This document shows, piece after piece, positions 1 to 64,000 of a DNA stretch of 64,000 nucleotides. The position numbers and the translations under genes are program-made. Each line of letters opens with the position of its first letter. The first letter of the stretch is position 1. The stretch covers positions 62,001 to 126,000 of the forward strand of contig JACPEP010000042.1 of the NCBI GenBank assembly GCA_016183425.1. Reading direction: 5' to 3'. Under the pieces are notes generated by a model, which ran no database searches, was not told the origin of the DNA, and saw only the letters and a program-made list of their open reading frames with translations. This DNA is from Chloroflexota bacterium (GTDB lineage: Bacteria > Chloroflexota > Dehalococcoidia > JACPEP01).

Positions 1-330
1 GGTGCAGAAAAGGGCCTTTTCCAGGGTCGTCTCCCGGGGCAGTCCATGGATCTCGTTGTGGCGCAGGATGGCGCTAACGACGGCTGGCGAAACACCCATT
101 TGGTGGGCCAGGTCCGCTCCGGTTCGGCTATGGTTGGCTGGTTCCGTCTCGGTCATCTCAACATCGATGTCGTGCAAAAGTCCGGTAAGTCCCCACTCCT
201 CCTCGTTTTCACCCAAGCGGCGGGCTAGTGAATGCATGATGGCCTCCGTGGCCAGCATGTGCTTTACGGTGTTCGGGTTCTTCACGGCCCTGGTTACCGC
301 CGCTACCGCTTCCTCTCGGCTCACTGCCAC
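1..330 (-). CDS. HD-domain phosphohydrolase (C-terminus cut off by window edge)
   Basis: Reading the minus strand from a GTG at 330 gives 110 residues that run off the window without a stop. The HD signature is at residues 53-54 (LLHDID), with further candidate metal ligands upstream (KHMLATEA, MHSL) and downstream (NHSRTG, RHNE). This is the arrangement of the short HDIG family (PF01966, usually about 180-190 aa), metal-dependent phosphohydrolases whose substrates are mostly unknown. A GGAGGTGAT ribosome-binding site lies about 10 nt upstream of the GTG, and a sigma70-like promoter sits just beyond it. Family assignment is firm; substrate cannot be predicted. Confidence 0.82.
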   Translation of the reverse strand, partial: MAVSREEAVAAVTRAVKNPNTVKHMLATEAIMHSLARRLGENEEEWGLTGLLHDIDVEMTETEPANHSRTGADLAHQMGVSPAVVSAILRHNEIHGLPRETTLEKALFCT

Positions 331-368
331 AGAAGCATCACCTCCTCGAGAAGCTACAGATAAATGAT

Positions 369-396
369 ATTATACCCAAGCTGGCTTATGTTACAA
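369..396 (-). promoter_or_regulatory. sigma70-like promoter of the HD-domain gene
   Basis: On the minus strand TTGTAA (396-391) and a perfect TATAAT (374-369) are separated by 16 bp, about 40 bp upstream of the GTG start and its GGAGG site. It shares the intergenic region with the divergent secreted-protein gene beginning at 406. Confidence 0.6.
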
Positions 397-405
397 TACC
401 GGTAA

Positions 406-1149
406 ATGATAAGCTTATTGACTATAAACCGTGCTCTTGTGTTATTGTTTGCCTTTTGCTTGTCTATTCCGATAGCTTCGGCCGCATGTACCTTTCGAGC
501 CGCTGAGGGTCCCACAGAGACGCCGAGGGTTACTCCTCCGACTTTGCCTTCACGACCCACATCTACGCCAGAACCTACCCTTACGCCAAGACCAACCCGT
601 ACGCCCAAGCCGATTTTGCCTGTGCCGCAAGAAATCCGTGAGCTTGCAAAGGAGGTCGATGCAGCGCTTCAGCGCCGCGACCTCCTTTTCTTCAAGGAGA
701 GCGCAGTAACGCTACCAATCACCTGTGGGGCAAAAGATGTGCCGCCCGGCATTGGCGGGCCGGACTGCCAATACGTTGGGCAGCAGTTCGACGGCTTTCC
801 GATAGCCAGAATGGGTTCCGAAGGGGGCACTATTCCGTTGGAGAACGCGCTTGCTCTGATTGAGCGTCTTTGGAGTGAGTCGGTGCCCCAGGCCACGGAC
901 CAGTTCGGCAGCGGGGAGGCAAGGGTCTATGCGCTAGGTCCGTCTGCCGTAGTTCTCACCGCTCTTATCGAACGACCTCAAGACTTCGCCGGAGCTGGAC
1001 CACTACGGGTCAGCCTCGCTACACATTGGCGACAGGAAAGCAGCGGCTGGCGTTTCGTGAAGCTAACCAGCGCCTTCGTTTTGGGAAAAGCCTTCCTGGT
1101 GCCTGAACCGGCAGCCTTAAGCCACCTTCAAGGGTGGGAGCGCTTCTAA
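406..1149 (+). CDS. Secreted protein with Thr/Pro-rich linker, unknown function
   Basis: 247 aa. Residues 8-27 form a hydrophobic signal segment (ALVLLFAFCLSIPIASA) followed by ACTF. Residues 35-75 are a low-complexity TPR/TPP linker (TPEPTLTPRPTRTPKP), typical of exported, cell-wall-spanning linkers. The remaining ~170 residues form a globular domain with two cysteines close together (TCGAKDV...PDCQY) that could form a disulfide. I do not recognise a family. The similar Thr/Pro linker in the lipoprotein at 51997-52914 suggests a common export style in this organism. No strong ribosome-binding site precedes the ATG, so the start is uncertain. Confidence 0.6.
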   Translation: MISLLTINRALVLLFAFCLSIPIASAACTFRAAEGPTETPRVTPPTLPSRPTSTPEPTLTPRPTRTPKPILPVPQEIRELAKEVDAALQRRDLLFFKESAVTLPITCGAKDVPPGIGGPDCQYVGQQFDGFPIARMGSEGGTIPLENALALIERLWSESVPQATDQFGSGEARVYALGPSAVVLTALIERPQDFAGAGPLRVSLATHWRQESSGWRFVKLTSAFVLGKAFLVPEPAALSHLQGWERF

Positions 1150-1172
1150 CCCTCAAGGCCGAATCCCCGCTT

Positions 1173-1190
1173 GGTATGTCCGGACATACC
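1173..1190. promoter_or_regulatory. Perfect 18-bp palindrome, candidate operator upstream of hisHA
   Basis: GGTATGTCCGGACATACC is a perfect inverted repeat. Its centre is about 40 bp upstream of the start site expected from the TATAAT at 1209-1214, and it covers the position where a -35 box should be. No good -35 hexamer is present. That geometry fits a dimeric regulator acting as class II activator or as repressor. The regulator is unknown. Confidence 0.5.
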
Positions 1191-1208
1191 GGATATATGT
1201 GAAGCTGA

Positions 1209-1214
1209 TATAAT
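1209..1214 (+). promoter_or_regulatory. -10 element of the hisHA promoter
   Basis: Perfect TATAAT. The hexamer 17 bp upstream (ATACCG) is a poor -35 match and lies in the end of the 18-bp palindrome, so activity may depend on the factor that binds there. A transcript from here would have a leader of about 70 nt before hisH. Confidence 0.5.
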
Positions 1215-1290
1215 GGATAAACTGGGAGGAACAAGGAGGGTTGGAGGAAACCAAAGGCCCTGTCTCAGGGAAAGACGAATTGAGGCTGCA

Positions 1291-1908
1291 ATGATCGCCA
1301 TCGTAGACTATGGAGCGGGCAACTTGCGCAGCGTGGCCAAGGCCATAGAAAAGCTGGGCTACTCTTATTTGGTGACCGCCGAGCCGGAGAGGGTTCTGGA
1401 GGCGGAGGCAGTTATCTTGCCTGGGGTGGGGGCAGCCGGAGAGGCGATGCGCAGTCTGGAGCGCTTGGGACTGGTGGCGCCGCTGCGCCAGGTGATCGCC
1501 GAGGATCGACCTTTCTTTGGTGTGTGCCTGGGATTGCAGTTGCTGTTCGCTGCTACCGAAGAGGGGGGTGGGGAAAGGTGCCTCGGCATCGTTTCGGGGC
1601 GGGTACGGCGGCTGCCGCCGGGCCTGAAGGTGCCCCATATGGGCTGGAACCAGGTTGGGCATAAGATAAGGCATCCCATATTCCAGGGTATCTCCGACGA
1701 GGCCAACTTCTACTTTGTTCATAGCTACTACGGCGAGCCAGAGGATTCTTCCCTGGTGGCCGGGGAGACGGAGTACGGCATTCCCTTTTGCAGTATGCTG
1801 GTACGAGGTAATCTGGTGGCTACGCAGTTTCACCCGGAGAAGAGTGGCGAATTGGGATTGCAACTGTATCACAACTTTCTTCTCTTCGGCGGCGTGCGGA
1901 GAGGCTGA
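1291..1908 (+). CDS. hisH: Imidazole glycerol phosphate synthase, glutaminase subunit HisH
   Basis: 205 aa. HisH hydrolyses glutamine and channels ammonia to HisF, which makes imidazole glycerol phosphate and AICAR in histidine synthesis. The start is placed at the ATG giving MIAIVDYGAGNLRS, the family's usual N-terminus; an in-frame extension upstream is unlike the family. The nucleophile Cys lies in GVCLGLQLLF and the His-Glu pair in TQFHPEKSGE, so the class I amidotransferase triad is complete. hisA follows after 2 nt. HisF and the rest of the pathway are not in this window, so the his genes are probably split over several loci. Confidence 0.96.
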   Translation: MIAIVDYGAGNLRSVAKAIEKLGYSYLVTAEPERVLEAEAVILPGVGAAGEAMRSLERLGLVAPLRQVIAEDRPFFGVCLGLQLLFAATEEGGGERCLGIVSGRVRRLPPGLKVPHMGWNQVGHKIRHPIFQGISDEANFYFVHSYYGEPEDSSLVAGETEYGIPFCSMLVRGNLVATQFHPEKSGELGLQLYHNFLLFGGVRRG

Positions 1909-1910
1909 GG

Positions 1911-2627
1911 GTGGAGGTCATTCCGGCCATAGACCTGAGAGGGGGCCGATGCGTGCGTCTCTATCAGGGGGACTATGCTCGAGAGACGGTCTTCTCCTCG
2001 GATCCGGTGGCCGTGGCGCGGCGCTGGGAGGAAATGGGAGCTTCTCGACTGCACATGGTGGATCTGGATGGGGCAGCTTTGGGAGAGGTGCAACACTACC
2101 AGGTAATCCAGCACATCGTCCAGGCAGTGGGCCTGGCGGTGCAGGTGGGGGGTGGGGTGCGGAGTCTGGAGAGTATCGAGGAGTTGGTGGGGATAGGCGT
2201 TGGCAGGGTGGTCCTGGGGACGGCGGCGGTGGAGAACCCGGAGCTAGTGCAACGGGCTTGTAGCCGTTTTGGAGAGGCCATCGTGGTTGCCGTGGACGCC
2301 AGGGATGGCTATGTGGCCACCCGAGGCTGGCTGAAGAAGGAAGGATTGACCGCCGCCCAGGTGGTGGAGCAGATGGGCAGCCTGGGAGCGAGGCGCTTCC
2401 TTTATACCGACATCGGACGGGACGGCACCCTGGCCGGTCCCAATCTGGAGGCCTTAAAGGAGCTGGTGAACGTCACCCCTTATCCCATCATCGCCTCAGG
2501 GGGCGTGGCCTCCCTGGCTGACCTGGAGCGCCTCAGGGAGACGGGGGTGGAGGCAGCCATCGTTGGCCGTGCCTTGTACACGGGAGCGCTGGACTTGAGG
2601 CAGGCCGTCCAGGTGTCCCGAAGCTAG
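1911..2627 (+). CDS. hisA: ProFAR isomerase HisA
   Basis: 238 aa (beta/alpha)8 barrel that isomerises ProFAR to PRFAR, the fourth step of histidine synthesis. The GTG start gives MEVIPAIDLRGG with the N-terminal catalytic Asp in AIDLRGG; the second catalytic Asp is in VVAVDARDG. Phosphate-binding loops are visible as QVGGGVRS and IIASGGVAS. Without HisF nearby it is tempting to consider a HisF or PriA role, but the YTDIGRDGTLAGPN segment is HisA-like. Translation is probably coupled to hisH (2-nt gap). Its stop overlaps the stop of the convergent MFS gene in a shared CTAG. Confidence 0.96.
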   Translation: MEVIPAIDLRGGRCVRLYQGDYARETVFSSDPVAVARRWEEMGASRLHMVDLDGAALGEVQHYQVIQHIVQAVGLAVQVGGGVRSLESIEELVGIGVGRVVLGTAAVENPELVQRACSRFGEAIVVAVDARDGYVATRGWLKKEGLTAAQVVEQMGSLGARRFLYTDIGRDGTLAGPNLEALKELVNVTPYPIIASGGVASLADLERLRETGVEAAIVGRALYTGALDLRQAVQVSRS

Positions 2628-3793
2628 ACCGGTGCCGTTTCCTTCACGGGGGGTGCGGCGGCTCTGGCTGGCTCCCGAATAAGATAGCTGGCGGCAGTGG
2701 CCACCATGGCGGCGAGGAAAGCCAGGCTGAAGGGCCAGGAATAGCTGCCAGTGGCGTCGAAGACAACGCCCCCCAGGTAGACCCCCGTGGCGCTGCCGAT
2801 CTGGTGGCTGAGGCTTATCATTCCCAGGAGAACACCCATGGAGCGCTGGCCGTAGATGTCGGCGACCAGGGCTGAGGTAGGCGGAACGGTGGCAATATAG
2901 GAAAGGCCGCCGACGATGGCTACCAGGTACAGGCCTACCTCGCTGCGCGCTCCCAGAAGGATAAGGAGGGACATTCCCCGTAAGAAATAGGTGGCGGCCA
3001 GAGGGTTTTTTCGCCCCCATCGGTCGCAGGCGAATCCCATGACGATCGAGCCCACAGCGCTGAAGGCCCCCATGAGGCCCAGGGCATTGGCGGCGACCAT
3101 CTCGTCGATACCGATGTCGGTGGCAAAGGGAACCAGATGGGTTTGGAGCATGGTGATGGTGAAGCCGCACACGAAATAGCCTAGCGCCAGCAGCCAAAAG
3201 GGACGAGTGGCCATGGCTTCCCGAAGAGTGGTTGTTTTTCCTTCCGTTGCGGTTGCCCCTCTTCTACCAGAGGCTCCCGATTCTCCGTATCCGTAGGGCA
3301 GGCTACCCACCTGGGCCGGGCTGTCCTTCATTAGTATCAAGGTCACGGGCACCACTACGGCAAGAAAGAAGCCGCCCATGAGGAGGTAGGTCTGCCGCCA
3401 TCCCTGGCTTAAGATGAGGGCCATGGTGATGGGGAGGATGACAAATTGACCCGCCGACAGACCGGCGGCGACGAGGCTTATGGCCAGACCGCGCCTCTTT
3501 ACAAACCACCGGGCGACTAAGGCGGAGAGGCTGACCATGGTGGAGCCGCCGAAGCCCATGGCGGTGAAGACCCCGTAAAACAGGTATATCTGCCACAGTT
3601 GGGAGACCATGCTGGTGGCCATCAGACCGAGGCCGGTGACCACGAGGCTGAGGGAGACCACTCGCTTGGGGCCGAAGCGATCCACCAACATGCCACTTAT
3701 CGGCTGCATTATGCCGTGGGTGAGGCTGTAGATGGACATGGCCAGGGATACCGATGCCCGGTCCCACCCGAAGTCGTTTATCAGGGGCTTCAT
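2624..3793 (-). CDS. MFS transporter (true start probably further upstream, near 3892)
   Basis: 389 aa from the first ATG, with about 11 hydrophobic segments and MFS-like loops (DRFGPKR, CDRWGRK). It resembles monocarboxylate/oxalate:formate-type porters. The first ATG lies inside the domain: coding continues in frame for 33 more codons and supplies the missing first helix (GWIILGLGFFIFFND). No ATG, GTG or TTG exists there; an ACG at 3892-3890 follows AAAGGAGAGCACCA, so a rare ACG start or a sequence error is likely. It lies downstream of a UbiD decarboxylase and a zinc-ribbon gene on the same strand and may import or export the carboxylate involved. Substrate is inferred only. Confidence 0.85.
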   Translation of the reverse strand: MKPLINDFGWDRASVSLAMSIYSLTHGIMQPISGMLVDRFGPKRVVSLSLVVTGLGLMATSMVSQLWQIYLFYGVFTAMGFGGSTMVSLSALVARWFVKRRGLAISLVAAGLSAGQFVILPITMALILSQGWRQTYLLMGGFFLAVVVPVTLILMKDSPAQVGSLPYGYGESGASGRRGATATEGKTTTLREAMATRPFWLLALGYFVCGFTITMLQTHLVPFATDIGIDEMVAANALGLMGAFSAVGSIVMGFACDRWGRKNPLAATYFLRGMSLLILLGARSEVGLYLVAIVGGLSYIATVPPTSALVADIYGQRSMGVLLGMISLSHQIGSATGVYLGGVVFDATGSYSWPFSLAFLAAMVATAASYLIREPARAAAPPVKETAPV

Positions 3794-3997
3794 GAACAGG
3801 CCTAGAGTTGAGCGAGGGGCGGCGTCGTTGAAGAAGATGAAGAACCCTAATCCCAGGATGATCCAGCCGTAGAATAGTCCCTTTTTGTTCGTTGGTGCTC
3901 TCCTTTTAGGTGCCCGATGGTTTGGGCGGCGAAGCGCTATGTTCGACTTGTCTTGCCCCGATCCCGCCGGAGCCTTTTAGCCCAAGTTTCAAGGCGG

Positions 3998-4144
3998 TCA
4001 AACCTTAACCTTGGGGCTGGCCTCTTGGGGAAAATAGTTGTCGCAGAAAGGGCAGTGGAACTCCACCCCCAGGCCCAGCATGTGGGGGCTGACGATGAAC
4101 TCCTTCTGGCACTGGGGACATACTATCAAGGCGCACTGTCCCAT
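3998..4144 (-). CDS. 48-aa zinc-ribbon protein
   Basis: Translation from the ATG at 4144 gives 48 residues with CPQC at positions 9-12 and CPFC at 31-34, a classic four-cysteine zinc ribbon with a 19-residue spacing. GGGAG sits about 8 nt upstream of the ATG and the TGA is at 4000-3998. It lies between the UbiD gene and the MFS gene, both on the minus strand. Such mini-ribbons often bind nucleic acid or partner proteins. Function is unknown, but position, motif and ribosome-binding site argue that it is a real gene. Confidence 0.6.
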   Translation of the reverse strand: MGQCALIVCPQCQKEFIVSPHMLGLGVEFHCPFCDNYFPQEASPKVKV

Positions 4145-4216
4145 CTTTTTTCTCCCTTCTTCGGGCTAGTACCTTTTTGCGGAGGTCAGCGCATGGATGG
4201 CCAAGGAACGATACCG

Positions 4217-4298
4217 CTCATCCTGAGCCAGTCGAAGGATGAGAATCATCGTGGTTCGACAGGCTCACCACGAGCGGACAGGCTCACCACGAGCGGAC
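4217..4298. repeat. Intergenic palindromic/tandem repeat
   Basis: Contains an inverted repeat CTCATCC (4217-4223)/GGATGAG (4237-4243), then a 19-nt unit AGGCTCACCACGAGCGGAC repeated twice exactly (4261-4279 and 4280-4298). Related GTTCGAC-type sequence recurs near 40270. This looks like a REP-type intergenic element rather than a CRISPR: only two units and no spacers. Confidence 0.6.
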
Positions 4299-4368
4299 AT
4301 ACCCAACTATGACAAATACTCATAAGCTCTCAGAATAACCTTATTAGACACTTTCCTTTGGCTCCTGG

Positions 4369-5865
4369 CTAGGCCCAGTAGGTGGTACGGTCCAGGGGTA
4401 TGCGATCCAGAATCTCCCGGGGCACGAAGTCCTCCAGTTTGATGCGAGCCAGGGCGTCCTCGGGGCACTTGGAAACGGGAGAGTAGGGCCGACCCAGGGG
4501 GCGGGTTGCATCCACTATCATCGCCGAGGTTTTGATCTCATCTCCCAGAGAAGGGTCCAGCATGTTGCCCCGCATTACGTCTTTTATGATGGAGATGTCC
4601 CGTTGAGGCTGAACCCTGGTGGCCAAGGCCCACAGGATGTCCGTGGGGTCGAAGACGTCGATGTCCTCGTCGAAGACGAAGACGTTCTTGGTGTGGTCGA
4701 AGGTGAAGGCGGCGGCGGCGGCCCGTCCTTGGTCGCCCTCGGCCATCTTCTTCATAGAGATGTAGATGGAGTAGTGGGCATGGCGTCCGCTTTTGCACAC
4801 TGCCTTTACCCCGGGCACCGCCTCTCGAACGCGCCGCAGATAGGCCCCCTCTCGAGCGATGTCCAGCCACGGCTTGTCTCCTTCGGGGGTGATGATGGAT
4901 TGAATCATGGCGCCGCGACGATAGGTGATGGCCCGCACCTCGTAGCGGAGGGAGGTATTGTAGCGTTGAGGGCCCAGGTAGCCTGGAGCTTCGCCAAAAG
5001 GGCCCTCAACCATCCGCTTACCTGGGATGAGGGCACCCTCCATTACCATATCGGCATCGGCCGGAACCATAAAAGCGTCACCAAAGGTCTCAGAGGGAAC
5101 CAGTCTCAGGGGTTCTCCCAGATAGCCGCCGATGATGTGGTACTCGTCTACCTCAAAGGGTCCCTGGTAACAGGCCCCCATGTTGAAAGCCGGGTGATGG
5201 CCCAGCACCGTGGATACCGGGCATTCCAGGCCGTTGTCCTCGTAGTCCTTAAAGATACGCCATAGGTGTCGGGGAGAGGAGTAGAATGCCGTGAGGCGAG
5301 GGCCTTTAATCTCCATGCGGTGGTACGAGGTATTGTAGACCCCGGTCTTTCTGTCCTTCACGGTGGAGGCCATGACGATGTAAGGGCCGCCGTCCATCTC
5401 GTGGTGGCGCATGATGGGAAGCTTGGTGAGGTCAGCCTCTTCTCCTACTTTGATAACCTCCTTTACCGGCGCCTCTTCCTTACTCACCAGTTGAGGCGGA
5501 ACGCGGTGCTCCTCCCGACGCAGGCACTCCTCGGCGATGTCCACCCGGCTGGCGGAACGGGGGAGATCCAGGGCGACCTGAACCTTACCTCGGGAGATCT
5601 CAGCGTTCATTATCAAAGGGATGTCGCTTATCTGTCCTTTAAGATTGAGCGGTTTATCGAAGATGATGATGGGGAACTTTTTCAGGGCGTCCAGCTTTTT
5701 TATGATCGCGGTGACGTCATAGTGGGCAGGGTCAACTACCTTAGTGACGTGGATTAGCTCGCCGGGCAGCTCCCGTTTCACATCCTCCAGGAAGCTGGCC
5801 AGGCTTTTGGGCCTGGGGGCCTTGTCTCTGGAAGCAGTGGTACGGGTGGTGGTTTGTGCCGTCAT
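4369..5865 (-). CDS. UbiD-family (prenylated-FMN) decarboxylase
   Basis: 498 aa, the normal length for UbiD enzymes, which use prenylated FMN made by UbiX to (de)carboxylate aromatic or alpha,beta-unsaturated acids. The catalytic Glu-containing segment is present (VEGPFGEAPGYLGP), along with the N-terminal alpha/beta domain and the C-terminal DEDIDVFDPTDILWALATR segment. A strong AGGAGGTAGACA precedes the ATG. No ubiX is visible. Downstream on the same strand are a zinc-ribbon gene and an MFS transporter. A ubiquinone role is unlikely because no other quinone gene is near; a catabolic decarboxylase is more probable. It is only distantly similar to the second UbiD at 38704-40161. Confidence 0.9.
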   Translation of the reverse strand: MTAQTTTRTTASRDKAPRPKSLASFLEDVKRELPGELIHVTKVVDPAHYDVTAIIKKLDALKKFPIIIFDKPLNLKGQISDIPLIMNAEISRGKVQVALDLPRSASRVDIAEECLRREEHRVPPQLVSKEEAPVKEVIKVGEEADLTKLPIMRHHEMDGGPYIVMASTVKDRKTGVYNTSYHRMEIKGPRLTAFYSSPRHLWRIFKDYEDNGLECPVSTVLGHHPAFNMGACYQGPFEVDEYHIIGGYLGEPLRLVPSETFGDAFMVPADADMVMEGALIPGKRMVEGPFGEAPGYLGPQRYNTSLRYEVRAITYRRGAMIQSIITPEGDKPWLDIAREGAYLRRVREAVPGVKAVCKSGRHAHYSIYISMKKMAEGDQGRAAAAAFTFDHTKNVFVFDEDIDVFDPTDILWALATRVQPQRDISIIKDVMRGNMLDPSLGDEIKTSAMIVDATRPLGRPYSPVSKCPEDALARIKLEDFVPREILDRIPLDRTTYWA

Positions 5866-6218
5866 TGTCTACCTCCTGACTCTAGCTTTGGGGCGCCATT
5901 TCGATGCTGCTATCCTACTGGGAAGACGAGGAGGTGTCAAGTTCGGAATAGCGACGGCATGTGTTCAGACGGAGGCGCGGGGCGCAAAGCCAGGCCTGGC
6001 TTCACGGGTTGAAAACTAGAGCTATTTGGCATCGCCACCAGGTGGGTGTCGCGCCGGCTAGACCGCCTTCTGCCAAAGATCGGGGTTGACGTTAAGCTAG
6101 TGATGGCGACTGCCCATATAGACAAGCTTAGAGCCGCGGCAGATCGAGACCAAAGTGGCCCGGGTGAGATATAATAATGGGGCCTGTATCTTAAAGGCGC
6201 CGTTTGAAAAATAGTTAG
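5866..6218. other. Intergenic region with one -10 box
   Basis: About 350 bp between the divergent UbiD and PIG-L genes. I see no convincing coding sequence. A perfect TATAAT at 6170-6175 on the plus strand is about 45 nt upstream of the PIG-L start and probably its -10 element; no clear -35 accompanies it. Confidence 0.45.
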
Positions 6219-7094
6219 ATGAACAGTTTTTCTTCTCCCAAACCATCTGGCCGCCGGTTGCTCGCGGTGCTAGCGCATCCTGACGACGAGACCTTCGGCA
6301 TCGGAGGCACCTTGTCCCTATACGCCCGTCGGGGAGTCGAGACTCACCTGGTCTGTGCCACGCGCGGCGAGGCTGGAGAAGCACCACCACACCTAAAAGG
6401 ATTCGCCTCCGTTGGCGAGATGCGTGAGGACGAGCTGCGCTCGGCGGCGTCCATCCTGGGCTTGAAGGCGGTGTATTTTCTCGGCTACCGGGACTCGGGC
6501 ATGCCAAACTCACCCGATAACCATCATCCTCAGGCGCTGGCGGCGGCTCCCCTAGAAGAGGTGGCACACCGGGTGGCGGGCCATATTCGCCGGGTCCGTC
6601 CCCAGGTCGTCATTACCTTCGACCCCATCGGCGGCTATCGCCACCCGGACCACATTGCCGTTCACCAAGCGACAGTGGAGGCCTTCCATATGGCGGAAGA
6701 CCCATGTCTAGACATCGAGAGCCTGCCGTCCCACTCGCCACAAAAACTGTATTACGCCACCTTCTCGCGCCGCTTCTTGCGCTGGGCTGTGCGTCTCACC
6801 CGATTACTTGGCCGCGACCCGCACCGCTTCGGTCGCAACAAAGATATCGACCTGACTGCGCTGCTGGAGGTGGACTTCCCCATTCACGCCTCTATCTCCA
6901 TTCGTGAGGTGGCGCGGCTGAAGGAGCAGGCTTCTGCCTGCTACGCTAGCCAGGGCGGGGGTCTTAGTGGTCCCCTGAGATGGCTGTTTCGCTGGTTTGG
7001 CGGGAGCGAGACGTTTATGCAGGCGTTCCCGCCAACACCATCACCACTTTTGGAGCGAGACTTGTTTGAGGGGCTAACTGGCCACGAAGGCTAA
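6219..7094 (+). CDS. PIG-L/LmbE-family zinc deacetylase
   Basis: 291 aa. The family removes N-acetyl groups from amino sugars or thiol conjugates (MshB, Mca, BshB). The zinc motif AHPDDE is at residues 19-24 and a second metal/catalytic motif HPDH at 142-145, so the site is complete. Residues 150-230 carry a longer insertion (KLYYATFSRRFLRWAVRLTRLLG) than bare LmbE proteins, similar to Mca-like members. The 3' neighbour is a convergent ROK kinase. Whether the substrate is a glycan or a thiol conjugate cannot be told. Confidence 0.88.
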   Translation: MNSFSSPKPSGRRLLAVLAHPDDETFGIGGTLSLYARRGVETHLVCATRGEAGEAPPHLKGFASVGEMREDELRSAASILGLKAVYFLGYRDSGMPNSPDNHHPQALAAAPLEEVAHRVAGHIRRVRPQVVITFDPIGGYRHPDHIAVHQATVEAFHMAEDPCLDIESLPSHSPQKLYYATFSRRFLRWAVRLTRLLGRDPHRFGRNKDIDLTALLEVDFPIHASISIREVARLKEQASACYASQGGGLSGPLRWLFRWFGGSETFMQAFPPTPSPLLERDLFEGLTGHEG

Positions 7095-7195
7095 GCGGTC
7101 CGGGCTTCGTGTCCACGATAGAATTCCCAGCCATGGGGGTAGCCGCGGGTAGCCAAAAGGAGGCCCTTCGCTGTGTTCAGGAAGATACTTCTCTT

Positions 7196-8167
7196 TTAAG
7201 CTGCGCGTACCAGCTTGACCATGCCCAATAGGGCTGCCTGCTCCCCCAGTTGGCCTGGGACCACCTTAACCGTCTGCGCCGGTAGAGAAAGGGCCCGCTT
7301 TCTCATGGTCGCTACGGCTGGGTCCACAAGGAAAGCTCCCATTTGAGCTACGCCGCCACCGATAACGATGACCTCCGGGTTTAGGATGTTTACTACGTTG
7401 GCCAGCCCAACCCCCAGGTATTCCGCCGCCTGCCTGATTAGCTGGTTGGCCAGGGAGTCCCCTCTCTGAGCGGCCAGAAAAATGGTTCGAGCGGTAACTC
7501 CTTCCTCGCTCGTCGCTGCCAGCTCGCTAATAAGAGAAGATTCCCCATCGGCCAGGTGTGCTTTGGCCTCCCTGGCCAGGGCCGTCCCCGAGGCCAGGGA
7601 CTCCAAACAGCCGTTGTTGCCGCAGTTACAGGGTGGGCCGTGCAAGTCCACGATCATGTGACCTATCTCACCGGCGCTTCCGTTAACGCCCCGATAGAGT
7701 TGGCCATGGACGATGATGCTGCCCCCGATGCCGGTGCTCACGGTAACGTAGACCATGTGAAGTGCCCCCCGCCCCGCCCCAAAGGCGTATTCCCCTAGAG
7801 CGGCGGCATTGGCGTCGTTTTCAAAAACCACGGCTGCCCCCAGCCTCTCCTCTAGAATCCGTTTCAAGGGTACGTCCTTCCACCCGGGCAGGTTAGGAGA
7901 CTGGGTGACGATGCCCCGAGCAACATCCAGAGCGCCGGGGACAGCCAGGCCTATGCCCAGAAGGCGGGATGTAGGTACGCCTTTGTCCAGGGTCACCTGA
8001 CGTATGGCCGTCTCCAGGCTGCCGATTACCGCCTCCGGCCCCTGTTGAGCCTGGGTAGCGCGGTAGTCTCGATAGAGGATGCGGCCGTTGCTATCCAGAA
8101 GGGCGGCCAGGATTTTGGTGCCCCCCAGGTCTACAGCGGCGATGAGACCGCCCGTTTTTGGGGCCAA
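7196..8167 (-). CDS. ROK-family sugar kinase (glucokinase-like)
   Basis: About 323 aa. The N-terminal ATP-binding phosphate loop is AVDLGGTKILAALL, the catalytic Asp lies in ENDANAAALGEYAFGAGRG, and the ROK zinc-binding motif CNCGNNGCLE follows GEIGHMIVDLHG. These are diagnostic of ROK glucokinases and N-acetylhexosamine kinases. I prefer the TTG at 8167 because AAGGAGGGAGC lies directly before it; a GTG at 8188 without a ribosome-binding site would add seven residues. No DNA-binding domain is present, so it is an enzyme rather than a NagC-type repressor. Hexose specificity is not resolved. Confidence 0.92.
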   Translation of the reverse strand: MAPKTGGLIAAVDLGGTKILAALLDSNGRILYRDYRATQAQQGPEAVIGSLETAIRQVTLDKGVPTSRLLGIGLAVPGALDVARGIVTQSPNLPGWKDVPLKRILEERLGAAVVFENDANAAALGEYAFGAGRGALHMVYVTVSTGIGGSIIVHGQLYRGVNGSAGEIGHMIVDLHGPPCNCGNNGCLESLASGTALAREAKAHLADGESSLISELAATSEEGVTARTIFLAAQRGDSLANQLIRQAAEYLGVGLANVVNILNPEVIVIGGGVAQMGAFLVDPAVATMRKRALSLPAQTVKVVPGQLGEQAALLGMVKLVRAA

Positions 8168-8295
8168 AGCTCCCTCCTTAGCCTGCACAAAGTGCTCTGC
8201 TGCCCAGGATGGTAACGGAAAGGAACCGAACCTGTCAATGACCTATTCTTCGTGCCACTTGCTTGCTTTTTTCTGACCTTTTCCTCAAAAACCCC

Positions 8296-8327
8296 TTGAC
8301 AAACGCTATGGGGGGGGGGGGTATAAT
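8296..8327 (+). promoter_or_regulatory. Promoter with 12-nt poly-G spacer (cassette 1)
   Basis: TTGACA (8296-8301) and TATAAT (8322-8327) are perfect consensus boxes separated by 20 bp, of which the last 12 (8310-8321) are an uninterrupted G run. The copy at 54630-54660 has 13 G and a 19-bp spacer. Both spacers exceed the optimal 17 bp, so slippage in the G tract could switch promoter strength, as in known phase-variable promoters of other bacteria. Confidence 0.75.
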
Positions 8328-8359
8328 GGGCCTATCACAACAGAGGAACCGAGGGGAAA

Positions 8360-8596
8360 TTGGCTAGACCCAGGCTGAAGAGCACGGAGAGAAGAGAGGC
8401 GCTAAGAAAGTCCCAAACGGTGCCTGTCCCACCCCTAAATGTGAGCTGTCTGGTTGTGGCGAAGGCGGACCTGGTGGCGGCGTTGCGGATTTATGTTCCC
8501 CAGTTGGCTGATATAATCTCTTTGGATGGCGAGCGTTTCCTGCTCAGCCTAGCGGAGGGCGAACCCAGGGGAGACGAGAACAGGAGGGCACCATGA
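8360..8596 (+). CDS. 78-aa cassette leader protein, unknown family (copy 1)
   Basis: 78 aa from a TTG, preceded by GAGGGGAAA. The N-terminus ARPRLKSTERR is basic; a central segment reads KADLVAALRIYVPQLADI; the tail is acidic/basic. A paralogue of exactly the same length occupies 54362-54598 at the start of cassette 2, with an identical first 11 residues after the start and clear similarity over PPLN...KADLVAAL.IYVP..AD. The stop overlaps the next start (ATGA) in both copies, implying translational coupling to the fibre gene. No signal peptide. It could be a chaperone or export/attachment factor for the downstream protein; that is inference from position only. Confidence 0.7.
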   Translation: MARPRLKSTERREALRKSQTVPVPPLNVSCLVVAKADLVAALRIYVPQLADIISLDGERFLLSLAEGEPRGDENRRAP

Positions 8597-9003
8597 CGGA
8601 CTGTATCTGTAACAATTTCCCTGCTGGACTAGGTAATGTTACTTTTGGCGCCTCTGTTGGCATCGGGATGAGTCCATCGCCAGGGCCAAGTGAAAGGTTG
8701 CAAGTTGCGGGAGGGAATATATTAGTAGGCCAGGGCTATGGATTTTACATTGGTGATGCCGGTCATGGAATTAGGACTACGCCTGGCAATCCCAACAGGG
8801 TGGACATTATAAACTACAACTGGGGTTCACCGGGAAATAGCTACTGGAGATTCGTTGATAGTGATGGAAATGTAAAGTCGTTATCGACACTTACGATGGG
8901 AGAACGGGCATTGGCACCACCAATCCCCAGGCCAAGCTCCATGTGGCGGGAGACGCTAAGCTGGATGGTGCCCTGGCTCAGATCTATGGTCGACCCAACG
9001 TAG
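8593..9003 (+). CDS. Tail-fibre-like protein, N-terminal part (frameshifted from the next gene)
   Basis: The first ~93 residues are a beta-structured fibre-like segment with the motif SVGIGMSPSPGPSERLQVAG, resembling the VGIGT..P...L.V repeats of phage tail fibres and bacterial S74-type surface proteins. After about 8865-8885 this frame turns into unrelated sequence, whereas the -1 frame continues the fibre pattern (TYDGRTGIGTTNP...LHVAGD). One missing base, for example in the GGAAAT run near 8866-8871, would explain it. So this and the following gene were or are one protein of about 680 aa. Confidence 0.6.
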   Translation: MTDCICNNFPAGLGNVTFGASVGIGMSPSPGPSERLQVAGGNILVGQGYGFYIGDAGHGIRTTPGNPNRVDIINYNWGSPGNSYWRFVDSDGNVKSLSTLTMGERALAPPIPRPSSMWRETLSWMVPWLRSMVDPT

Positions 9004-10640
9004 GTATCGCCTCAAACGACCCCAACGATGACCTGATCTTCAACTACAATGGAGCAGCGCTGTGGAAAAAAGGCGCCCAGGGCGGCGGCGCCCAGGTGGG
9101 TGGCGACCAACTGATGAAGCTGGATACCGATGGCAGCCTCTGGATGGGCAGCACGCCGCGCAAGGTCATTGATGATGGCCGGCTACGCCCTCTACGGTTA
9201 GACCCAGGGCTGACAGAATCTCCACGGAGGGACATAATGGCTACCCAGTGGACAAACCCCGTTGGGCCGGGCAGCCGAATTCTCGTCTTTGACGTTACCG
9301 AGCTGCGGAACGCTATTGATTGCAGCCGGTCAGCTTATGGTGCTCCACCCTATAGTTGGACTGACCCAACCCTTACCCCTGAGCAGACACGCATCAAAGC
9401 GGTGCATCTCACCGAGATGAGAACAGCCATTCAAGAGTTGTGGAATCAAAAGGCCATGGGAACGCTTCCAGCGTGGACAGGCGGCACGCCTACTACGGGA
9501 GGCCGGATATTAGCCAGCCACCTTACCGATCTGCGAACCTGGCTGAACCAGTACGAGACCAACACTACCGGCGCCGTCTACAACCCGCTTCGAGGGCTGC
9601 ACCTGCGAAACGCGGCAGATATGCGCCCGGCCGATGTGACGGCGGCCAGAACTTTTGCCCCCAAGATGGTGGTGGTTTTGAGCAGCGACGTTTTGCGTCC
9701 GGGGACGCTGAACTACTTAAAGGAACTTAAAGCAGGAGACCCCAGCGTTGAGATATTCGTCCGCTATTGGCCCACCACCTACCCACCCCTCACCTACACC
9801 ACCTTTGAGGGCTACAACTCATGGCAATCCATATATGGGGGTGGCGCTGCCGTCGAGAGGGCGGGCGATGTGGTGGCTCAGGATATTGTTGACCTTTACG
9901 ATTCCCTGCTCAGCAACGGGCTGCAAGTGACTCGTTTCTATCCTGGAAATGAGCCCGAGACAGAGTGGCTTAGCCCGCAGAACTCTGACTATACTTGGGG
10001 AGCCCATACGTGGGAAGACATCAAGTACTACTACCGGGACGTCTACTACTGGTTGCGTCAAAAGAAGGGAACTCGTCCCATCGAGCTCTACCCACCAGCG
10101 TTTGCCCAGTTCTCGTTTCTCGGGAAGTCGAATTATTGGCCGGATGGTACAACAAAACCAAAGACCCTCGACGACGGCACTGTTGGCGCAGATCACGTTC
10201 GCGACGTGATTGAGTACTACACTAACGATTCCCCTGACGTAGGCCGGGTGAACTGGCACAGCTACTTCTGGCCGGGCCGCCAGGCAGAACAGTCGGCTTA
10301 CAACTTTATGCCTCAATGGCTAAAGGATGACATAAACGCTGGGTACCCGGCGCGAATCACTGAGTTTGGGTGGCATCCCGATTGTTTTGACCCCCCACCT
10401 GGGTGTAACGCCAATCTGGATACCACTACCAGTCCCTGCGGTGGTACTCCCAAGTCGCTTACGTCTTGGGGTGATTATAATGATTTTGTGCGGAACCGCT
10501 CTGGCGCGGGAGGCGCCGCGGTATGGTTACTGTCTTCGCCAACTCAGGATTGGTGGCCGTGGTGCGCTTTTGTGAGTGATGGCACCGAAATGCGCCTCTG
10601 GTTCAGGCACTACGTCTGTTTCCTCAATGCCAACATTTGA
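8943..10640 (+). CDS. Fibre-repeat protein with GH-A-type glycosidase domain (continuation of the frameshifted gene)
   Basis: 565 aa from the GTG shown; homology starts upstream, near 8865. Residues 1-75 continue the fibre module. Residues 111-201 hold three 38-residue-period repeats (RILVFDVTELRNAI, RIKAVHLTEMRTAI, RILASHLTDLRTWL). Residues ~215-565 look like a (beta/alpha)8 glycoside hydrolase: candidate acid/base Glu337 in YPGNEPE and nucleophile Glu474 in ARITEFGW, the clan GH-A pattern. No signal peptide is seen. The next gene overlaps by 14 bp. Exact GH family and substrate are unknown. Confidence 0.65.
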   Translation: MAGDAKLDGALAQIYGRPNVGIASNDPNDDLIFNYNGAALWKKGAQGGGAQVGGDQLMKLDTDGSLWMGSTPRKVIDDGRLRPLRLDPGLTESPRRDIMATQWTNPVGPGSRILVFDVTELRNAIDCSRSAYGAPPYSWTDPTLTPEQTRIKAVHLTEMRTAIQELWNQKAMGTLPAWTGGTPTTGGRILASHLTDLRTWLNQYETNTTGAVYNPLRGLHLRNAADMRPADVTAARTFAPKMVVVLSSDVLRPGTLNYLKELKAGDPSVEIFVRYWPTTYPPLTYTTFEGYNSWQSIYGGGAAVERAGDVVAQDIVDLYDSLLSNGLQVTRFYPGNEPETEWLSPQNSDYTWGAHTWEDIKYYYRDVYYWLRQKKGTRPIELYPPAFAQFSFLGKSNYWPDGTTKPKTLDDGTVGADHVRDVIEYYTNDSPDVGRVNWHSYFWPGRQAEQSAYNFMPQWLKDDINAGYPARITEFGWHPDCFDPPPGCNANLDTTTSPCGGTPKSLTSWGDYNDFVRNRSGAGGAAVWLLSSPTQDWWPWCAFVSDGTEMRLWFRHYVCFLNANI

Positions 10641-11748
10641 GCAAGTCCTCAACGGCTACAGCAAAAGTGTGCATTGCATCTTGGCAGTTATGCTGCTAGT
10701 TCTGCTTCCCTTAACGGTAGCTTCGCCTTCGTTGTCCGCGGCACAGGACACACTGATAGTTAGCGGCTTTGTGTGGTACGACGACAACTTAAATGGTATT
10801 CCTGATGGGGGAGAAGAGCTTGCCGCCGCCACGGTGAAGGTTTTCTCAGGCACATATGGCAGCCAAGGGCGTCAGCCGCACGTGGTAACGACAACGAGTA
10901 GTGGCACTGATGGTAGATATACCGTCGCTTTTTCCAGACCCAGCGAAACCCCGATCTTCCTGGAGGCCAGGGCCATCAGGCCCGGTTTTCCTACCCGGTC
11001 CGAGCTAGACTACAACTATATCGTAACCACGCGTGCTCTGGATTTCTCCCGGACTGCTACGCTCAGCGTTAACCTTGGCCTCCGCCCCGGCTTTCCCTTC
11101 TATCCTCGTCCCCTCGATTATCCCATTCCCAACGGTCACTTCTTTACCCAGATGGTCTACCCCCAGAGGGGCCCGGGCTACTCCATCACCGATGACGCCG
11201 TCGCCCCCTTCTGGTCGGAGTTTCAGCACCTGGGAGAGGTTCCTTTGCTGGGCTACCCGGCATCCCGCCGCTTCCTCTGGGGCGGCTTCGTCTCTCAGGT
11301 GATGCAGAGGCAGGTCTTCCAGTGGCGGCCCGAGGCGGGCCAGGTCTACTTCGTCAACGTCTTCGATGAGCTATCCCGGGCGGGCAAAGACCCCTGGCTG
11401 CTGGCCTTCCGCCAGGTGCCTCCCCCCTTCGATACCTCCACTGATAAGGGGCTTCCCTGGGAGGAGGTGGTGGGGCGCCATCTGGCCTTATTAGATGCCG
11501 ACCCAGCCATCAAGGCCCGCTACTTCGCCGACCCCGATCCCATAGCCCACTTCGGCCTCCCCATGAGCTACGGGGACTTCGGCAACGTCTTCGTAATACG
11601 GGGCCAGCGGGCGGTGCTCCAGCACTGGAAGGTAGAGACTCCCTGGGCCCATGCGGGAGACGTGACCATCGCCAACGGGGGAGACATTGCCATCGAGGCG
11701 GGGCTGATCCCCCCTCCGGCCACCCTCCCCGAGCCGCCACCTGGCTAG
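10627..11748 (+). CDS. Secreted SdrD-B-like protein with Chloroflexota-type C-terminal surface domain
   Basis: 373 aa from the ATG at 10627, which overlaps the preceding stop; an alternative GTG at 10576 adds 17 residues. A signal peptide (CILAVMLLVLLPLTVASP) is followed by a prealbumin/SdrD B-type beta-sandwich (SGFVWYDDNLNGIPDGGEE...DGRYTVAFS). The C-terminal ~220 residues (from GHFFTQMVY through LGYPASRRF, MQRQVFQWRPE and ANGGDIAIEAGL) match a domain I recall from many Chloroflexota secreted proteins, of unknown function. The last 93 bp, beyond the stop, recur at the end of cassette 2, so this gene appears to be the conserved 3' component of the cassette. Confidence 0.72.
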   Translation: MPTFEQVLNGYSKSVHCILAVMLLVLLPLTVASPSLSAAQDTLIVSGFVWYDDNLNGIPDGGEELAAATVKVFSGTYGSQGRQPHVVTTTSSGTDGRYTVAFSRPSETPIFLEARAIRPGFPTRSELDYNYIVTTRALDFSRTATLSVNLGLRPGFPFYPRPLDYPIPNGHFFTQMVYPQRGPGYSITDDAVAPFWSEFQHLGEVPLLGYPASRRFLWGGFVSQVMQRQVFQWRPEAGQVYFVNVFDELSRAGKDPWLLAFRQVPPPFDTSTDKGLPWEEVVGRHLALLDADPAIKARYFADPDPIAHFGLPMSYGDFGNVFVIRGQRAVLQHWKVETPWAHAGDVTIANGGDIAIEAGLIPPPATLPEPPPG

Positions 11749-11773
11749 CCTGGGGTCTGTTCCCCTGCGGGGA

Positions 11774-13102
11774 CTATAGGGCATCCTGCAAGGAGCGGTT
11801 GCAGAGGTCAAGAGCCACCGAAGCATATATCTTGGCTGCTTTTATCATGTTGGGGATGCCCACCCGGAACAGGTTTATGTCGTAGGGAGCACCCTCGTAG
11901 GTGTAGCCGGTGGGGAAACCGTAGGAGATGGCGGGTATCCCCAGCTCGTTGAAGGGATTGACATCCCGCCACATGCTGACGAACTGGGAGGGCACGTTTT
12001 TGGGTGGCTCCTGGAACATCCTGGTGTGAGCGTTCACGATGGAGCTCTTCAAGGTGTCGAATCCCGCGTTCTGCCACCCCTCGTAGCCGGGGAGAAACTT
12101 GTATATCTCCACCTCCCCCTCCGTCTCCAGCTCCACCAGGATCTTCTCCAGGTCCCGCTTCATGTCCAGGGGGTTTTTGCCGGGCCGAACCCGGAAGTCG
12201 CAGTAGATGCTGCATATCTCTGGTGTGGTGTTGGGACGGGTGGGCATGCCTGCCCGGATGGCACCGATGATGGCGTTGGGGGCCACGGAGCCGCCGTCGA
12301 AGGAATAGGCGTTATCCTTCATGTACTCATAGGCGTATTGTTCAAAGCGCTCTATGTATTTTGCCATTCTCACGATGGAGTTGACGCTTTTCTCCATGGC
12401 TGGCTCGGGGCGGCGGAAGAAGGGGGTGTAGGAGTTGGGGCCGGCATATAAGGTAATCTTGAAGTAGGCGAAACCGGTCATCACGGGGACGATGGTGAAG
12501 GCGGTGGCCTCGGCGACCAGGGCGTAATCGGCCATACCACCATGGCTGACCAGGTATCTGGCTCCCAGCTCATGGGAATCGTGCTGGGGGGATTCAAACT
12601 CGTCCACCGGCGAGCCTCCCGTCTCACCAACAACGGGGGCAAGAAGGATGTCTCCCTGAAGCTGGATGCCCAGGTCTTTTATGGCTTTGGCGGCGATCAT
12701 CCAGCAGGCCATGGGGCCTTTGCAGTTGGCGATGCCGTGGCCGACCAGGGTTTCGCCCTCACGCCAGGCGCTGAGGCGTATGGGCGCCTTCCAATCCCTA
12801 ATCTTGAACTCCACACCGGGCTGAAGGCCGGCTCCGCTGTCCAGATGGCTACAGAAGATGAGGCTGCGCCCCTTGCCCGTTCCTGGGTATCTGGCGAGGA
12901 CGTTGAAACGCTCCGGGGCGCCGATTTTCTTTGGTCTAAAGCCATTCTCTTCGAACCAGGCATAGGCATAGTCACCGGCTAGCTTTTCATTTGGCTGAGC
13001 GGTGATCATGTTGGACATGTCCAGAGCCACCTTGACCAGCTCTGGCTCCAGTTGGTCAATCTTATCAAAAACCTTCTTCTCCAAAGCGTTCCCGTCTGCC
13101 AT
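11774..13102 (-). CDS. M20-family metallopeptidase (ArgE/DapE-like)
   Basis: 442 aa. M20 enzymes are di-zinc amidases such as ArgE, DapE and carboxypeptidases. The first zinc ligand motif is IFCSHLDSGAG, the bridging region is HGIANCKGPMACW, and GETGGSP holds the catalytic Glu region. The dimerisation domain spans about residues 220-350. The start follows AGGAAAGGAGCGAA. No signal peptide, so it is cytoplasmic. No arginine or lysine biosynthesis genes adjoin it, and its size suits a broad-specificity peptidase or deacylase better than a dedicated ArgE. Confidence 0.85.
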   Translation of the reverse strand: MADGNALEKKVFDKIDQLEPELVKVALDMSNMITAQPNEKLAGDYAYAWFEENGFRPKKIGAPERFNVLARYPGTGKGRSLIFCSHLDSGAGLQPGVEFKIRDWKAPIRLSAWREGETLVGHGIANCKGPMACWMIAAKAIKDLGIQLQGDILLAPVVGETGGSPVDEFESPQHDSHELGARYLVSHGGMADYALVAEATAFTIVPVMTGFAYFKITLYAGPNSYTPFFRRPEPAMEKSVNSIVRMAKYIERFEQYAYEYMKDNAYSFDGGSVAPNAIIGAIRAGMPTRPNTTPEICSIYCDFRVRPGKNPLDMKRDLEKILVELETEGEVEIYKFLPGYEGWQNAGFDTLKSSIVNAHTRMFQEPPKNVPSQFVSMWRDVNPFNELGIPAISYGFPTGYTYEGAPYDINLFRVGIPNMIKAAKIYASVALDLCNRSLQDAL

Positions 13103-13204
13103 TTCGCTCCTTTCCTTTCGACTTCGAGGTTAATCCTTTTCTTGTAGTAGCTGAGATAGAAGAATATATCCGTGGCCCAGGACTGTCAAGGCACTTTGGG
13201 AGGG

Positions 13205-13345
13205 CGTTTAGCAACGCTTTTTCGACCAACCCCCTGGCCCCCTTCCTGGCCAGGAAGGGGGTGGTGATGTATCTGGGGGACACCCCCAGACCCCCGTCAA
13301 GGGGAGCTTCGCCCCCTTGCAACCCTCATTATTAAACAGTCTCTT
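13205..13345 (-). repeat. Dispersed intergenic repeat, GGGGCGAAGC type (copy 1)
   Basis: On the minus strand: TGTTTAATAATGAGGG, then a GGGGGCGAAGCTCCCC hairpin, then GACGGGGGTCTGGGGGTGTC, then a 24-bp palindrome. The same series occurs at 40866-41015 and, degenerate, at 57075-57160; the 3' half is also at 40319-40420. All copies lie between genes. Confidence 0.7.
13238..13261. terminator. 24-bp perfect palindrome, possible terminator of the Kef gene
   Basis: CCCCCTTCCTGG (13238-13249) is followed directly by its exact reverse complement (13250-13261). It lies about 120 bp beyond the stop of the minus-strand antiporter gene. There is no clean U-run, so intrinsic termination is uncertain; it is also part of the dispersed repeat. 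Confidence 0.4.
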
Positions 13346-13379
13346 TGGGCTTGGGGTAGGGGAAGGCAGGGGGGCATGG

Positions 13380-15104
13380 CTATCCCTGGTCGGCCAGGGG
13401 CTCATGGTGTTCGTAGTGTTCTTCTCGTTTACGGCTGAGGAGATGCTGGATTTCGGGCCCGGTGACGCCGTAGCGGTGCAGGGTGTGGCGAATGAACTCC
13501 AGGGCAGCCTCAAACTGGGGGCGAACCACCTCGGCCGCTCCGGCCTGGGCCAAGTCTTGGTGGTTTCGGTAGCTCTGGGCACGGGCGATGATATCCAGTT
13601 TGGGGTTCAAGCGCTTGGCGTTGCGTACGGCCACCTCGCCGGATATAGCATCCGGGATGGTCACCGCGAGGACTCGGGCGCGGCTCAGGTTGGCTCGTTC
13701 CAATACCGCCGGGTTGGCGGCGTCTCCATATATGCAGGGGATGCCCCTTTGCCGTAATCCTTGAACGATGTGGGGATTATGCTCGATGACCAGGTAGCGA
13801 AAGCCTCTTCGCTCCAGAGCGTCGGCCAGCTCGAACCCCACACGGCCAAAGCCGCAGATGACCACGTGGTGAGATAGCATCTGCCCGGCTCCCTGGGGAT
13901 ACTCTTGATACTTCTTGCGGAAGGGATACTCCACCAGGGGTATATGCTGTAGTAGGGAGAGGAGGGGAGAGACGAGAGCCATCATAGCTGGGGTTAGAAG
14001 GAGGGTAAGAACCGCTCCGGCCAGGGTCAGGGAGTAGAGATGCTCCGATATGACGCGCTGATCCACCCCCAGGCGGGCCAAAACGAAGGAGAACTCTCCA
14101 ATCTGGCTCAGGGCCGCCCCAACCAGCAGGGCTGTTTGCCCCGGGTAGCGGAAAAGGAGAACCACCCCGGTGGTGATGATGAGCTTGCCCACTAGAATGA
14201 TGCCTACGACCAGGAGGACGACGGGGGCGTTCTGAAGTAGAAAGGTGGGGTCGATGAGCATCCCTACCGAGACGAAGAAAAAGGTGGCGAAGACGTCCCT
14301 CAGGGGCACTACCTCTGCCACCACCTGGTGGCTGAATTCCGATTCAGAGACCACCAGTCCGGCCAGGAAGGCGCCAAAGGCCAGGGAAAGCCCCAGGGCA
14401 TAGGTGCCCAGGGCGGTGCCCAGAGCAAGGCTGATGATGGTGAGCAAGAAGAGCTCTCGGGATTGGGTGGCGGCCGCTCGGAAGAGGAGGCGAGGCACCC
14501 ACCGGCTGCCCAGGTAGAAGGTGCCTGCCAGAATGAGGGCCGCTTTGGCGGCGGCAAAAATGAGCGGTAGTAGCAACTCGCCAGAGGGTTGGGCCAAAGC
14601 GGGTAGGATGATGGTCATGGGCACTACGCTCAAGTCCTGGACGATGAGGATGCCCAGGGCGATGCGACCGTGAAGAGACTCTATATCTCCCCTATCCATG
14701 AACAGGCGCAGGGCAACTACGGTGCTGGAGAGGGCGATAAGGGAGCCCAGAAAGAGACGACTCACCCCATCCAGGCCCAGTAAAAGCCCCAGAAGCCACC
14801 CCAGGCCTATGGTGAGACCGATCTGGGCTCCCCCGCCCAAAAGAGCCACCCGGCGTATAGCCCCCACCCGTGCCAAGGAGAACTCCGCCCCGAGAGCGAA
14901 CATGAGGAAGACAACCCCCATCTCGGCCAGGGTGCGTACCCGACCAACCTCCGTCAGGCCGCCTAAGACATAGGGGCCCACCACCATGCCTGCCAAAAGG
15001 TAGCCTACCATTACTGGCTGACGAAGGCGGTGGGCCACGGCGCCGCCAACCAGGGCGGCGGCCAGGGCGACCACGAAATCGATAAAGAGGGAGGGCTCAG
15101 GCAA
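13380..15104 (-). CDS. Kef-type monovalent cation/proton antiporter with RCK (TrkA-N) domain
   Basis: 574 aa. Residues ~1-385 form a 12-13-helix CPA2 antiporter domain (start EPSLFIDFVVALAAALVGG). A cytoplasmic TrkA-N domain begins about residue 412 with the Rossmann motif VICGFGRVGFELADALERRG and the acidic residue in LVIEHNP that would bind NAD(H). Such proteins (YbaL/KefB/C) exchange K+ or Na+ for H+ and are gated by nucleotides. There is no TrkA-C domain. The TTG start leaves a 42-bp gap to mfd, which is upstream on the same strand, so cotranscription is likely. Confidence 0.9.
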   Translation of the reverse strand: MPEPSLFIDFVVALAAALVGGAVAHRLRQPVMVGYLLAGMVVGPYVLGGLTEVGRVRTLAEMGVVFLMFALGAEFSLARVGAIRRVALLGGGAQIGLTIGLGWLLGLLLGLDGVSRLFLGSLIALSSTVVALRLFMDRGDIESLHGRIALGILIVQDLSVVPMTIILPALAQPSGELLLPLIFAAAKAALILAGTFYLGSRWVPRLLFRAAATQSRELFLLTIISLALGTALGTYALGLSLAFGAFLAGLVVSESEFSHQVVAEVVPLRDVFATFFFVSVGMLIDPTFLLQNAPVVLLVVGIILVGKLIITTGVVLLFRYPGQTALLVGAALSQIGEFSFVLARLGVDQRVISEHLYSLTLAGAVLTLLLTPAMMALVSPLLSLLQHIPLVEYPFRKKYQEYPQGAGQMLSHHVVICGFGRVGFELADALERRGFRYLVIEHNPHIVQGLRQRGIPCIYGDAANPAVLERANLSRARVLAVTIPDAISGEVAVRNAKRLNPKLDIIARAQSYRNHQDLAQAGAAEVVRPQFEAALEFIRHTLHRYGVTGPEIQHLLSRKREEHYEHHEPLADQG

Positions 15105-15146
15105 AGAAGATGCCTTTTGGGCACAAAGGGAGGGATCGGGGAGGCG

Positions 15147-18100
15147 TCAGGCCAGGGCTTCCACTACCCGTTGCAGCACCTCCGGCCATCTCTTCCGCAA
15201 GCGCTTCATGTCCAGGCGCACCTGCCGATGCCCTACCGTTAGCCCATCCTTGGGCATGGATTCAAGGCGGCGGTTCAGCTCCCTTTCCCCCTTGAGAACC
15301 AGCAAATTGCCTTCGGTGCTCAGGGAGTGAAGCTGAGCGGCAGTGGCCAAGACCCTGAGGCGCAGGATATAAAGGAGGTTGGCTACCGGCTCCGGTAGCT
15401 GCCCGAAACGGTCTCGTAGCTCCTGGGCCATATCTTCCCCCTTCTCTACCGAGGCAATGGCCGCCATACGGCGGTAGAAATCCAGGCGAGTGTTCTCGTC
15501 GGGGATGTAATCGGTGGGGATGTAGGCGGGGAGGGGCAGATCTATGGAGGGGAGGAGTCGTTCTTCGACTTTGGGGGCACCGGCCTGCCCGGCCTTGAGG
15601 TCGGCCACCGCCTCAGCCAACATCCGGCTGTAGAGGTCAAAGCCCACGGTCTCCATATGGCCGCTCTGCTCCGGCCCCAGGAGGTTGCCCGCGCCTCGTA
15701 TCTCCAGGTCTTTCATGGCTATGTGGAAACCGGCCCCTAGCTCCGTGGCCTGGAAGATGGTGCGCAATCGTTTCTCGGCGGCTTCGGTTAGTCTTTTCTG
15801 GGGGCGGAAGAGGAAATAGGCATAGGCTCGGTTGGCCCCTCGTCCTACTCGACCCCGCAACTGGTAAAGTTGAGATAGCCCCAGACGATCGGCCTCGTTA
15901 ATGATGAGGGTGTTGACGTTGGGCAGGTCCAACCCTGACTCGATGATAGTGGTACATACCAAGACGTCTATGTTGCCCGGTAGGAACTTCAGCATTACTC
16001 CTTCCAGCTCCTCCTCGGGTAGCTGGCCGTGGGCGATGGCCAGCTTTGCCTCTGGTACCAACTCTCGCAATTGGTTGGTCATCCAGCCGATGTTCTGCAC
16101 CCGGTTATGGACGAAGAACACCTGGCCATTTCGATCCATTTCCCTAAGGATGGCTTCCCGAACCAACCTTTCGCTGTAAGTGCCTACGTAGGTCTTTATG
16201 GGGAGGCGTTCATCAGGAGGCGTCTCCATAACACTCATGTCACGCACTCCAGCCAGGGAAATGTACAGAGTGCGGGGGATGGGGGTGGCGGTGAGGGTGA
16301 GGACATCCACCTCTCGACGAATCTGCTTCAGTCGCTCCTTATGGGCCACCCCGAAGCGCTGTTCCTCGTCGATGATAACCAGCCCCAGGTTTTTGAACTC
16401 CACGTCTTTCTGAATCAGGCGGTGGGTGCCGATGCAGATGTCCACCGTCCCCTCTCTGAGGCCACCAAGGACGGTCTGCTGCTCAGCCTCGGAGCGGAAG
16501 CGCCTCAGCATCTCTACTTGCACGGGGCAGGCCTTCAGACGCTGAGCGAAGGTGTTATAGTGCTGCTGGGCGAGGACGGTGGTGGGCACCAGAATGGCCA
16601 CCTGCGCGCCGTGGCTTACGGCCTTGAAGGCGGCCCGCAGGGCCACCTCCGTCTTGCCGTAACCTACGTCGCCGCACACCAGGCGATCCATTGGCTTGGG
16701 TTGCTCCATATCCTGTTTTACATCTTGAACCGCCTGAAGCTGGTCTGACGTCTCCACATAGGGGAAGGAGGCCTCCAGCTCCTGTTGCCACTGGCTGTCT
16801 GGAGAGAAGGCAATGCCCTCCATTACCTCCCGGGTGGCCTGAGTGGCCAGGAGCTCTTGGGCCAGCTCGGCGACGGCGCGGCGTACCCGCTGTCGGAGGC
16901 GGGCCCACTCCTGCGTTCCCAATCGGCTTAAGGAGGGGGGTTCGCTTCCAGAGCCAATGTAAGGCCCGATACGGTCTACTTGTTCGGAGGGGACATAAAG
17001 GCGGTCGCCCTCAGCGTACTCCAGGATGATGTAATCCCTCTCCACGCTGTCGCGGCTCATGTGGATTATGCCGCCGTAGCGGGCGATGCCGTGGTCCACA
17101 TGGACGACGTAGTCTCCCACCGAGAGGTGAGGCAGGGGGAGGCGATGGGGGGATAGCCGTCGTGAGCGGCGCCCCTCTTTGGCCCAACCGAAGACCTCGG
17201 TGTCGGTGAGGAGGGTAAGAGCGGGGCTACCTTCCTGTCCCCGGAGGCGCCATCCCGCTCCCAAGGAGCCGCGGATCAGGGTCACTGAATCCGGGGGAGG
17301 CGGTTGACTTACCTCCTCTTGGGGGAAGATGGCGTTTTCCTGCTCCCGAAGGAGCTCCGAAAGGCGGCTAGCCTGGTGGGAGAGGATTATCAGGCGTCCT
17401 TCCCCATTCCGACGGATGGTGGACTGGAGGAGTGCCTCCAGACGCCCGCCGTAGGAGGGGGGAACAGTGAATCCTAGAGTATGTTCTTCTGTTTCTTTTT
17501 CAGTATCCCACTCCTTAAGGGTAATGCGCCGCTGTTTCTGAGCGATGATCTTCTCTAGCTCTGACCATTGGAAGTAGGGTCGGGGGAAGTCTTCTGGCAG
17601 CCCCTGGGACTGTCTTTGCTCCTGGGCCTGGTTGTCCAACTCATCTATCAGGCTGTGGATATCCTCGGGCTCCTCCAGCACCAAAAGAGTTTGGTTGGGT
17701 AGGTGCTCCAGGAGGCTGCCCTGATGGAAGAGGGGGGCGTAGAAGTCCATACCCTCAAAGACTTGCCCCGAAATCAGCTTTTCTATTTCCTCCTCCAATT
17801 TGGGCCAGGAGCCTCCGTTGTGGGATAAGGAGGGCCAGTCGTGCCGGTGTTTGTTCTTGAAGGGGAGAAGCATCTCTCGCGCCGGACCAACCGTGGCCTG
17901 AGATACCAGATTCACCGACCGTTGGGTGGCTGGATCAAAGAGGCGAAGGCTCTCCACAGTGTTTCCTACCATCTCCACCCGTAGGGGGAGGTGGACGTGG
18001 GGAGGGTAGATGTCCAGGATGCCGCCCCGACGGGCTGCGGTGCCGGGAACCTCCACGGTGGCCACCCCTTCATAGCCCATGTCTAGCCATTTGGCATAGA

Positions 18101-18572
18101 GCTGATCTCGGTCTATGCTGTCGCCTGTTTGCAGGGTATGGCACGCAGCGGAAAAGTCCGCTGCTGAGAGTGTCTTGTGAGCTAGACCGCGAGGAGAGGT
18201 TACTATCAGGGGTGGGGGGTTTTGGCTCCGGGTCTGGTAAAGAGCGTGGAGAACCTTGAGACGCTGATGGACGACGCTTGGATCCAGGGGCAGGCGCTCG
18301 TAGGGAAGGGCTTCTGGGTTGGGGAACCAGTGGACGAGGACCTCGTCGCCGCACCAAGCGGAGAGCTCCTCCACCCAGTAGCGGGCTTTATCCCAACGAC
18401 GGGCGACGATGAGGAGGGGGCACTGGAGCCTGCGCCAGAGACAGGCCACCACATAGGGCCGGGCCGCTTCTAAAAGATGAACAGAGGCGTTGTTGCCGCC
18501 TTCTACTGTGTCCACCAGCCGGTGGAAGGTGGCAACATCATCTAGAAGGGGCAAGAGGCCAGAGAGATTCAT
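15147..18572 (-). CDS. mfd: Transcription-repair coupling factor Mfd
   Basis: 1141 aa, full length. Mfd removes stalled RNA polymerase and recruits UvrA to the lesion. In order: UvrB-homology N-terminal region, CarD-like RNAP-interaction domain (SVGDYVVHVDHGIARYGGI), RecG-type translocase motor with Walker A CGDVGYGKTEVA, Walker B IIDEEQRFG, TATPIPRTL, and the TRG motif around GAGNLLGPEQSGHMETVG, then the C-terminal D7 domain. Its ATG overlaps the stop of prmC by 4 nt (ATGA), giving a prfA-prmC-mfd operon read on the minus strand. Confidence 0.97.
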   Translation of the reverse strand: MNLSGLLPLLDDVATFHRLVDTVEGGNNASVHLLEAARPYVVACLWRRLQCPLLIVARRWDKARYWVEELSAWCGDEVLVHWFPNPEALPYERLPLDPSVVHQRLKVLHALYQTRSQNPPPLIVTSPRGLAHKTLSAADFSAACHTLQTGDSIDRDQLYAKWLDMGYEGVATVEVPGTAARRGGILDIYPPHVHLPLRVEMVGNTVESLRLFDPATQRSVNLVSQATVGPAREMLLPFKNKHRHDWPSLSHNGGSWPKLEEEIEKLISGQVFEGMDFYAPLFHQGSLLEHLPNQTLLVLEEPEDIHSLIDELDNQAQEQRQSQGLPEDFPRPYFQWSELEKIIAQKQRRITLKEWDTEKETEEHTLGFTVPPSYGGRLEALLQSTIRRNGEGRLIILSHQASRLSELLREQENAIFPQEEVSQPPPPDSVTLIRGSLGAGWRLRGQEGSPALTLLTDTEVFGWAKEGRRSRRLSPHRLPLPHLSVGDYVVHVDHGIARYGGIIHMSRDSVERDYIILEYAEGDRLYVPSEQVDRIGPYIGSGSEPPSLSRLGTQEWARLRQRVRRAVAELAQELLATQATREVMEGIAFSPDSQWQQELEASFPYVETSDQLQAVQDVKQDMEQPKPMDRLVCGDVGYGKTEVALRAAFKAVSHGAQVAILVPTTVLAQQHYNTFAQRLKACPVQVEMLRRFRSEAEQQTVLGGLREGTVDICIGTHRLIQKDVEFKNLGLVIIDEEQRFGVAHKERLKQIRREVDVLTLTATPIPRTLYISLAGVRDMSVMETPPDERLPIKTYVGTYSERLVREAILREMDRNGQVFFVHNRVQNIGWMTNQLRELVPEAKLAIAHGQLPEEELEGVMLKFLPGNIDVLVCTTIIESGLDLPNVNTLIINEADRLGLSQLYQLRGRVGRGANRAYAYFLFRPQKRLTEAAEKRLRTIFQATELGAGFHIAMKDLEIRGAGNLLGPEQSGHMETVGFDLYSRMLAEAVADLKAGQAGAPKVEERLLPSIDLPLPAYIPTDYIPDENTRLDFYRRMAAIASVEKGEDMAQELRDRFGQLPEPVANLLYILRLRVLATAAQLHSLSTEGNLLVLKGERELNRRLESMPKDGLTVGHRQVRLDMKRLRKRWPEVLQRVVEALA

Positions 18573-19420
18573 GGGATAAGAGCGTCTGTCCTTACCAGAA
18601 GCACTCGGTCTTTGCCAGCCAGGTCGGGGATTACCACTATCTCGCTTTTAGGGAAATATTTTCTGGCTATTGGGACCGCTTCTTGTTTCTGGCTTTCGCC
18701 TATCTCTATCAGAAGCGCGCCGCCGGGTCGAAGCTTTGGTCCGGCGGTGGCCAGAAAACGGGCGATACAGTGGAGGCCATCCTCTCCGCCATCCAGGGCG
18801 ATGGCAGGCTCGAAATGCCTTATCTCCGGCGCCAGTGTCGGCAAGGTGACATGGCTGATGTATGGCAGATTGGCTACAAGAAGGTCGACGGCATGGGGTA
18901 GCGGATCGACCAGGTCGCCCTGCAATAGGTGAACCCGTTCTTGTACACCGTGACGGCGACAATTGATGGCCGCCACCTCAAGGGCCGGGGAGGAGATATC
19001 AGTGGCATAAAACAGGGTATGTGGCAGATTCACCGCCAGGCTTACTGCTATGGCCCCGCTGCCCGTGCCCACATCGGCCGCCAAATGTATCCCCTTCTCC
19101 TCGGCGATCTGGAGAGCCTTTTCTACCAGGAGCTCGCTCTCTGGTCTGGGTATTAACACTCGGCCATCCACGTAGAACTCCAGGCCGAAGAAGAAGCGGC
19201 GGCGAATTATGTAGGGAAGGGGTTCCCGTCGAAGGCGGCGGGCCAGAAGCTGGTGCAGAACCTCTTCATTGGCTGGCGAGATGTCTTGGGTCAGGTTTTG
19301 AAAAAGACTTTCTCTCGTCATCCCGGTGACGGCCATGAGCAAGAGCTGGGCCTCCAGGTAAGCTTCTTCTTGCGATATGGAGGAGAGACAACGCACAGCG
19401 TCAGTCAGGGACTGTCTCAT
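18569..19420 (-). CDS. prmC: Release factor glutamine methyltransferase PrmC (HemK)
   Basis: 283 aa. PrmC N5-methylates the Gln of the GGQ loop of peptide-chain release factors. The N-terminal helical domain is followed by the SAM site (AADVGTGSGAIAVSLA) and the diagnostic NPPY-type loop, here VANLPYIS, with Leu replacing the first Pro of NPPY. The start is set at the ATG giving MRQSLTDAV; an in-frame TTG lies 6 nt upstream. It overlaps prfA, its substrate's gene, by 20 nt, which is the classic arrangement. Confidence 0.95.
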   Translation of the reverse strand: MRQSLTDAVRCLSSISQEEAYLEAQLLLMAVTGMTRESLFQNLTQDISPANEEVLHQLLARRLRREPLPYIIRRRFFFGLEFYVDGRVLIPRPESELLVEKALQIAEEKGIHLAADVGTGSGAIAVSLAVNLPHTLFYATDISSPALEVAAINCRRHGVQERVHLLQGDLVDPLPHAVDLLVANLPYISHVTLPTLAPEIRHFEPAIALDGGEDGLHCIARFLATAGPKLRPGGALLIEIGESQKQEAVPIARKYFPKSEIVVIPDLAGKDRVLLVRTDALIP

Positions 19421-20504
19421 TGTCAAATAGGGCTGCCTCCTTTTCGGCTCCGTCCCGGGCTGCGATCATGTCCACCATCTCATCCATCTCTCCGCCCAGT
19501 ATTGCGGGAAGGTTGTAAAGGCTGATGCCCGCCCGATGGTCGGTGACTCTGCTCTGAGGGAAGTTGTAGGTGCGGATCTTCTCCGCCCGCTCGCCGCTGC
19601 CCACCTGGGAGCGCCGGGACTCTCTTGTCTCAGTCATGCGTTGCTGCTCCTGTAACTCCAGAAGGCGGGCCCGCAGGATGGCCATGGCCTTGGTGCGGTT
19701 CCTAAACTGGGAACGTTCGTCCTGGCAGGTAACTACGATGCCGGTGGGGACGTGGGTGATGCGGACAGCGGTGGCCACCTTGTTCACATTCTGGCCCCCA
19801 GCGCCGCTACTGTGAAAGATGTCGGTGCGAATATCGTCGGGGCTTATGTCTACCTCCACCTCTTCTGCCTCGGCAAGGACAGCTACGGTGGCAGTGGAGG
19901 TGTGGATGCGCCCCGAGGCCTCGGTCACCGGGACTCTCTGAACCCGATGGACGCCCCGCTCGTACTTGAAGCGACTGAAGGCCCCCCGCCCCAGCACCTC
20001 GAAGATGATCTCCTTAAAACCGCCCACCTCGCTGGGGCTGGTGCTGATGACCTCTACCTCCCACCCTTTGAACTCGGCATATCGGGAATACATACGGAAG
20101 AGATCGGCGGCGAAAAGGGTAGCCTCACTACCGCCCGTCCCCGCCCGGATCTCCACAAATATATCCTTGTTATCGTTGGGGTCCCGGGGTAGGAACATCT
20201 TTTTGATGCCTTGCCACAAATCCTCCCGCTGCCGCTCCAGTCGCTCTACCTCCTCCTGGGCCAGGGCGGCTAACTCTGACCCATCGCCTAAAAGGGCGCG
20301 GGCCTCTTTCAGTTGATGATCTATCTCCCGGAAGTGACGATACCGGCTCACGGCTTCTTGCAACCGGGCTTGCTCTTTAGCCAGCTCTTGGAGCCGCGAG
20401 AGGTCTGACATTACATCTGGCTGGGCCATGAGGTAGTTCAGCTCCTCGTATCTTTTCTCCAGCGCCGCTAGCTTATTCTCTAAGATGGTCAGCCTATCTT
20501 CCAT
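19401..20504 (-). CDS. prfA: Peptide chain release factor 1
   Basis: 367 aa. RF1 terminates translation at UAA and UAG. The RF1-specific codon-recognition tripeptide is PVT in HRVQRVPVTEASGRIHTS (RF2 would have SPF), and the catalytic GGQ is in SSGAGGQNVNKV. Length is normal. It is the first gene of the prfA-prmC-mfd-(kef) minus-strand series. The stretch 20505-20707 upstream has no evident gene. Confidence 0.97.
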   Translation of the reverse strand: MEDRLTILENKLAALEKRYEELNYLMAQPDVMSDLSRLQELAKEQARLQEAVSRYRHFREIDHQLKEARALLGDGSELAALAQEEVERLERQREDLWQGIKKMFLPRDPNDNKDIFVEIRAGTGGSEATLFAADLFRMYSRYAEFKGWEVEVISTSPSEVGGFKEIIFEVLGRGAFSRFKYERGVHRVQRVPVTEASGRIHTSTATVAVLAEAEEVEVDISPDDIRTDIFHSSGAGGQNVNKVATAVRITHVPTGIVVTCQDERSQFRNRTKAMAILRARLLELQEQQRMTETRESRRSQVGSGERAEKIRTYNFPQSRVTDHRAGISLYNLPAILGGEMDEMVDMIAARDGAEKEAALFDNETVPD

Positions 20505-20707
20505 GGTGCTTCAATCCTCGTACAATTCCTCTTGTCAGAGAATATTATAGCATGGGCACGGTGAGACGCGGGGTCTTATTCAAAAAATCCCAGGCTTAAG
20601 CCTGAGGTATGGATTTGTAGCTATTTGCAGATGGCCCTGGTGGCGGGTGTCGGGGCGGTTTTTCGGAGCTCTGTCATTACATACTAATCGAGCAACCGCG
20701 TGCCAGG

Positions 20708-21481
20708 CTATTTTTTTGGTGGTTGACTGTGTAGGGCTATAGACTGGTGGGAGCCAGCGGGGTGTTCATGGGCCCAGCGGTTCAACCAATCCAACTGATT
20801 CTGGGCTAAATCGACGCCGTTCCGGTAAAGTCTGGCTTCTTTGATGGCCTCCGTCATGGGCCATCCATCAACGGCATACCTGATCAAGGCAACCATTGTA
20901 CCGGTACGCCCTGTTCCTGCCTTACAATGAATTAGCACGGGCCAGTTCCGAGAATCTATTATAAAGTCAAGGAAACGCTTCGACTGCTCGGCGGACGGGC
21001 TCGTCTCATCCTGGATATTGAGCCATAAATAGTTACTAAAACCAAGGTTCAATATGGAATCCGTGGTGTCACTAGTCTCCCGTCGAAGGTTAACGATACT
21101 CTTGAAACCATGATTCAAAAGCCATTGATAATTAGCCTCGGTCGGCTGGCCAGACCTATAGACGATGCCCTTTTCTACCACTCCAAACATTTCAATGGGG
21201 GGATTTTCAATTGGCTCTGAAATAGGACTCGGTGTCCAAACCGCCACCCTGGATGTTTCAGAGCTCAAGCCGACACTTCCAGGACCATCAGCTTTATCAC
21301 CCTCTTCTTCTGAAAGCTGGGCATTAATGTTAGGTTCAATGATGTGGCTTAAAGAACTGGAATAAACCTTGTACCAGAAATAAGTTAGGGGAGGGATAGT
21401 GTTGTCCTTGGCATGAGTAAGCGGCTGGAACAACACCAGAATAGCAGCGATAGCCATTATCCCGCGCAAGCGAATTTTCAC
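20708..21481 (-). CDS. Exported protein-tyrosine/dual-specificity phosphatase-like protein
   Basis: About 257 aa. A signal segment (GIMAIAAILVLFQPLTHA) is followed by a ~70-residue linker and a DSP-like catalytic domain. The P-loop is HCKAGTGRTG, the CX5R signature with the following hydroxyl residue replaced by Gly-Thr. The substrate-entry part GVVEKGIVYRSGQPTEANYQWL resembles bacterial DSP/PTP proteins such as those in PF22785/PF13350-type families. I favour a GTG at 21481; a TTG at 21511 adds 10 residues. Its base composition is visibly AT-richer than mfd or cca, suggesting transfer. Exported phosphatases of this class may act on lipids or surface proteins; substrate unknown. Confidence 0.75.
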   Translation of the reverse strand: MKIRLRGIMAIAAILVLFQPLTHAKDNTIPPLTYFWYKVYSSSLSHIIEPNINAQLSEEEGDKADGPGSVGLSSETSRVAVWTPSPISEPIENPPIEMFGVVEKGIVYRSGQPTEANYQWLLNHGFKSIVNLRRETSDTTDSILNLGFSNYLWLNIQDETSPSAEQSKRFLDFIIDSRNWPVLIHCKAGTGRTGTMVALIRYAVDGWPMTEAIKEARLYRNGVDLAQNQLDWLNRWAHEHPAGSHQSIALHSQPPKK

Positions 21482-21700
21482 GGTCGTACCTGCCAGCCTT
21501 TCAGGCGGCAATTAGCGTACATAAAACCAATTATATCTGGGATAACCTCGGCTTGCAATAAATTGTTTTCAATAAATAAAATGTCTAGTATGGCCGAAAA
21601 AGTCGCTCTCCCTTTTTCGGGGTAAGGTTATCTGTCATCACGCATCTCGTGTTGGGGTTTCGACGGGTATCGTCAAGTGTTGTGTGCACACAGTATTGCT

Positions 21701-22960
21701 CTAGGAGGTTCTTTCCGCTAAGAGGTGACACACCAGAGCCTCTTCCTCTTCTCTGGTGTGCACCTCTCCGTCCAGCCGAGCCTGCCGCAAGCCCTGCAAT
21801 ATCTGCCCCATGATGGGGCCGGGGGGAACTCCTATCTCTCTCAAAGCCTCTCCGTTGAGGGCGGGGCGAAGGTGGCGGAGCTGACGAAGGTATTTTTGTA
21901 GATTGAGGCGCGCTATGGGGTCGTCACATGCCACGATAGCGGCGGCTACGGCCGCGGGGTGAAGGGGGTCCAAAAGTCGGCACAGGGCGCTGGGGAGAAG
22001 GTAGGGATTGGACAGCTCGGTCCTCTTAGCTCTCAGGGTCTGGAGGTCTACAATGGAAGTGGCTCTCCGGCCGGACAGCTTCAACCGGCGAAGGAGTGTT
22101 TCCATATCATTCTTGTTCATTCCATAGAGCCATAGGGCCAGGTAGACGGAGGCCAGGAGGTTTCGGGGTGTTTCCTTTCGTGCTTGGGAAAACTTTTCCC
22201 TCAGCCAACCGTTTCCCGAAAGATGAGGATGAATGGACTGGAGCACTCCCAGCTCTTGGGCACGTTGTAGCGCAAGCTCCGGCTCTTCTTCGGTGAGCAC
22301 AAGCTCCATCTCGCGGCGTATACGGTCGCCGCTGATGGTACTCAGCATCCCCACGTCTCTGCGTAGGAAAGTCTCGGTCTCGTCCTCCAAGTGAAAGGCG
22401 AGGCGCTGCTCGTAGCGTAGAGCACGGAGGATGCGGGTGGCGTCGTCGACGAAGCTTTTGGGGTGCAGAATACGGATCAGTCTGCGCGTGATGTCCGACT
22501 GCCCGCTGAAGGGGTCTATCACCAGGCCCAAGTGGGGTAGAGAGAGGGGGGCCGCCATAGCGTTTATGGTGAAATCACGGCGGGCCAGGTCCTCCAACAG
22601 GGTGCCTCGACTTACCGTAGGCAGGGCCCCCGGGTGGGCGTAGCTTTCCTTGCGGGCGGTGGCAATATCCATGGATAGGGAGCCCCGCCGGTACTTGGCG
22701 GTGCCGAAGCGGGAATGGACAGTTACCTCTCCCCCTAGAGAGTCCTTCATGCGCTGGGCGACAAGGATGGCGTCACCCTCTACCACCAAGTCCACATCCA
22801 CGACGGGTCGGTGGAGGAGGATGTCGCGAAGGGCGCCCCCCACCAAGTATAGGGATAGTTTCAGTTCTGCCGCTGCCTCGCCAGCGGCCTTCAAAAGCGG
22901 TGCCAGTGCGGGGGGCAGCCGCTGCGCTATGGCCAGGTTTGTTTCTTCAGGTTGTCCCAT
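21701..22960 (-). CDS. cca: CCA tRNA nucleotidyltransferase (class II)
   Basis: 419 aa. It adds or repairs the 3'-CCA of tRNAs. The nucleotidyltransferase motif is LVGGALRDILLHRPVVDVDLV (G-G-x-x-R-D...D-x-D), followed by DLARRDFTINAMA and the template-like EDETE/RD-RIRRE region. The C-terminal half lacks an HD domain but retains helical RNA-binding regions. Some members only add CC or A, and I cannot discriminate that here. The gene stands alone on the minus strand. Confidence 0.9.
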   Translation of the reverse strand: MGQPEETNLAIAQRLPPALAPLLKAAGEAAAELKLSLYLVGGALRDILLHRPVVDVDLVVEGDAILVAQRMKDSLGGEVTVHSRFGTAKYRRGSLSMDIATARKESYAHPGALPTVSRGTLLEDLARRDFTINAMAAPLSLPHLGLVIDPFSGQSDITRRLIRILHPKSFVDDATRILRALRYEQRLAFHLEDETETFLRRDVGMLSTISGDRIRREMELVLTEEEPELALQRAQELGVLQSIHPHLSGNGWLREKFSQARKETPRNLLASVYLALWLYGMNKNDMETLLRRLKLSGRRATSIVDLQTLRAKRTELSNPYLLPSALCRLLDPLHPAAVAAAIVACDDPIARLNLQKYLRQLRHLRPALNGEALREIGVPPGPIMGQILQGLRQARLDGEVHTREEEEALVCHLLAERTS

Positions 22961-23191
22961 GTAGATTTACAGGTGCCGGTAATCCCCTTGGTGCCTAGCC
23001 ATTGTAGCACCTGAGCTTCTTTAGCGCCAATACGGACTCGCTGTCAGCCAAGGCCTTTGCCTTTGGCACTGCGACGCTCTTATTTGCGGAGCATAATGGA
23101 GTATACTATAAATGAGGGATGTTCTCTTCTTCTAAAAGACGGGTCTTTTAAGGCCCTTGCGGCTTTGTTTGAAGGAAAAGGGGAGCAAAAA

Positions 23192-24628
23192 ATGGCCACC
23201 GAGTATCCTTTTCTGCTGGCGGGACAATGGCGGACTTCGAGGGAGCACCTGGAGGTACGAAATCCCTATAACGGTGATTTGATAGGAGTTACCTTTTTCG
23301 GTACCGAAGACCAGTTGGAGGAAAGCACCGAGAAGGCGGTTCAAGCCTTTGGCGAAGCCCGGCGGCTGACGGCCTTTCAACGCTCTCAAGCTTTGCGTCG
23401 ACTGAGAGAGCTTATCCTTAGGCGTGAGACGGAATTTGTCGAGACCATCGTGAAGGAGGCGGGCAAACCCTGGAAGGCCGCCGCGCTGGAGGTGCAGCGG
23501 GCTCTCTTTACCCTGGAGACAGCCAGCGAAGAGGCCAAGCGCATAGGGGGCGAGGTGATCCCCATGGATCTGATTTCAGGGGTGGCCGATGTAGTTGGTA
23601 TTGCTCAGCGCTTTCCGGTGGGGCCCGTGGCCGCTATCACCCCTTTCAACTTTCCCCTCAATCTGGCTCTTCACAAGATTGCCCCTGCTCTGGCCGTGGG
23701 CAACCCCATAGTGATCAAGCCGGCAAGCAAGACTCCGCTAACGTTGCTCCTCCTCGGCCAGCTCATTGGAGAGCTGGGTCTGCCGCCAGGGATGGTAAGC
23801 GTCATCCCTTTGACTAACCAGAGGGCGGGCCGGATGGTGGCCGACGACCGGTACAAGGTGCTCACCTTCACCGGCTCCGCAGAGGTGGGTTGGAGCCTGA
23901 AGGCAAAGGCGGGGAAGAAGCGGGTTGTTTTAGAGTTGGGGGGTAACGCAGGGGTAGTGGTGGACCAGGGCGCTCCCCTGGAACGGGCGGTGAAACGTAT
24001 CGTTGCCGGAGGCTATTCTTACGCTGGCCAGAGCTGTATCTCCGTGCAGCGGGTCTTTGTTCATTATGAAATCTTCGACCTCTTCACCCAGCGGCTGGTG
24101 GAGGAGGTGAAGGCCCTGAAGGTGGGCGACCCTATGGATAGGAATACGGACGTGGGGCCTCTCATCGATGAAGGGGCTGCCCGGCGCACTGAAGAGTGGT
24201 GCCAGGAGGCCATTGCCCAGGGGGCGAGTGCCCTGGTGGGAGGTAGCGCCCGGGGAAACATCTTTGAGCCCACGGTGCTAGTTAACGTAGATCCCAAGAG
24301 CCGGGTGTGCCGTCAGGAGGTGTTCGCCCCTGTGGTCGTTCTTTTCCCCTTCCATGATTTCGCCCAGGCGATAGCGGCTGTGAACGATACTGGTTACGGG
24401 CTGCAGGCGGGCGTCTTTACGCAGAGCCTGGAGCAGGCCCTCTATGCCTATCAGGAGCTAGAAGTGGGTGGAGTAATCATCAACGAGGTGCCCACCTTTC
24501 GCATGGATCATATGCCCTACGGGGGTACCAAAGACTCTGGTCTGGGACGGGAGGGCCTTCGTTACGCCATAGAGGAGATGACGGAAATAAAGCTCCTGGC
24601 CATCCATAAGCTGGGGGTGGGGAGATGA
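23192..24628 (+). CDS. NAD(P)-dependent aldehyde dehydrogenase
   Basis: 478 aa from the ATG at 23192, chosen because GGGGAGC lies just upstream and MATEYPFLLAGQW is a normal ALDH N-terminus; an in-frame start at 23057 is possible but unsupported. The catalytic Cys is in YAGQSCISVQRV and the general-base Glu in VLELGGNAG; FTGSAEVG binds the cofactor. It resembles lactaldehyde/glyceraldehyde-type or succinate-semialdehyde dehydrogenases. The last 4 bp overlap the next gene (ATGA), so the two enzymes are translationally coupled and probably act in one pathway. Confidence 0.92.
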   Translation: MATEYPFLLAGQWRTSREHLEVRNPYNGDLIGVTFFGTEDQLEESTEKAVQAFGEARRLTAFQRSQALRRLRELILRRETEFVETIVKEAGKPWKAAALEVQRALFTLETASEEAKRIGGEVIPMDLISGVADVVGIAQRFPVGPVAAITPFNFPLNLALHKIAPALAVGNPIVIKPASKTPLTLLLLGQLIGELGLPPGMVSVIPLTNQRAGRMVADDRYKVLTFTGSAEVGWSLKAKAGKKRVVLELGGNAGVVVDQGAPLERAVKRIVAGGYSYAGQSCISVQRVFVHYEIFDLFTQRLVEEVKALKVGDPMDRNTDVGPLIDEGAARRTEEWCQEAIAQGASALVGGSARGNIFEPTVLVNVDPKSRVCRQEVFAPVVVLFPFHDFAQAIAAVNDTGYGLQAGVFTQSLEQALYAYQELEVGGVIINEVPTFRMDHMPYGGTKDSGLGREGLRYAIEEMTEIKLLAIHKLGVGR

Positions 24629-26262
24629 AAGTAGCCGACCTGCTTGTACGATGCCTGGAAGCAGAGGGGGTAGAGTATGTTTTTGGTCTCCCCGGCGAGG
24701 AGATACTGGAGATCCTCCATTCCCTCTCCCACAGCAAAAGAATCAAATTCATCACTACCCGCCACGAGCAATCGGCGGCTTTCATGGCCGATGTGTATGG
24801 ACGTCTCACCGGCCGTCCCGGGGTTTGCCTCGCCACCCTGGGCCCCGGGGCCACCAACCTCCTCACTGGGATAGCCGATGCTTACCTGGACCGAGCGCCG
24901 CTGGTGGCTATCACGGGGCAGGCGGGTCTGGATCGTGTTCATAAGGAATCCCACCAGTATATCGACGTATTGGGCATGTTCCAACCTGTGGTCAAGTGGA
25001 ACGCCCGATTAGAGCATCCCCTTACCGTAACGGAGGTGGTACGTAAGGCTTTTAAAGTGGCCCAAACGGAAAAGCCCGGCCCCACCCATATCGAGGTGCC
25101 CGAGGACGTGGCTAAGATGGAGATAGAAGGCGAGCCACTCCCCCCGCAACCCATCCACTACCCCGGCCCCAACGAGGAGTCTATCCAACGCGCCGCCACC
25201 GTACTCCAGGAGGCCCTCAGCCCCCTTATTCTGGTCGGTAACGGGGTCATTCGAGGTAACGCCAGCCAGGAGTTGACCGCTCTGGCGGAGGCCCTTCACG
25301 TGCCGGTGGCCCATACCTTTATGGCCAAAGGCTGTATCGACTATCAAAACCACCTCTCTTTCATGACAGTGGGGCTTCAGAGCCAAGACTGGGTCATGGC
25401 CGGCCTTGCCAAGGCGGACGTAGTGGTGGCTGCGGGTTACGATATGGTGGAGTACGCTCCCAGCAAATGGAACAGCGAGGGTAAAAAACGGATAATCCAC
25501 ATAGATACTATGCCGGCGGAAGTAGATGCTCACTACCAGCCTGAGGTGGAGATTGTGGGAGACATCGGTGAGGCTCTAGCAGCCCTGCGCCATTCCTGTA
25601 AGGTGCGGCGTCCCATGGAAGGTCACGTTGCCCTGAGAGAAACGATACTAAGCGAACTTTCTCTTTTTGCTCAGGATACTACCTTGCCCATGAAACCCCA
25701 GAAGGTACTGGCTGACCTCCGGCGGGCTTTGCGTCCCCAGGATATTGTCGTTAGCGATGTCGGTGCCCATAAGCTCTGGGTGGCTCGCATGTTTCCCGCT
25801 CACCAACCCAACACGGTCATCATCTCCAATGGTTTCGCCTCTATGGGCATAGGCTTGCCGGGGGCTATTGCCGCCAAGTTGGTATATCCGGAGCGGCGGG
25901 TCGTGGTGGTGGTGGGGGACGGTGGGTTCCTAATGAACTGTCAAGAAATGGAAACGGCGCGACGCCTTGGAGTGCCTCTGGTGGTGGTGGTGTGGGTAGA
26001 TGGAGCCTACGGCGTAGTAGAGTGGAACCAGAAGCGCCACTACGGAGAGACCTTCGGCGTCTCCTTCTCTAACCCCGATTTTGTGCGTCTGGCACAGGCT
26101 TTCGACTTCGAAGCCTATAAACCTCAGACGGCGACTGATTTTTTACCCTTGCTCCAACATTGCCTGGAATCCCAAGGACCCTGTCTCATCGAAGTGCCCA
26201 TCGACTACGGGCAGAATCAATGGCTTACGGAACGACTGGGAAGTATTATCCAGCCTTTGTAA
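24625..26262 (+). CDS. Acetolactate synthase-like TPP enzyme
   Basis: 545 aa with three TPP-enzyme domains: PYR (GLPGEEILEILHSL...TRHEQSAAFMADVYGR, with the catalytic Glu in RHEQ), central (from about residue 190) and PP domain with the TPP/Mg motif GDGGFLMNCQEMETA. This closely resembles the AlsS-type catabolic acetolactate synthase group, often found beside an aldehyde dehydrogenase, as here. No regulatory small subunit (IlvN) is nearby, arguing against branched-chain amino acid synthesis. Another 2-oxoacid lyase activity cannot be excluded. Confidence 0.88.
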   Translation: MKVADLLVRCLEAEGVEYVFGLPGEEILEILHSLSHSKRIKFITTRHEQSAAFMADVYGRLTGRPGVCLATLGPGATNLLTGIADAYLDRAPLVAITGQAGLDRVHKESHQYIDVLGMFQPVVKWNARLEHPLTVTEVVRKAFKVAQTEKPGPTHIEVPEDVAKMEIEGEPLPPQPIHYPGPNEESIQRAATVLQEALSPLILVGNGVIRGNASQELTALAEALHVPVAHTFMAKGCIDYQNHLSFMTVGLQSQDWVMAGLAKADVVVAAGYDMVEYAPSKWNSEGKKRIIHIDTMPAEVDAHYQPEVEIVGDIGEALAALRHSCKVRRPMEGHVALRETILSELSLFAQDTTLPMKPQKVLADLRRALRPQDIVVSDVGAHKLWVARMFPAHQPNTVIISNGFASMGIGLPGAIAAKLVYPERRVVVVVGDGGFLMNCQEMETARRLGVPLVVVVWVDGAYGVVEWNQKRHYGETFGVSFSNPDFVRLAQAFDFEAYKPQTATDFLPLLQHCLESQGPCLIEVPIDYGQNQWLTERLGSIIQPL

Positions 26263-26317
26263 TAGATGGTGGTTTTCCCCTGGTAAACCATAAGGTTAGC
26301 CCAGCCAGCTATCGAAT

Positions 26318-27148
26318 TTAGATGCCGCCCCAGGGTTCGTTCAATTTCTTGAGACCATCGGCCAGGCCATATTTTTCCACGGCCTCTCGATAGCCATAGC
26401 CCTGGCCGAAATGGCTCAGGCTATCGAACTCGCCGCCGTACTCCAGGGATAGCCGAAAACCCATGGCATCGAAGGTGCGGCTCACCACTCGTTTGGAGAG
26501 AGATAAAAGCTCGGGATGCATGCCGGCGATGCGTTTGGCGATCTTGCTGGTCTCCTCTTCCAGCTTGTCTTTGGAAAAACAGTAGTTGGCGAAGCCGTAG
26601 CGGAGGCACTCCTCGCCGCTGAGGATGCGACCGAAGGACATCTCCTTGGCTATCTTGAGGCCAGCGTGCCACGAATAGATGGCGATGGTATCTCCGCTGG
26701 CCATCCACCGCGTGGGCGGATAGCCATAGCGCAGGTCGTCGGACACCACCATCAGGTCGCAAATGGCGGCCAACTCGCTGGCTCCGGCCAGACAATAGCC
26801 GTGCACCTGGGCGATAACCGGCTTCCACAGGTTCCAGATATTAAACCAGTACTCGATATGGCCTTGAACGTGAGCCCGACTGTTCCAGATACTCCGGCCA
26901 TACTCCTTCCGCCCCCGCGGCCCGGTGAGCCCCTCCCCGCTTCCCAGGTCGTAGCCAGCCGAGAAGCAACGCCCGGCACCCTTAATAATGATCACCCTGA
27001 CATTGCCATCCCGCTCCGCCTCCTTCAAGGCGTTGTCTAGCTCCGCCAGCAGAGGCCACCCCAGGGGGTTCATCCGCTGAGGGTCGTTTAGGGTGATGCG
27101 GCAAACGCCATCCCCGTCCACCTCGTAGATAATCTTCTCGTAAGCCAT
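26318..27148 (-). CDS. Enoyl-CoA hydratase/isomerase family protein
   Basis: 276 aa crotonase fold. The oxyanion-hole segment is RCFSAGYDLGSG and the second is QVHGYCLAGASELAAICDLMV; in hydratases Glu residues occur near the second, and here ASELA provides one candidate. A start with AAAGGAGAAGAGGA upstream is convincing. It reads convergently towards the TPP enzyme. The residues after LSKRVVSRTFDAMGF resemble naphthoyl/cyclohexenoyl-CoA hydrolase-type family members, so the exact reaction (hydratase, isomerase, hydrolase) is open. Confidence 0.85.
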   Translation of the reverse strand: MAYEKIIYEVDGDGVCRITLNDPQRMNPLGWPLLAELDNALKEAERDGNVRVIIIKGAGRCFSAGYDLGSGEGLTGPRGRKEYGRSIWNSRAHVQGHIEYWFNIWNLWKPVIAQVHGYCLAGASELAAICDLMVVSDDLRYGYPPTRWMASGDTIAIYSWHAGLKIAKEMSFGRILSGEECLRYGFANYCFSKDKLEEETSKIAKRIAGMHPELLSLSKRVVSRTFDAMGFRLSLEYGGEFDSLSHFGQGYGYREAVEKYGLADGLKKLNEPWGGI

Positions 27149-27180
27149 TCCTCTTCTCCTTTCAAATCGGAATTAAAACT

Positions 27181-27230
27181 GCCGTGCCTAAGGAAAGACG
27201 CCCCTCCTTAGGAGGGCAATTTAGCACGGC
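27181..27230 (-). terminator. Nested hairpin, likely terminator of the GT39/GT2/rfbD operon
   Basis: Outer arms GCCGTGC (27181-27187)/GCACGGC (27224-27230) enclose an inner CCCTCCT/AGGAGGG hairpin. On the minus strand the structure ends in AGTTTTAATT, a T-rich tail. It lies about 160 bp beyond the last stop of the minus-strand glycan genes. Confidence 0.6.
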
Positions 27231-27387
27231 CTCCCTGCTCTGTCAACCTGCCCACGGAACGGAACTGGCGCTGAGGGGGAACCCTTGCTTTTTAGCCATT
27301 TCACTCTTCCCGTATATGCCAGAGAGTGACATAAGAGCGAGGAGGGAGGTCGCTGCGTAAGAGAGGGCCGGAAGGGTTGAGTACACC

Positions 27388-28689
27388 CTATTGTAGAAAG
27401 GGAATCAAACGCCGGGCCACATCTCCCTCCAAAAGGAACAGGCCGCCAAAGAGAAGGATGAATAGAAGGCTCTGGTGCCGAGTAGAAAGCAGCTCTCTAA
27501 GTCCCAAGACTGAGAAAAGGGAGAGGGGTACCAGGGCGGGGAAGAGGTAACGCCCTTGAGGCTGGATGTAGCGAAGATTGTAATATAACATGCTCAAGAA
27601 CACCAGTGCTATGGTAGCTATCATGATGAGAAGGGCCGATCTTTGAAGAGATGTCATGGTTTCGGAGCGCGCCCTGGCGAGGAAAAGTATGCATCCCAAA
27701 AGGGCCACCACACTAAGGAGGCCAAAGACAATGTAGGTGCCTCTGTCCGCGGGAACGCCCATCCAGCCCAACTGCACCCAGAAGCTTTTGAAGCCCACGG
27801 TGACAAGGTGCCGGGCCATGGCCAGGTCGAAGACGCCTGGGATGGGCTGCCCCACCACCACCATGTCGTGACGGGTCAATCCCGTGAGATCGGCCAGTCC
27901 GTATATCAAAACGTTTCGCAAAAACCACCATCCCGAGATCCCCAGCCCCAGGAGATAGATCCCCCCCAGGCGGAGCCAGTGGCTCTGGGAAGGTGCACGC
28001 CCCGCACCTAACACGAAAGGAAGGGGCACCAGGAGGAGAACAATGTAGATGGTGGTCTTGGTGAGGAGAGCCAGACCCAGTGTAAGGCCCAGAGCCAAAC
28101 TTGTCCCTTCCTTTATTCTCCCTTGTCGCTGCTCTTGCAACGCTGTGACGGCCAGGAAAAGAAAGGTAGCCAGCACCAGCTCCGCCAAGGTGTCGTTGTT
28201 TATGGCGGCGGTCATGGCGGTGTGCTGGGGCACCGCCGCCATAAAGGCGGCGGTGCCTAGGGCAACGAGGTTGGGAAACACCCTGGCTGCCAAAACATAG
28301 GCCATCACCAGAAGGAGCGCCCCTAAAACGAGGGAAAGGAGACGCAGGGCCACTACCTGTTGCTCCAGAGAAAGAAAGGTGGTAAGTCGGTATACCGGAG
28401 CGGCCAAAAGATAGTAAAGGGGAGGTTGATGGGACTCGTAACGGATAGCGTCGATGGACATTTGGGGGGGAAAGCGAGCCGCCTTTAGCGCCTCTAGGTA
28501 GGCTTGGTCATAGTCGCCTACCTTCAGAACGGGCAGCCCCTGTCCGGTAGCCACGTCTCGGATATAGTTGAAGTGGGCCGGCTCATCCGGGGCCTGCCAG
28601 GAAGGTGTCCTTACGGCAAAGGTTATTCCCAGAAGCAGGTAGACGAGGATAATGCCGCTCAGCCAGAGAGAAGGATGAGAAAGGCGCAG
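27388..28689 (-). CDS. GT39-like/DUF2142-like polytopic glycosyltransferase (no canonical start codon)
   Basis: About 433 aa, 10-11 membrane helices. The conserved periplasmic-loop motifs APDEPAHFNYIRDV and YESHQPPLYYLLAAPVY mark polyprenyl-phosphate-sugar-dependent GT-C transferases. The usual first start (GTG 28554) would remove the first helix (LWLSGIILVYLLLGITF) and the DEPAHF motif, which are in the same frame upstream. Only a CTG at 28689, 1 bp past the preceding GT2 stop and 4 nt after GGGAG, could start this longer form. I therefore infer a CTG start or a sequence error. It is the last gene of the glycan operon. Confidence 0.75.
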   Translation of the reverse strand: MRLSHPSLWLSGIILVYLLLGITFAVRTPSWQAPDEPAHFNYIRDVATGQGLPVLKVGDYDQAYLEALKAARFPPQMSIDAIRYESHQPPLYYLLAAPVYRLTTFLSLEQQVVALRLLSLVLGALLLVMAYVLAARVFPNLVALGTAAFMAAVPQHTAMTAAINNDTLAELVLATFLFLAVTALQEQRQGRIKEGTSLALGLTLGLALLTKTTIYIVLLLVPLPFVLGAGRAPSQSHWLRLGGIYLLGLGISGWWFLRNVLIYGLADLTGLTRHDMVVVGQPIPGVFDLAMARHLVTVGFKSFWVQLGWMGVPADRGTYIVFGLLSVVALLGCILFLARARSETMTSLQRSALLIMIATIALVFLSMLYYNLRYIQPQGRYLFPALVPLSLFSVLGLRELLSTRHQSLLFILLFGGLFLLEGDVARRLIPFLQ

Positions 28690-28690
28690 G

Positions 28691-29869
28691 TCACTCCCTT
28701 CCGTAGAGCCAAAAATAGAGGCGGTGCCACCAGGCTTCTCCTGAGATGGGCATTTGGATAATACGGCCTCGCCACCTCGTGGTATAGCTGCCGCCAGGCT
28801 TCATGAAGCTGGTGATGTAGGCGAGAGCAAAGAGTAGAGCAGCCAGGACAAGGACCCACTGAAACAGCGTCGGCAATAACACCTTTACCAGCAGACTCAC
28901 CACCGCCAGGGCAAAGCTGGCCAACATTAGCTGCCCAGGGGAGGAAGGGCGGAGACGTTGTAACCCCCAAGGAATGCCAGTAAAAGGAGCCCCTTTCCTT
29001 CTCCGGGGGCTGTCCATTTTTTGTAACAGGTCTTCCAATTGCTGGCGGAACTTGGGGGACATCCCCATGGCTGCCTCCTGCTCCGTTACCTGCCTAGAGG
29101 ACACATTATATTTTAGCACCTGGGATGGCGCGCCGCTACCTGGTTCGGTTCTCTGCCCCCGATATCGCCACCACAGGCCGACCACACGGGCCAACATGGA
29201 TAGGGAATCCCGAATCGGGTTCACCTTGCTTTCGGCATGATGCCAGTAGGGAACCGGAATCTGGACTACGGTAAAGCCTCGATTCCGGGCTAAAAAGAGC
29301 ACCTCCACATCATAGGCGAAGCCGTTAATAGTTACCTGGGAGAAGATGCTGTAGGCCACCTCCCGAGAAAAGGCTTTGAAGCCGCTTTGGGTATCCTGCA
29401 CTCCTGGTATGACCAGAAGTTGCACCAAGAGATTGAAGGCCCGACCTAAAATATGGCGATAAAAGGGCTCATGGATACGCCGGGCTCCGGCCACCTCTCT
29501 TGAGGCGATGACCACCGGGTATCCCTCCTTCAGAAGGGCCACGAAGCGGTCTATCTCTTCCACGGGCACCGGGAGATCGGCATCGCATTGGAGGACGAAT
29601 TCCCCCCGGGCGGCCAGCATCCCGGTCTTGACGGCATATCCCTTGCCTCGGTGTGGGTTGGAGAGGAGGCGAATATTGGGGTGCTGCTGGGCGAAACGCG
29701 CCACCAGCCCTGCCGTGTCGTCGCGGCTGCCGTCGTCCACCACCATCACCTCCGTCGAATATGCCTTTTTCTCCAAATAGCTGGTGATGGCTTCCAAGGT
29801 AGTCTGAATCCGCTTCTCCTCGTTGTAAGCTGGGATGACCACAGAGACCTGGATGGGTGGGGAGGACAT
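28691..29869 (-). CDS. GT2 glycosyltransferase (dolichyl-phosphate glucosyltransferase-like) with C-terminal membrane tail
   Basis: 392 aa from the ATG at 29869 (MSSPPIQVSVVIPAYNEEKR), 2 nt after the preceding stop; the reading frame is open further upstream but is not homologous there. GT2 features: VVDDGSRD, nucleotide-sugar DxD-type QCDADLPVP, and GVQDTQSGFKAF. Such enzymes load a sugar onto polyprenyl phosphate, giving the donor used by GT-C enzymes like the following gene. After residue ~250 comes a charged linker, two transmembrane helices (SFALAVVSLLVKVL, LVLAALLFALAYI) and a short WRGR...EAWWHRLYFWLYGRE tail, which is unusual for this enzyme type. Confidence 0.9.
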   Translation of the reverse strand: MSSPPIQVSVVIPAYNEEKRIQTTLEAITSYLEKKAYSTEVMVVDDGSRDDTAGLVARFAQQHPNIRLLSNPHRGKGYAVKTGMLAARGEFVLQCDADLPVPVEEIDRFVALLKEGYPVVIASREVAGARRIHEPFYRHILGRAFNLLVQLLVIPGVQDTQSGFKAFSREVAYSIFSQVTINGFAYDVEVLFLARNRGFTVVQIPVPYWHHAESKVNPIRDSLSMLARVVGLWWRYRGQRTEPGSGAPSQVLKYNVSSRQVTEQEAAMGMSPKFRQQLEDLLQKMDSPRRRKGAPFTGIPWGLQRLRPSSPGQLMLASFALAVVSLLVKVLLPTLFQWVLVLAALLFALAYITSFMKPGGSYTTRWRGRIIQMPISGEAWWHRLYFWLYGRE

Positions 29870-29871
29870 AG

Positions 29872-30831
29872 TCAAGGTCTTGGTCCGTTGCCGGGTGCGC
29901 TGAGGCGGGACTCTATTTCCTCTATAGAAACGCGCCGCTGGGCCTGAATGTGTTGTCGCTTGACCAGCATTCGGGGGAGCATGGTCAGGGCCGCCAGTTG
30001 GCCCCGCAGCCGCGCTCGAGCGGCGGGCTCTCTCCAATGGCGCAGGGACTGGCTGACGTAGCCTAGCTGAGCGCCCAGGATGTCCCGCCAGTAGCGACGC
30101 AGTAGAGGAGAGGGCATATCCTTGACGATGACATTGATGAAGTTTTGGCCGCACAGGAAGCTGGCCAAAGGCCCCCCGCCGGTGGCGCTCAGGTGATGAT
30201 ACACCCGGGCGGAAGGGATGAAAGCGCAGCGATAGCCCCGCAATTGTCCCCGAAAAGCCAGGTCCACGTCCTCGCAGTAGCCCTTGAAGTCCTCGTCGAA
30301 AAGGCCGATGTCATCCAGCATACGGCGCTGGTAAGCCGCCGCCCCCCCGCAAGGGCCAAAAACCTCTTCCACTATATCGTACTGGCCGTTATCCCGCTGC
30401 CAAACACCCCGGTTGCCGGGCACTCCATCACGACCGTAGAAGTCTCCGGCGGAGTGTAGGATACCCCGCTGCCGAAAAAGGAGCAGCTTGCTGGCCGCCA
30501 TCCCCGCCTCCGAGTGTGCCTCCAGTCCCCTTACCAACTCCTCCAGCCAAGTAGGCTCTGCTTCAGTATCGTTGTTGAGGAGGACGACCACCTCACCCTG
30601 GGAACAGCGGATGCCTTGGTTCACAGCGCCGGCGAAGAAACGATTGCTGGGCAGGGGGATGACCTGCACTTCTGGGAACTCACGCAGCAAAGCCAGGCTC
30701 TGATCATGAGAGCCATTGTCCACCACTACCACCTGGAAGTCGTTGTAGGTCTGTCTCCGTAAAGAGTCCAGGCATACCGCCAGATAGGGGGCACCGTTCC
30801 AGTTAGGGATGATAACGGAGACGCGGGGCAT
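29872..30831 (-). CDS. GT2 rhamnosyltransferase-like glycosyltransferase
   Basis: 319 aa. N-terminal GT-A fold with SVIIPNWNGAPYLAVCLDSLRRQ, VVVDNGSHD and LLNNDTEAEPTW, then GPCGGAAAYQRRMLDDIGLFDEDFKGYCEDVDLAFR, the acceptor-side signature of WbbL-type rhamnosyltransferases. The next-upstream gene, rfbD, would supply dTDP-rhamnose, strengthening that idea. Four nt separate the two genes. It is cytoplasmic, with no membrane helix apart from an amphipathic C-terminus. Confidence 0.88.
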   Translation of the reverse strand: MPRVSVIIPNWNGAPYLAVCLDSLRRQTYNDFQVVVVDNGSHDQSLALLREFPEVQVIPLPSNRFFAGAVNQGIRCSQGEVVVLLNNDTEAEPTWLEELVRGLEAHSEAGMAASKLLLFRQRGILHSAGDFYGRDGVPGNRGVWQRDNGQYDIVEEVFGPCGGAAAYQRRMLDDIGLFDEDFKGYCEDVDLAFRGQLRGYRCAFIPSARVYHHLSATGGGPLASFLCGQNFINVIVKDMPSPLLRRYWRDILGAQLGYVSQSLRHWREPAARARLRGQLAALTMLPRMLVKRQHIQAQRRVSIEEIESRLSAPGNGPRP

Positions 30832-30835
30832 GGCG

Positions 30836-31687
30836 TCAGCCTTTCTGGTAGAGAACCTGTTCGGCTATGAAATGACGGAGGGCCTCCTGCCACGGCCGAA
30901 GGGCAATGCCCAACTGGGCACCACAATAGTTGTGAAGACGGCTCTGGAGGGGAGGTCGAGAGGGCCGAACGTACTCGGCGGCGGAAATGGGCACCAGCTC
31001 CACATGCTCCCTCCCCGCCAGCTTCAATATTGTTTGAGCATACTCAAAGCGGGAGCAGCCGCCGCTGTTGGTCAGATGGTAAGTACCATATACCCTAAGG
31101 TCTAGCAATTGTCCTATGGCCTGGGCCAGGTCGGGAGCATAGGTGGGGGAGGCTACCTCGTCCATGACCATAGGAAGGCGGCTCTCGCCCTGCGCCTTCT
31201 CCAAAATCTTAAGGACGAAGTTGCGGCCGCCGCGCCCGAAGAGCCAGGAGGTGCGCACAACGTAGAACCTGTGCAGCAATTGCCGGACGTAATCCTCCCC
31301 TGCCAGCTTAGAAGCCCCGTAGGGATTTACAGGATGAGGGGTATCGAATTCCCAGTAGGGAGAATCCTTGGCACCGTCGAATACCTCGTTGGTGCTAATG
31401 TAGACCAACTCTGCCCTGGCCCTTAAGCAACCCAGGGCCACATTGCGGGTGCCTAGAGCGTTGACCTCCAGGGCGCGTTGAGGATCCAGGGCGCAGCCAT
31501 CTACATGAGTCATGGCGGCACAGTGAATAACCACCTCGGGCTCGCTGTCAGCGATAGCCTGGCTCACCTCCCTTTTGGTAATATCGTATTCCGGTTTGTC
31601 CAGGGCGATAACCTGGTGCCTTTCGGACAGAACCTCTTTTAGCTCCTGGCCCAGTTGCCCCCGACTGCCCGTGATGGCGATACGCAC
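30836..31687 (-). CDS. rfbD: dTDP-4-dehydrorhamnose reductase
   Basis: 283 aa SDR-extended enzyme making dTDP-L-rhamnose with NADPH. Rossmann motif ITGSRGQLGQEL; active site YGASK (Tyr-x-x-x-Lys) in NPYGASKLAGED; RTSWLFGRGGRNFV is typical of RmlD. The GTG start follows AAGGAAGGTGGTAA. RmlA, RmlB and RmlC are not in the window. First gene of a four-gene surface-glycan operon with the two GT2 enzymes and the GT-C enzyme. Confidence 0.92.
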   Translation of the reverse strand: MRIAITGSRGQLGQELKEVLSERHQVIALDKPEYDITKREVSQAIADSEPEVVIHCAAMTHVDGCALDPQRALEVNALGTRNVALGCLRARAELVYISTNEVFDGAKDSPYWEFDTPHPVNPYGASKLAGEDYVRQLLHRFYVVRTSWLFGRGGRNFVLKILEKAQGESRLPMVMDEVASPTYAPDLAQAIGQLLDLRVYGTYHLTNSGGCSRFEYAQTILKLAGREHVELVPISAAEYVRPSRPPLQSRLHNYCGAQLGIALRPWQEALRHFIAEQVLYQKG

Positions 31688-31742
31688 TTACCACCTTCCT
31701 TTATATGGCCAATTATACCCTAAGCACGCGGCACCAGAAAGT

Positions 31743-31781
31743 GGGGGCGGCCCCCCCGCCATAGGCAGGGGGGCCGCCCCC
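31743..31781 (-). terminator. GC-rich hairpin downstream of the cytochrome gene
   Basis: Perfect arms GGGGGCGGCCCCCC (31743-31756) and GGGGGGCCGCCCCC (31768-31781) with an 11-nt loop, 28 bp beyond the minus-strand cytochrome gene and before rfbD. No strong T-run follows, so efficiency is uncertain. Confidence 0.5.
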
Positions 31782-31809
31782 GAGATGCTTCTGTTCAGAC
31801 CAAAGCCGG

Positions 31810-33648
31810 TTATTGAGCCAGGCTCTGAACAAAGGCGATTATCGCCCGCATTTCGGTGTCAGTGAGACTGAAGGGAGGCATAATGCCGCTCCCCTTGCTC
31901 ACCGCAGATTGGATGACGTCGGCTTCGTGCCAGTGGGTCAGCCGGGGTCCAATTCCCCCTTCGCCAGCGGGGCCATGACAGGCCGCGCAGCCCTTGCTGG
32001 TGAAAAGGGCGCTTCCTTGAGCCACCAGAGCGGCATCCAGAGATGGTCGAGCCGTAACGGGAGGCATGGCAGGCATACCCGGCATCTCCGGCGCTGCGGG
32101 CATCGCCGCTGGAGGCATGACGGGCGGCGCCGCCGGTCGACGGGGTTCGATGGACTCGTAGAACTCGTGGGTCAGGTCGTGGAAAGCCTCGGAGACCTTA
32201 GTAATCGCCCCCTGGGTGGCCGCCAGGTCCTGGGCCCTGAGTCCCTTTTCCACACCATGGATAGCTTCTTCCAGCTCGCCGATGGGGTGCTTCATCTCCT
32301 TAGGCCAGTCCACGTGGCCGAAGAGAGCCTCCAGGCGGTCCACCTTCTCCAGGCCGATGCGCCGCCCCGAGTCCTGCCCCTTGGCCCAGTTGGCCACCTG
32401 ATCTCGAAGGTCGTTGACGTTGCCCCAGATGTCCTGATAGGTGACGTGGACGACGGCGTGGGCTTTCATGCCCCGCCGCCCGGCTATCCACCTGTCGTAG
32501 AAGTCGTGGGTGAGGCTGTGGGAGGCCTCGGAAACCTTTGCCAGGGCTGCTTGAGTGGCCGCCACATCCTTAGCTTGGAGACCCTCCTTCACTGCCCCCA
32601 GGGCCTCCTTAAGCTCCACCACCGAGCCCACCATGATCCCCGGCCAGACAATGTGGGGTATCACCCAGCCCATGCGATCCACCTTTTCCAACGAGATGCG
32701 CCGCCCCAGATCGTCCCCCGCGGCCCAGTTGGCCACCTGGGTTCGAAGATCGGCGATGTTAGCAGAAATATCTACATAGCCGATATGGGGCATCACGTGG
32801 CCCACCACGCCTTGAGTCCCGGCCACCCAGTCGTCATAAAAGGCATGGGTCAGGTCATGAAAGGCATTGCTCACCTTCTGCAGGGCTGCTTGAGTGGCCG
32901 CCACGTTCTGAGCCTTGAGACCATCCTCCACCGGATGGAGCCCTTCGTGCATCCCCGTGGCTGCCATGTCCAGCTTGGCGGTGGGCCAGGGCACATGGTG
33001 GAGAGTAGCCTCTAAACGCTCTATCTTCTCCAGAGCGATGCGCCGTCCTGAATCCTGTCCCTGGGCCCAGTTGGCCACCTGATCCCGAAGGTCGTTAAAG
33101 TTGCGCCAGGTGCCGTAGTACTCGATATGAATCAGGCCCCGTTTTTCCTCCGCGTCGGATATAATGGTTGCCGGAGGCGTCATGGGGTTTTGCATCACCA
33201 GGGGATCCGATACGGCGTTGCCACCCCGCCACTGCGTCCAGGCGTAGGCGGAGACAGTTCCGTGAGGATGGTCAGGGTTCCATGGGTCAACTTGTACCAC
33301 GACGACAAAGGGGCCTTCCGATGCTCCCGCCGCGACGCTATCATGGTACCACGACACATCTCGGCCATCAAAGGTGCCCCGGTTAACATTGGGGACTCCC
33401 GCCCAGGTTTCCACCAGTTTGGTTGCGTGAGGTACTCTAAACCTCAGATCTATGGCTTGTACCTTGCCATCGCTCTTGTTCTGGAGCCAGATAAGGTAGG
33501 TAATCTGGTCGCCCTTAACCTTCGCCGTCACCTTCGGCTGAAGGGGAGGCCACACCTCGTGGGCCGAGATACGGCTTGCGATGCCGCCGATGCTTGTCAT
33601 GATGAAGAGTAATATGCCGATGACAAGCGCCCTTCTTTTCACTGACAT
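31810..33648 (-). CDS. Exported c-type cytochrome with three ~113-aa internal repeats
   Basis: 612 aa. A signal/anchor (RRALVIGILLFIMTSIGG) is followed by a beta-rich domain (about 35-155). Three tandem repeats start at residues 174, 288 and 401; each opens H-x-x-Y, continues with DLRxQVANWAxGxDxGRRIxLEK and closes with HxLTHxFYD. They are predicted helical bundles with conserved His. A Pro/Met/Ala-rich linker (500-530) leads to a cytochrome c domain with CAACH at 554-558 and a probable axial Met in GIMPPFS (~590). It probably carries electrons at the outer face of the membrane. I recognise no family for the repeats. Start follows AAAGGGGGGAAATC. Confidence 0.8.
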   Translation of the reverse strand: MSVKRRALVIGILLFIMTSIGGIASRISAHEVWPPLQPKVTAKVKGDQITYLIWLQNKSDGKVQAIDLRFRVPHATKLVETWAGVPNVNRGTFDGRDVSWYHDSVAAGASEGPFVVVVQVDPWNPDHPHGTVSAYAWTQWRGGNAVSDPLVMQNPMTPPATIISDAEEKRGLIHIEYYGTWRNFNDLRDQVANWAQGQDSGRRIALEKIERLEATLHHVPWPTAKLDMAATGMHEGLHPVEDGLKAQNVAATQAALQKVSNAFHDLTHAFYDDWVAGTQGVVGHVMPHIGYVDISANIADLRTQVANWAAGDDLGRRISLEKVDRMGWVIPHIVWPGIMVGSVVELKEALGAVKEGLQAKDVAATQAALAKVSEASHSLTHDFYDRWIAGRRGMKAHAVVHVTYQDIWGNVNDLRDQVANWAKGQDSGRRIGLEKVDRLEALFGHVDWPKEMKHPIGELEEAIHGVEKGLRAQDLAATQGAITKVSEAFHDLTHEFYESIEPRRPAAPPVMPPAAMPAAPEMPGMPAMPPVTARPSLDAALVAQGSALFTSKGCAACHGPAGEGGIGPRLTHWHEADVIQSAVSKGSGIMPPFSLTDTEMRAIIAFVQSLAQ

Positions 33649-33762
33649 GATTTCCCCCCTTTTTTCTTAGCTAGTACTACTTTATGGCCCAGCCTTCGAG
33701 GGAATGTACCTGAGGGGATACATCCGAAAGGTTCCAGGCGAGGCCAAAGACGCGGAAAAGCC

Positions 33763-34155
33763 CTAGCCAAGCAAACCGGTGCGCGGGGGCATCGGAGAGG
33801 GGTTTACGAACATCTCCTGAGGAAGAATATATGTAGAAGGTGTTAAGTAGACCAGGTTGGAGGTGGCTACACCTGGTAATTCGATGGAGATCAACATGGA
33901 GAAGAACCTGCAGTTGATAGCAAGACCATGCCGCCCACACTTGCTAGAGACCTGATCCCCGCTGTCATCGGGTTTGGGACTTCCCACGGAAGGAAGAGGA
34001 GCGCCGTCCTTTTGTACTTCCTCAAGGGTGGCGCTACGAAAATGCCGACATTGAGATGTGAAGTGCTGACAGTGGGGCAGGAAAGAGGATAGGAAGAAGG
34101 AAGTGACCACTAACGGTATTAGCAGCCACGTTGCTCCGCCACGCTCCAGAGTCAC
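33763..34155 (-). CDS. Possible small membrane-anchored hypothetical protein
   Basis: 130 codons from a GTG at 34155 preceded by AAGGAGCGGGGGGCAA. An N-terminal hydrophobic segment (WLLIPLVVTSFFLSSFL) is followed by a Cys/His-containing stretch (HCQHFTSQCRHF). The rest is not convincingly protein-like, and the alternative frame over 33677-33940 is also open, so it may be a decayed or frameshifted gene. It lies upstream of the cytochrome gene on the same strand. The flanking 33649-34484 otherwise shows no clear gene. Confidence 0.28.
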   Translation of the reverse strand: MTLERGGATWLLIPLVVTSFFLSSFLPHCQHFTSQCRHFRSATLEEVQKDGAPLPSVGSPKPDDSGDQVSSKCGRHGLAINCRFFSMLISIELPGVATSNLVYLTPSTYILPQEMFVNPSPMPPRTGLLG

Positions 34156-34484
34156 TTGCCCCCCGCTCCTTCCAAGTGGTCTCGTTCCGTAACGGCTACC
34201 TCTGCTTCTTAAGTAGTGCTATATTATGATGTTCACATAGTACTGTCAAGTACTTCACAAATCTCCCTTTTAGTGAAGAGTGCTTGGTTACTTTCAAACC
34301 GCCAGCCGAAGGCGTCGGCAGGTGGGTTCCGAATGTATAGCTTCAGACTTATGGTGGTTTGCTAAACAACGTAAATGCCCACGGCACCCATCGCCGGCAA
34401 GGAGCCGGGAGGAAATGGCGACAAAAGAGCCGCTTTCTGATACAATCCCCTTTGAGTGGAATGAAGCGACGTTAGGAGGGGAAA

Positions 34485-36941
34485 ATGCCATCATCGTTGA
34501 CACCGGACAGGTTACGTAAGACTTGTGACCCCCAGAAGTTCACCTTTGAGACCACGGAGGAGATGGCCTGTATCGAGGGGATAGTGGGCCAGGCCAGGGC
34601 GGTGCAGGCCCTTAATTTCGGTCTGGGCATGTTCCAGCCGGGGTTCAATATCTATATGGCCGGGCCAGCCGGTACCGGCAAAACCACCTTCATCACTACC
34701 TTCCTTCAGGATCTGGCCCCTTCCAAGGAAACGCCCAGCGATTGGTGCTATGTGAACAATTTTCGAGACCCTTATCGTCCCCATGCCTTGAAGCTGCCAC
34801 CGGGGGTGGGGCGACAGCTTCGGGAGGATATGCGCCGCCTGGTGGAGGCGGCCAAGAAAGACATCCCTCGTTCCTTTGAGAGCGATGAGTATGTGAGCCA
34901 GCGGGAGAGCACCATCAGCGCCTTTCAAAAGCAACGGGAGGAGAGCTTTGCTCGTCTGGGTGAGAAGGCCCAGGCCCAGGGCTTCGCCCTCCAGAGCAGC
35001 CACATGGGCTTTCTTCTCATCCCTTTGGCCGAGGAGGGCCGCCCTATGGAAAGCCACGAGTACCAGGCGCTGTCTGCGGAGATCAAAGAAGAGATCCAGC
35101 GCCGACGGGAGGTGGTGGACAATGAGGTGAAAGCCACCTTAAAACAGCTTCGAACGGCCGAGAAGGAGACTAACGAGAGCCTGGAACACCTGGATCGGGA
35201 GGTGGCTACCTTCTCCGTGGGACACCTGGTGGAAGATCTCCTGGAGAAGTATACCCCCTATCCCCAGTTGCTGGACTACCTTAATTCAGTGATGCAAGAC
35301 ATTATCGAGAATGTGGATCAATTTCGCCAGCCACCACCCCAATCACAGGCCCAGACCCCCTTCACGGGTATGGCCGGCCGGGATAGGGATTTTCACCGCT
35401 ATGAGGTTAACGTAGTGGTGGACAACTCCGGACTCAAGGGGGCACCCATTGTCTCCGAGCTGAACCCTAGCTATCCCAATCTCTTCGGCCGCATAGAGAA
35501 GGAAGCCCAGTTTGGTGCCCTGGTCACCGACTTCACCATGGTTCGGGGCGGCGCTCTGCACCGGGCCAACGGCGGCTATCTTCTCCTTCAGGCGGCGGCC
35601 CTGTTAAGCAACCCCTTCTCGTGGGAGGGACTTAAGCGTGCCATCCGCTGTGGAGAAATATCGGTGGAGGAGATGGCGGAGTGGTTGGGATTTACCACCA
35701 CTAAGACCCTCCGCCCGGAACCCATCCCCCTGGACGCCAAGCTAATTCTCATCGGTAACCCCTGGCTCTACTACCTCCTTCTCACCATGGACGAGGATTT
35801 TAATGAGCTGTTCAAGGTTAAGGCCGACTTCGATACCCGGATGGATCGCGATGTAGAGAACGAGATGAACTATGCCGCCTTCGCCTGCACTCTTTGTACC
35901 AAGGAGAATCTGAAGCCCTGCGACCGGGCGGCGGTGGCGAAACTGGTGGAGTATGGTTCCCGCTTGGCGGAGGATCAGGAGAAGCTCTCTACCAAATTTG
36001 GTGAAGTGGCTGACCTCATGCGAGAGGCTCACTTTTGGGCCCAACAGGACGGCTCCCAGTACGTCAGCGGCAGCCATGTGAGAAAGGCGGCGGAGGAAAA
36101 GGTATACCGTGCTAACCTGATCCAGGAGCGTATCAAAGAGATGATTCAGCGGGGCACGATAAAGATCGACACCATCGGCCAGGTGGTGGGCCAGGTAAAT
36201 GGCCTGGCTGTGATGGGATTGGGAACCTTCGCCTTCGGTCGTCCCTCTCGTATCACCGTCGCCCTGGGCCTGGGGCGAGAGGGTTTGATGGATATCGAAC
36301 GGGAGTCCCGACTGGCGGGACGCATCCATACCAAAGGGGTAATGATCCTGGGGGGATACCTGACGGAGAAATATGCTCAGGATAAGCCCCTTACTCTGTC
36401 CGCCCGCCTGGTCTTCGAACAGAGCTATGAGGAGATAGAAGGGGACAGTGCCTCCAGTACCGAGCTGTACGCCCTCCTCTCCCGCCTCTCCAGTCTCCCC
36501 ATAAAGCAGGGCATCGCCGTTACCGGCTCCGTGAACCAAAAGGGAGAGGTTCAAGCCATCGGCGGCGTCAACGAGAAGATAGAAGGCTTTTATGAGGTGT
36601 GCAAGGCTATTGGCTTTACGGGAGAGCAGGGGGTGGTCATTCCGGAGAGCAACGTGGCCCATCTCATGCTCAAGGAGGAGGTGGTGGAGGCGGTGGAAGC
36701 GGGTCGCTTCCACGTTTATCCTGTAACTACCATTGACCAGGGGATAGAGGTCCTCACCGGCGTCTCCGCCGGAGAGCGCCAGCAGGATGGCACCTATCCC
36801 ACCGATACCGTCCACGCTCGGGTAGATGCCCGTCTTAGAGAAATCGCAGAAGGGCTACGGAAATTCGGCCGTGATGAGGGGGATAGGGAAAAGAAGAAAG
36901 AGACTCCGGAGGACAAGGAAGACACTCCAAAAAGCACTTAA
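34485..36941 (+). CDS. Lon-like ATP-dependent protease (AAA_32/LonH-type)
   Basis: 818 aa. Walker A GPAGTGKTT at 60-68; a long helical insertion (about 110-270) replaces the Lon N-terminal domain; the C-terminal S16 protease domain has catalytic Ser655 in EGDSASSTELY and Lys698 in GGVNEKIEGF, the same 43-residue spacing as in Lon. Domain order matches the PF13654-PF05362 family (E. coli YcbZ type), cytoplasmic. The ATG follows AGGAGGGGAAA. The last 60 residues are highly charged. The next gene starts 20 bp later. Target proteins are unknown. Confidence 0.9.
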   Translation: MPSSLTPDRLRKTCDPQKFTFETTEEMACIEGIVGQARAVQALNFGLGMFQPGFNIYMAGPAGTGKTTFITTFLQDLAPSKETPSDWCYVNNFRDPYRPHALKLPPGVGRQLREDMRRLVEAAKKDIPRSFESDEYVSQRESTISAFQKQREESFARLGEKAQAQGFALQSSHMGFLLIPLAEEGRPMESHEYQALSAEIKEEIQRRREVVDNEVKATLKQLRTAEKETNESLEHLDREVATFSVGHLVEDLLEKYTPYPQLLDYLNSVMQDIIENVDQFRQPPPQSQAQTPFTGMAGRDRDFHRYEVNVVVDNSGLKGAPIVSELNPSYPNLFGRIEKEAQFGALVTDFTMVRGGALHRANGGYLLLQAAALLSNPFSWEGLKRAIRCGEISVEEMAEWLGFTTTKTLRPEPIPLDAKLILIGNPWLYYLLLTMDEDFNELFKVKADFDTRMDRDVENEMNYAAFACTLCTKENLKPCDRAAVAKLVEYGSRLAEDQEKLSTKFGEVADLMREAHFWAQQDGSQYVSGSHVRKAAEEKVYRANLIQERIKEMIQRGTIKIDTIGQVVGQVNGLAVMGLGTFAFGRPSRITVALGLGREGLMDIERESRLAGRIHTKGVMILGGYLTEKYAQDKPLTLSARLVFEQSYEEIEGDSASSTELYALLSRLSSLPIKQGIAVTGSVNQKGEVQAIGGVNEKIEGFYEVCKAIGFTGEQGVVIPESNVAHLMLKEEVVEAVEAGRFHVYPVTTIDQGIEVLTGVSAGERQQDGTYPTDTVHARVDARLREIAEGLRKFGRDEGDREKKKETPEDKEDTPKST

Positions 36942-36961
36942 CCCAGAGAAGGAGAACTGCC

Positions 36962-38626
36962 ATGGCTCTGGTGGATGGGGGATGCCTGGCTATCAACGCC
37001 TTGAAAAGGGAGGGGGTGCGGCACGTCTTTGCCCTGGCTGGGGGCCACGTGGAGCCTTACTTCCAGGGATGTCTAGATGAGGGAATGCGTCTTATCGATA
37101 CCCGCCACGAGGCAGCCACTGTTCACCTGGCCGAAGGTTGGGCTAGAGCTACCGGCCAGTTAGGAGTAGCCATCATCACCGCCGGCCCCGGCGTAACCAA
37201 CAGTCTCACCGGACTGGCCAACGCCTTCTGGAGCGCCAGCCCGGTGCTGGTGATGGGAGGACGCAGCTCCTTGGCCGACTTCGACCTGGGGGCTCTTCAA
37301 GAGATGGTGCCCTCTCCCGTCGTCCCCTTCACCAAGTGGCACCGCACTGGCTACGATGTAAAACGAGTTCCCGAATATCTCTCCATGGCGGTGCGCCATG
37401 CCCTTTCCGGTCGGCCGGGGCCGGTATACCTGGAGTTTCCCCAGGATGTCCTCAAGGGTATGGCGGATCCGGAGGAGGTGGTTTTTCCCACCGGCTACCG
37501 TACCACCGCCCGCCCCGCCGGCGAACCGGCCGCCATCCAACGCGCCGTGGACCTTCTGGTGAAAGCAGAGCGGCCGCTAGTCATCGCCGGCAGTGGCATC
37601 TTCTGGTCCCAGGCCGGGACTGAACTTCAGGAGCTCATAGAAACGGTGCGCATTCCTCTCTTTCTTATGACCAAGGGTCGGGGCTGCGTCCCCGACGACC
37701 ATCCTTTGTGTTTTGGCCCCACCCGGATAGGGACACGGGACGCCGATGTAGTCCTTTTGGTAGGAACGCGCCTGGACTATAACCTGGCCTATGGCCGACC
37801 GCCCCTCTTCAGCCCCACCGCCCGCTGGATCCAAGTCGACATCCATGCCGAGGAGATCGGACGCAACCGGCCCATCGAAGTGGGTATTGTGGGGGATGCC
37901 AAGATGGTTTTGGCCCAGATGGTGGAGGCGGCCTTGCCATCGTGTCGGGGTCGGCGGGACAGTCCTTGGGTGGAGGCCTGCCGCCATTACCTAGTAGGCC
38001 GTCGGGAGGCGATCCGGGGCGAGCTGACCTCCGATGCCGTGCCCATCCACTCCGCTCGTCTATGCCAGGAGGTGGCCAACTTTCTGGACCGGGACGCCAC
38101 GGTGGTGGTAGACGGCGCCGACATCGGCGACTGGGCGGCCACTGTTCTACGCTGCTATCATCCCGGCCACTGGCTGGACGTCCAGCCCAACGGCTGCCTG
38201 GGTTCGGGAATATCCTTCGCTATGGCTGCCCAACTGGCCTGGCCTCAGAGTCAGGTGGTGGTCATCCACGGCGATGGCAGCTTCGGCCTCAACGCTATGG
38301 AGTTCGATACTGCTGTGAGGCACCATATCCCCTTTGTTTCCGTCATCGGCAACGACGGCGCCTGGGGGCAGGTAAAGAACCTGCAACTGGAGAAAGGGCC
38401 TGACCGAGTTATCGGCACCGAGCTGGGCTTCACCCGCTACGACCTGGTAGTGGAGGCGTTGGGGGGACACGGGGAGTATGTAGAAAAACCGGAGGATATT
38501 CGCCCCGCCCTGGAGCGGGCCTTCGCCTCCGGCAAGCCTGCCTGCGTCAACGTGAGGGTGGACCCCGAGGCAGCCAGCGCCCGACGGACGAAGGGCAGAA
38601 CGGCCACACCCAAAGGAAAAGGATAG
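36962..38626 (+). CDS. TPP-dependent enzyme, acetolactate synthase/2-hydroxyacyl-CoA lyase family
   Basis: 554 aa. PYR-domain catalytic Glu in TRHEAATVHLAEGWAR; central domain from about residue 190; PP-domain motif GDGSFGLNAMEFDTAV followed by NDGAWGQVKN. The RHEAA..AEG and DGAWG segments resemble oxalyl-CoA decarboxylase and 2-hydroxyacyl-CoA lyase more than IlvB, but no CoA site can be confirmed by eye. AGAAGGAGAACTGCC gives a good ribosome-binding site. It precedes the UbiD/molybdenum-hydroxylase cluster, so a role in cleaving a 2-oxo or 2-hydroxyacyl intermediate is plausible. Confidence 0.85.
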   Translation: MALVDGGCLAINALKREGVRHVFALAGGHVEPYFQGCLDEGMRLIDTRHEAATVHLAEGWARATGQLGVAIITAGPGVTNSLTGLANAFWSASPVLVMGGRSSLADFDLGALQEMVPSPVVPFTKWHRTGYDVKRVPEYLSMAVRHALSGRPGPVYLEFPQDVLKGMADPEEVVFPTGYRTTARPAGEPAAIQRAVDLLVKAERPLVIAGSGIFWSQAGTELQELIETVRIPLFLMTKGRGCVPDDHPLCFGPTRIGTRDADVVLLVGTRLDYNLAYGRPPLFSPTARWIQVDIHAEEIGRNRPIEVGIVGDAKMVLAQMVEAALPSCRGRRDSPWVEACRHYLVGRREAIRGELTSDAVPIHSARLCQEVANFLDRDATVVVDGADIGDWAATVLRCYHPGHWLDVQPNGCLGSGISFAMAAQLAWPQSQVVVIHGDGSFGLNAMEFDTAVRHHIPFVSVIGNDGAWGQVKNLQLEKGPDRVIGTELGFTRYDLVVEALGGHGEYVEKPEDIRPALERAFASGKPACVNVRVDPEAASARRTKGRTATPKGKG

Positions 38627-38659
38627 TCACCACTATTCTCATTCCCCGTGCCTACCCTG

Positions 38660-38665
38660 TATAAT
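38660..38665 (+). promoter_or_regulatory. -10 box before the catabolic cluster
   Basis: Perfect TATAAT 39 nt upstream of the TTG start of the UbiD gene at 38704. No convincing -35 lies 17 bp upstream, so an activator may be required. Confidence 0.4.
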
Positions 38666-38703
38666 GCCACGTAGTTAGTTAGCCTGGATACAAGGAGCGA
38701 AGA

Positions 38704-40161
38704 TTGGAACAAAAAGCACTTTCAGAGATGAAGGACCTCAGAGACTGGCTGGAGCTGATGGAAGGCCTGGGCCAGCTCCGGCGGGTGGAGGGAGCGGATT
38801 GGAACCTGGAGCTGGGAGCCATCACGGAGCTGAATAGCCATATCCGGGGCGCGCCGGCTCTCCTCTTTCAAAGCATAAAAGATTATCACTCCCACTATGG
38901 CATCGTTACCGGAACGACCTCTAACGCCACCCGTCTAGGGGCGACGCTGCGACTGAGCACGTCCCTGGACGATATGGGTTTGGTTAAGGCACTGAGAGGC
39001 AAGAGCATCCAGTGGGAGACAGAGGCTGAGAACTATGCCCCTCACCTGGTGGAGGAGGGGCCGGTGCAGGAGAACGTCCAACGTGGCTCCCAGGTGGATT
39101 TAACCCAGTTCCCCGCTCCCAAGTGGCACGAGAGGGACGGCGGCCGCTACCTGGGTACGGGCTGTGTCGTGGTCACCAAGGATAGAGATACGGGGTGGAT
39201 TAACGTGGGCGTCTACCGCATGATGCTCCAGGATGAGCGGAGCCTCACCCTCCACATGGTGGCCGGGAAGCACGGCCGTCAGCAGATAGAAAGGTACTTC
39301 GCCCTGGGAGAGCCCTTCCCCGTGGTGGTCTCCCTGGGCCACGACCCCCTTCTCTTTCTCATCGCCGGCCTGGAAGTGCCTTACGGAATCTCCGAATACA
39401 ACTATGTGGGAGCCATTCTGGGACAGCCGCTGGAGGTTGTTCGAGGAGAGGTGACCGGCCTCCCTATGCCTGCCTACAGCGAGGTAGTGCTGGAGGGGTG
39501 GTGCCGCCCGGGCAATCTGAAGAATGAGGGCCCCTTCGGAGAGTTCACCGGCTATTACAGCTACAGCGAGACTCCCCAGCCAGTGATGGAGGTGGAGCGG
39601 GTCTACTTCCGCAACGACCCCATTATCCTGGGAGCGCCCCCTGGCCGTCCTCCCCACGACTTCTCCTACTACAAGGCGGTGATGCGCTCCGCCATGCTCC
39701 ACGATGCCCTGGAGAAGGCGGGGGTTCCTGGTGTCCAGTCCTGCTGGGCCGACGAGGTGGGGGGCTCTCGTCAGCTTCTGGTGGTCTCCATCCAGCAGCG
39801 CTACCCCGGCCACTCCCGACAGGCCGCCTTCGTCGCCTCTCAGTGCCAGGTGGGGGCCTACCTGGGGCGCTACGTCATCGTGGTGGACGAGGATATCGAC
39901 CCGGCTAACCTCCAGGACGTAATTTGGGCCGTAGTCACCCGGGCCGATCCGGAGCGGGATATCGAGATCTTCCGCAAGGCCTGGGGCAGCAAGGCCGACC
40001 CCATGAACGTAACCTTCAATCAAAAAGTGGCTTACAACTCCCGGGCCATCATCGATGCCTGCCGGCCCTACGAATATCGAGACGTTTTCCCTCCTGTGGC
40101 CGAGTGCAGCCCAGAGTATCGGCAACAGGTGCTGCAAAAGTGGGCGCACCTCTTCGAGTAG
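38704..40161 (+). CDS. UbiD-family (prenylated-FMN) decarboxylase
   Basis: 485 aa from TTG, with AAGGAG 6 nt upstream. Contains the catalytic Glu segment NEGPFGEFTGYYSYSE and the C-terminal DEDIDPANLQDVIWAVVTR stretch seen in the other UbiD (4369-5865). Overall similarity is moderate, so the substrates probably differ. It opens a run of plus-strand catabolic genes (cupin, molybdenum hydroxylase, LeuCD-like, RraA-like, ornithine-cyclodeaminase-like). Decarboxylation of an aromatic or unsaturated acid is expected; a partner UbiX is not in the window. Confidence 0.9.
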   Translation: MEQKALSEMKDLRDWLELMEGLGQLRRVEGADWNLELGAITELNSHIRGAPALLFQSIKDYHSHYGIVTGTTSNATRLGATLRLSTSLDDMGLVKALRGKSIQWETEAENYAPHLVEEGPVQENVQRGSQVDLTQFPAPKWHERDGGRYLGTGCVVVTKDRDTGWINVGVYRMMLQDERSLTLHMVAGKHGRQQIERYFALGEPFPVVVSLGHDPLLFLIAGLEVPYGISEYNYVGAILGQPLEVVRGEVTGLPMPAYSEVVLEGWCRPGNLKNEGPFGEFTGYYSYSETPQPVMEVERVYFRNDPIILGAPPGRPPHDFSYYKAVMRSAMLHDALEKAGVPGVQSCWADEVGGSRQLLVVSIQQRYPGHSRQAAFVASQCQVGAYLGRYVIVVDEDIDPANLQDVIWAVVTRADPERDIEIFRKAWGSKADPMNVTFNQKVAYNSRAIIDACRPYEYRDVFPPVAECSPEYRQQVLQKWAHLFE

Positions 40162-40189
40162 AAGGGTGTTTATCTATCTAGCTGGGTCA

Positions 40190-40420
40190 TTGTCACGGAA
40201 GTTTGGGGGTCCAGGGAGCGGTGCCACCTGGCGGGGGTCTGGGGGCCTGCCCTGAGCCGCTCGGCTGAGCGTTCGACTGAGCTCACGCCGAAGGCTCACG
40301 ACGAAGCCTGCCGAAGAGGTGTCCCCCAAATCCTATAAATTTTCTCCCTCTCGCCCGTCAGAGGCGGGGAAGAGGGAGACCGAGAGGGTGAGGGCTTAGA
40401 ACACATTTTTTTGAGTAACG
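40190..40420 (+). repeat. Dispersed intergenic repeat, copy split by a second repeat
   Basis: Left half GCGGGGGTCTGGGGG (40231-40245) and right half GTGTCCCCC to GTGAGGGCTTAGAAC (40319-40403) match the uninterrupted copy at 40866-41015. About 73 bp (40246-40318) of palindromic GTTCGACTGAGCTCAC type sequence sits between them, so one repeat was inserted in another. Nothing coding is seen in 40162-40452. Confidence 0.6.
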
Positions 40421-40452
40421 GGTTCAATGTCTAGGAAGGAGATGACGACACG

Positions 40453-40830
40453 ATGAAGATTCTAACTTGGGAAGAGGGGCACGAGTTCAGGGGCATGGGC
40501 GGCGTGATGAAATGGATCTTTTGGCCCCAGAATGGATGCAACCAGGTGACACTGCACTATGCCATCAGGCAACCAGGAGAAGCAATGCCCCTCCATTCCC
40601 ACGAGTTCTCCGATGATATCGTCTCCATCATCCAGGGGCGGGGCAAGGTCGTCACCGACCAGGGAGAGTTCGACATCCAGGCAGGGCAGTCGGTGTGGGT
40701 GCCCGCCAAAGAGCGGCACGGCTTCAAGAACACCGGAGACGCGCCCCTGGTCACCCTGGGCTCCCAGGGCCCTCCCGACCCTCAGATATACCAGCGCGCC
40801 GGCTTTCGTTTCGACATAAAAGGACGCTAG
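40453..40830 (+). CDS. Cupin-domain protein
   Basis: 125 aa single cupin barrel. Metal-binding pattern: HSHEFSDD (His-x-His, then Glu) in motif 1 and KERHGFKNTG (His) in motif 2. Small stand-alone cupins in catabolic operons act as isomerases, dioxygenase-like enzymes or ligand sensors. AAGGAGATGACGACACG precedes the ATG. It is bracketed by two copies of the dispersed repeat, unlike any other gene here. Confidence 0.85.
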   Translation: MKILTWEEGHEFRGMGGVMKWIFWPQNGCNQVTLHYAIRQPGEAMPLHSHEFSDDIVSIIQGRGKVVTDQGEFDIQAGQSVWVPAKERHGFKNTGDAPLVTLGSQGPPDPQIYQRAGFRFDIKGR

Positions 40831-40865
40831 GGGCTCTATCATCAATCAGAAAAAAGAACAGGTGT

Positions 40866-41015
40866 TGGAGATTGTTTAATAACGGGGGTTACAAGGGGCG
40901 AAGCCCCCTTTGACGGGGGTCTGGGGGTGTCCCCTAGATCCTCCGAATCTCCCCCTCTCCCGCTACCCAGCGGGAGAGGGGGACCAAGGGGGTGAGGGCT
41001 TAGAGCGCATTTTCA
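40866..41015 (+). repeat. Dispersed intergenic repeat with 14-bp hairpin
   Basis: TGTTTAATAACGGGGG, GGGGCGAAGCCCC, GACGGGGGTCTGGGGGTGTC, then a hairpin CCCCCTCTCCCGCT (40951-40964)/AGCGGGAGAGGGGG (40969-40982) with a 4-nt loop, and GTGAGGGCTTAGAGC. Reads like the inverted copy at 13205-13345. The rest of 40831-41138 holds a short GATTCT/AGAATC inverted repeat (about 41051-41086) and no gene. Confidence 0.7.
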
Positions 41016-41138
41016 TCCTTTGTGGTGCCCTACGCAAGTGGGGCATGGACGATTCTGAGCCGAAGCGTAGCGGAGACGAAGAATCTTGATTAGCACGCTC
41101 AAGCCGCCGAAAGAACGAATAATATCGAGGAGCAACGG

Positions 41139-41600
41139 ATGAAACGGCTCATAACCTTGACCGTCAACGACCAGGAATACCAACTGGAGGTGCCCGCCTA
41201 CCGCCTGCTGGTGGATGTGCTACGGGAAGACCTGGAGCTCACGGGTACCAAGGAGGGCTGCGGCATCGGCGTTTGTGGCGCTTGCACCGTCCTTCTGGAT
41301 GGGAAACTGGTGAGCTCTTGCCTCACCCTGGCGGCCAAGGCCGACGGCAGTAGGATCACCACCATCGAAGGCTTGGGCAAAAATGGAGCGCTACATCCTC
41401 TCCAGCGCAGCTTCATCGAACACGGCGGCTTTCAGTGCGGCTTTTGTACGCCGGGCCAGATCATCACGGCAAAGGCATTGCTTGACATAAACCATAACCC
41501 CACGGAGGAAGAGGTCAAAGAGTGGATGTCCGGCAACCTGTGTCGCTGCACCGGCTACTACAAGATTCTCGAGTCCATACTGGCTGTGGCTCGGGCATGA
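41139..41600 (+). CDS. Molybdenum hydroxylase, [2Fe-2S] subunit (CoxS/XdhC-like)
   Basis: 153 aa. Two [2Fe-2S] clusters: N-terminal ferredoxin-type Cys in CGIGVCGACTVLLDGKLVSSC and C-terminal all-helical domain Cys in CGFCTPG and CRCTGYY. It passes electrons from the molybdopterin site to FAD. The next gene (catalytic subunit) begins 9 nt later. The FAD subunit is 6 kb downstream at 47831, so the three-subunit enzyme is encoded discontinuously. Confidence 0.95.
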   Translation: MKRLITLTVNDQEYQLEVPAYRLLVDVLREDLELTGTKEGCGIGVCGACTVLLDGKLVSSCLTLAAKADGSRITTIEGLGKNGALHPLQRSFIEHGGFQCGFCTPGQIITAKALLDINHNPTEEEVKEWMSGNLCRCTGYYKILESILAVARA

Positions 41601-41609
41601 GGAGGCATC

Positions 41610-43889
41610 ATGGCAACTGAGTTCGCCGTTGTGGGCAAGCGGCTGCCTCGATTTGAGGGCAATGAGAAGGTCACCGGAGAGGCCCGCTACATAGCCGATA
41701 TAACTCTCCCTGGCGTCATCCAAGGCAAAATTCTGCGTAGCCCGTATCCCCATGCCCGCATCCTGAATATCGATACCAGTCGCGCCCGGCGTCTGCCCGG
41801 GGTGCGAGGGGTAGTCACCGCCCAAGATACCCTAAAGCGTCGCTGGGGGGCCTTTCAACAAGATCAGCCCGTTCTGGCCATAGATAAGGTGCGCTACGTG
41901 GGGGAGGAGGTGGCGGCGGTGGCCGCGGTGGACGAGGAGACTGCCCTGGAGGCCCTGAGCCTCATCGACGTGGAATATGAGGAGTTGCCGCCGGTTTTCG
42001 ATCCCGAGGCGGCCATGGAGCCGGACGCTCCCCTGGTTCACGAAGACAAAGAGCGGAACATCGCCATGCGTATCAACGTGGAGCGGGGCGACGTCGCCCA
42101 GGCCTTCGCCCACGCCCACTGCGTCGTTGAAGAGGCCTTTCAGAGCACCCTCCACTGGCACGCCGCCATAGAGACCATCGGTAGCGTGGCCCACTTCAGC
42201 GGCGGTAAGCTGACCCTGTGGATGAACACCCAAACCCTGTTCATGGCCCGCCATCGGGTGGCCTGGGCCATGGGCCTTCGAGAGGGGGATGTGCGCATCA
42301 TCCAATCGGCAGTGGGGGGTGGCTTCGGGGGCAAGTCCTGCGATGACAACAACGCCATGGTCTGCGCCCTCCTGGCCATGAAGACAGGCCGCCCCGTGCG
42401 CATAATCAACGAGCGGGAAGAGGAGTTTCTCGCCGGCTCCCGCCCCAGAGTCCCCATGAAGGTCTACATTAAGATGGGCTTCCGGAGGGACGGCCTTATC
42501 CTGGCCAAGGAGCTCCGTATTATTGCTGACAACGGGGCCTACACCGGCAAGGCGGCGGGCATTCTCAGCGTGGCTGCTCTGCGCCACGACACCTGCTACA
42601 AGTTCGAGAACGTCAAGACCGATGCCTATCTGGTCTACACCAACAAGATTCCCACCGGGGCCTTCCGGGGCTTCGGCAACCCCTCCATCGAGTTCGCCCT
42701 GGAGCAGGCCCTGGATATGGGGGCGGAGAAGCTGGGCCTCGACCCGGTGGCGGTGGCCCGCCTCAACGCCGCCGAGCCGGGGTACGTTTCCCCCCACGGC
42801 AATCGGGTAGGAAGCTGCGAGCTTAAAAAGTGCATCGACGAGGCGGCCCGGCTCATCGGTTGGGAGGAGAAACAAAAGCACAAGGTCTTAGGCCGGGGGC
42901 TGGGCGTGGGCTGCACGGCCCACGTCAGCGGCAAACGCCACTTCGGCGACTATGACGGCGGATCAGCCCTCATAAAGGTAAACGAGGATGGCAAGGTCTA
43001 CATCTGGTCGGGGGAGGGGGAGATCGGCCAGGGTACCAACACCGTTCTATGTCAGATCGCCGCCGAGGAGCTAGGGGTGCCCATCGAAGATGTGGAAATA
43101 TCTACCGCGGACACGGACCTTACCCCTTACTGCCACGGCGCCTACGCCAGCCGCCTGACCTACATCGCCGGCAACGCCGTCAAGGCGGCGGCGGCGGAAG
43201 CCAAGCGGCAGCTTCTGGAGGTAGCCGGGGAGAGCCTGGAGGCCAACCCCCAGGACCTGGAGATCCAGGGGGGACGCATCTATGTTCAGGGTGCCCCCGA
43301 AGGCCGTTCCACGACGGTGGCCGAGGCGGCCTACTCCCGGCTCTTCCGGCGGGGTGGCGCTCCCATCGTGGGCTTCGGCAGCTTCGACCCGGACTCTCAG
43401 CTCTCGGACCAAAACCGCTACGGCAACGAGTCCGGGGCCTACAACTTCGCCTGCCAGGCGGCGGAGGTGGCCGTAGACACAGAAACGGGCCAGGTGAAGG
43501 TACTGAGCTACGTCTCCGTGGCCGACTGCGGCACCGTGGTGAACCCTGTAGGGGCGGAGGGACAACTGGAGGGCTCCATCGCCCAAGGCCTGGGCTACGC
43601 CCTGGCCGAGGGCCTGACCATGGAGGAGGGCCGGCCCCTGAACCCAAACTTCCACGACTACAAAATTCTCACCATGGCCGATATGCCCCCCTTCCAGCGG
43701 GACTTTGTCCCCTCCTATGAACCCACCGGCCCCTTTGGAGCCAAGGGGCTGGGGGAGTTGGGCATGGACCCGGTGGCCGCCGTCATCGCCAACGCCATCA
43801 ACGACGCCGTGGGGGTAAGGATAACCACTCTCCCCATCACGCCGGAGAAGGTTCTCAAGGCCCTCAGGGAGAAGGGAAAAACGGGCTGA
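41610..43889 (+). CDS. Molybdenum hydroxylase, molybdopterin-binding catalytic subunit
   Basis: 759 aa, full length for the xanthine dehydrogenase/CoxL family. Landmarks: GEARYIADITLPGVI at the start, the cofactor loop QSAVGGGFGGKS, GAFRGFGNPSIEFALEQALD, GEGEIGQGTNTVL, and the C-terminal catalytic Glu region FGAKGLGELGM. It lacks the CoxL active-site loop AYRCSFR, and AFRGFG resembles xanthine/aldehyde/4-hydroxybenzoyl-CoA dehydrogenase-type members, so it is not a CO dehydrogenase. Substrate may be an N-heteroaromatic or aromatic acid; that is inference. Confidence 0.93.
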   Translation: MATEFAVVGKRLPRFEGNEKVTGEARYIADITLPGVIQGKILRSPYPHARILNIDTSRARRLPGVRGVVTAQDTLKRRWGAFQQDQPVLAIDKVRYVGEEVAAVAAVDEETALEALSLIDVEYEELPPVFDPEAAMEPDAPLVHEDKERNIAMRINVERGDVAQAFAHAHCVVEEAFQSTLHWHAAIETIGSVAHFSGGKLTLWMNTQTLFMARHRVAWAMGLREGDVRIIQSAVGGGFGGKSCDDNNAMVCALLAMKTGRPVRIINEREEEFLAGSRPRVPMKVYIKMGFRRDGLILAKELRIIADNGAYTGKAAGILSVAALRHDTCYKFENVKTDAYLVYTNKIPTGAFRGFGNPSIEFALEQALDMGAEKLGLDPVAVARLNAAEPGYVSPHGNRVGSCELKKCIDEAARLIGWEEKQKHKVLGRGLGVGCTAHVSGKRHFGDYDGGSALIKVNEDGKVYIWSGEGEIGQGTNTVLCQIAAEELGVPIEDVEISTADTDLTPYCHGAYASRLTYIAGNAVKAAAAEAKRQLLEVAGESLEANPQDLEIQGGRIYVQGAPEGRSTTVAEAAYSRLFRRGGAPIVGFGSFDPDSQLSDQNRYGNESGAYNFACQAAEVAVDTETGQVKVLSYVSVADCGTVVNPVGAEGQLEGSIAQGLGYALAEGLTMEEGRPLNPNFHDYKILTMADMPPFQRDFVPSYEPTGPFGAKGLGELGMDPVAAVIANAINDAVGVRITTLPITPEKVLKALREKGKTG

Positions 43890-43904
43890 TACTGGAGCTT
43901 CAAC

Positions 43905-45329
43905 GTGCTTTTACCCTGTAAGCATGATGCCAGTGCTGTCGATCAGGTCGAACCAGCCATTGATCTTTTGCGGCATTTAGATGGTCAACATCCAGATGTT
44001 CTAAAGGCTCATGGGCTAGAACCAGCCGATTATCATTCGAAGCTGGTCTTCCGATCTGCTATTGAGAGCATAAGAGGAACATACATAGCTTCGTCCCTGA
44101 CGCAAAGGCAAGGGCTAGTAGCAGATGTTCTTGAAACAATGAAGCAGAACGACCTTATTGAAGATAGCATGCTGGAGAGCAAGCAACTAAGCCTATTCGA
44201 AGAGTCGGATCATGTCGAGTTAGATGCTCGCCTGTGGGGTGGCTCCTTCAATGCCAAAGAAAGTTCGTTGCACCAGCTAGCTCCTTATGTGGGGAAGCTG
44301 AAATCAGGGATGGTTCGTGTGCTAATTGATTTGTATTCTCGACCCGGCGATGTCGTCTTCGACCCGTTTTGTGGCTCCGGAGTAGTACCGCTTGAATGTG
44401 TTCTTCTTGGCCGTCATGCAATAGCGAATGACCTTAGCCCATACGCTTACGTCATAACGCGCGGGAAACTTTCAGCCCCGGATAGTAAACACGATGCTTT
44501 GCTGGAAGCGGAGGATGTTATTAGGGAAGTTGAACTTCGGAAATCTTCAATTGATCCAGAGATTGCACCGGATTGGGTTCGCAGGTTTTTCCACCCTGAA
44601 ACCTTTAAAGAGGTTCGTGCCGCCTTTCAGGTATTGAAGGAGCGGCAAAATTACTTCTTGATGGCTTGTCTTTTGGGCATATTGCACCATGTGCGCCCCG
44701 GTTTTCTTTCCTATCCAGCGAGCCACCTCACTCCTTACCTGCGTCCTAAGATGTATCCTCCTGAAAAGTTCCCTCATATGTATTCATACCGCGATTTGAA
44801 GTCCAGGCTCCTTGCCAAGGTTGAACGAGCCTATCGGCGAAGCATGTTTACACATTTGAGGGATCAACCTACTTGGACGGTATTACAAGAGAATACGATG
44901 AACCTATCCATACCCAGTGCTTCTGTGAATACTGTTATTTCAAGCCCGCCTTACTTTGGTGCCCTAGATTATGCAAGGGATAACAGACTCAGATTGTGGT
45001 TCCTCGGTGTGCCTGATTGGAAGCAATTGGATCGTTCATTAACAGCGAGCGATCAAGTGTATGTTCCTCAGATGACGCAGTGTCTAAAAGAGCTCGACAG
45101 GGTTTTGAGAGACGGCGGCTATTGCGTTCTTGTATTAGGTGATGTTGAGCGGAACGGTTCAAAAAAGCATACAGCTAATATCGTTTGTGAATTGGCTCGA
45201 GAGGTAAGCAATGGCCGTATGATAACGAAGTTCATTTATGTCGACGAGATACCAGATATTAGGCGCTCAAGGCGTAGAACTAGGACAACAAAATGCGAGC
45301 AGATACTCGTGATGCAAAAAATCGAATAA
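43905..45329 (+). CDS. Orphan site-specific DNA methyltransferase
   Basis: 474 aa from GTG with GGAGC upstream. SAM motif I DPFCGSG at 153-159 and catalytic motif IV SPPY at 347-350 indicate an amino-methyltransferase (N4-cytosine more likely than N6-adenine, because of SPPY rather than DPPY). The ~190 residues between motifs probably contain target recognition; residues 1-110 are an N-terminal domain I do not recognise. No restriction endonuclease is adjacent. The gene is visibly AT-richer than its neighbours and lies inside the molybdenum hydroxylase/LeuCD cluster, strong signs of transfer. Confidence 0.82.
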   Translation: MLLPCKHDASAVDQVEPAIDLLRHLDGQHPDVLKAHGLEPADYHSKLVFRSAIESIRGTYIASSLTQRQGLVADVLETMKQNDLIEDSMLESKQLSLFEESDHVELDARLWGGSFNAKESSLHQLAPYVGKLKSGMVRVLIDLYSRPGDVVFDPFCGSGVVPLECVLLGRHAIANDLSPYAYVITRGKLSAPDSKHDALLEAEDVIREVELRKSSIDPEIAPDWVRRFFHPETFKEVRAAFQVLKERQNYFLMACLLGILHHVRPGFLSYPASHLTPYLRPKMYPPEKFPHMYSYRDLKSRLLAKVERAYRRSMFTHLRDQPTWTVLQENTMNLSIPSASVNTVISSPPYFGALDYARDNRLRLWFLGVPDWKQLDRSLTASDQVYVPQMTQCLKELDRVLRDGGYCVLVLGDVERNGSKKHTANIVCELAREVSNGRMITKFIYVDEIPDIRRSRRRTRTTKCEQILVMQKIE

Positions 45330-45357
45330 CCAGGGATAAACAAGAGGTCAAACAGCC

Positions 45358-46623
45358 ATGGCCATGACCCTCTCTGAGAAAATACTGGCCCGAGCGGCGG
45401 GACGGGCGGAGGTGTCTCCCGGAGAGATCGTGGAGGTGCCCGTAGATGTGGCTATGATCCACGAGGGCACCGGTCCCCTGGCCCTCAAGTCCTTCCGCAG
45501 CCTGGGACTGGAAAAGGTCTGGGACCCCAGCAAGGTGGTGGTCATCCTGGATCACTACGCGCCCTCCCCATCGGAGGCGGCGGCGGAGAACCAGAAGATG
45601 CTCCGAGACTTTGCCAAGGAGCAAGGCATCGCCGCCTTCTACGATATCGACCAGGGGATCTGTCACCAGGTGCTGCCGGAGAAAGGCCACGCCCTGCCCG
45701 GACAAATCCTGGTGGGCACCGACTCCCATACCTGCACTGCCGGCGCCCTGGGCGTATTCGCCACCGGCATCGGCTCCACGGAGATGGCCGGCGTCTTCGC
45801 CACCGGACGCATCTGGTTCAAGGTGCCCGAAAGCCTGAAGCTGGTGTATCGCGGCTCTATTCCCCCTTACATCACACCCATGGACATTATTCTGGCCACC
45901 ATGAAGCGGCTCACCTCGGAGGGAGGCAACTACAAGGCCCTGGAGTTCGCCGGCCCCGTGGTGGAGGCCATGACCGTGGGCCAGCGCATGACCCTGTGCA
46001 ACATGGCCATCGAGATGGGGGGTAAGGTGGGCATGGTGGCTCCCGATGCGGTGACCTTGGCCTACCTTCGGGATCGAGCGAAGGAGCCTTTCCAGGCGCT
46101 GGCTCCCGACGCTGACGCCACCTACGAAGAAACCATAGAGTTCGACATCTCCCGCCTGGTGCCCCAGGTGGCCTGCCCCCACAGCGTGGACAACGTTCGG
46201 GACATAGGGGAGGTGGAGGGCACCACTATCCACCAGGCTTTCCTGGGCACCTGCACCAACGGCCGCCTGGAAGACCTACGCCTGGGAGCGGCGGTGGTGA
46301 AAGGCAAAAAGATACCCCCGTCGGTGCGGATGATAGTCATCCCCGCCTCTCGGGAGGTTTTTCTGGGGGCGCTCAAAGAGGGGCTGGTGCAGACCTTTGT
46401 GGAGGCAGGGGCCATCGTCGCCAACCCCAACTGCGGCCCCTGCTGCGGCAACCACCAGGGGATCCTGGCTCCGGGGGAGGTGTGCCTCTCTACCGCCAAT
46501 CGCAACTTCTCGGGGCGCATGGGACGGGGAGCCCAGCTATATCTCGCCTCCCCCCAGGTGGTGGCCGCCTCGGCGGTGGCGGGAAGGATAGTCCACCCCG
46601 CCCGCCTCTGGCAGGCCGGATAA
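45358..46623 (+). CDS. LeuC/homoaconitase-type dehydratase, large subunit
   Basis: 421 aa, matching the archaeal-type isopropylmalate/homoaconitate/dimethylmaleate hydratase large subunit. The [4Fe-4S] ligands are Cys in LGTCTNGRLED and the pair in NCGPCCGNHQG. The first Met could be residue 1 or 3. The small subunit follows 12 nt later. No other leucine genes are present, so a catabolic hydratase (for example dimethylmaleate hydratase in nicotinate-type pathways) is more likely than leucine synthesis. Neighbouring molybdenum hydroxylase supports that. Confidence 0.9.
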   Translation: MAMTLSEKILARAAGRAEVSPGEIVEVPVDVAMIHEGTGPLALKSFRSLGLEKVWDPSKVVVILDHYAPSPSEAAAENQKMLRDFAKEQGIAAFYDIDQGICHQVLPEKGHALPGQILVGTDSHTCTAGALGVFATGIGSTEMAGVFATGRIWFKVPESLKLVYRGSIPPYITPMDIILATMKRLTSEGGNYKALEFAGPVVEAMTVGQRMTLCNMAIEMGGKVGMVAPDAVTLAYLRDRAKEPFQALAPDADATYEETIEFDISRLVPQVACPHSVDNVRDIGEVEGTTIHQAFLGTCTNGRLEDLRLGAAVVKGKKIPPSVRMIVIPASREVFLGALKEGLVQTFVEAGAIVANPNCGPCCGNHQGILAPGEVCLSTANRNFSGRMGRGAQLYLASPQVVAASAVAGRIVHPARLWQAG

Positions 46624-46635
46624 GGGAGAAGACGT

Positions 46636-47130
46636 ATGCCTATCACGGGGCGGGCCTGGGTATTCGGGGACAAGGTAGACACCGACGTTATTCTGCCGGG
46701 GAAGTACCTGGTGCTCTCCGATGAAGGAGAGCTGGGCAAGCACGCCTTGGAAGGTTTCGACCCGGGATTTGTCACCAAGGTACAGCCGGGGGACATCATC
46801 GTCGGCGGGCGCTATTTCGGCTGCGGCTCCAGCCGAGAGCAGGCCCCCGTGGCCCTCAAAGGGGTCGGCATCGCCGCCGTGGTCGCCGAGACCTTTGCCC
46901 GCATCTTCTACCGAAACGCCCTGAACATCGGCCTGCCTGCTCTAGAGTGCCGGGCGCGGCACCTCTTCCAAGATGGAGACCCGGTGTCCTTGAATCTAGA
47001 GACCGGAGAGATACGCAATCTAAGGACTGGACAGATGGCCCAGGCCAAGCCCATCCCTCCCTTCATGATGGACATCATCGCCGCCGGCGGACTGATGAAC
47101 AAGATCAGGGTATCGTTGCCAAAGGGCTGA
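46636..47130 (+). CDS. LeuD-type dehydratase, small subunit
   Basis: 164 aa swivelling-domain subunit. Substrate-binding motif GCGSSREQAPVALKGVGIAAV is intact and GDKVDTDVILPGKYL is the typical N-terminus. YFGCGSSR and YRNALNIGLPAL agree with the archaeal-type LeuD. It needs the upstream large subunit for the aconitase-like hydration/dehydration. Ribosome-binding site GGGAGAAG precedes the ATG. Confidence 0.92.
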   Translation: MPITGRAWVFGDKVDTDVILPGKYLVLSDEGELGKHALEGFDPGFVTKVQPGDIIVGGRYFGCGSSREQAPVALKGVGIAAVVAETFARIFYRNALNIGLPALECRARHLFQDGDPVSLNLETGEIRNLRTGQMAQAKPIPPFMMDIIAAGGLMNKIRVSLPKG

Positions 47131-47157
47131 CCCGGGTGTAGAAAGGGGTTTTTAAGT

Positions 47158-47799
47158 ATGCAGTTTCCCAGGCTGTCTGCAGAGCTTATTGAAGAGCTAA
47201 AGAAGTATGACACCTCGGGTTTCTCCGACGCCTTCGACGAGCTGGGTATCCAGGGGGTCATTACCGGTATCTTGCCTTTGACGCCGGGGATGAAGGTAGT
47301 GGGGCCGGCGGTGACCACCCGCTCTCGGGATGTGCGTCCCTCCGCCCCCACCGCCGATCTGGGGAAGGTAGTCATGGCCTGCCAGTCGGGGGACGTGGTG
47401 GTGGTGGATGCCTCAGGCGCCGAGGCCGGCACCTGGGGCGGCCTTATGACCCTCATCGCCCAGAACCGGGGCGTGGCCGGCGTCATCATCGATGGCTGCA
47501 CCCGGGACGCTGCCGAAATCAGGGAGGCCCAGTTTCCTTGCTGGACTACCGGGGTTGTCCCCTACTCCGTGGTCACCCGCCTCAAGACCCTGTCCATCAA
47601 CGAGCCGGTGACCGTTAGGGGAGTGACCGTTTACCCCGGCGATATCATCCTGGCCGACGACGATGGCGCGGTGGTGGTACGGCCGCAGCAGTTGGAAGAG
47701 GTTCTGCCCCGAGTACGGGCTCACTACGAATGGGAGCAGAAAACCAAAGACGAGCTTCGTCGGGGCATCTTCGACTCTATTAAGAAGCGGGTCACCTAG
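47158..47799 (+). CDS. RraA-like protein / HMG-CHA aldolase family
   Basis: 213 aa. Family includes RraA and the divalent-metal class II aldolases that cleave 4-hydroxy-4-methyl(or carboxy)-2-oxo acids to pyruvate. The catalytic segment EAGTWGGLMTLIAQNRGVAGVIIDGCTRD has the Arg-Asp pair of aldolases (GCTRD), whereas RraA regulators usually lack them. It lies between the hydratase and the FAD subunit, consistent with a pyruvate-yielding aldol cleavage at the end of a ring-degradation pathway. Confidence 0.85.
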   Translation: MQFPRLSAELIEELKKYDTSGFSDAFDELGIQGVITGILPLTPGMKVVGPAVTTRSRDVRPSAPTADLGKVVMACQSGDVVVVDASGAEAGTWGGLMTLIAQNRGVAGVIIDGCTRDAAEIREAQFPCWTTGVVPYSVVTRLKTLSINEPVTVRGVTVYPGDIILADDDGAVVVRPQQLEEVLPRVRAHYEWEQKTKDELRRGIFDSIKKRVT

Positions 47800-47830
47800 A
47801 GTCCTTGCCGCCTTTGAAGAAGGAGTAGCA

Positions 47831-48685
47831 GTGAAGTTTGACCTTCTTGAGCCCAACTCAGTAGCCGAGGCCTGCTCCATGCTCGCCCAGCATGGGGAGG
47901 AAACCAAAGCCATAGCTGGCGGCACCGCCCTGCTTCAGTTCCTGAAGCAAGGGCTTCTCCATCCCACACACCTGGTGAACCTCTCCCGTCTGCGCGAGCT
48001 AGATGGTATCGTGTACGATGTGGACAAAGGGCTGCGCATCGGCGCCCTGTCTACCCACGCCGCCCTGGAGAGCTCCCCTCTGCTTCGCCGCCGTTTTCTC
48101 CTTTTGGCGGAGGTTGCTCACCGGGTGGCCTCACCTCGCATCCGCAACATGGCCACCCTAGGTGGTAGCCTGTGCCACGGCGACCCCAACCAGGACACCC
48201 CGGCTGCCCTTATGGCTCTGGACGCCCAGGTGAGGCTGGTGGGCCCCCAGGGGGAAAGACAGGTAGCCCTGGAGGACTTTTTGGTGGACTATTATGAGAC
48301 CGCCCTCGCCGAGGGGGAAATTCTCGCCCAGGTTCTGGTGCCCGATGTCTCCCCCGATACCCGCTGGTGCCACATCAAGTATACCCCCCGCTCCACTCAG
48401 GACTTCGCCACAGTGGGGGTGGTGGTGGCTCTCCGGATGAATGAGCGCCGGGTGGAAGGGGCGAGGATCGTCCTCAACGCCGTCGCTCATCGGGTGATGA
48501 GGGCCCGCCGAGCGGAAGCTCTCCTCCTGGGCCAGTCCCCAGAGGACGACCTCCTGGCAGCCGCCGGGCGAGAGGCCGCCACCGAAGTTGAGCCCCTCAG
48601 CGACATCCGGGGCTCCGCAGGGTACAAGCGGGAGATGGTGGCCGTCTTCGTCCAGCGGTCACTGCGGCAGGCCCTGGGGGTATAA
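47831..48685 (+). CDS. Molybdenum hydroxylase, FAD-binding subunit (CoxM-like)
   Basis: 284 aa. The start is the GTG at 47831 (MKFDLLEPNSVAEA) with AGAAGGAG upstream. FAD motifs AIAGGTALLQFLK and the TIGGN-equivalent ATLGGSLCHGDPNQD are present. It completes the three-subunit hydroxylase begun at 41139-43889. The separation by four genes, among them the orphan DNA methyltransferase, suggests rearrangement of an originally contiguous operon, although gene order in this family varies. Confidence 0.92.
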   Translation: MKFDLLEPNSVAEACSMLAQHGEETKAIAGGTALLQFLKQGLLHPTHLVNLSRLRELDGIVYDVDKGLRIGALSTHAALESSPLLRRRFLLLAEVAHRVASPRIRNMATLGGSLCHGDPNQDTPAALMALDAQVRLVGPQGERQVALEDFLVDYYETALAEGEILAQVLVPDVSPDTRWCHIKYTPRSTQDFATVGVVVALRMNERRVEGARIVLNAVAHRVMRARRAEALLLGQSPEDDLLAAAGREAATEVEPLSDIRGSAGYKREMVAVFVQRSLRQALGV

Positions 48686-48707
48686 AATAAAAAAGGAGCA
48701 TCAAAAT

Positions 48708-48884
48708 ATGGATAAACGTGACCCCACGATTGTTTGGATAGTAGTAAAGGTTGAAAGCGGTATTCCTGTATGCGCTGAAGCCTTTCACCATCAATCTTCT
48801 GCTCAAGAAAGAGAAGCACAACTGCGGGCTGAGTTGAATGTCGAAAGTGATGAGGTGGGACTATTTGCCTCAATAACAGCCTAA
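48708..48884 (+). CDS. 58-aa hypothetical protein
   Basis: 58 aa from the ATG at 48708, preceded by AAGGAGCATCAAAAT. Sequence MDKRDPTIVWIVVKVESGIP followed by an amphipathic segment rich in Gln/Glu. It lies 22 nt after the FAD subunit. I recognise no family. It is AT-richer than its neighbours and could belong to the small inserted tract that continues to 49651. Confidence 0.5.
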   Translation: MDKRDPTIVWIVVKVESGIPVCAEAFHHQSSAQEREAQLRAELNVESDEVGLFASITA

Positions 48885-48917
48885 TCAGGCGAAACTACGA
48901 AAGGAGGACTGACTGCC

Positions 48918-49007
48918 ATGACCCTTATCCTGAACAACGACGAGATCCAGCAGATGCTCACCATGGACACCTGCCTCTATGTATCGGAGGACATAAAATC
49001 GGTATAA
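48918..49007 (+). pseudogene. Truncated 5' copy of the ornithine-cyclodeaminase-like gene
   Basis: 29 codons (MTLILNNDEIQQMLTMDTCL...) aligned without gaps to the first ~27 codons of the intact gene at 49709, at roughly 75% DNA identity, then a stop. It keeps a good ribosome-binding site (AAAGGAGG). A DUF4258/YgiT gene pair lies between fragment and intact copy. Confidence 0.75.
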
Positions 49008-49091
49008 AATATTGGTATTAGGTTTTTCGGAGACTGCTACAGCTAGTTATCTATAGGGAGAATCGTCGCAAAGAAAACGCTTGGAGGCTGT

Positions 49092-49418
49092 TTGGAAAAG
49101 ACGCTGCTTGAGGGAATCCAGGCCGGGGTTAAAAAGAGAGATTACCGTTTCACACTTCATGCCGGGGATCGCATGACGGAAGGGCACATTTCTGTGAGAG
49201 AGACTGAGGAAGCCCTCTTGAGCAGTGATGCAGAGATGATAGAGGATTATCCCGAAGACCGCCGCGGCCTCAGTTGTCTTATTTTGGGCATAACTGGAGG
49301 CCGTCGGCCATTGCATATACAATGCACCTATCCACCCAATGTGGTGGTTATAACCGCCTACGAGCCGAAGGCTGAGGAGTGGATAGACTGGAAGGTAAGG
49401 AAGGGGGGCAAAGGATGA
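49092..49418 (+). CDS. DUF4258-domain protein, probable toxin
   Basis: 108 aa from a TTG preceded by GGAGG. The DUF4258 pattern is visible: FTLHAGDRMTEGHISVRETEEAL, then CLILGI...RPLHIQCTYPPNVVVITAYEP. These small proteins are related to BrnT/RelE-type folds and occur next to YgiT-like zinc-finger genes. Its stop overlaps the start of the next gene (ATGA), the normal layout of a toxin-antitoxin pair with toxin first. Activity is inferred from family and context only. Confidence 0.85.
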   Translation: MEKTLLEGIQAGVKKRDYRFTLHAGDRMTEGHISVRETEEALLSSDAEMIEDYPEDRRGLSCLILGITGGRRPLHIQCTYPPNVVVITAYEPKAEEWIDWKVRKGGKG

Positions 49419-49651
49419 AAAGGTGTCCATTATGTGGTGGTGAGCTAGAGGAGAGGACGATTACTCACCCCCAGGAGTATAAGGAGAGAATCATCATTCT
49501 GGAGAATGTGCCTGCGGAAGTATGTCGCCAGTGTGGTGAGGTGCTGCTGCGCCCCGATGTCCTCGAGAGGGTGCAGGAAGTGGTGTGGTCTGATACGGCA
49601 CCCAAGCGCATGACCTCCGTGCCTGTTTATGACCTGGCAGAGGTAGGTTAG
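49415..49651 (+). CDS. YgiT-type zinc-finger protein, probable antitoxin
   Basis: 78 aa from the ATG at 49415. N-terminal CPLCGGELEE and CRQCGEVLL form the paired CxxC zinc knuckle of YgiT/MqsA N-terminal domains; the C-terminus (RVQEVVWSDTAPKRMTSVPVYDLAEVG) is short and lacks an Xre-type helix-turn-helix, so DNA binding is uncertain. Paired with the upstream DUF4258 gene. The pair lies between a truncated and an intact copy of the ornithine-cyclodeaminase-like gene. Confidence 0.88.
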   Translation: MKRCPLCGGELEERTITHPQEYKERIIILENVPAEVCRQCGEVLLRPDVLERVQEVVWSDTAPKRMTSVPVYDLAEVG

Positions 49652-49708
49652 AACCAAGGGAACACATAACGTAATCTGGCTGAAACTGTTAGAGGAGGCC
49701 TAATCGTC

Positions 49709-50791
49709 ATGACCCTTATCCTGAACAACGAAGAGATCGAAAAAGTGCTTACCATGGACACCTGCCTTCAAGTGCTGGAGGATATGTATCGGGAGCTGGG
49801 CACCGATCGAGCCATTAACATCCCCCGCTCCGACCTCATCGTCCCTTCGGATCACCCCGATCGCGTCCACGCCTTCAAGACCATGAGCGGCGGCGTGCCC
49901 AAAATAGGGGTCACCGCTCTGCGCCTTAACTCCGACATCGTTAACTGGCCGGAGCGCCAGGGAACGCGGCGCCGAGAAAAGGTGCCCGCGGCACCAGGGG
50001 GCAAATGGCTGGGGCTCATCCTCCTCTTCAGCAACCAGAACGGCGAGCTTCTCTCCATCTTCCCCGATGGTATTGTGCAGCGAATGCGGGTGGGGGCCAC
50101 CAACGGCCTGGGGGCCAAGTACCTGGCCCGCAAGGATGCCGCCACCGTCGGCCTCCTGGGGTCAGGGTGGCAGGCGGGGACCCAGCTCATGGCCTTTTGC
50201 GGCGTGCGCCAGATTCGCCTCATCAAAGTCTTCAGCCCCAACCCCGACCACCGCCAGGCCTTCGCCCGGGAGATGAACGAAACATTGGGGGTGCCCGTCC
50301 GCCCCGTAGACAGCGCCGAGGAGGCGGTGAAGGATGTGGACATCCTGGCCGCCGCCACCAACGCCATCCGACCCGTGATAAGGCCGGAGTGGCTGGCTCC
50401 GGGAATCCATGTCAGCGCCATCAAACGGCAGGAGGTGGACGAGACTATCTTCCAGGGCTGCCACCCTATTTTCTTCCACACCACGGAGTATCTGGGCGAG
50501 GCGAACTATGCCCTCAAAGAGGTAGAACCTCGCATCCCCGAAATCCACGGGGGCTGGTGGCAGGAGCCGGAAAAGATAATGGCCCGGTGGGAGATTCACG
50601 ACCTCAAAGAGCTGGTCACGGGAAGGCTCCTCGGCCGCACCGATGACGGGCAGACCACCTGCTTTCTCAACAACATCGGGATGGGCGTCCAGTTCGCCGC
50701 TGTGGGAGCCAGGGTCTATCAACTGGCCCGAGAGAAGGGCCTGGGGCGGGAGATAGACACCGACTGGTTTCTGCAAACGGTACACCCCTAG
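49709..50791 (+). CDS. Ornithine cyclodeaminase/mu-crystallin family protein
   Basis: 360 aa, about 30 longer than usual because of an insertion near residues 70-95 (NWPERQGTRRREKVPAAPGGKW). NAD-binding Rossmann loop GLLGSGWQAGTQLMAF; RMRVGATNGLGAKYLA and FPDGIVQ are typical. Family members reduce or deaminate imino or amino acids. AGAGGAGG precedes the ATG. It is the last gene of the catabolic cluster; the truncated copy at 48918 shows that this gene's start was duplicated. Confidence 0.88.
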   Translation: MTLILNNEEIEKVLTMDTCLQVLEDMYRELGTDRAINIPRSDLIVPSDHPDRVHAFKTMSGGVPKIGVTALRLNSDIVNWPERQGTRRREKVPAAPGGKWLGLILLFSNQNGELLSIFPDGIVQRMRVGATNGLGAKYLARKDAATVGLLGSGWQAGTQLMAFCGVRQIRLIKVFSPNPDHRQAFAREMNETLGVPVRPVDSAEEAVKDVDILAAATNAIRPVIRPEWLAPGIHVSAIKRQEVDETIFQGCHPIFFHTTEYLGEANYALKEVEPRIPEIHGGWWQEPEKIMARWEIHDLKELVTGRLLGRTDDGQTTCFLNNIGMGVQFAAVGARVYQLAREKGLGREIDTDWFLQTVHP

Positions 50792-50796
50792 AAGCC

Positions 50797-50901
50797 ATGA
50801 TGGACCTAGCCCTCGTTCAGGAGGTCAACGACCTCTTTTCGCCCTTCTACCCCTATGTGGCCCGCCAGATCGCCCACGCCTACGGGCGAGAAGAGGGCCA
50901 G
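50797..50901 (+). pseudogene. Truncated 5' copy of the class I methyltransferase gene
   Basis: 35 codons encoding LVQEVNDLFSPFYPYVARQI and onward to REEGQ, matching the start of the intact methyltransferase at 54842 (about 85-90% DNA identity). The reading frame then enters inverted cassette-2 sequence at the shared CCAG (50898-50901) and is meaningless thereafter. Confidence 0.8.
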
Positions 50902-50990
50902 ACTAGCCAGGTGGTGGCTCGGGGAGGGTGGCCGGAGGGGGGATCAACCCCGCCTCGATGGCGATGTCTCCCCCGTTGGCGATGGTCACG
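50898..50990 (-). pseudogene. Relic of the SdrD-B/surface-domain gene (3' end only)
   Basis: 93 bp matching 11661-11753 in inverse orientation with about five mismatches; on the minus strand it reads VTIANGGDIAIEAGLIPPP and on to the stop. The upstream ~1 kb of the cassette-1 gene is absent. It begins 20 bp beyond the glycosidase stop. Confidence 0.8.
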
Positions 50991-51010
50991 CGGACCGCCA
51001 TACGCCATTG

Positions 51011-51961
51011 TTACGGAGCTTTCAAAGCCGCCCGAACTTGCACGAAAGGTGCCATCTCCTGGAAACGGTAAAAGGCCTGGCGCGGATTCAAGTTCTCATC
51101 GCACAGACCAAAGTTTGCGAAGGGAACATCTGCGATGGTATTGTAAGCGGCCATCAGGATCCACGGACGATTAAAGCGGAGCTTCCCCAGAGCATCCTGA
51201 ATCCGTGCCGCCTGCGTCGCCTCGTCCATATCCTCTGGAACTTTCCAACTACCATACTCGGTGACCCAAATCAGCTTATTTTCATCACCGTTGGCCTCCA
51301 TGTTAGCCCGAAGATTGTCCAGACCGGTGGCATCCAAAGGATTGCTTTTGGGATCCGGGTAAGGGTGAACCGCCACGGCATCATAGTATGGCTGTCCCCC
51401 ATTAGCTCGAATATCGTCTAGGTAGCCCGTATCTGCCCCATCGAGGCCCCCAATGGATACCACGGCGTTCGGATTGCCCACCTTTACGCCTTGATAGCAG
51501 CGCTGGAGCCACTTGGTATACTCCGCTGGGTCTCGGGTATGCCATCCGTTTGCATTCTCCTCATTCCAATACTCCCAGTATTTGATCCGGCCCAGGAAGT
51601 GCGCCGCCACCTCAGCGCAAGCATCGATAAAAGCCTGAGCGTACTGTTCGTCGGGAGGCCACTGGTAATTATTGTCCGCCCCTGGTGGCAAGGCCCAGTT
51701 TGGTGTGGTAGCAATTTGCCCAATGACCTCAAAACCATGGACAATAGAGATATCCACCGCCTCGTCATAGGTGACACCAATATCTGGGTTTATGGCGCTC
51801 CAATTGTATTGCCCCACGCCGGTCCAGATGTGTACGAGGTCAATACCGTCTCTGGTACTGGTGCAGTGGGCCTCCTTCATCTTGTCCGCCTGAGCTTGAC
51901 GAGAAGCGCCTGGAGTAATAGGCTTCCCGTAGTCCATCCCGAAGATCAAATGGCCTGGCAC
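51011..51961 (-). CDS. GH-A-like glycoside hydrolase, GH39/GH5-like
   Basis: 316 aa (beta/alpha)8-barrel. Candidate acid/base Glu134 in KYWEYWNEEN and nucleophile Glu235 in WVTEYGSW are the clan GH-A pattern; YYDAVAVHPYPDP also fits. GTG start with AAAGGAGGGTGAA upstream. No signal peptide, although it lies between exported-protein genes. The cassette-1 protein has the corresponding domain fused to a fibre segment. Substrate unknown. Confidence 0.75.
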   Translation of the reverse strand: MPGHLIFGMDYGKPITPGASRQAQADKMKEAHCTSTRDGIDLVHIWTGVGQYNWSAINPDIGVTYDEAVDISIVHGFEVIGQIATTPNWALPPGADNNYQWPPDEQYAQAFIDACAEVAAHFLGRIKYWEYWNEENANGWHTRDPAEYTKWLQRCYQGVKVGNPNAVVSIGGLDGADTGYLDDIRANGGQPYYDAVAVHPYPDPKSNPLDATGLDNLRANMEANGDENKLIWVTEYGSWKVPEDMDEATQAARIQDALGKLRFNRPWILMAAYNTIADVPFANFGLCDENLNPRQAFYRFQEMAPFVQVRAALKAP

Positions 51962-51996
51962 TTCACCCTCCTTTCCGCTAAATAAACGTTGAATTC

Positions 51997-52914
51997 CTAC
52001 GAAGGCAGAAACTCCAGCCGAAAGCGTGCACTAAGAACCTTTACCCCCGGGTAAAGATAATCACCTCTTCCCCAAAAAAAGATGAAATAGCGCCCGGGCA
52101 TGATCGTCCATTGATACTCAGTGGCCGGAGGATCCCAGTGTTTGGCTAGACAGGGGAAAAAAGCCGTAGCCTCGGGATAAACTCTCTCACAAGGGTCCGG
52201 GCCAACATAGTGATATTCATACTCTTGCCTGGGCAGGATATCTTCATAGTGTTTATAGAGTTGAATACGCCAAAGGTTAACGTCTTCCGGGGCCGAATAT
52301 TCTACTGCACCTGGTTCTCTTTTCTGGATCCGAACATTTTCCAAGGTTATCTTCAGAACTCGCCCCTCCCATTCGTCTGGAAAGTAAAGACGATAAAACA
52401 GACCAGTGACAGTGGCCAAAGGACTGCCTTGAAGTATTATCCAGTCTTCCTGACCGACCTCAAAGGTGCCGGCTTTGGGCAAAGGAAAGGGGGGGGTAGC
52501 CGTGGGAGGAACTGGCGTAAAGGTAGGAACAGGCGTGGCAGTAGGGGGTACAGGCGTTGGTTCTGGTGGCGCAGGGGTGGCGGTGGGCAAGGGCGTCGGT
52601 GTGTCCGTGGGCGTAGCAGCGAAGGTTGGCGTCGGTCTCGGGGTTTGGGTAAAGGTAGAGGTGGCAGTGGGAGTTGCGGTTGTGGTAGGAGTGGGGGTAG
52701 AGGTGGAAGTTGCTTTCGGGGTTGGGGTTAGGGTGGAAGCGGAAGTAGGAGACGCCGTGAACCTAGGAATAGGAGCAGGGGTTGTGGTGTGAGTGGCCGT
52801 AGGCAGTGGGGTACTGGTGACTACCACCGGCGTGGGAGTGTGAGCGGTGCTGCCAACACAACCCGCGGCCAGTAGGAACGCGAGAGCCATGAGCAACCAC
52901 TTCACCACCCACAC
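51997..52914 (-). CDS. Lipoprotein with long Thr/Pro-rich stalk
   Basis: 305 aa. Lipobox LLAAGC at residues 14-19 after a short signal peptide (VVKWLLMALAF) predicts lipidation at Cys19. Residues 20-150 are a low-complexity TPT/TPV stalk with a 4-10-residue period, probably spanning the cell envelope and likely glycosylated. Residues 150-305 form a globular C-terminal domain rich in aromatic residues (FYRLYFPDEWEGRVLKITLE; YIQWT-like), resembling pre-peptidase/carbohydrate-binding folds. The antisense strand is open but is only a shadow of the repeats. Confidence 0.75.
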   Translation of the reverse strand: MWVVKWLLMALAFLLAAGCVGSTAHTPTPVVVTSTPLPTATHTTTPAPIPRFTASPTSASTLTPTPKATSTSTPTPTTTATPTATSTFTQTPRPTPTFAATPTDTPTPLPTATPAPPEPTPVPPTATPVPTFTPVPPTATPPFPLPKAGTFEVGQEDWIILQGSPLATVTGLFYRLYFPDEWEGRVLKITLENVRIQKREPGAVEYSAPEDVNLWRIQLYKHYEDILPRQEYEYHYVGPDPCERVYPEATAFFPCLAKHWDPPATEYQWTIMPGRYFIFFWGRGDYLYPGVKVLSARFRLEFLPS

Positions 52915-52922
52915 CCCCCGGG

Positions 52923-54365
52923 CTAGGCCCAGGCTACTACCTTCGCCTGGCCGCTAGTTACCCAGTCATTACCAGCATCGTTTAAGCCAATCTTGTTTCG
53001 AACTACCACCTGCAAAGCAGTAGAGGTGATGGCCCGCACGTAAGCCCCGTACTCCGTCGGCTGTTCACCCCACAGGAAGGCCTCGAGAACCATGAAATGA
53101 GATGATGCCGACGACGCTCGGAAAAAGAGCTGAATGAGATTGGGGACAACGCCTAATGTGTGTGTCAGATTGTAAGTGCCTAACGCTGCTACATCAAACC
53201 AGCCGCTGTCCCAAACTTTGATGTTGTTGGCGGCGGTAAGGTTCCCAGGTATTGTCAGGTTGCCGCTGGCGTCCATGGACATCACCTCAGTATAGGCCGC
53301 TTGCTTGTTGAACACTTTGAACCTGGCATTGGCCCCCGAAAATACCACCTCGGCCTGGCCGGGCGCCGTAGCGTGGAACAGGCCATAGGCATTGAAATAG
53401 GCGCCGCCATCAATGCTATCCCCACCCAGAAGGGCCAGAGCCTGAGCGCCATCGGGGCGCTTCAGGTAAGTGCTGCCAACGATCAGATCGCCGTCGAGCC
53501 TCACGTCCCCTGCTACATGGAGCTTGGCCTGGGGATTGGTGATACCAACGCCGACGTAGCCGCCTGATGTAACTCTTAGAACTTCCCCAGAAATTCCATA
53601 AACTTCCAGTGGATTTGAAGGCTCACCCACACTTGAATCACCTACCCTTAGACCGGTATCGATGGAGAGTTTTCCAGTAGCGCCGCCCGAGCCGTAAATC
53701 CTCATGACCAAATTTGAATCGGAAACGATATCCAGTGAACCTGTCCCGATTCCTATGTCGGCAGTTAATCCGCCAGGGTGAGTTAATCGCAGTTGAGGAT
53801 AAGCCTTATTGATTGTCAGGGGTAATCCCGGCGACGTTGTTCCAATGCCGACCTTTCCGCCGATGTAGACATCCCCCGCGAAATACCCCGACCAGTTCAC
53901 GACGCCGCCGCTGGGGGCCTCGGCGTAGACGCCGTAATGCTCATCTCCTCCTATGGGGGCAGCGGCATAAAGGCTGTAGTTCTTGGCTCCTACTGCCCCA
54001 CTCCTGGCTCGTCCCCACACGCCGTAGGCCTGCATGCCGTTGATAGCTTCCCCATGAACACCATAAGCGCCGTAGTTGCCCTGGCTCACGCCCCGGACAC
54101 CAACAGTATTGAAGTAGTTTCCGCGGCCCTCGCCGTAGACCCCCACCGACCACTGGGTCGCCGAACCTGATGGAGTCTCCGCTACACCATAGACACCATA
54201 AGCGGTGGCAACACCGGAAGGCTGGCGATAGCCGTAGAGGGCCGCCTGGCCCGAGGGTGGCACCCCGCCCACAGACAGGTGGGCCGTAGACGCCGGCGGC
54301 GAGGTTCCCTGCTTGAACCAGCTTTGGCCGCTGACCACCAGGTCATCATCTATCAGGTACGTCAT
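52923..54365 (-). CDS. Tail-fibre-like repeat protein
   Basis: 480 aa. Residues 1-165 are rich in YGVYG/VGVYGE/AYGVWGRA repeats (beta-solenoid or trimeric-fibre type). Two VGIGTT..P/VGVGITNPQAKLHVAGD repeats at ~172 and ~275 are typical of phage tail-fibre and S74-protein shafts. The C-terminal ~95 residues (GWFDVAALGTYNLTHTLG to the end) look like a receptor-binding tip domain. No signal peptide. Its ATG overlaps the upstream 78-aa gene (ATGA). No other phage structural gene is nearby. The NPQAKLHVAGD motif is nearly identical in cassette 1. Confidence 0.7.
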   Translation of the reverse strand: MTYLIDDDLVVSGQSWFKQGTSPPASTAHLSVGGVPPSGQAALYGYRQPSGVATAYGVYGVAETPSGSATQWSVGVYGEGRGNYFNTVGVRGVSQGNYGAYGVHGEAINGMQAYGVWGRARSGAVGAKNYSLYAAAPIGGDEHYGVYAEAPSGGVVNWSGYFAGDVYIGGKVGIGTTSPGLPLTINKAYPQLRLTHPGGLTADIGIGTGSLDIVSDSNLVMRIYGSGGATGKLSIDTGLRVGDSSVGEPSNPLEVYGISGEVLRVTSGGYVGVGITNPQAKLHVAGDVRLDGDLIVGSTYLKRPDGAQALALLGGDSIDGGAYFNAYGLFHATAPGQAEVVFSGANARFKVFNKQAAYTEVMSMDASGNLTIPGNLTAANNIKVWDSGWFDVAALGTYNLTHTLGVVPNLIQLFFRASSASSHFMVLEAFLWGEQPTEYGAYVRAITSTALQVVVRNKIGLNDAGNDWVTSGQAKVVAWA

Positions 54366-54598
54366 GTTGCGCCTCCCTCTCGGTTCTCCTGGGGGCCGAA
54401 GACCAGGTAGAAGTGTTCTCCGTCCTCGAAGGCCTGCACATCGGCGACGTTGGGGACGTATATCTTTAGGGCCGCCACCAGATCCGCCTTGTTTATCACC
54501 ACCCCGGAGAGGTTGAGGGGTGGGATAGGGACTACCTGGCGCTCCGCCTCTCTTGTCGCCACTCTTCTCTCCGTGCTCTTCAGCCTGGGTCTAGCCAA
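54362..54598 (-). CDS. 78-aa cassette leader protein, unknown family (copy 2)
   Basis: 78 aa from a TTG at 54598 preceded by GAGGGGAAA; an ATG at 54631 overlaps the -10 box and cannot be used on the main transcript. Same length, same start type and same first 11 residues as the protein at 8360-8596; the rest shares PPLN, KADLVAAL.IYVP and AD positions. No membrane segment or recognised motif. Overlaps the fibre gene by 4 nt. Confidence 0.7.
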   Translation of the reverse strand: MARPRLKSTERRVATREAERQVVPIPPLNLSGVVINKADLVAALKIYVPNVADVQAFEDGEHFYLVFGPQENREGGAT

Positions 54599-54629
54599 TT
54601 TCCCCTCGGTTCCTCTGTTGTGATGGCCC

Positions 54630-54660
54630 ATTATACCCCCCCCCCCCCAGCATTTGTCAA
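54630..54660 (-). promoter_or_regulatory. Promoter with 13-nt poly-G spacer (cassette 2)
   Basis: On the minus strand TTGACA (54660-54655) and TATAAT (54635-54630) with a 19-bp spacer that ends in 13 G (54648-54636 as C on the plus strand). The 65-75 bp downstream of the -10 are almost identical to cassette 1 (one indel in the first ~75 bp), although the coding regions that follow have diverged. Confidence 0.75.
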
Positions 54661-54841
54661 GGGGTTTTGTCGAAGACTCGACTCTGGCGAGGGGAAAATG
54701 TCAGAAAAATACCAATGACTTATTCCCTTGAATTTATCACACCTCTGCCCCATCCTTCTGGACAAGGAAGGGGGGTGGTGGTATATTGGGGCCCACAGAT
54801 TAGTGACCTGGTCAATTTGAGAACGCTGGTGGCCCACACTG

Positions 54842-55462
54842 ATGGAAGCCATGACGGACCTTATTCAGGAGGTCAACGACCTCTTTTTGCCCTTCTACCC
54901 CTATGTCGCCCGCCAGATCGCCCACGCCTACGGGATGCAAGAGGGCCAGGCCCTGGAGGTAGGACCCTACGCCCCGGGCATATCCATCCAGCTTGCCTCT
55001 CTCTGCCCTGAGTTGGAGATAACGGTGGGGGACGACTTCCCGGGCATCCTGAGCTACTTCAGAGAGCAGATTGAAGCGGCCTCCCTTGCCCACCGCATCC
55101 AGGTGAGGGAGGTGGACAAGAGGAACCTCCCCTTCGGCGACGATACCCTTGATCTGGTTTACTTTCGAGGCGCCCTCTTCTTCTGGGAGGAGCAGGAGAG
55201 GATTCTCAAAGAGGCCTATCGGGTGCTGAAGAGGGGTGGGGTAGCGGTGATGGGGGGCGGCTTCGGCGCCGAGGCTCCCGACGCTCTTATCAACTCCCAC
55301 CTCCCCCGCTCCCGGGAACTAAACCGACGCCTCCAAAAAAAGGTGCTCTCCTTGGAGGAGTTGGAGGCTATTCTCTCTCGCGCTTCCCTTGCCCCCCACG
55401 CCTTCATCGACCACCGGCACGGCCTGTGGGTTGTGCTAAGAAAGCCGCCTACTCCGCGATGA
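54842..55462 (+). CDS. Class I SAM-dependent methyltransferase
   Basis: 206 aa. SAM motif I is unusual: EVGPYAPGISIQLA (in place of ExGxGxG), followed by the acidic EITVGDDFPG, motif NLPFGDDTLDLVYFRG and AYRVLKRGGVAVMGGG. It resembles small Methyltransf_11/25 enzymes. Met1 or Met4 (54851) could be the start; the truncated copy at 50797 is only compatible with the latter. Convergent with the next MFS gene (14-bp overlap). Substrate unknown. Confidence 0.85.
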   Translation: MEAMTDLIQEVNDLFLPFYPYVARQIAHAYGMQEGQALEVGPYAPGISIQLASLCPELEITVGDDFPGILSYFREQIEAASLAHRIQVREVDKRNLPFGDDTLDLVYFRGALFFWEEQERILKEAYRVLKRGGVAVMGGGFGAEAPDALINSHLPRSRELNRRLQKKVLSLEELEAILSRASLAPHAFIDHRHGLWVVLRKPPTPR

Positions 55463-56660
55463 CACTTCCCACCCTCATCCGGTAGCTGGCTCGACGCCAC
55501 AGGTAGATGGCGAGGCCAAAAACCAGCAACCCCACCACAGCTAGGGAGTAGAAGATCCAGTTGGTGCCCAGCCTCTCTGCCACCAGACCCGAGAACCCAG
55601 CGGCGAAAGACCCCAGCCCGAAGGAGCAAAAGAAGGAGATGCCGAAGCTACGCCCCTGGAAGTGGGCCGAGCTGTACTCCGCCACCAGAGCATTGTAAAT
55701 GGGCTGAGCCATAAAGTAGGTGAAGGTGAAGGCAGCGGTGCTAACCAGCAGCAAGCCGTCTCGGGTGCCGCCCACCAGGAAAAGGGTGGGCGCCAAAGCC
55801 CCCGCCAAAGGGAGGATAACCCCCTCCATAGACATGCGCTGGGCCAAGGCACCGCCCAAGTATTGCCCTACCACGCCGCACATCAGGGCCAGAGAGGCTA
55901 AGGAACCCGCCAGGGCCACCGGGTCAATGTTGAGGATACTGAAGCTAATCCGCTCCGCCATGTAGGCGGGAAGAAAGGTCATCGTCCCTCGAAAGATGAA
56001 GCCATTGAGGGTGAAGGCGGCATAGACCGCCAGTAAAGGTATCAAAGCGGGACCTAGACCAACCTTTCCCTTTGCAGTTGGCACTGATTCAGGGGATGGA
56101 GAAGGGGCTGCCGTGGGTAGGGGGGCAAACCGCAGCGCTCCCGCCAGGAGAAGCGCCACCACTGCTAGAAAGACATAGGCCCCTCGCCAGCCTACCAACC
56201 AGGCGATGCTCCCCGCTAGGAGAGGGGCCATAGCCATCCCTAGGTTTCCCATCATGCCGTGGTAGCCCAGGGCCAGAACCCGCTGTCTCACCCCCCGGGA
56301 GATAAGGGACATCCCCGCTGGATGATACAAGCCTATAGCCAGCCCCAGGCCAGTCAGAGCCACGGCCAGGAGATATACCGTAGGGGAAAAGACGACGACG
56401 AAAGCGGCAACGGCAGACGCCAAAAGACACACTGTCACCAATCGCTGCGAGCCCACTCGATCCGACAAAACCCCGGCGGGAAGGGCCGCCAGCCCATAGG
56501 CCAGGGCAGCCACGTTGGCCACCAGCCCCAGCAGGAAGAGGCCACTGCCGAACTCCTGAGATATGCGTATCAGAACCGCGGCATAGGTCAGCTCCAGGGC
56601 GTGAACCAGGAAGTGGGCCGCCGAGGCATACCCCGTTACCAGTCGCTCCTGGCTATTCAC
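55449..56660 (-). CDS. MFS transporter
   Basis: 403 aa with 12 predicted helices. The loop-2 motif GVLSDRVGSQR and the repeat in the second half are MFS-like; it resembles drug/sugar efflux members (Bcr/YfcJ-like, FucP-unlike). Its 3' end overlaps the methyltransferase. A CMD-family gene lies 54 bp upstream, but on the same strand with no obvious shared function. Transport substrate unknown. Confidence 0.88.
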   Translation of the reverse strand: MNSQERLVTGYASAAHFLVHALELTYAAVLIRISQEFGSGLFLLGLVANVAALAYGLAALPAGVLSDRVGSQRLVTVCLLASAVAAFVVVFSPTVYLLAVALTGLGLAIGLYHPAGMSLISRGVRQRVLALGYHGMMGNLGMAMAPLLAGSIAWLVGWRGAYVFLAVVALLLAGALRFAPLPTAAPSPSPESVPTAKGKVGLGPALIPLLAVYAAFTLNGFIFRGTMTFLPAYMAERISFSILNIDPVALAGSLASLALMCGVVGQYLGGALAQRMSMEGVILPLAGALAPTLFLVGGTRDGLLLVSTAAFTFTYFMAQPIYNALVAEYSSAHFQGRSFGISFFCSFGLGSFAAGFSGLVAERLGTNWIFYSLAVVGLLVFGLAIYLWRRASYRMRVGSVIAE

Positions 56661-56714
56661 GGCCCACCTTTAGGGGAGCATATTCCAAATTATGTTGCTT
56701 TCATCAGGGTGTGC

Positions 56715-57032
56715 CTATCCCCTCGCCTCCACCACCTCGTCCAACCAACGCAGGGCGGCGATCATGCCGGGAAAGCCGATGGTGGTCATGCTCAGGAGAA
56801 CGGCGTGGCGTACCTCCTCAGGCGAAACGCCCATTTCCATAGCCCGACGGGCGTGGGATTTAACGGCCCCCTCAGATTGACACCCGATGGCGATGCCCAG
56901 CTTCACCAATCGGCGCGCCCGCTCGTCCAGGGGCCCGGCGCTATGACACGCCAAGGCCAGGCTGTGGTAGACCTCGTTCAGATGGGGAAACTCCTTCTGA
57001 AACTTGGTGTAGGGCTTCGGCAGGTAATTCAT
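56715..57032 (-). CDS. Carboxymuconolactone decarboxylase (CMD)/AhpD-like protein
   Basis: 105 aa from the ATG at 57032, which follows AGGAGGTGTATC; a longer reading from 57065 is unlikely. Helical CMD fold with GIAIGCQSEGAVKSHARRAMEMGVSPEEVRHAVLLS; a single Cys is present where AhpD has CxxC, so peroxidase activity in the AhpD way is not assured. LLSMTTIGFPGMIAALRWLDE is a typical family C-terminus. Confidence 0.88.
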   Translation of the reverse strand: MNYLPKPYTKFQKEFPHLNEVYHSLALACHSAGPLDERARRLVKLGIAIGCQSEGAVKSHARRAMEMGVSPEEVRHAVLLSMTTIGFPGMIAALRWLDEVVEARG

Positions 57033-57074
57033 GATACACCTCCTACTTGCCAGACTAGCAGCCATTAGAGGAGC

Positions 57075-57160
57075 CGTTTAGCAGTGTCGTCAAGTAAACT
57101 ACCCCCGATCCCCCTGCCAAAGGGGCTTCGCCCCTCTAGACTCCCCGTTGTTAAACACCC
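57075..57160 (-). repeat. Dispersed intergenic repeat, degenerate copy
   Basis: On the minus strand TGTTTAACAACGGGGAGTC, AGGGGCGAAGCCCCT, GGCAGGGGGATCGGGGGTAG; the same series as 13205-13345 and 40866-41015, more diverged. It lies between the CMD gene and comM. Confidence 0.6.
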
Positions 57161-57256
57161 TCCTACTGCAATCTACATCCCAAGTATACCAACGGCGTCA
57201 AGGGAAAAACCACCTCGTTCAGCTTGCGATAAACCGAGGTGCGCTCAGTAACCAGC

Positions 57257-58780
57257 TTACATCAGGCTCCGGGGCCGGTACTGAAGGGCCTCCGCCACAT
57301 GAGGGGTGCCGATGGCTTCTGCTCCCGCCAGGTCGGCAATGGTGCGGCTCAGCTTGAGGATGCGATGAAAGGCTCGGGCCGAGAGGAGCATTCGCTTCAT
57401 GGCTGCCCGAAGTAGGCTCTGGGCAGCCTCCTCCAAGGGGCAGTAGTCCCTCACCTCAACGGGAGTCATCTCAGCGTTACAGGTGATGCCCGTGTTACCA
57501 AAGCGGTGTCTTTGCCTCTCCCGGGCCGCCTCCACCCGTTCCTGCACCGACTGGGAGCTTTCCCCTCTGGTGTCGTCGGCCAGCTTGTCGTAATCTACTC
57601 GGGGCACCTCCACGAAGATATCTATTCTATCTATAAGGGGGCCGCTGATACGCTTTTGGTAACGGGTAACCGCCGAAGGGGGGCAGGTGCACTGCTTTTG
57701 GGGGTCGCCGTAGAAGCCGCAGGGGCAGGGATTCATCGCCGCCACCAGGGTGAAGTTGGCCGGGAAAGTGACGGTGCCTTGGGCTCGGCTGATGGTCACC
57801 ACCCGGTCCTCTAGGGGCTGGCGAAGCACCTCTAGCCCCGCCTGGCCAAACTCAGGCAGCTCATCCAGAAAGAGGACACCCCGATGGCTGAGGGTAATCT
57901 CCCCCGGCCGAGGCCAGCGGCCACCTCCCACCAGCCCCGCCTGGGAGATGGTGTAGTGGGGTGCCCGAAAAGGGCGCTGATTGATGAGAGGAGTGTCTGA
58001 AGGAAGGAGGCCGCCGACGCTGTAAATCTTGGTCACCTCTAGGGCCTCCTGGGGAGACATGGCAGGCAGTATGGAAGGCAGGGATCGAGCCAGAAGGGTC
58101 TTGCCGCTCCCGGGTGGGCCGATCATGACGAGGTTGTGACTTCCGGCCGCCGCAACCTCCAGAGCCCGCTTAGCGTGTTCTTGCCCCTTTATGTGGCACA
58201 GATCGATACCCCTTCCCAAAGATAGAACTGATTTCTTGTCTTCCGGCAGGGGCTGATAGCTGGCTATCCTGGCCTCTCCCTGGAAGTGCATGGCTAACTC
58301 TTTTAGAGAGCTAACCGGAAAGATGTCCACCCCTCCTACCAGGGCCGCCTCCGGGGCGTCGGCGTTAGGCAGGTAAACGATGGTCATCCCCTTGGTCTTA
58401 GCCACGGCTACCATAGGCAAGATACCCTGGGTATGGCGCAAGCTGCCATCCAGAGAGAGCTCCCCCAAAAGGAGGGAGGGCGACTCGTCGGGGGGAACCT
58501 GCTGGGAGCTGACCAGGATGGCCAGAGCGATGGGCAGGTCATAGGCCGGGCCGACCTTCTTCAAGTCGGCAGGAGCCAGGTTAACGGTAATACGCCTCAT
58601 GGGAAAGGTAAAGCCGGAATTGCGGATGGCGGCCCGAATACGCTCTCGAGCCTCCTGGACGGCGGCATCGGGCAGCCCTACGATGGTGAAGGAAGGGAGC
58701 CCAGGGGCGATATCCGCCTCCACCTCCACCAACTCCCCGTCCAGCCCCACGATGGCACATGTGGTTACCTTAGCCAGCAT
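57257..58780 (-). CDS. comM: ComM/YifB-family Mg-chelatase-like AAA+ ATPase
   Basis: 507 aa. N-terminal ChlI-like domain (residues 20-145), then the AAA+ core with Walker A GPPGSGKTLLARSL, Walker B GVLFLDELPEF and CPCGFYGDPQKQCTCPPSAVTRYQKRISGPL, followed by a Mg_chelatase C-terminal lid. ComM is a hexameric helicase promoting branch migration during integration of transforming DNA, and YifB members are widespread. Length normal. Upstream is a divergent promoter for yacL. Confidence 0.93.
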   Translation of the reverse strand: MLAKVTTCAIVGLDGELVEVEADIAPGLPSFTIVGLPDAAVQEARERIRAAIRNSGFTFPMRRITVNLAPADLKKVGPAYDLPIALAILVSSQQVPPDESPSLLLGELSLDGSLRHTQGILPMVAVAKTKGMTIVYLPNADAPEAALVGGVDIFPVSSLKELAMHFQGEARIASYQPLPEDKKSVLSLGRGIDLCHIKGQEHAKRALEVAAAGSHNLVMIGPPGSGKTLLARSLPSILPAMSPQEALEVTKIYSVGGLLPSDTPLINQRPFRAPHYTISQAGLVGGGRWPRPGEITLSHRGVLFLDELPEFGQAGLEVLRQPLEDRVVTISRAQGTVTFPANFTLVAAMNPCPCGFYGDPQKQCTCPPSAVTRYQKRISGPLIDRIDIFVEVPRVDYDKLADDTRGESSQSVQERVEAARERQRHRFGNTGITCNAEMTPVEVRDYCPLEEAAQSLLRAAMKRMLLSARAFHRILKLSRTIADLAGAEAIGTPHVAEALQYRPRSLM

Positions 58781-58875
58781 CGGCCAACGCCACCTCCTGA
58801 CAAGAAGTGTTTTGCGGTAATCTGCCCATTATGGCAAAATGCCTCTGCATGTCAATATAACGGAAAGCGCGCTTT

Positions 58876-58904
58876 TTGACAAATCAAACTACGGGTGCTA
58901 GAAT
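58876..58904 (+). promoter_or_regulatory. sigma70 promoter of the yacL-ispD-ispF-cysE-cysS operon
   Basis: TTGACA (58876-58881), 17-bp spacer, TAGAAT (58899-58904). It is about 115 bp upstream of the first start codon. Strong match to consensus. Confidence 0.75.
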
Positions 58905-59019
58905 AAAGTAACAAAGGACGAGTTTCCACGGCTTGCAGAAGAGCTCATAAATATGGTGGTCGAGAGTTCTATCATGTACAAAAGTACATCTTTCCTTATG
59001 TTAAGGGGGATGATTTGGA

Positions 59020-60066
59020 ATGGGAAAGGGAGATATAATAGTCCGTATTCTCAGTGGGGGATTTCTTGCTCTGGCAGCATGGCAAGTGGCTTTATGGGTA
59101 GCGGGGGGCGTTTCGTGGCCCTGGATTCTGGCTGCCACCGCGTTGGGGGGCCTCTTAGGCCTGGTTTTGGGACCCTATGTTACGATAAAGCCTTTTCGCC
59201 GAATTAAACAAAGGGTATATCATATCCCGGGGCACACCTTCTTTCTTGCCCTCCTGGGGTTGATAATGGGCCTGGCAGTATCGGCCTTTCTGGCACTGCC
59301 GTTATCCCTGGTGCCCGGGCCTTTCGGGCGTATCATTCCCTCTATCACCAGCGTAATATTGGCCTATCTGGGCGCCTCCATAATGGTGATGAGGGAGAAG
59401 GACCTGGAGCACATGCTGGCTCATTACCTCGGGCGGCCGGACGATGGCGTTCATGGTGGGGATATTGACAACCACAAGCTTCTCGTGGACACTAGCGCTA
59501 TCATTGATGGGCGCATCGCCGATATCAGCCAGACGGGCTTTATCCAGGGAACCATGATTATCCCTCGCTTTGTCTTGGACGAGCTTCGCCACATCGCCGA
59601 CTCAGCGGACTCGGTACGCCGTAATCGGGGCCGTCGCGGCCTGGATATGCTCAAGAAACTCCAGAAGGAGTCCGACGTCCCCATTCAGTTTGCCGAACTG
59701 GATGTAGACAATGGCTATGAGGTGGATACCAAGCTGGTAAAACTGGCCAAGAGCCTGCGCTGCCCCATCATTACCAACGATTTCAATCTAAATCAGGTGG
59801 CCGAGCTTCAAGGGGTGCGCGTCCTCAATGTAAACGAGCTGGCCAACGCGGTGCGGACGGTGGTCCTGCCCGGCGAAGAGATGAGCGTCAAGATTATCCA
59901 AGAGGGGAAAGAGCTGGGCCAGGGGGTCGGCTTCTTGGACGACGGCACCATGGTAGTGGTGGAGGGGGGCAAGCGGTATCTCAATAGCTCCCTGGATGTG
60001 ATGGTGACCCGGGTGCTCCAGACGGTGGCGGGCCGGATGATTTTTGCTCAGCCCAAGTCTTACTAA
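59020..60066 (+). CDS. YacL-like PIN/TRAM-domain membrane protein
   Basis: 348 aa. Four hydrophobic segments (about 5-130), then a PIN nuclease domain (from LLVDTSAIIDGRIADI; acidic residues Asp-Asp in VDTSAIIDGR plus ITNDFNLN) and a C-terminal TRAM domain (GKELGQGVGFLDDGTMVVVE). Such proteins are widespread in Firmicutes, Chloroflexota and Thermotogota and are probably membrane-anchored RNases. First gene of the isoprenoid/cysteine operon; IspD follows 3 nt after its stop. Confidence 0.93.
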   Translation: MGKGDIIVRILSGGFLALAAWQVALWVAGGVSWPWILAATALGGLLGLVLGPYVTIKPFRRIKQRVYHIPGHTFFLALLGLIMGLAVSAFLALPLSLVPGPFGRIIPSITSVILAYLGASIMVMREKDLEHMLAHYLGRPDDGVHGGDIDNHKLLVDTSAIIDGRIADISQTGFIQGTMIIPRFVLDELRHIADSADSVRRNRGRRGLDMLKKLQKESDVPIQFAELDVDNGYEVDTKLVKLAKSLRCPIITNDFNLNQVAELQGVRVLNVNELANAVRTVVLPGEEMSVKIIQEGKELGQGVGFLDDGTMVVVEGGKRYLNSSLDVMVTRVLQTVAGRMIFAQPKSY

Positions 60067-60069
60067 ACC

Positions 60070-60795
60070 TTGGACGCTCCCCAGAGCTGGTTTTATGTTG
60101 GGAATCCGCCGCATCCGAAAGCCGGAGCGATAATTGTAGCCGCTGGCCAGGGCCGCCGCATGGGTGGCACAAGTAAAGCCTTTATTCTCCTGGGTGGCAA
60201 AGCCCTCTTGGCCACCACAGTGGGCCCTTTCGAGGAATGTTCGCTCGTTGACCAGATAGTCCTCGTGGTTTCCCAAGAGGACGTAGAGCGATGCTGGCAA
60301 CTGGTGAGGGACGAGGGCTGGACCAAGGTTGCCGCAGTAAAAGAGGGAGGGCCTCGGCGACAGGATTCAGTGGCCCAGGGGCTACGGGCACTTTCACCAT
60401 GTCAATGGGTGGTAGTACACGACGGCGCTCGCCCCCTGGTCAGTGTACAGCTCATCCAAGCGGGCCTGGAGGCGGCCCGAGAGACGGGGGCAGCGGTGGC
60501 GGGCGTTCCCGTGGTGGATACCATAAAGGTGGTGGGAGAGGGGGATCTGGTGGGGGACACTCCTCCTCGGGAATCCCTTAGGGCGGTGCAAACGCCCCAG
60601 GTCTTCCGCTACGACCTTTTGCGCCAGGCCCATTACCAGGTGACCCAAGACGTCAGCGACGACGCTGCTATGGTGGAGGCCCTGGGCCATAGGGTAAGGG
60701 TCTACCCCGGCTCCCCCACCAACATAAAGATAACTACACCAGGGGACTTGACCGTGGCCGAGCTGTTCCTTAAGATAAGAGCCTCGGTGGGGTAG
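60070..60795 (+). CDS. ispD: 2-C-methyl-D-erythritol 4-phosphate cytidylyltransferase IspD
   Basis: 241 aa from a TTG at 60070. CTP-binding motif AGAIIVAAGQGRRMGG; catalytic loop VVHDGARPL; IKTT-like motif AVQTPQVFRYDLL. The N-terminal extension of ~18 residues before AGAIIVA is longer than usual, so a later non-ATG start is possible. Catalyses CTP + MEP to CDP-ME in the non-mevalonate pathway. Directly precedes ispF, as in many bacteria. Confidence 0.94.
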   Translation: MDAPQSWFYVGNPPHPKAGAIIVAAGQGRRMGGTSKAFILLGGKALLATTVGPFEECSLVDQIVLVVSQEDVERCWQLVRDEGWTKVAAVKEGGPRRQDSVAQGLRALSPCQWVVVHDGARPLVSVQLIQAGLEAARETGAAVAGVPVVDTIKVVGEGDLVGDTPPRESLRAVQTPQVFRYDLLRQAHYQVTQDVSDDAAMVEALGHRVRVYPGSPTNIKITTPGDLTVAELFLKIRASVG

Positions 60796-60803
60796 GGATT
60801 GCC

Positions 60804-61274
60804 GTGCCGGTGGGAGTGGGCTACGATGTTCACCGCTTAGTGAAGGGACGCCCCTTGGTTCTGGGTGGAGTGGAGATACCCTTCCCCCGGGGTCTCCAGG
60901 GGCACAGCGATGCTGATGTCCTCATCCACGCCATTATGGACGCCTTGTTGGGGGCGGCGGCCCTGGGGGATATCGGACAGCTCTTTCCTGATAGCGACCC
61001 TCACTACCAGGGGGCTTCCAGCCTGGGGCTTTTGCAGCAGGTGGGGCAGATGATAGATAGCCACGGCTGGCGCGTCGACAACATCGACGCCACGGTGGTG
61101 GCCGAGGAACCGAGACTGGCTTCATACATTCCTCAGATGAAGGCGAAGATAGCCCAGACCTTGGGGATGTCCCGGGTGGGGATAAAAGCCACCACCAGCG
61201 AGGGCCTAGGGTTCGTCGGCAGGGGCGAGGGCATCGCTGCCCTGGCGGTGGCTTCCCTGGAGAGAAGCAAATAG
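60804..61274 (+). CDS. ispF: 2-C-methyl-D-erythritol 2,4-cyclodiphosphate synthase IspF
   Basis: 156 aa from GTG. VGYDVHRL (metal ligands Asp and His), GHSDADVLIHAIMDALLGAAALGDIG and ATTSEGLGFVGRGEGIAA are diagnostic. It converts CDP-ME-2-phosphate to MEcPP. Eight nt after ispD; no fusion. Confidence 0.96.
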   Translation: MPVGVGYDVHRLVKGRPLVLGGVEIPFPRGLQGHSDADVLIHAIMDALLGAAALGDIGQLFPDSDPHYQGASSLGLLQQVGQMIDSHGWRVDNIDATVVAEEPRLASYIPQMKAKIAQTLGMSRVGIKATTSEGLGFVGRGEGIAALAVASLERSK

Positions 61275-61280
61275 GAGGGG

Positions 61281-61964
61281 ATGAAGGTGTCCCTCTGGAG
61301 TAGCGTAAAAGGCGATGTGCGAGCCGCTCTGGAGCGGGATCCGGCGGCCAGAAACGTTTGGGAGGTGGTCTTAGCTTACCCCGGCTTTCATGCCCGCCAG
61401 ATACATCGTCTGGCCCACACCCTTCATCGCTGGCGCGTGCCCCTCCTGCCTCGCCTCATTTCCCATTTCGGCCGCTTTCTCACCGGAATAGAGATTCACC
61501 CCGCCGCCCGTATCGGGGAAAGGCTTTTCATCGACCACGGCATGGGCGTGGTCATCGGAGAGACGGCGGAGATCGGGGATGATGTCACCCTATATCAGGG
61601 GGTGACCCTGGGAGGCACCAGCCGCCTGAGAAGAAAACGCCACCCTACTCTAGGCAACAACGTGGTGGTGGGCGCGGGGGCGCGTCTCATCGGCGCCATA
61701 GTCATCGGCGACAATGTTAAAATCGGCGCTGGCTCAGTGGTGGTCACCTCGGTGCCCTCCAACGCCACTGTGGTGGGAGTACCGGGACGAGTGGTGGCCA
61801 TCCGTGACCCGGAAAACGATACCTTAGAGCGGCTACCCGATCCGGAGGGGGACATGATTCAGAGCCTGGAACGAAGGGTCAGGCTTCTGGAAAAAAAACT
61901 GGCTCGTCTCAACGGCCAACTGCCCATGGACAAAGACCTGGCCCAAGAGGTGGGTGAGTGGTAA
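61281..61964 (+). CDS. cysE: Serine O-acetyltransferase
   Basis: 227 aa. Short N-terminal helical part, [40 protein letters not shown] active-site segment (His, Asp/Glu) and a left-handed beta-helix of hexapeptide repeats. It makes O-acetylserine for cysteine synthesis. Overlaps cysS by 7 nt, coupling cysteine supply with Cys-tRNA synthesis. Confidence 0.95.
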
Positions 61965-63340
61965 AAGTCTTCAACACCATCTCCGGCCAAAAGGAAGAGT
62001 TCACCCCTCTGGGCCCCAGCGTAACCATGTATGTGTGCGGCGTCACTCCCTACGACGCCATGCATGTGGGCCATGCCATGAGCTACATCTCCTTCGATGC
62101 CATTCGGCGCTATCTGGAGTTTCGCGGCCACCGGGTGAAACACGTCCAGAACTTTACCGATGTGGATGACAAAATAATCGCCCGGGCCCGGGAAAGGGGC
62201 CTTTCTCCCCAAGAGCTAGCGGAGACGTACATCCTCCAATACTACGCCGATACGGCCGCCCTAAACATCCGACCCGCCCATTTGTACCCTCGGGCTACCC
62301 AGGAAATTCCTCAGATCATCCACATCGTCTCCCAGCTTATAAGCCAGGGCTATGCCTACGCCGTTGCTGGCGATGTCTACTTTCGGGTCTCCCGCTTTCC
62401 CCGCTACGGCCGCTTGAGCAAGCGGAGGCAAGAGGATATGGAGGCCGGGGCCAGAGTGGAGGTGAGCGAGGCCAAGGAGAACCCATCCGATTTCGCTCTG
62501 TGGAAGGCATCCAAGGCGGGAGAACCGGCTTGGCTCAGCCCCTGGGGAGACGGGCGGCCGGGGTGGCATATCGAATGCACCGCCATGGCCCTCCACTACC
62601 TGGGGGAAACGGTGGACATCCATGGCGGCGGCCAGGACCTGGTCTTCCCCCACCATGAAAATGAGATCGCTCAATCGGAGGCCTTCACCGGCAAAGAGCC
62701 TTTCGTCCGCTACTGGATTCATAACGGTCTTCTTCTCATGGACGAGGAGAAGATGAGCAAGTCCCTGGGCAATCTAGTGACGGTGAAAGAGGTTCTCTCC
62801 CGGCATAGCGCCGATGCTCTTCGTCTCCTGGTTCTCAGCTCCCACTATCGCAGTCCCCTCCGCTATACCGAGGCGGCTCTGGCCGGAATGGAGCGGGGCG
62901 TGGAGCGCCTGCGCCAGGCCGCCGTCTCCGGGCCAGCCCAGGGTGAGATATTGGAAGAGTACCAGGAGCAGTTTATGGCGGCCATGGACGATGATTTCAA
63001 TACCCCCCAGGCGGTGGCTGTCCTTTTCGACCTGGCCCGGGAGATAAACCGGGGGCAGGAGGCAGGGGCACCGGTGGTCAAGGCGAAGGCAACCTTGCGC
63101 CGTTTGGCCGGTGTGCTGGGGTTTACCCTGGAGGAGACATCCCTGGCGGCGCCCCTGGTGGAGCCTTTGATTCAGCTCCTGGTCCAGGTTCGAGGCGAAC
63201 TGAGGAAAGCTCGCCAGTGGGCGCTGTCGGATACCATTCGTAGCCAGTTGGAAGAGCTGGACATCGCCCTGGAGGATACATCCCAGGGTACACTGTGGAG
63301 GCGGCGAGCCGCCAAAGAACAGAACGAGCCACCAGACTAA
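61958..63340 (+). CDS. cysS: Cysteinyl-tRNA synthetase
   Basis: 460 aa from GTG. HIGH-type motif MHVGHAM and KMSKS in [10 protein letters not shown]; zinc ligands in [18 protein letters not shown] and [10 protein letters not shown]. Length normal. The last gene of the yacL-ispDF-cysE operon. An intergenic repeat follows. Confidence 0.97.
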
Positions 63341-63408
63341 CAAGGCGCCTGGCCTTCACCGCTAGTACTTGGTTGCGTAGAAGTCTAAACATTTCCTCGC
63401 CCCTCTGT

Positions 63409-63462
63409 GGGAGAGGATTAAGGTGAGGGGGCTTCAATTTCACCCTCACCCGGACCTCTCCC
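63409..63462 (+). repeat. Nested inverted repeat downstream of cysS
   Basis: Outer arms GGGAGAGG (63409-63416)/CCTCTCCC (63455-63462) enclose GGTGAGGG (63422-63429)/CCCTCACC (63443-63450). It may act as terminator of the operon; the CTCTCCC/GGGAGAG pieces also occur in the repeat at 40951-40982. Nothing coding is seen in 63341-63602. Confidence 0.55.
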
Positions 63463-63602
63463 ATCAAGGGAGAGGTGATTCTTCTTATCGATTAGACATT
63501 TATGCAAGCAGGCTATAAGGCACTCATTTCCCATCAAGGCAGCGGGTCAACTCCCCCTCCATCCTCTTTTGTGGTAGACTCTAACCGGCTTTGCGCTGCA
63601 TC

Positions 63603-64000
63603 ATGGCCGGAAAATTAAGCGTCGTCCTCGTCAGCTTCAATACCAGGCAGCTCTTAGAGGAATGCCTGGCCTCTCTCTTTCCTGAGCTGAACGACCTGGC
63701 GGAGGATGGCGGGGTGGTGGTGGTGGACAACGCCTCCGCCGACGGCAGCGCGGATAGGGTCAGAGAGCGCTTTCCCCAGGCCGTGGTAGTGAAGAATCCA
63801 ACCAATCGGGGCTTCGCCGCCGCCGTCAACCAGGGTATCGCCCTCAGCCGGGGAGAGTACGTCCTTCTCCTGAACCCGGATACGACGATTCTTAACGGGG
63901 CGGTGGCCGCCCTGGTGAGCTTTCTTGACGCCCATCCCCAGGTGGGGGTGGTGGCTCCTCGCCTGCTGAACCCCGACGGCTCCCACCAGCACAGCGCCTT
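63603..64000 (+). CDS. GT2 glycosyltransferase (C-terminus cut off by window edge)
   Basis: 132 codons from the ATG at 63603, open at the window end. SVVLVSFNTRQLLEECLASL, VVVDNASADGS, NRGFAAAVNQGI and LLLNPDTTI are the donor-binding blocks of WbbL-like rhamnosyl/galactofuranosyltransferases; it resembles the enzyme at 29872-30831. The acceptor half is not in the window. Confidence 0.9.
   Translation, partial: MAGKLSVVLVSFNTRQLLEECLASLFPELNDLAEDGGVVVVDNASADGSADRVRERFPQAVVVKNPTNRGFAAAVNQGIALSRGEYVLLLNPDTTILNGAVAALVSFLDAHPQVGVVAPRLLNPDGSHQHSA

Follow-up and report, generated by a model that had tools for sequence, protein, structure and literature searches.

Dispersed operons with conserved ends and differing cargo in Chloroflexota, predicted to encode modular surface proteins

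Two related cassettes with opposite orientation

The window, a stretch of 64,000 nucleotides of Chloroflexota contig JACPEP010000042.1 (source genome 2.7 Mb, 95% complete), contains two related multi-gene units, called copy 1 and copy 2 below (Table 1). In both copies, a promoter and leader precede a gene for a 78-aa protein, which is joined by an ATGA overlap to a fibre-like gene. The cargo order is fibre, glycosidase and SdrD_B protein in copy 1, and fibre, lipoprotein and glycosidase in copy 2. A first-pass annotation had described two oppositely oriented cassettes that share promoter, leader, 78-aa gene and ATGA-coupled fibre gene, and repeat searches and pairwise alignment bear out this description for both copies.

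Table 1. Features of the two cassettes and of the adjacent duplicate (positions in the window)
Feature	Position	Strand	Remarks
Copy 1, whole cassette	8288-11753	+	
Copy 1, promoter	8296-8327	+	TTGACA 8296-8301, spacer 20 nt with G12 8310-8321, TATAAT 8322-8327
Copy 1, 78-aa gene	8360-8596	+	TTG start after GAGGGG; stop overlaps fibre start as ATGA
Copy 1, fibre-like gene	8593-9201	+	frame changes near 8895 and 9180
Copy 1, connector and glycosidase-like head	9237-10640	+	PGNEP and RITE motifs, no Pfam match
Copy 1, signal-peptide protein	10630-11748	+	SdrD_B-like domain; C-terminal domain widespread in Chloroflexota
Copy 1, conserved 3' end	11661-11753	+	last codons and stop of SdrD_B-type gene, plus 5 nt
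Copy 2, whole cassette	50898-54668	-	
Copy 2, promoter	54630-54660	-	TTGACA 54660-54655, spacer 19 nt with G13 54648-54636, TATAAT 54635-54630
Copy 2, 78-aa gene	54362-54598	-	TTG start at 54598
Copy 2, fibre-like gene	52923-54365	-	480 aa, intact; ATGA overlap with 78-aa gene
Copy 2, Thr/Pro-rich protein	51997-52914	-	LAAGC lipobox-like start, predicted lipoprotein, no Pfam family
Copy 2, glycosidase, clan GH-A (GH5/GH39-like)	51011-51961	-	two Pfam models above cut-off
Copy 2, 3' end	50898-50990	-	non-coding remnant of copy-1-type last gene
Truncated duplicate of methyltransferase gene 5' end	50797-50901	+	abuts copy 2 end

The 5' ends of the two copies are near-identical over the first approximately 113 bp, which comprise the promoter, the leader and 12-13 codons of the 78-aa gene. 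In the pairwise alignment, near-identity starts at AAAACCCCTTGACA and drops sharply after these codons, and the only mismatches within the end are one substitution, an AT/G change where the G tract begins and one 1-nt indel. The repeat search identified inverted pairs at the 5' end (8309-8410/54548-54649, 102 nt, 88%), at the 3' end (11661-11753/50898-50990, 93 nt, 96%) and within the fibre genes (8907-8975/53484-53552, 69 nt, 80%). The middles are far more diverged or unrelated, and as DNA only this 62-69-nt piece of the fibre gene can be aligned. The similarity of the ends is not due to chance, as judged from the BLAST E-values (1e-49 for the 5' end, 3e-38 for the 3' end). No third occurrence of either end was found elsewhere in the source genome, which has only two copies of its own.

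The final 93 bp had been noted as common to both cassettes. They are indeed 96% identical, but the sequence is coding only in copy 1; in copy 2 it is placed after the glycosidase stop, outside any gene, which had been overlooked. All three in-frame differences between the copies (3/3) are synonymous, so divergence took place when the fragment was still part of a gene, and copy 2 derives from a unit whose last gene was of the copy-1 type. The only other match in the source genome to the C-terminal domain of the remnant is in copy 1. Copy 2 thus formerly bore such a last gene and now has other cargo, and of all signs of cargo replacement this remnant is the clearest.

The truncated methyltransferase duplicate has its full-length counterpart on the other side of copy 2 (54842-55462); the names of other flanking genes were read from translations. 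When the methyltransferase was used as a probe for a site free of copy 2 in 294 genomes of the class, the best match was 55% identical, at a locus without a recognisable neighbour gene.

Proteins encoded by the cassettes

The 78-aa proteins of the two copies are 60% identical. Searches of Pfam, NCBIfam, PHROG, PDB and fold collections did not identify the protein, and the predicted structure, a confident helix and beta-hairpin, has no structural relative. The protein may act as a partner in assembly or export.

The fibre-like protein of copy 2 matches a PHROG tail fibre (E=1e-5), and the cassette fibre is 30% identical to endosialidase-chaperone proteins of two Synechococcus phages, with repeats of the same type (VGIGTxNPxAKLHVxGD). 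In copy 1, the two frame changes, as read from the sequence, compensate each other, and the gene closes at 9201 with the terminus typical for the family (DDG-GYALYG, then the stop); it is a pseudogene, a true frameshift or an assembly error. Because of these frame changes, and because the glycosidase gene has a ribosome binding site (GGAGGG) and ATG of its own at 9237, the fused fibre and glycosidase domains originally annotated for copy 1 are probably a frameshift artefact.

A glycosidase of the GH-A type had been annotated in both copies. The copy 2 protein fits this assignment, with scores above the Pfam cut-offs for PF00150 (28.1 bits, cut-off 23.5) and PF11790 (26.3 bits, cut-off 21) and a match to 5jvk (E=1e-6). 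The copy 1 protein is a different one. Its first 114 residues form a connector of three helical HxELR-type repeats, and its head has no match to any family in Pfam or to PDB; in an AlphaFold model from three sequences, the head had a pLDDT below 50. The conserved PGNEP and RITE motifs, which include the NEP and TE motifs of the clan, are only suggestive of GH-A membership.

The last protein of copy 1 has a weak match to SdrD_B (E=0.003, below the cut-off), followed by the C-terminal domain of approximately 207 aa. The signal-peptide-like start of this protein and the lipobox-like start of the copy 2 lipoprotein were read from sequence alone. No recognisable signal peptide was found in the fibre and glycosidase proteins of the window copies, which is why their surface display is something we infer.

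Promoters and poly-G tracts

The promoters have the architecture TTGACA-N8-G12-TATAAT in copy 1 and TTGACA-N6-G13-TATAAT in copy 2, and the exact pattern matches the source genome at these two places only. Promoters with TTGACA, poly-G and TATAAT are rare, with 4 positives among 400 genomes of the phylum and zero in the reversed control. Of three other poly-G promoters found in the phylum, two are upstream of signal-peptide or lipoprotein genes. One in genome G211 (contig C47) is upstream of an unrelated oxidoreductase-like gene and one in G289 is followed by a short ORF and by genes for an ABC transporter, so that the poly-G signature alone is not specific for the cassettes. The source genome contains six tracts of at least ten G, among them a G10 tract within coding sequence (contig C16, position 2213). 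The third long one (G14), located 8 kb to the right of the window, follows TTGACA and lies upstream of a gene for a giant secreted protein, with a poor -10 box.

In porA of Neisseria meningitidis, poly-G lies between -35 and -10, and expression varies (PMC3639595). The promoters of tprE, G and J in Treponema pallidum are permissive only up to eight G, and the tp0126 promoter of this species works best at 17-nt spacing (PMC7864442). As in porA and tp0126, the cassettes have the homopolymeric G tract between the -35 and -10 boxes, upstream of predicted surface-protein genes, and as for the tpr genes, promoter poly-G is combined with several paralogous copies. The cassettes differ from all of these by phylum, by unrelated proteins and by a promoter that drives a multi-gene operon, and their spacers of 19-20 nt exceed the 17 nt given as optimal for porA and tp0126. 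The G12 and G13 tracts between perfect boxes suggest phase variation by analogy to porA; the difference in length between the paralogous tracts, 12 versus 13, is only suggestive.

Cassettes in other Chloroflexota

Homologues of the 78-aa gene were found in 5 of 100 relatives and in 8 of 400 genomes of the phylum (the weakest, in G044, is doubtful at E=0.009); none of the relatives is closer to the source genome than class level. The search had been proposed in the first-pass annotation, which expected more copies with the same ends and different cargo if the cassettes are exchangeable, and no further copies, or fully syntenic cargo everywhere, if they are not. Further copies exist, nine in G117 and three in G073, and one G117 pair (e and f; letters denote copies) has the same ends around different cargo. 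A poly-G promoter accompanies the 78-aa gene in part of the relatives. The G tracts are G11 in G073, G8 in G262 and G158 and of the G6 type in G117a, g and h, with spacers of approximately 14-21 nt. Homologous units in G142, G111, G007 and G218 are without a G tract, and those of G117b, d and i have an ordinary 17-nt spacer. As judged from homology, the cassettes are a family spread across the phylum and not a local two-copy feature.

Where the sequence suffices, the usual order is 78-aa gene, fibre-like gene and effector. The effector consists of a repeat connector with a glycosidase-like or unidentified head in G117, G262, G111 and G158, of a GH-A glycosidase after a secreted protein in G142 (resembling copy 2), and of an RHS protein in G007 and G211 and also in G020, there without a fibre gene. 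The connector of approximately 110 aa is common to glycosidase-like and RHS proteins that bear different heads.

Copies e and f of G117 share 98% identity across 963 bp of their 5' ends and 90% across 681 bp of their 3' ends. The approximately 2.4 kb between these ends cannot be aligned as DNA, and the glycosidases have 36% protein identity. Among copies b, d and i, identity is 96% for at least 430 bp up to AAACCCCTTGACAA, with a sharp edge at the promoter beyond which the flanks are unrelated. The contigs with these three copies break off there, and contigs C5 and C17 start within a matching 3' end, as expected if a near-identical middle collapsed during assembly. The three units of G073 begin at the G11 promoter, and two are on contigs that end approximately 95 bp beyond it; in several copies of G117 and G073, the middle is lost to contig breaks. 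On the right of G117a lies what is left of another glycosidase gene (84% over 102 bp). A comparable short piece is readable after G117g.

Cargo sets also recur between distant genomes. Copy 1 cargo resembles G262 (last gene 46% identical over 379 aa) and copy 2 cargo resembles G142 (glycosidase 50%, fibre end 31%), so that part of the difference between copies 1 and 2 is an old divergence between operon types.

Probably exchangeable cassettes and competing explanations

We consider it probable (about 0.62) that the cassettes form a so far undescribed family of modular operons for surface proteins, dispersed in Chloroflexota genomes, with cargo swapping, fibre display and G-tract switching as its predicted properties. 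A complete unit consists of the promoter, often with a G tract as spacer, the 78-aa gene, the phage-fibre-like gene, an effector that varies (often the repeat connector with a glycosidase-like head, or a portion of an RHS protein in some relatives) and a signal-peptide protein, which in several copies has a common domain at its C-terminus. The alignments show that whole units occur at unrelated sites and have their 5' edge at the promoter, and that in some pairs near-identical ends flank very different middles. In copy 2, copy-1-type ends around different cargo point to cargo replacement by recombination at the conserved ends. New cargo would most likely arrive by homologous recombination of the promoter/78-aa end with a downstream patch, which would sometimes leave behind a piece of the old gene, similar to the displaced orphan modules of Rhs loci (PMC3967940). 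Whole units also reach new sites; neither terminal repeats and target duplications nor a recombinase were found.

Points against this reading are the homologous units that lack a G tract, the fibre and glycosidase proteins of the window copies, in which no signal peptide is recognisable, and the recurrence in distant genomes of gene sets like those of copy 1 (G262) and copy 2 (G142). The recurrence would fit two old types of paralogous operons, with leader and ends kept alike by functional constraint or local gene conversion and cargo never exchanged. We regard this as unlikely, since near-identity breaks off abruptly within the 78-aa gene, the conserved 3' end of copy 2 is a non-coding piece of another cargo gene, and G117e and f and the b, d and i set show recent copying and mosaicism. 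The sharp 5' edge, which three genomes share and which lies a few bases ahead of the -35 box, and the near-identical whole units between unrelated flanks would also be expected of a non-autonomous element moved by a recombinase in trans, with the conserved ends as recognition ends and not as chance patches of homology. This explanation is less probable still, because the 3' ends vary among groups of copies, terminal inverted repeats and target-site duplications were not above chance at the ends of six copies, and no transposase gene was recognised among the ORFs of either unit. The similarity of the fibre to PHROG tail fibres and Synechococcus phage proteins might even mark a degraded phage module, that is, a prophage, tailocin or tail remnant. 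We think this highly improbable: no other phage genes were recognised beside either copy, phage, plasmid and viral-contig collections contain no 78-aa homologue, and the sheath gene PF04984, which is informative for contractile tails only, was found in none of 11 carrier genomes (control positive in 3 of 14). Unlike phage tail fibre genes, the cassette gene is chromosomal, has no contractile tail machinery and shares its operon with the 78-aa gene.

The cassettes resemble in design the Rhs and CDI polymorphic toxin loci, which also have a conserved start, a variable effector end and leftover fragments of older effectors downstream, and RHS proteins occur in the same operon in some relatives. 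As in polymorphic toxins, a constant part (the connector) is joined to variable C-terminal heads. In contrast to Rhs and CDI loci, no immunity gene was found beside the effector and no extra gene follows the effector genes in either copy, there is no known secretion system, the effectors in the window are glycosidase-like, and the small 78-aa gene and the fibre gene are additional parts.

Fibre and glycan-acting head would be displayed together on the surface, and the lipid- or signal-peptide-bearing partner suggests a role in adhesion, glycan remodelling or competition. Slippage within the G12 and G13 tracts would shift the -35/-10 spacing and vary expression between cells. We consider it unlikely that the cassettes are a new kind of mobile and phase-variable element for surface effectors, in which the unit begins at its poly-G promoter, copies itself to other places in the chromosome and exchanges the effector head, while the 78-aa protein serves as a specialised export or assembly factor for a surface appendage that derives from phage fibres and has to date been observed only in Chloroflexota.

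Phase variation and cargo swapping of surface proteins are best known where pathogens face immune pressure. Should the same design hold in environmental Chloroflexota that are uncultured, it would point to pressure from phages, grazers or competitors. The 78-aa marker gene and the promoter signature are handles for finding such loci. A contig search with a two-sequence alignment matched none, and a search with a closer alignment matched three MAGs.

Duplicated gene ends beside a possibly inserted operon

The second of the two related surface-protein operons (copy 2) has an intact methyltransferase gene on one side and, on the other, a truncated duplicate of that gene's 5' end (see table); the two 5' ends are 91% identical. 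Judged from sequence, it looks as if the insertion had brought along a divergent copy of its target gene. Close by, the arrangement around a small toxin-antitoxin-like pair resembles that of copy 2 between its methyltransferase 5' ends. Were the pair and copy 2 inserted by one common mode?

Features of the window and its right flank
Feature	Position	Remarks
Inverted pair, 45 nt	13271-13315 / 40895-40939	93% complementary; 27.6 kb apart
Direct repeats, n=3, 129 nt each	32303-33112	~340 nt spacing; 68-79% identity
Repeat pair	48891-48994 / 49682-49785	78% identical; spans 5' end of ornithine-cyclodeaminase-like gene
Toxin-antitoxin-like pair, small	49092-49651	flanked on both sides by the ornithine-cyclodeaminase-like 5'-end repeat
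Methyltransferase 5' fragment, truncated	50797-50901	one side of copy 2
Methyltransferase gene, intact	54842-55462	other side of copy 2
G14 tract	G000:C17:133753-133766 (locus L065)	~8 kb right of the window; preceded by TTGACA

Poly-G promoters and a shared C-terminal domain

Downstream of the G14 tract, a secreted multidomain protein of ~1850 aa is encoded, with M23-peptidase-like, LamG-like and dockerin-like parts (assigned by eye); this gene could be the third surface gene under poly-G control within the same 64 kb. Poly-G promoters also occur in two other genomes of the same class (G082, locus L108; G271, locus L109), each followed by a gene for a lipoprotein-like or signal-peptide protein that has no relation to the 78-aa operon; surface-protein control by poly-G may extend more widely within the class.

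The last ~207 codons of the final gene of copy 1 (10630-11748) encode a C-terminal domain found at many loci, in 10 of the 11 carrier genomes and in up to 12 copies per genome, behind differing N-terminal parts. It may serve to sort or anchor secreted proteins of Chloroflexota, as a domain not described before.

The 45-nt inverted pair, beginning CCCCCAGACCCCCGTC, appears to be intergenic.

Follow-up and report, generated by a model that had tools for sequence, protein, structure and literature searches.

What is the function of a 78-residue protein of no recognised family that stands at the head of two gene cassettes in a Chloroflexota genome, each time directly before a fibre-type gene? A preliminary description of the 64,000-nucleotide stretch of DNA analysed here (the window) had reported that the two proteins share their length, a TTG start, an identical N-terminus and coupling to the fibre gene, and this picture holds up: copy 1 of the gene, which we call orf78 (8360–8596, plus strand, with GAGGGG ahead of the start), and copy 2 (54362–54598, minus strand) each encode 78 aa from equivalent TTG codons, the two genes do not differ by a single base over their first 12 codons (MARPRLKSTERR), and each overlaps the ATG of its fibre gene by 4 bases. 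Over 73 aligned columns the two proteins are 60% identical. An upstream ATG at 54631, taken from the list of open reading frames, was rejected as the start of copy 2; it is an unlikely start, sitting as it does on the promoter's −10 box, and its frame is not preserved in copy 1. The source genome (G000, 2.70 Mb, 52 contigs) has exactly two copies, both before a fibre gene.

The description had also let its reading depend on homologues outside this genome, and these exist in 10 other Chloroflexota genomes, together with one weak match (G542, E 4.2e-5) that is left out of all orf78 counts. A first contig scan for relatives returned no match. A profile built from both copies found relatives in 3 of 99 other sampled genomes, a profile of six members recovered the same 3 genomes among 392 others of the class, and the phylum sample added 7 of 300 other genomes. 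Among the relatives are the 'Chloroflexi bacterium' MAG records JACQOR010000026.1 and JAMCWG010000006.1. One genome of the phylum sample, G410, carries nine copies, and its class has relatives in 7 of 29 genomes, one of them weak. That orf78 regularly neighbours a fibre-type gene, as proposed from the two copies in the window, holds far outside the source genome too. The next gene is fibre-type, as called from repeat motifs, termini and synteny, in 16 of the 18 loci with readable downstream DNA, a count that omits three G410 C copies and two short G073 copies at contig ends and includes the G507 fibre, cut at a contig end, and the frame-broken fibre of cassette 1. The two exceptions are G020, where the neighbour is an RHS/YD-like protein as judged by eye, and locus L052 (G410:C39, near 99846), where a deletion has seemingly created an in-frame fusion of orf78 with the C-terminal portion of a glycosidase-like protein. 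Many of the fibres begin with MxDCxCNNFPAxLGNV and end in GCYYAD or a similar sequence, and those of G007, G500 and G507 carry by eye a Tat-like RxFLK signal. An extra small conserved gene (MPRTVTVDNVQVQR...) lies ahead of orf78 in loci L011 and L012 (G007) and L060 (G507), where the fibres have this Tat-like signal.

Two further, more informative features are both absent from the preliminary description: a promoter with a G-tract, and conserved ends around cargo that has probably been exchanged. In cassette 1 the promoter (8296–8327, plus strand) consists of TTGACA at 8296–8301, a 20-nt spacer with a run of 12 G at 8310–8321, and TATAAT at 8322–8327; in cassette 2 (54630–54660, minus strand) TTGACA at 54655–54660 and TATAAT at 54630–54635 enclose a 19-nt spacer with 13 G at 54636–54648. 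The shared layout is thus TTGACA-N6/8-G12/13-TATAAT, in which sigma-70-type consensus boxes, matching at 12/12 bases in both copies, flank the homopolymer, and the genome has exactly two such places. At 22 orf78 loci we searched 300 bp of upstream DNA for the best −35/−10 pair with no requirement on the spacer, leaving out G500, which has almost no upstream DNA. At least 11 of the 12 box bases were present at 15 of the 22 loci, and the spacer was G-rich, meaning G5 or GGGAGGG by a criterion set after the loci had been viewed, at 12 of these 15 (two in G000, three in G073, one in G549, three in G410 A and three in G410 B). Copies within one genome are not independent; by lineage, G-rich spacers occur in 5 of 12 orf78 lineages, and they reach other families of the phylum. 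When 252 other genes from the fetched loci were scanned in the same way, 11 had good promoters, none with a G-rich spacer (lineage-level p 7.7e-8); the control gene starts were set mechanically, and three start positions in the orf78 scan are a few bases off or lie in a fused frame. At ten of the 22 loci the scan gave no G-rich spacer, and in G410 three loci show a good promoter of 17-nt spacing that contains no G-run.

How specific is this arrangement? A G-run by itself is not evidence, as runs of G9 are not enriched in the window relative to shuffled sequence (9 overlapping matches, against a mean of 7.8); the weight lies in the position of the tract between the boxes and in its recurrence before the orf78 family. 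In the two genomes G000 and G073, 8 of 13 long G-tracts start within 8 nt after TTGACA, and all eight precede cassettes or exported proteins; the association has p ~1e-20 using the TTGACA rate of the window, a value that ignores the kinship of copies and a rate that is not specific to intergenic DNA. Six runs of at least G10 occur in G000. Three are inside open reading frames (one on the coding strand, two on the opposite strand), and the other three all lie at most 8 bases after TTGACA, namely those of the two cassettes and a third, TTGACA-N5-G14 (G000:C17:133753-133766, L015/L091), on the same contig 7.7 kb past the end of the window. The −10 box of this third promoter is poor, and the gene behind it encodes a secreted 1,855-aa protein with M23, LamG, N_BRCA1_IG and PPC domains. 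Among seven runs of at least G11 in G073, five lie at most 8 bases after TTGACA, before three orf78 copies, a secreted collagen-like protein (TTGACA-G13) and another exported protein (TTGACA-N5-G12), the last two at L109 and L118. A search of 393 genomes of the class for TTGACA-G8+-TATAAT gave 11 places in 8 genomes, and the reversed-pattern control gives none; five of these places are orf78 cassettes and four others precede lipoproteins or signal-peptide proteins as judged by eye. Two of these four, in G163 and G234, two species of one genus, are matching promoters (L027/L028) near ABC-type substrate-binding lipoproteins that differ as G8 versus G9. The phylum sample has 5 such places in 4 of 301 genomes, again with no control match. 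Several matches were set aside: those of G315, G044:C275 and G574 precede other genes and an operon that looks mraZ-like by eye, two in G007 and one at G500:C47 precede a tRNA or other genes, and the G19 run of G188, the run of G073 C106 and that at the contig end of G073 C65 are not promoter-like.

Does the G-tract act as a switch or as a fixed part of the promoter? Tract length differs between otherwise similar promoters, as in the G12 and G13 of the source genome, and the spacers of all G-tract promoters read span 14 to 21 nt, a spread that freely drifting tract lengths would be expected to produce but that is no proof of such drift. Alternatively, the tract could be a static element, such as a G-quadruplex, an A-form-like spacer or a regulator site, that tunes promoter strength and involves no switch by slippage. 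This would suit the G-rich spacers of G410, whose near-normal spacing of 14–18 nt goes with interrupted G-runs that are more stable because they are interrupted, and it would suit the six long-tract spacers before orf78, which all measure a similar 19–21 nt, none at the usual 17. Uninterrupted runs of 11–14 G, however, are a classical substrate for slippage, and the spread of spacer lengths over all such promoters also speaks against a fixed element, which we consider unlikely. From the anatomy of these promoters we infer that the G-tract probably switches the cassettes.

The genes behind the two promoters belong to different sets. In cassette 1, orf78 is followed by the fibre gene (8593–9236, plus strand), a gene for a 467-aa glycosidase-like protein (9237–10640, plus strand) with N-terminal WT(N/D)P..ELR..AI repeats and no Pfam match, and a gene for a 390-aa protein (10576–11748, plus strand) with a weak SdrD_B match below the cut-off and the C-terminus VTIANGGDIAIEAGL. 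The fibre frame is open to 9003, after which the repeats go on in another frame; as the reading frame changes twice (0 to 2 to 0), the gene has either decayed or been wrongly assembled, and with its fibre gene disrupted in this assembly, the whole of cassette 1 may be in decay. Cassette 2 comprises orf78, a 480-aa fibre protein (52923–54365), a Thr/Pro-rich, exported-looking protein of 305 aa (51997–52914) and a GH5-like protein of 316 aa (51011–51961), all on the minus strand. The cassette products are thus fibre-type, glycosidase-like and SdrD_B-like, and by eye the window's own fibres have no clear signal peptide. Cassette 1 is kin to cassettes of G410 and G549, and cassette 2 is kin gene by gene to a cassette of G435, weakly for the third gene; two old cassette types thus exist, both of them present in the source genome.

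The ends of the two cassettes nonetheless match. At the 5′ side, 8288–8481 (plus strand) aligns with 54471–54668 (minus strand) at 81.5% identity over 200 columns, with the leader and the first 12 codons near identical. At the 3′ side, a 93-bp block that occurs at these two places only is 96% identical between 11661–11753 (plus strand), the end of the SdrD_B-like gene, and 50898–50990 (minus strand), where it follows the GH5 gene as the orphaned end of a gene of cassette-1 type. Between these ends, comparison of the window with itself gives a single 62-bp match in the fibre repeats. In G410, B1 and B2 agree at 98% of positions over 963 bp from the −35 box and at 90% over a 3′ stretch of 681 bp, whereas immediately upstream they are unrelated and most of the middle cannot be aligned; in all five paralogue sets similarity sets in at the −35 box or within ~17 bp of it. 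Ordinary duplication, with constraint on the promoter and the gene end and no exchange of cargo, would leave matching ends too, as promoters and C-termini have functions that may keep them conserved, and it would accord with the fact that by eye no transposase or integrase of their own, terminal repeats or target duplication was seen in the cassettes read. It accounts poorly for the abrupt borders and divergent middle of B1 and B2, and for the orphan cassette-1-type gene end in a cassette whose own genes match the other type, so that duplication alone seems an improbable history, about as much so as a static tract. Because the genes of cassette 2 belong to the other type, type-II cargo would have replaced the interior of a type-I cassette, and type-II cargo inside type-I ends is the simplest history that the alignments suggest.

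Other repeats were noted in the same DNA. Cassette 2 is flanked by a 111-bp direct repeat (86%; 50791–50901 and 54845–54949) that belongs to a methyltransferase-like gene; the repeat abuts the 3′ side only, and the 5′ border is ~180 bp away. A 73-bp dispersed repeat lies at 13271–13343 and 40868–40939, and palindromic stretches are found at 13238–13261, 31743–31781 and 40950–40983.

Is orf78 itself a working protein? It might be a mere leader, translated for the sake of coupling to the fibre gene and without a role of its own, a view allowed by the lack of a known fold and by the many loci where orf78 overlaps the fibre start by four bases or comes close to doing so. The pattern of substitution makes this quite improbable. 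After the identical start, copies 1 and 2 differ by dS 1.84 and dN 0.47, dN/dS is ~0.16–0.43 in 7 of 8 other pairs (the eighth, G410 C1/C3, is too similar for a verdict), and a 45-residue core is conserved across the phylum. Nonsynonymous change well below synonymous change marks purifying selection on orf78 and argues that the protein is very probably made. That no known motif explains it, as the preliminary description had put it, agrees with our searches, which gave no usable match to Pfam, NCBIfam, PHROGs or PDB sequences, in Foldseek against PDB and viral models, or with VIA-align. A hit to HrpB1_HrpK (E 0.065, in 1 of 17 members only) was not taken as meaningful, and the structure model is moderate (pLDDT 73) and says nothing on function. 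orf78 is a new protein family with neither a profile nor a fold match, and the part in assembly, export or anchoring that the preliminary description suggested from its place next to the fibre gene is conjectural.

The fibres share VGIGTTxPxxKLHV repeats of the kind found in tail-fibre-type proteins, and that of cassette 2 weakly matches the PHROG tail fibre phrog_9942 (1.2e-5), yet to read the cassettes as tail-fibre modules of a phage or prophage, with orf78 as a tail-fibre assembly protein, is very improbable, since searches of phage records, plasmid records and IMG/VR gave no orf78 relatives, the remaining cassette proteins have no PHROG match, and the cassettes are chromosomal with no phage context seen, have glycosidase-like and SdrD_B-like partners, in many cases give the fibre an N-terminus of its own, and place orf78 in front.

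By layout, the cassette promoters resemble spacer-tract contingency promoters. In the meningococcal porA promoter, tracts of 11, 10 and 9 G give falling levels of PorA (PMC3639595); as there, a poly-G of similar length sits in the −35/−10 spacer, in the cassettes ahead of a gene for a putative surface protein. Unlike porA, the cassettes belong to an unrelated phylum and concern an unrelated gene, they hold several genes, their spacers are 19–21 nt long, and their switching is read from sequence. The Neisseria gonorrhoeae fetA promoter likewise has a homopolymer within its spacer, a poly-C that changes promoter strength (PMC5320596), whereas the fetA tract is of the opposite strand base and serves an outer-membrane receptor of a host-restricted pathogen. 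No report of phase variation or contingency loci in Chloroflexota was found among the titles and abstract openings covered, which included few subscription journals. Promoter switching by simple repeats is known mostly from host-associated pathogens.

How might these features work together? We regard it as modestly probable that orf78 heads conserved cassettes for extracellular fibres and glycosidases, which are probably phase-variable through the G-tract and mosaic through recombination at their ends. Slipped-strand mispairing in the tract would alter the distance between the −35 and −10 boxes, and this distance would set transcription of the cassette stochastically, following the logic of porA. 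Recombination between the conserved ends would exchange the cargo, and the cassettes would yield an extracellular fibre together with partners active on carbohydrates. The weakest step, and a doubtful one, casts orf78 as a small partner protein that would assist the fibre within the cytoplasm, in its folding, its trimerisation or its hand-over to export; translational coupling would then make orf78 in step with the fibre.

In conclusion, orf78 is a small, rare protein family that marks cassettes of this kind. More broadly, and tentatively enough that we lean slightly against it, the promoters in these genomes could point to a Chloroflexota phasome, in which G-tract promoters would switch exported proteins stochastically and the orf78 cassettes would form a repertoire akin to antigenic variation, with fibre and glycosidase cargo swapped between constant ends, in free-living, uncultured bacteria. 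Such a phasome, if true, would perhaps help its bearers to evade phages or grazers or to cope with shifts in substrate. With poly-G spacers that recur in environmental MAGs ahead of genes for exported fibres and hydrolases, the range of contingency loci would grow to include lineages that are free-living and uncultured.
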